Positions 1 through 9,751 of a stretch of DNA of 9,751 nt are shown here, one piece after another. Both the position numbers and the translations under genes were made by a program. The stretch is from assembly GCA_945483525.1 (NCBI GenBank), contig CALYRV010000071.1:1-9751 (forward strand), in the 5' to 3' direction. Source of the DNA: an uncultured Verrucomicrobiota bacterium. GTDB taxonomy: Bacteria; Verrucomicrobiota; Kiritimatiellia; RFP12; UBA1067. Within the stretch, counting starts at the first letter, position 1. Each line of letters opens with the position of its first letter. Below the pieces are notes generated by a model, which was not told the DNA's origin, did not search any database, and saw nothing but the letters and a program-made list of their open reading frames with translations.

Positions 1-64
1 CATAGGCCGCGTACGCGCGCCCACGAATTCCATACCCAAGAATAATCGCACTGACCGGTTTCAT
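1..64 (-). CDS. Gfo/Idh/MocA-type oxidoreductase, N-terminal fragment
   Basis: Only the first 21 codons are in the window; the gene runs off the left edge. The ATG is at 64-62 on the minus strand. The peptide begins MKPVSAIILGYGIRGRAYAA, a beta strand followed by GYGIRG. This matches the GxGxxG dinucleotide-binding loop that opens the Rossmann domain of Gfo/Idh/MocA oxidoreductases, which oxidise or reduce sugars with NAD(P). The gene follows the M18 peptidase by 47 nt on the same strand, and the DUF1080 gene lies three genes upstream; known glucoside 3-dehydrogenases of this family work with DUF1080 hydrolases. No good Shine-Dalgarno sequence precedes the ATG. The family call rests on a very short segment, so another Rossmann protein is possible. 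Confidence 0.65.
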   Translation of the reverse strand, partial: MKPVSAIILGYGIRGRAYAAY

Positions 65-68
65 TTTT

Positions 69-89
69 AGGTTAGAGATTAGTAATTAG
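69..89. repeat. Heptad TTAG repeat in intergenic gap
   Basis: Three consecutive 7-nt units on the plus strand read AGGTTAG, AGATTAG and TAATTAG, so TTAG recurs exactly every 7 nt (72, 79, 86). They fill most of the 47-nt gap between the M18 gene and the oxidoreductase gene. A different 7-nt repeat fills the DUF1080-uvrB gap, so heptad repetition may be a habit of this genome. Only three units are present and the first three bases of each unit vary, so chance cannot be excluded. Confidence 0.45.
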
Positions 90-111
90 GTCGAGGTCGA
101 CAATGGAAAGC

Positions 112-1482
112 TCATCCTTCGGCGGACCGCAGATACGCCGAATACGCCTTATAGGTCTCCCAACAATCCTTCTTAGACGCCAACTCCCAGGGCGCATGCA
201 TGTTGAGGAGCGGAGTGCCAAAGTCAAGCACTTTCATTCCGAAGCGCGCCATATACTGCGAAATCGTACCGCCGCCGCCCTTTTCCATCTTGCCGAGTTC
301 CGCCATCTGCCAGGTGACGCCGCCTTCATCCATGATTCTGCGAATCGTCGCGACGAACTCCGGAGAGCAGTCGCTGGCGCCGCCCTTGGAGGTGCCGCCA
401 GTGTATTTGGAAGCACACGGGCCTTTATGGAACGCGGCGGAATTGCCGGTAGAATCAACATCGGGGAAATGAGGATCGGCAACCGCAGTAACGTCGGCCG
501 AAAGCATCGAGCTCTTTTCGAGCGCGCGACGCACAAGAATGTCCTTCGCGTTTTTCTCCTGACGCTCGATCATCTCCGCGACCGTGTTCTCGAAGAAGGA
601 ACTCTGCATTCCGGTCGAACCCATCGAACCGATCTCCTCCTTGTCGCACATCAGAATAGACGCCGTCTTCTCCGGGATCTTATCGCACGCATCCAACAAC
701 GCCTGTAGGCCGGCAAACGAACAGACACGGTCGTCATGCCCGTAGCCGGTAATCAGAGCCCGGTCAAACCCGACCTCGCGAGGCATCCCTGCCGGCACAA
801 TCTCGAGCTCCGCGCTCATCAGATCCTCTTCCGTGATCTTGTATGTCTTCTTCAGATACTCAACGAGCAAAGGCTTGACCTTCCGCTCTCCACCTCCACC
901 TCTTTTCTCCACCTCGTCCCCCGTCGTCCACGCGAAGACATCCAGATCCTCAGCCGGGAAGAACTCGCTGACCTTCTTCTGCTCCTGATCCTTGCCGAGG
1001 TGCGGAAGGATGTCGCTGATCATGAATACTGGATCGCCATCCTTGTCACCGACCGCGATCTGAACCTTCGTGCCGTCCTTACGGACCACGGTTCCGTACA
1101 ACGCGAGCGGCAGCACCAGCCATTGATACTTCTTGATGCCACCGTAGATGTGGCAGTCAAAATAGACATAGCCGCCCTTTTCGTAAAGCGGTTTCGGCTT
1201 GAGATCAAGACGAGGCGCATCGGTGTGTCCGCCGACCACTTTGATGCCAACCTCGGCGATCGGCTTCTTGCCGATGACCGCAGCCATCACCGTGCGGTCT
1301 TCATAACCGCGATAGACCTTGTCGCCGGGCTTGAGAGTCTTGAAAGTGGAGATATCCTTGAAACCCTTCTTTTCCAGAAGGCGCACGCTTTCCGCATAAC
1401 TGCGCCGCGCCGTCTTGGCAATGCCGAGATAGCGCATATACTCCGCGCAATACTCGGACTCGCTCTTATAATTCATTTTCAT
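112..1482 (-). CDS. M18 family (aspartyl-type) metallo-aminopeptidase
   Basis: The 456-aa product is a full-length M18 dinuclear-metal aminopeptidase, a cytoplasmic enzyme that removes N-terminal (often acidic) residues from peptides. All expected metal and catalytic positions can be seen: H86 in GGHTDAPRLDL, D250 in GYGHDDRV, the E282-E283 pair in CDKEEIGSMGSTG, D330 in LSADVTAVADPHF, and H429 in NMHAPWE. The D330 segment reads DVTAVADPHF where eukaryotic aspartyl aminopeptidases have DMAHAVHPNY; this fits a bacterial ApeA-like branch. A Gly-rich stretch (about residues 191-199, EKRGGGGER) comes from a short GGTGGAG-like repeat. Two ATGs, codons 1 and 3 (1482 and 1476), are possible starts. 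No Shine-Dalgarno sequence is visible, and a -10 element ends only 7 nt before the first ATG, so the mRNA may be leaderless. The gene sits 43 nt after uvrB. Confidence 0.95.
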   Translation of the reverse strand: MKMNYKSESEYCAEYMRYLGIAKTARRSYAESVRLLEKKGFKDISTFKTLKPGDKVYRGYEDRTVMAAVIGKKPIAEVGIKVVGGHTDAPRLDLKPKPLYEKGGYVYFDCHIYGGIKKYQWLVLPLALYGTVVRKDGTKVQIAVGDKDGDPVFMISDILPHLGKDQEQKKVSEFFPAEDLDVFAWTTGDEVEKRGGGGERKVKPLLVEYLKKTYKITEEDLMSAELEIVPAGMPREVGFDRALITGYGHDDRVCSFAGLQALLDACDKIPEKTASILMCDKEEIGSMGSTGMQSSFFENTVAEMIERQEKNAKDILVRRALEKSSMLSADVTAVADPHFPDVDSTGNSAAFHKGPCASKYTGGTSKGGASDCSPEFVATIRRIMDEGGVTWQMAELGKMEKGGGGTISQYMARFGMKVLDFGTPLLNMHAPWELASKKDCWETYKAYSAYLRSAEG

Positions 1483-1489
1483 ACAATGT

Positions 1490-1498
1490 ATTATACCA
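1490..1498 (-). promoter_or_regulatory. Extended -10 promoter for the M18 gene
   Basis: On the minus strand the sequence reads TGGTATAAT, a perfect extended -10 (TGnTATAAT), with TATAAT at 1495-1490. No recognisable -35 lies 16-18 nt upstream, which extended -10 promoters can tolerate. The expected transcription start is about 1483-1482, essentially the A of the ATG, predicting a leaderless or near-leaderless transcript. It lies in the 43-nt gap after uvrB, giving the peptidase gene its own promoter. Confidence 0.6.
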
Positions 1499-1525
1499 AA
1501 AGCGAGACCTTTTATGGGCGAAATT

Positions 1526-3538
1526 CTACCCCTTCTTTTGTAGGGCTTTCAGCTGATCGCGGATGTATGCGGCCTTCTCGAATTCGAGAGCATCGGCCGC
1601 GGCAAGCATCTCGCGCGTCAACTCTTCTTCGAGTTCACGGAGCGGAAGGGATTCCGCATCCCCGGTTATCGTCGGCGAGCGTACAACAGGGGATGCGGAA
1701 TCCTTACCGCTCCGATAGACGTATGCACTTTCATTGATCGCGCGCTTGACGCTCTTCGGAGTGATGTGGTGCGCCTGATTGTAGGCGATCTGCTTTTCAC
1801 GATGCGCGTTAGTGATCCTTAGTAGATCACGAATCGCATCCGTCTCGTGATCGGCATAGAGGATAACGCGTCCCTTTTCGTGACGGGCGGTACGTCCCGC
1901 AGTCTGAACGAGCGAGGTCGTCGAGCGGAGGAATCCTTCCTTGTCCGCATCTAAGATCGCCACCAACTCCACCTCGGGAAGGTCCAGCCCCTCGCGCAAC
2001 AGGTTGATGCCGACGAGGACGTCGAATTCTCCCTTGCGCAGACGCTGCAGGATTGCCACCCGTTCGATCGCGTCAATGTCGCTATGGAGATATTCGACAC
2101 GAATCCCGAGACGGTGCAGATACGCGGTAAGGTCTTCGGATGAACGCTTCGTCATCGTCGTCACCAGCACTCGTCCTTTCTCGCTGCCACCTCCCACCAC
2201 CACTTTGATCTCGGACACCAGGTCGTCGATCTGATTCTCGAGCGGACGGATCTCGATCGTCGGATCCAATAGCCCCGTCGGACGGATGATCTGCTCGGCG
2301 ACGGTCTTCGCCTGTGAATACTCATAGTCGCCCGGTGTCGCGGAGCAATAGACGATCTGCTTGACCTTGTCGTTGAACTCGTCGAACTTGAGCGGACGGT
2401 TATCCTTGGCACTCGGCAGTCTGAAGCCGAAGTCGACGAGCTTCTGCTTGCGCGCCTGATCGCCGTTGTACATCGCGCGGATCTGCGGAACGGCGACATG
2501 GCTCTCGTCGATGATGGTGAGAAAGTCGTCCGGAAAATAATCGATGAGGCATTCCGGCGCACTGCCGGGGGCGCGACCGCTCAGCGGACGCGAATAGTTC
2601 TCGATGCCGTTGCAGTATCCGAGCTCGCGCATCATCTCGATGTCGTATTCGGTGCGCTCCTTAAGCCTCTGCGCCTCGAGGAGCTTGCCCTTCGACTCGA
2701 AGTACCTCAAACGCTCGTCTAGCTCCGCCTCGATCCTCTCGAAAGCACGTTCGAACTTGTCCTTGCCCATTACGAACTGCTTTGCGGGAGTGATGCAGAC
2801 GGACGGCATAGAGGCGCCTTTCCTTCCCGTTACCGGATCGATCTCGCAGATCGCATCGACATCGTCGCCGAAGTATTCGATCCGCACCGCCTTTGTCTCA
2901 TACGCCGGGAAGATGTCGAGGATGTCCCCGCGCACCCTGAACGTTCCGGGCTTGAAATCAAAATCATTTCGAGTGTACTGCGCCTCCACCAATCTCTTGA
3001 TCAACCCACCTCTTCCCCCGTTCCCCGTTCCCAATTCCCCATTCCCCGTTCCCACTGCCACTTTAATCGCCAGATCTCGGTATTCGTCGGACTCGCCAAG
3101 GCCATAGATGCAGCTGACGGACGCCACAACGATGACATCCCTTCTAGCAATCAGCGCGTTGGTCGCGGCCAGCCGGTAGCGTTCAATTTCCTCGTTGATC
3201 GACGCGTCCTTCTCGATGTAGGTGTCGGTCTGCGGGATGTAAGCCTCGGGCTGATAGTAGTCGTAGTAGGAGATGAAATACTCTACCGCATTGTCCGGGA
3301 AGAACTCCTTGAGTTCCGCGAAGAGCTGAGCGGCCAGCGTTTTGTTGTGACTGAGAATAAGGGTGGGGCGATTCCACTTGGCGATGAGGTTCGCCATCGT
3401 GAACGTCTTGCCAGAACCGGTTACGCCCTGAAGAATTAAACGATCATCGCCGCGCTTCAATCCTTCATGAAGTGCGGCGATGGCTTCCGGTTGATCACCG
3501 GTTGGTTTGAATTTTGATCTTAGCTTAAATATCCCCAT
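1526..3538 (-). CDS. uvrB: Excinuclease ABC subunit B (UvrB)
   Basis: UvrB is the damage-verifying helicase-like subunit of the UvrABC nucleotide excision repair complex. The 670-aa product is full length. It shows Walker A GVTGSGKT (38-45), the DNA-clamping beta-hairpin [12 protein letters not shown] (91-102), the RGTFRVRG-like segment (about 198-204), the DESH Walker B (344-347), helicase motif V/VI segments ([12 protein letters not shown] and QTAGRTARH, about 512-553) and a C-terminal UVR motif (about 636-668) that contacts UvrC. Three loop-like segments differ from the family: residues 162-178 ([15 protein letters not shown], from a heptamer array), about 447-455 (VVVGGGSEK), and 611-635, encoded by a long inverted repeat between helicase domain 3 and the UVR motif. 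No catalytic motif is disturbed, so the protein should work. The ATG has no strong Shine-Dalgarno sequence; the gap before it is nearly all GGGAATN repeats. Confidence 0.98.
1638..1714. repeat. 26-bp inverted repeat inside uvrB
   Basis: Arms at 1638-1663 and 1689-1714 are complementary at 24 of 26 positions. The 15 innermost bases of each arm (GGATTCCGCATCCCC against its complement) pair perfectly, around a 25-nt spacer. The element stays in the uvrB reading frame and encodes UvrB residues about 609-634, a variable linker before the UVR motif where an added loop would be tolerated. This resembles the palindromic elements known to sit in frame in Rickettsia genes, though I see no sequence relation. 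It could also form a strong hairpin in the uvrB mRNA. Confidence 0.85.
3019..3053. repeat. GGGAAYN heptamer array inside uvrB
   Basis: Read on the minus strand, five consecutive 7-nt units GGGAACG, GGGAATG, GGGAATT, GGGAACG and GGGAACG lie inside uvrB without breaking the frame. They encode a Gly/Thr/Asn stretch near residues 162-175, between the IYGLG motif and the [10 protein letters not shown] segment, replacing the usual short charged loop of UvrB. The same unit fills the gap just upstream of uvrB. Confidence 0.85.
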
Positions 3539-3540
3539 CC

Positions 3541-3568
3541 CATTCCCAATTCCCTATTCCCAATTCCC
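3541..3568. repeat. GGGAATN heptamer array upstream of uvrB
   Basis: Four perfect 7-nt units on the minus strand read GGGAATT, GGGAATA, GGGAATT and GGGAATG. They occupy nearly the whole 33-nt gap between the DUF1080 stop codon and the uvrB start. The units resemble the heptanucleotide short tandem repeats described in filamentous cyanobacteria (CCCCART type). The array may supply the weak purine-rich ribosome contact for uvrB, since no AGGAGG-like site is present. Confidence 0.85.
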
Positions 3569-3571
3569 TTC

Positions 3572-4540
3572 TTACAGGCACGGGCGCAGGATCATATTCT
3601 TGTAATCCGCATCGGAATGATCACCCTGGAGATAGATGAAGCCCGGGACGAATTCGTTCGCATCTACCGCACCTCCAGTAATGCCGACGACCGGAGCGTT
3701 GTCAATAATCTTGACCCCGTTGAGGATAACGGTGATGTGACGCTTGTAAAGCGTGACGTTCACGTGCTGCCACTCGCCGGGGGCCTTCTCGGCCTGAACG
3801 GACGGAGCGACGCGCCCGTAATACGCGCCCATGTTGTGGATGAAGTCATCCTTCTTGCCGTAGCTGTCGACGACCTGACACTCGTAACGACCGCGGAGAT
3901 ACACGCCGGAGTTAGAACCTTTCGGAACGCGGACGTCGTACTCGAGGTTGAAGTCGTAGAAGTCATCACGCTTGGTCCGCAGATTCACGCCGCCACCAAC
4001 CCAGCTGCCATCCTCTTTGACGCCGAGCTTGTTAGAAAGGACACCGTCCTTGAAAGACCAGCCGAACTTGCCGTTTGTTTCGAGCTGCTCCCAGCCGGAA
4101 AGTCCGTCCTTGAGCAGGTCGATCGGCTCGCCGAGTTTCGCGTCGTCGGTGCTGGCAGCCGCAATGGGGGGATTCCTCCACCCCTTAATCGAGGTTTCAA
4201 TGGACCCATCCTTCTTGAACATCGTGGCCTTCAGCGTTCCGCAGCAAACGGAGCCTTCGACCTTCTTGTCGCCCCAGGGGTGGACGAAGCTGAACTTGTT
4301 GCCTTCGATCTTGAAGTCTTTCATCGGGATCGGAGAGGCCCAACGCCACAGTACCAGCGCCTGCGGATTGCCGTTCGCATCACGAGAAGCTATCATATGA
4401 CCGGCTTTCATCGCATCGTAACCGAGTTCAAGCCCCCAGTTTCCAATAACTGGATCCTTGGGATCGCCGCGCTTCCAGCAATCATTACATGCGCATCCGG
4501 CAAGAATCGCCGCCGCCAACGGAATCAAAATCTTCTTCAT
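3572..4540 (-). CDS. DUF1080 (3-keto-disaccharide hydrolase-like) lipoprotein
   Basis: This is a 322-aa exported lipoprotein. The N-terminus MKKILIPLAAAILAGC is a lipoprotein signal with lipobox LAGC and lipidated Cys16. Residues about 138-320 are a DUF1080 domain with a concanavalin-like beta-sandwich fold. Visible motifs are DLLKDGLSGWEQL, WSFKDGVLSN, FNLEYDVRVPKGSNSGVYLRG, YECQVVDSYG, PGEWQHVNVTLY, VILNGVKIID and the closing FIYLQGDHSDADYKNMILRP. Some family members hydrolyse 3-keto-glycosides made by Gfo/Idh/MocA dehydrogenases, and such an oxidoreductase starts three genes downstream. Residues about 30-130 form a second small beta-rich region (NWGLELG, WRWASPIP, GTLKATMFKKDG) seen in related lipoproteins. 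The start is firm: GAGGAG lies 10 nt before the ATG. The substrate cannot be told from sequence. Confidence 0.92.
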   Translation of the reverse strand: MKKILIPLAAAILAGCACNDCWKRGDPKDPVIGNWGLELGYDAMKAGHMIASRDANGNPQALVLWRWASPIPMKDFKIEGNKFSFVHPWGDKKVEGSVCCGTLKATMFKKDGSIETSIKGWRNPPIAAASTDDAKLGEPIDLLKDGLSGWEQLETNGKFGWSFKDGVLSNKLGVKEDGSWVGGGVNLRTKRDDFYDFNLEYDVRVPKGSNSGVYLRGRYECQVVDSYGKKDDFIHNMGAYYGRVAPSVQAEKAPGEWQHVNVTLYKRHITVILNGVKIIDNAPVVGITGGAVDANEFVPGFIYLQGDHSDADYKNMILRPCL

Positions 4541-4579
4541 TATTCAATTTCTCCTCATATTGAAATTATATCTTTTGTA

Positions 4580-4595
4580 ATTATATCAAAAATCC
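4580..4595 (-). promoter_or_regulatory. Extended -10 promoter of the DUF1080-uvrB run
   Basis: The minus strand reads GGATTTTTGATATAAT, with the extended -10 TGATATAAT at 4588-4580. The expected start is near 4573, giving a leader of about 32 nt with GAGGAG at 4556-4551. A second GATATAAT lies 15 nt downstream (4572-4565). The 16-nt sequence is identical to that in front of the divergent kinase-like gene at 5426-5441. No consensus -35 is present. Confidence 0.65.
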
Positions 4596-4596
4596 C

Positions 4597-4613
4597 CTCT
4601 CAATGGTAGAGAG
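4597..4613. promoter_or_regulatory. Small inverted repeat at the -35 position
   Basis: CTCTC (4597-4601) and GAGAG (4609-4613) flank 7 nt and sit exactly where a -35 box for the minus promoter would be. It could be an operator. Read as a minus-strand transcript, it is a 5-bp hairpin followed by GGGATTTTT, so it could equally be a weak terminator for any minus-strand RNA from the structured region at 4722-5309. Neither role is proven. Confidence 0.3.
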
Positions 4614-4721
4614 CTTCAGTCTAATATCGACGCGGAACAAGTTTGACAACATTGCCACGCCCATGCGCCCCACCAAATCGAGTTCCCGAAACGATTCATA
4701 AGTGATTATGTATATCGCATA

Positions 4722-4873
4722 GTCACGGTTTGGCGGAAGTCGTCTCGGTCAACGAGCGAACTCCTGATCCTTCGCTCTCGTGATGATCGATCACTAATCA
4801 TGCCGTAATGCCGTTCATACCGTTCTGAGGATCAATCATCACGTGCCCGAGACGACATTCCGCCAACCGCGAC
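4722..4873. repeat. Long inverted repeat forming a three-way junction
   Basis: The outer arms 4722-4748 and 4847-4873 pair over 25 bp, broken only by two single-base bulges and one A/C mismatch. Inside are two further stems: 4754-4760 with 4771-4777 (7 bp, perfect, 10-nt loop), and 4779-4792 with 4830-4843 (13 bp, one C/A mismatch). Together they fold as a three-way junction. Both mismatches become G-U pairs if the minus strand is transcribed, which mildly favours a minus-strand RNA for this part. Alternatively it is a 152-bp miniature mobile element with 25-bp terminal inverted repeats; I see no target duplication at its edges. Confidence 0.75.
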
Positions 4874-4881
4874 CGGCAACA

Positions 4882-5054
4882 ACTGTCCCCGCAACGAAAA
4901 GCAAAACGCTGCCCGTACACGCATGAACGAACGGGACCTGTGGAGCTGGAAGACCGCGAAGTCCAACACCTGGCTCGCCGGACAGTGCATCATGTATCAC
5001 AAGGCCGTCATCGGCTTTGGGACGAGCTTGCGTTCACAAGCGCCGGATAGCGGC
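4882..5054. other. Cluster of small hairpins between two long stems
   Basis: Several local stems link the two large inverted repeats. They are 4882-4888 with 4980-4986 (7 bp, enclosing 4912-4916 with 4931-4935), 5001-5007 with 5012-5018 (7 bp including a G-U, four-base loop TCAT), 5026-5030 with 5037-5041 (5 bp, six-base loop) and 5042-5045 with 5051-5054 (4 bp). Single short stems could be chance; their density next to the long stems is what suggests a continuous structured RNA. An open frame crosses this stretch but looks non-coding. Confidence 0.4.
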
Positions 5055-5060
5055 AGCAGA

Positions 5061-5309
5061 AGAAGACGCGACCACCAACAGGAGCGAAGCCTCGCCGAGG
5101 AAGGATCCGGGGAGTCGCTGAGACTTTTTTACGGGGCCGACGTGCTGGGCGACGCGCATATTCACCTGAACGCGACTCGGGCGGAAGCGAAAGCGGAAAC
5201 GCACGTTCACCTCGGGGATGGCATGTCGGCGGGGTCCCCCGTAAAAAACGTCGAAGCGAGCTCCCCGGCGACGACGAGGCAAGCGAGGAGCAATGCACCG
5301 CAGCGTCTT
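5061..5309. ncRNA. Candidate structured RNA with nested long stems
   Basis: Four nested stems are visible: 5063-5069 with 5303-5309 (7 bp); 5089-5094 with 5275-5280 (6 bp); 5107-5119 with 5255-5268 (13 bp, one bulge); and 5122-5145 with 5221-5252 (24 bp including one G-U, with a single-base bulge and a 7-nt bulge). The core has a GCG-GAAA-CGC hairpin (5193-5202), a GNRA tetraloop on the plus strand. The G-U pair and the GNRA loop favour the plus strand. I do not recognise RNase P, tmRNA, SRP or 6S signatures. With 4722-5054 it may form one RNA of about 600 nt. No clear plus-strand promoter or terminator is seen, which limits confidence. Confidence 0.45.
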
Positions 5310-5360
5310 GCGACGGCCGTTACAGATACAAAAGCTCTCCTTAACCTTTATTTATCGGGC

Positions 5361-5381
5361 TATGGCGTACTTCACGCCGTA
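5361..5381. other. Hairpin upstream of the kinase-like gene promoter
   Basis: Arms 5361-5368 and 5374-5381 pair over 8 bp (one G-U) around the loop ACTTC. It is followed on the plus strand by a run of A, not T, so it is not a normal intrinsic terminator in either direction. It could be the last element of the upstream structured RNA or an operator about 55 nt upstream of the -10 at 5436. Confidence 0.4.
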
Positions 5382-5425
5382 AAAATCGCGAAACTCCAGC
5401 TGGTGAATTGCATGCTATGTATAAA

Positions 5426-5441
5426 GGATTTTTGATATAAT
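5426..5441 (+). promoter_or_regulatory. Extended -10 promoter of the right-hand operon
   Basis: GGATTTTTGATATAAT holds the extended -10 TGATATAAT, with TATAAT at 5436-5441. The expected start is about 5448, giving a leader of about 30 nt with AAGGA (5466-5470) 7 nt before the ATG at 5478. The -35 region (TGCTAT at 17-nt spacing) is poor. The 16-nt stretch is repeated exactly on the opposite strand ahead of the DUF1080 gene, suggesting shared promoter class or co-regulation. Confidence 0.65.
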
Positions 5442-5477
5442 GACATAAAATCCAATTAGTTGAGAAAGGAAAAGACA

Positions 5478-6869
5478 ATGGGATGCAGCTGCGGATGTTC
5501 TTCATGCAATAGGGAATTTATCGCACCGATGGGCGCGCTTTGGCAGATCTACGATGGCATCGCCTCTAAGTCCAACACCGATATCGTATCGGTTGCGTGG
5601 GAAAGAGAAGAGGGCAAGATTTATCGTTATGATCTTCCGATTCCAAAACGCCTTGATCCCGAGGCCGTTAAGTTTGTCAGCCATGTCATCGACCGTATCA
5701 CGAAGTTCGCGTTGTGGGCGGCCGGCGGTTGGAAGCTTTATCTTTCTGGGCCCGACGCGGTCGTCCAGCCGGTGGCGAAGGCTTATACAAGGAAAGGCGC
5801 ACGCAAGTTTGATTATGATTTCTTCACCTCAATTTATGGTCGTCCCATGGAGGTGGTCGTGGTGCCGCTCAAGAAGATGCCCGAGATGACGGAGAAGCTT
5901 GTTCAGGTGAAGACGGTGGCGGACGGAAACCGTATCGGATTTGACCTGGGAGCTTCCGATTTCAAGATCTCCGCGCTCAGGAAAGGAAAGGTTGTCTTTT
6001 CGAAGGAGTTTCCTTGGGATCCCGTCAAGCAGGCGGACCCCGAATACCACTATCAGCATCTCACCGCCGGGCTCAAGGAGGCAGCGAAGGTCCTCGGCCG
6101 TGTGGATGCGATCGGCGGATCGTCTGCGGGCGTTTTCGTCGGCAAGAAGCTCGGTCTTGCATCGCTTCTCCGTACCGTCAAGGCGAAGAACCCCTCCAAG
6201 TTCGAGCAAGGTCAGAATATGTTCTACCGCATTGAGAAGGAATGGGGTGTTCCGTTCGAGGTCTATAACGACGGCGATGTCACCGCGCTTGCGGGCATGA
6301 TCTCAATGAACAAGGAAGGTATTCTCGGTGTCGCGATGGGGTCTTCTGAGGCGGTCGGCTATGTTGATCCGAAGCGGCGCATGACTGGTCGTATCACGGA
6401 GCTTGCCTTCGCGCCGGTTGATTTCAATCCCTGCGCACCATGCGATGAGTGGTCCGGCGATTATGGTGTGGGCGCAATGGCGTTCTCGCAGCAGGCTGTC
6501 AATTGGCTCGCGATTCGAGAGGGCTTCAAGTTCCCGAAGACGATGAAGCTCCCCGAGCGTCTCAAGGTCGTGCAAGCCGCGATGGAGAAGGGCGACGAGA
6601 AGGCGCTTAAGGTCTATATCCAGATTGGGCGTTTTCTCGCGCATGCGATTCCGTGGTATAATGAATTCTTCGACTATTCGAACATGATGATCCTTGGTCG
6701 TGTCACTTCCGGCCTCGGCGGATGCGTGATTCTCGAAACCGCCAAGGCGATGCTCAAGGATGTCTATCCCGAGTGGGGCGAGAAGATTGACATCTTCATG
6801 CCGGACGAGAAGGCGCGCCGCCTCGGTCAGTCTGTCGCCGCCGCGCAGATCCCGGTGATCAGGAAGTAA
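5478..6869 (+). CDS. ROK/ASKHA-fold sugar-kinase-like protein with Cys-rich N-terminus
   Basis: The 463-aa product has a C-terminal actin-like ATPase/sugar kinase fold (from about 150). GFDLGAS (154-160) is the phosphate-1 loop, VYNDGDVTALAG (263-272) matches the ROK segment carrying the catalytic Asp (D265), GVAMGSSEAVGYVD (284-297) is the second phosphate loop, and ILGRVTSGLGG (405-415) the adenosine-binding turn. ROK kinases phosphorylate hexoses or acetylated amino sugars, or act as repressors; no DNA-binding helix-turn-helix is seen here. The ROK zinc motif (CxCGxxGC) after ELGH is replaced by ELAFAPVDFNPCAPC (308-322). The N-terminus is MGCSCGCSSC, and about 150 residues of unrecognised domain precede the kinase fold. 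I chose the ATG at 5478, which has AAGGA 7 nt upstream, over an in-frame TTG at 5460 that would include the ribosome site. It leads a putative operon with ruvC. Confidence 0.8.
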   Translation: MGCSCGCSSCNREFIAPMGALWQIYDGIASKSNTDIVSVAWEREEGKIYRYDLPIPKRLDPEAVKFVSHVIDRITKFALWAAGGWKLYLSGPDAVVQPVAKAYTRKGARKFDYDFFTSIYGRPMEVVVVPLKKMPEMTEKLVQVKTVADGNRIGFDLGASDFKISALRKGKVVFSKEFPWDPVKQADPEYHYQHLTAGLKEAAKVLGRVDAIGGSSAGVFVGKKLGLASLLRTVKAKNPSKFEQGQNMFYRIEKEWGVPFEVYNDGDVTALAGMISMNKEGILGVAMGSSEAVGYVDPKRRMTGRITELAFAPVDFNPCAPCDEWSGDYGVGAMAFSQQAVNWLAIREGFKFPKTMKLPERLKVVQAAMEKGDEKALKVYIQIGRFLAHAIPWYNEFFDYSNMMILGRVTSGLGGCVILETAKAMLKDVYPEWGEKIDIFMPDEKARRLGQSVAAAQIPVIRK

Positions 6870-6897
6870 GACGCCGGAACCGCCGGAAGCGGAATCG

Positions 6898-7389
6898 ATG
6901 ATCGTACTCGGTGTAGACACTTCGCTGCGATCGACGGGATACGGAGTCCTTGAGGTTCTGGGCACGCGGATGCGGGCCCTGGATTACGGCAATATCCCGA
7001 ATGCGGCGAAACTGCCGCTCACCGGTTGCCTCAAGGCGATCCACGCGAAGGTCGCGGAATTGATCGAGACGCATCGTCCGGATGTGATCGCGGTAGAGCA
7101 GGTCATCTACGGCAAGAACGCCGGCACGATGCTCGTTCTAGGAGAGGCTCGCGGAGCGGTGTTGACGGCGGCGGCCGAAGCCGGAGTGCCAGCTTATGAA
7201 TATGAACCGCGTCGGATGAAGCGCGCGGTGTGCGGCAACGGGATGGCGGAGAAGGAGCAGATTCAGCGGATGATCAGGACGCTGTTGGCGCTTCCGGAAC
7301 TTCCGCAGAACGACGCCGCTGATGCGCTCGGGCTGGCAATCTGTCACGTGAATTCGAATTCCGTGATTTCGACACAGGAACCAATTTGA
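6898..7389 (+). CDS. ruvC: Holliday junction resolvase RuvC
   Basis: RuvC is the dimeric RNase H-fold endonuclease that cuts Holliday junctions symmetrically during recombinational repair. The 163-aa length is normal. The acidic active site is complete: D7 (GVDTSLRSTGYG), E67 (IAVEQVIYGKN), and D139 and D142 (NDAADALGLAICH). The DNA-contact segment RRMKRAVCGNGMAEKEQIQRMI (105-126) matches the family. It starts 28 nt after the kinase-like gene, with a weak purine-rich site (GGAAGCGGA) before the ATG. ruvA and ruvB, often adjacent to it elsewhere, are not in the window; here ruvC is embedded among sugar-kinase-fold genes. Confidence 0.97.
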   Translation: MIVLGVDTSLRSTGYGVLEVLGTRMRALDYGNIPNAAKLPLTGCLKAIHAKVAELIETHRPDVIAVEQVIYGKNAGTMLVLGEARGAVLTAAAEAGVPAYEYEPRRMKRAVCGNGMAEKEQIQRMIRTLLALPELPQNDAADALGLAICHVNSNSVISTQEPI

Positions 7390-7422
7390 AAACATAGCGG
7401 AGCAGTTAAAGGAGAACGACCG

Positions 7423-8463
7423 ATGTCCAGTCGTAATTTCACGCAGGAAGAACTCGCCGAAGTCCTCAAGGGGATGGGAGTGACCGACCAAATCGAGGTC
7501 GCACGCTACGGTTCGGGACATATCAACGATACCTTCAAGGTCGAAACGAAACGTGGCGTCCGTTACATCCTCCAGCGCATCAACACGGATATCTTTCCCG
7601 ATGCGGAGATGCTAGAGGAAACGGTCATGCGCGTTACCGGTCACCTCCGCGCCAAGGGCATTCCCTCGTTAGAAGTCATCGCCTATGCGAACCCATGGCG
7701 TCTTTATGCTTTCCTTGAGGGCTATACTTCTCGGGATGTCGTCTCCGAGCCGCGCCAAGCCTACGACGTCGCTCGTGCGTTCGCCAAATTCCAGAACGAC
7801 CTCGCCGATCTTCCGCCGCCGCGGCTCGGCGAGATTATCCCGAAGTTTCATGACACGCCAGACCGCATGCGTCAGCTGGACGAAGCGGTGAAGGTGAACT
7901 ACAAGGGACGCCTCGCGAACGTCGCGAAGGAGATGGCGTTCGTCGAGGCGTGGCGCAAGAACACCTCCCGCCTCGCGGATCTGATGGCGGCCGGGAAGAT
8001 CCCCGAGCGCATCACCCACAACGACACCAAGATCAACAACGTGCTCGTTGCAGCGGACGGCACCGCGGTGGTGATCGACCTCGACACCGTCATGCCAGGC
8101 AGTGCGCTCAGCGACTTCGGCGATATGGTCCGCACCTCGTCCGCCGCCGCCGCGGAAGACGAAAAGGACCTCTCTAAGGTCTATTCGAAGATCGAGTATT
8201 TCGAACAGCTCGCCAAGGGCTATCTCGAAGGCGCGAAGTTCCTCAATGAATGCGAGAAGGACAACCTCGTCTTCTCCGGCAAGCTCGCGACCTTCGAAGT
8301 CGGCATCCGTTTTCTCGCGGACTATCTTAAGGGCGATACGTATTTCCATACGGCCTATGAGGATCATAACCTTGTGCGCGCGCGCACCCAGTTCAAGATG
8401 GTCGAATCAATCGAGGCGCAGGAAGCCGAATACGAAGCCATCGTCAGTAAATACAGGGTTTAA
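7423..8463 (+). CDS. APH-fold phosphotransferase, N-acetylhexosamine kinase (NahK)-like
   Basis: This 346-aa cytoplasmic kinase has the aminoglycoside-phosphotransferase fold. Visible features are the N-lobe nucleotide loop YGSGHINDTFKV (29-40), Lys/Gln-bearing strand YILQRIN (48-54), the catalytic loop HNDTKINN (H199, D201, N206) and the metal-binding VIDLDTVMPG (D219, D221). The phrase THNDTKINN followed by IDLDTVMPG is typical of NahK-like kinases that make N-acetylhexosamine 1-phosphate, and of relatives that carry the old label 'mucin desulfatase'. Antibiotic resistance is unlikely. An AAAGGAG site lies 8 nt before the ATG. It follows ruvC by 33 nt, and the next gene begins 3 nt after its stop in the same frame. 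Substrate is inferred, not shown. Confidence 0.88.
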   Translation: MSSRNFTQEELAEVLKGMGVTDQIEVARYGSGHINDTFKVETKRGVRYILQRINTDIFPDAEMLEETVMRVTGHLRAKGIPSLEVIAYANPWRLYAFLEGYTSRDVVSEPRQAYDVARAFAKFQNDLADLPPPRLGEIIPKFHDTPDRMRQLDEAVKVNYKGRLANVAKEMAFVEAWRKNTSRLADLMAAGKIPERITHNDTKINNVLVAADGTAVVIDLDTVMPGSALSDFGDMVRTSSAAAAEDEKDLSKVYSKIEYFEQLAKGYLEGAKFLNECEKDNLVFSGKLATFEVGIRFLADYLKGDTYFHTAYEDHNLVRARTQFKMVESIEAQEAEYEAIVSKYRV

Positions 8464-8466
8464 TCC

Positions 8467-9751
8467 TTGAACATCATTCTTGCATTTTTGCTCGCGTCAC
8501 CAGTGCTGCTTTCGCCGAAGGACGGTGCGGTGGTTCCTACCCATACCGAACTGCAGAAATCGTATCTGCAGATGAAGCCGCGAGAGTACCGTATTGAGAA
8601 GTTCGCGGACAAGACGTTTCGCAAGCAGCTCGCGCCGAAGAAGGGCTGGTATCCGCTGCCGACCGAACTCTCGTGGAAGGCCGCTGGCGAATGCGAAGTG
8701 ATGGTTGCGCGCAAGGCGGACGGCAAGGTCGTCTTCGACGTTAAGACGTCAGACTGCAAGATGAGCGTTGACAATCTCGAGATCGCCTGCGATTACGTCT
8801 GGACCGTAAAGGATTCGGAAGGCGAGGCATCCGCTTCTTTTCGTACCGAAGACGAGGCGCCCCGCCTCATCCGCGTCGAACACGTCCCGAACGTGCGCGA
8901 CCTCGGCGGACGCATCGGATTCGACGGACGGCGGGTGAAGCAGAACCTCGTCTTTCGCACGGCGGGACTCAACGAGAACGCGAGTTCGAAGCCGAAGGAC
9001 AAGGACGAGATCGCGTCCGCCGATCCGACTGGCGCGCTCATCGCCGCCGGCGACAAGATCAAGGTGTATCGCGAAGAGATGAAGAAGCTCCGCAAGGACA
9101 AGTCCGGCTTCGTCTTCCCCAAGTGCGAACTGCCGAAGACCTGGAAATACGCGTCCGTCGCGAAGGCGCTCGAGTTCAAGGACGCGGCGATGATTGCGGC
9201 GAACGGACAGCTTCCCGAAGGTGATGAGACTATCGAGATCGGCGAGAACAGCATTGCTGACTTCGCTAAGGTGCAGGCGGACGAATGGATTGCGCTTACC
9301 GGCGACCTCGTTGCGGAGGAGGACGGCTACGCGCTCCTCGCGGCGTCCGCCGACTGGTACTGGTCCCTCGAATTCAACGGCAACCTCGTGCGCAATTATC
9401 TCGGCGGTAACGGTACCCTCGCGGACAGCGCATCGCACGAGATCCTCGTTCCCGTGAAGAAGGGCGCGAACCGGATTCGCGTGCTGCTCGGCACCGGTTC
9501 GGCCGGTTTCCTCTTTTTGCTTCGCGAAGCTCCGGCCGCCAACCGCGACAAGTCGCTCGCGCACGAACTCGATACACTCAAGAAACTGCCCGCGACCCTC
9601 GCCGGCGATTCGAAGAAGAAGGTCCCCGGGAAGACGCGCATTACGGACGAGAACCGCGACTTCTTTCTGAAAACGCTCGGCATAAAGAGCGATATCGATC
9701 TCCGAAGCGACGGCGAGTGCTTCGGCATGGACGGCTCGCCGCTCGGTTCGA
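8467..9751 (+). CDS. Secreted Tyr/dual-specificity phosphatase-family protein, 3' truncated
   Basis: The frame runs from a TTG at 8467 off the right edge (428 codons). The start NIILAFLLASPVLLS is hydrophobic and looks like a short export signal. Residues about 20-130 are a fibronectin/Ig-like beta domain, ending in LEIACDYVWTVKDSEGEASASFRTED. HVPNVRDLGG (139-148) and DIDLRSDGE (409-417) are hallmarks of the PF13350 Tyr phosphatase family. The catalytic HCxxGxxR loop would lie beyond the window, so activity cannot be judged. Between RTAGLNENA and TRITDENRDFF (about 172-388) lies an insert of about 215 aa whose second half (about 280-360) reads like a galactose-binding-type beta sandwich (WYWSLEFNGNLV, VPVKKGANRIRVLLG). 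The TTG start is supported by AGGG 8 nt upstream and by the signal peptide, which the next ATG (8572) would lose. Translation is probably coupled to the kinase gene. Confidence 0.8.
   Translation, partial: MNIILAFLLASPVLLSPKDGAVVPTHTELQKSYLQMKPREYRIEKFADKTFRKQLAPKKGWYPLPTELSWKAAGECEVMVARKADGKVVFDVKTSDCKMSVDNLEIACDYVWTVKDSEGEASASFRTEDEAPRLIRVEHVPNVRDLGGRIGFDGRRVKQNLVFRTAGLNENASSKPKDKDEIASADPTGALIAAGDKIKVYREEMKKLRKDKSGFVFPKCELPKTWKYASVAKALEFKDAAMIAANGQLPEGDETIEIGENSIADFAKVQADEWIALTGDLVAEEDGYALLAASADWYWSLEFNGNLVRNYLGGNGTLADSASHEILVPVKKGANRIRVLLGTGSAGFLFLLREAPAANRDKSLAHELDTLKKLPATLAGDSKKKVPGKTRITDENRDFFLKTLGIKSDIDLRSDGECFGMDGSPLGS

What the first reader, a model, noticed from the sequence alone, without database searches (positions are those of the whole stretch)
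4722..5309. Large candidate structured RNA (about 590 nt) in the divergent gap
Between two divergent operons, the sequence holds at least ten inverted repeats, several nested and 13-25 bp long with small bulges, plus a GNRA tetraloop hairpin. No plausible protein is encoded. Such nesting is hard to get by chance and is typical of large ornate bacterial RNAs, yet no known class (RNase P, tmRNA, SRP, 6S) is recognisable to me. Known families such as OLE, GOLLD or ROOL cannot be excluded by eye.
Basis: partly seen in the sequence, partly recalled or inferred. Interest (0 to 1): 0.75.

Follow-up and report, generated by a model that had tools for sequence, protein, structure and literature searches.

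The report
Two mobile hairpin repeats side by side
The suspected giant RNA between two genes of a gut bacterium is really two separate hairpin-forming repeats; relatives of each are scattered through related bacteria, sit at the ends of some jumping genes and behind ordinary genes, and keep their folded shape while their letters change.

Summary
In detail: 4722-5309 folds better than shuffled sequence on both strands and encodes no recognisable protein. The reading as one ~590-nt RNA is not supported. The region joins two different hairpin families, A (core 4734-4863) and B (core 5113-5263). Covariance models find A at 69 places in 26 of 114 genomes of one Kiritimatiellae family and B at 23 places in 11 of 114. 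I saw A and B side by side only in this window, and neither occurs in 80 loci around relatives of the right-hand gene. Each fold is strongly conserved (A: 31 of 35 pairs, B: 28 of 38 pairs with changes on both sides). A occurs as inward-facing inverted pairs, twice around an IS30-like transposase; one B pair encloses a transposase remnant. A copies usually lie sense behind stop codons of unrelated genes (26 Pfam-supported sense cases, 3 antisense). Best reading: a MITE-like composite of two transposon-linked hairpins which, when read from outside, fold in the transcript and probably attenuate, end or stabilise it. That function, and the transposon origin of this particular copy, are inferred. 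Rfam has no match.

The parts
4722..4873 (+). Hairpin A: outer stem, side hairpin, inner stem with a 2x2 internal loop; model core 4734-4863
   Evidence: I1 and I2; R1 113.1 bits on the window (the window is one of the 21 sequences of R1); blastn matches in G007; covariation
4874..5101 (.). Linker between A and B, no full-length relative found
   Evidence: in 114 genomes only one match at E<=0.001 falls here, about 40 nt in G107 (E 9.4e-5, window 4954-4993); one search also lists 38 nt in G007:C6 (E 0.009). No Pfam match
5102..5268 (+). Hairpin B: long stem with side hairpin and conserved unpaired stretches; model core 5113-5263. The strand usually sense behind genes is the minus strand
   Evidence: blastn E 1.3e-19 in G010, 1.2e-17 in G007; R2 147.5 bits on the window (the window is one of the five sequences of R2); covariation
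4580..4592 (-). Promoter-like string TTTTTGATATAAT before the left gene, pointing away from the element
   Evidence: that it is a promoter is inferred from sequence and position
5429..5441 (+). Promoter-like string TTTTTGATATAAT before the right gene, pointing away from the element
   Evidence: inferred as above
3572..4540 (-). Left neighbour, 3-keto-disaccharide hydrolase domain protein
   Evidence: Pfam PF06439
5478..6869 (+). Right neighbour, ROK family protein
   Evidence: Names given by sources of its homologues; no Pfam match

Best explanation
The structure at 4722-5309 is a MITE-like composite of two dispersed palindromic elements, A at the left and B at the right, both facing inward as they do in inverted pairs elsewhere, some of which enclose an IS30-like transposase or its remnant. 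Shown: each hairpin is multicopy, conserved as a structure, mostly at non-orthologous sites, and physically linked in some genomes to IS30-like transposases. Inferred: that this copy itself came with such an element; no terminal repeat of that kind and no transposase remnant was found in the gap. Also inferred is the mode of action: a transcript entering from outside reads A(+) or B(-), the same strands that mostly lie sense behind stop codons of host genes, and folds into a bulky branched hairpin that attenuates or ends read-through or protects the 3' end. In this window both neighbouring promoter-like sites point outward, so the element is probably little transcribed.
For: A: 69 places in 26 of 114 genomes; B: 23 places in 11 of 114. 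Covariation: A 31 of 35 pairs, 95.2% of cells paired; B 28 of 38 pairs, 91.8%. A pairs inward in 6 of 6 pairs fetched; L226 and L227 enclose an IS30-like transposase within TTTGCCA terminal repeats; A beside further IS30-like genes in G095, G017, G006. B: 3 of 3 pairs with the minus strand inward, one enclosing an IS30-like remnant. Among 18 A loci compared only 4 pairs share flanks. Neither hairpin near relatives of the right-hand gene; A and B together only in the window among 40 sources. Sense position behind genes: A 26 of 34 tested sense frames with a Pfam match above cut-off against 3 of 11 convergent; B minus strand 7 of 12 against plus strand 1 of 10.
Against: No IS30-type terminal repeat of the L226 kind in the window and no credible transposase remnant in the gap (best E 0.018 over 18 residues). 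Most IS30-like loci examined carry no A: of 30 only L246, L247, L249 and L259 match R1 at E<=0.001. The A-bearing ends of L246/L247 do not fold clearly better than shuffles (z +0.2 to -2.0, 40 shuffles). Strong covariation with kept internal loops is more than an idle MITE needs. The G.U against A.C test points for B to the strand that is not usually sense. Some A copies have convergent genes (L163, L220, L242).
Confidence: 0.72

Rival explanations
1. A single large structured non-coding RNA of about 590 nt, transcribed from its own promoter.
For: Better than all 20 shuffles on each strand; covariation in both halves; no protein.
Against: The halves are found apart; no full-length relative of the linker; nothing similar in 80 loci around relatives of the right-hand gene; the sigma-70 scan of 4400-5600 found no promoter-like site, though that scan also missed the two promoter-like strings of the neighbours.
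Confidence: 0.06
2. Two independent functional RNA elements (A and B), each acting in cis at the 3' ends of transcripts, that happen to be neighbours here; the transposons merely captured them.
For: Strong covariation; orientation bias behind genes; two orthologous sites that kept A, L244/L310 and L234/L238.
Against: Inward inverted pairs with transposases; in the window A and B lie between divergent promoter-like sites, not behind a gene.
Confidence: 0.15
3. DNA-level elements: the hairpins act as cruciforms or single-stranded folds (for example as transposase or nucleoid-protein sites), and RNA is irrelevant.
For: Inverted arrangement at both ends of the transposon; G.U makes up about 2% of the paired cells of A, and A.C mismatches (19) are not rare beside G.U (36), unlike 14 tRNAs of the same loci, 13 to 0.
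Against: Strong sense bias behind genes, which a DNA-only role does not predict.
Confidence: 0.15
4. The whole gap of about 0.9 kb is one inserted element bounded by the 32-nt inverted repeat 4564-4595/5426-5457.
For: 84% inverted repeat close to both edges of the gap.
Against: Both arms contain the same promoter-like string beside their genes, a simpler reason for the match; no empty site is available because gene order left of ROK is not conserved.
Confidence: 0.1

Closest known systems
MITEs derived from insertion sequences (review PMC10969869, passages read)
   Same: Short, intergenic, non-coding, multicopy; derivatives L229 and L231 share ends with a transposase-bearing relative; the review says MITE transcripts form stable stem-loops and finds a role as terminators conceivable
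   Different: No terminal repeats or target duplication shown for the window copy; the modules are branched hairpins with strong covariation, and A also occurs singly
REP/BIME and other palindromic intergenic repeats (PMC3733652, PMC2817692: listing and abstract starts only)
   Same: Palindromic, extragenic, dispersed
   Different: Those abstracts give 20-40 bp and often more than 100 copies per genome; A is about 130 nt with at most 8 matches per genome
IS110/IS1111 guide RNAs (bridge RNA, seekRNA; PMC11208160, PMC11187229: listing and abstract starts only)
   Same: Structured non-coding part of an insertion sequence
   Different: Another transposase family; here the hairpin is at both ends, inverted, and spreads without the transposase; no guide function was tested
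OLE, GOLLD, ROOL large RNAs (recalled; Rfam scan)
   Same: Long, intergenic, highly structured
   Different: No match at the cut-off, and the unit is not conserved as a whole

Membership tests
Any Rfam 15 family, including OLE / GOLLD / ROOL where held | Score at or above the family's gathering cut-off | tested here: not met
   0 matches in the window; best sub-threshold GOLLD 10.2 of 150 bits
Single large structured RNA | Conserved as one unit in several genomes | tested here: not met
   A and B found apart; B in none of 39 other loci fetched for A
Single large structured RNA | Covariation of the base pairs | tested here: met
   Separately for A and for B; not for the unit
Single large structured RNA | Transcribed | not testable with these tools
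   No RNA-seq
MITE | Multicopy, non-coding, mostly at different sites | tested here: met
   For the modules A and B, not for the A-B composite
MITE | Terminal inverted repeats shared with an autonomous element | tested here: not met
   Not found in the window (one search tested the L226 type only); an end of that type in L230, L231 and L233; a 46-bp inverted repeat in L105
MITE | Target-site duplication | not tested
   No empty site or clear boundary available
IS30-family insertion sequence | IS30 transposase inside the element | tested here: not met
   Window gap: none. L226: NF033563 76 bits against a cut-off of 80
REP / BIME | 20-40 bp palindrome, often above 100 copies per genome | tested here: not met
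   About 130 nt; at most 8 A matches per genome
REP / BIME | REP-associated tyrosine transposase in the genome | not tested
   Not searched
Intrinsic terminator | GC-rich hairpin directly followed by a U-run | tested here: not met
   One search finds no terminator-like site on the A or B hairpins; its three sites are on the minus strand at 4613-4595, 4613-4597 and 5267-5252, the last using one arm of B with TTTTTT inside the stem

The most novel reading that the evidence does not exclude
A and B are RNA devices carried at both ends of IS30-like transposons: inward-facing guards that fold in any transcript entering the element and cut it off or protect its end. Host genomes have repeatedly adopted them as 3'-end elements behind stop codons, keeping the fold by compensatory change while the letters drift.
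Probability: 0.25. Interest if true: 0.72.

Novelty: new variant of a known kind. Interest (0 to 1): 0.48.

Why it matters
A convincing 'ornate RNA' in one genome turned out to be two mobile hairpins side by side, a trap for RNA discovery from single sequences. The two hairpin families have no Rfam match, come from an uncultured gut lineage and covary strongly. If their sense position behind genes reflects function, they link transposon ends to the 3' ends of host mRNAs, which a simple reporter could test.

Tried and rejected
Known RNA classes, tRNA and tmRNA: none. Phage and plasmid relatives of 4600-5450: no match. Conservation of the gap near relatives of the ROK gene: 80 loci fetched; blastn of the gap gave one 30-nt match, E 0.043, to window 4568-4597 in L024, away from its ROK gene; no model match. 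A two-arm pattern of A in viral contigs gave 2 matches (L119, L120), rejected: blastn of the window gap and the L105 element shows nothing beyond 24 bases there; the L119 match lies inside a long coding frame, and L120 was judged coding by eye only. Matches of the window at G010:C10 and C9 were judged coding by eye. Protein remnant in the linker: none convincing. IS30 transposase remnant in the gap: best E 0.018 over 18 residues, rejected. The wobble strand test (G.U against A.C) does not decide between RNA and DNA: A 36 to 19 or 35 to 19 on pairs found on both strands; B 28 to 4 on the plus strand, which is not the strand usually sense, and only 4 to 3 on pairs found on both strands. A codon-usage gene caller of my own called the L226 transposase antisense, so only Pfam-supported genes are counted. 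R2 was built from five sequences including the window, and A6 and A7 are fitted to the models' structures, which favours those structures. E-values of R1 and R2 are rough; the family and phylum searches used stricter filters that lose weak matches.

How the orientation counts were made: 57 A copies without the window. A sense frame ending shortly before A was looked for within 160 nt and 80 codons in 23 loci picked, and within 200 nt and 120 codons in the rest; convergent frames within 200 nt and 120 codons. Sense frames were found in 34 and all 34 were sent to Pfam; 26 match above a curated cut-off, L242 only below it. Convergent frames were found in 14; 11 were sent and 3 match (L163, L220, L242). 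The 3 not sent lie in transposase-bearing elements: in L174 and for the right-hand A of L226 the transposase itself converges on A, and the one at the left-hand A of L226 runs antisense to the transposase. Two pairs of the 26 are orthologous sites (L234/L238, L244/L310). For B, 21 copies with the window: 10 sense frames, all sent, 1 match; 12 convergent frames, all sent, 7 match; three further convergent frames of the same copies had no match. No correction for relatedness was made.

Full report
What was checked. The window comes from a bacterium related to the Kiritimatiellae: relatives of the protein right of the gap bear that name where a source names them. No whole genome is held for the window. 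The gap 4541-5479 lies between two divergent genes, a 3-keto-disaccharide hydrolase domain protein and a ROK family protein. The strong inverted repeats exist. The stretch 4690-5350 folds better than all 20 shuffles on each strand, z -5.07 (+) and -7.29 (-). No Rfam family reaches its cut-off, there is no tRNA or tmRNA, and the three frames of the gap that were tested have no Pfam match.

It is two things, not one. A DNA search of 25 related genomes and of 114 genomes of the same family returned its good matches in two separate blocks: window 4740-4871 (hairpin A, three places in G007) and 5102-5262 (hairpin B, in G010, G007 and G001). The two further matches at E 0.001 or better are short: about 40 nt of the linker in G107 (E 9.4e-5) and 36 nt in G010 that I judged coding by eye. 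Model R1 for A (21 sequences) finds 69 places in 26 of 114 genomes. R2 for B (five sequences) finds 23 places in 11 of 114. Neither is in the 80 loci around relatives of the ROK gene. Over the window and 39 other loci fetched for A, R2 finds B only in the window. Of 387 genomes drawn across the phylum, 5 have A, and all 5 are among the 26; those searches use filters that lose weak matches.

The folds are conserved. In 52 distinct A copies (58 matches) 95.2% of 1758 cells pair; 31 of 35 pairs have changes on both sides, 364 such cells against a mean of 111 in shuffles; sliding the partners lowers the covariation score from 0.520 to at most 0.116. In 23 distinct B copies (25 matches) 91.8% pair, 28 of 38 pairs change on both sides, score 0.530 against at most 0.103 when slid. 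Both alignments were fitted to their models. A sequence-only alignment of 21 A copies also gave 24 of 35 pairs with double changes. By eye in that alignment, the inner stem keeps a 2x2 internal loop while the pairs around it are exchanged. The GNRA-type hairpin of the window is not kept in the other B copies aligned.

They are linked to transposons. A hits in L226-L231 come as inverted pairs, and in 6 of 6 the A strands face inward. In L226 and L227 the pair encloses an open frame that NCBIfam scores as IS30 transposase, 76 bits against a cut-off of 80 for L226, between terminal repeats beginning TTTGCCA that lie 2119 bp apart in L226. L228-L231 hold pairs with a short spacer; the same end motif was found at one end in L230 and L231 and not in L228 or L229 with the pattern used, although L229 matches L226 over its right end. 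A also lies beside an intact IS30-like gene in G095:C54 and beside partial ones in G017:C151 and G006:C8. For B, three pairs were seen (L283, L303, L304), all with the minus strand inward; the second member in L304 is weak, 29.2 bits. L283 encloses an IS30-like remnant. Against a fixed link: of 30 loci fetched for IS30-like genes only L246, L247, L249 and L259 match R1 at E 0.001 or better, and the A-bearing ends of L246 and L247 do not fold clearly better than shuffles.

Copies sit behind genes. With the hairpins masked, 18 A loci gave only four pairs with shared flanks; two of these, L244/L310 and L234/L238, were aligned and are orthologous on the upstream side. So copies are mostly at different sites. 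Of 57 A copies, 34 have a sense frame that ends shortly before A; all 34 were tested and 26 have a Pfam match above a curated cut-off, at 19 to 184 nt from the stop codon to the model start, with unrelated functions. Of 14 with a convergent frame on the other side, 11 were tested and 3 match (L163, L220, L242); the other three lie in transposase-bearing elements. For B the minus strand is the sense one: 7 of 12 convergent frames match, against 1 of 10 on the plus side. So for both families the strand that faces inward in the inverted pairs is the strand that is usually sense behind genes. In the window A(+) is left and B(+) right, which again puts both inward.

How it may work. A transcript that enters such an element from either side would form the hairpin first. 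It could end or weaken read-through into the transposase; behind a host gene it would lie near the mRNA 3' end. This is inference. No terminator-like site with a U-run was found on A or B in the sense direction, so factor-dependent termination, processing or end protection are likelier than intrinsic termination. The wobble test did not settle RNA against DNA: A has 36 G.U to 19 A.C cells, fourteen tRNAs of the loci held have 13 to 0, and B has 28 to 4 on its plus strand but 4 to 3 on pairs found on both strands. In this window both neighbouring promoter-like strings point outward, so I expect little transcription of the element.

Literature. PMC10969869 (passages): MITE transcripts form stable stem-loops and a terminator role is conceivable. 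PMC2864571 (passages): a catalogue of candidate structured RNAs. PMC3733652, PMC2817692, PMC11208160, PMC11187229: listings and abstract starts only. Six searches listed no title on such hairpins in Kiritimatiellae; the library holds open-licence papers only, and each search listed at most 20.

Verdict. The fold is real and each half is conserved as a fold. One large RNA is not supported. The region is best read as a composite of two mobile, transposon-linked hairpins whose sense position behind genes suggests an action in RNA.

Noticed in passing
window 4564-4595 and 5426-5457: A 32-nt inverted repeat, 84% identical, holds the string TTTTTGATATAAT on both sides of the gap. That exact string occurs 0 times in the 825,004 bases of L001-L080, TTTTTGNTATAAT 8 times; similar strings follow many A copies (seen by eye).
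   Followed up: partly
L105:1899-2040 and loci L177-L196: A third repeated module (C) of the L105 element matches places in many of the 29 genomes, sometimes next to B (G089:C51, G097:C30, G077:C258). Not modelled.
   Followed up: partly
L105:1503-2110: An element of about 608 nt in G007 with a 46-bp inverted repeat (95.7%) at its ends, holding A and C; related copies elsewhere in the same genome. The similarity of the ends may extend further out (by eye).
   Followed up: partly
L164-L173, L244, L310: Short GCGGCAGTTT-like repeats flank several A copies in G006, G002 and G095 (by eye).
   Followed up: no
L248-L257, upstream of the transposase: Several IS30-like elements without A have a fold-back left end, with an inverted copy of the terminal repeat about 100 nt inside and fold z-scores down to -6.7.
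   Followed up: no
L111, L112, L113: A sequence of about 1.7-2 kb, 79-85% identical in three genomes, met through a weak match; identity unknown.
   Followed up: no
L236:928-1494: The sense frame before A holds 4Fe-4S motifs and only the first third of a nitroreductase domain, so the gene may be cut short here.
   Followed up: no
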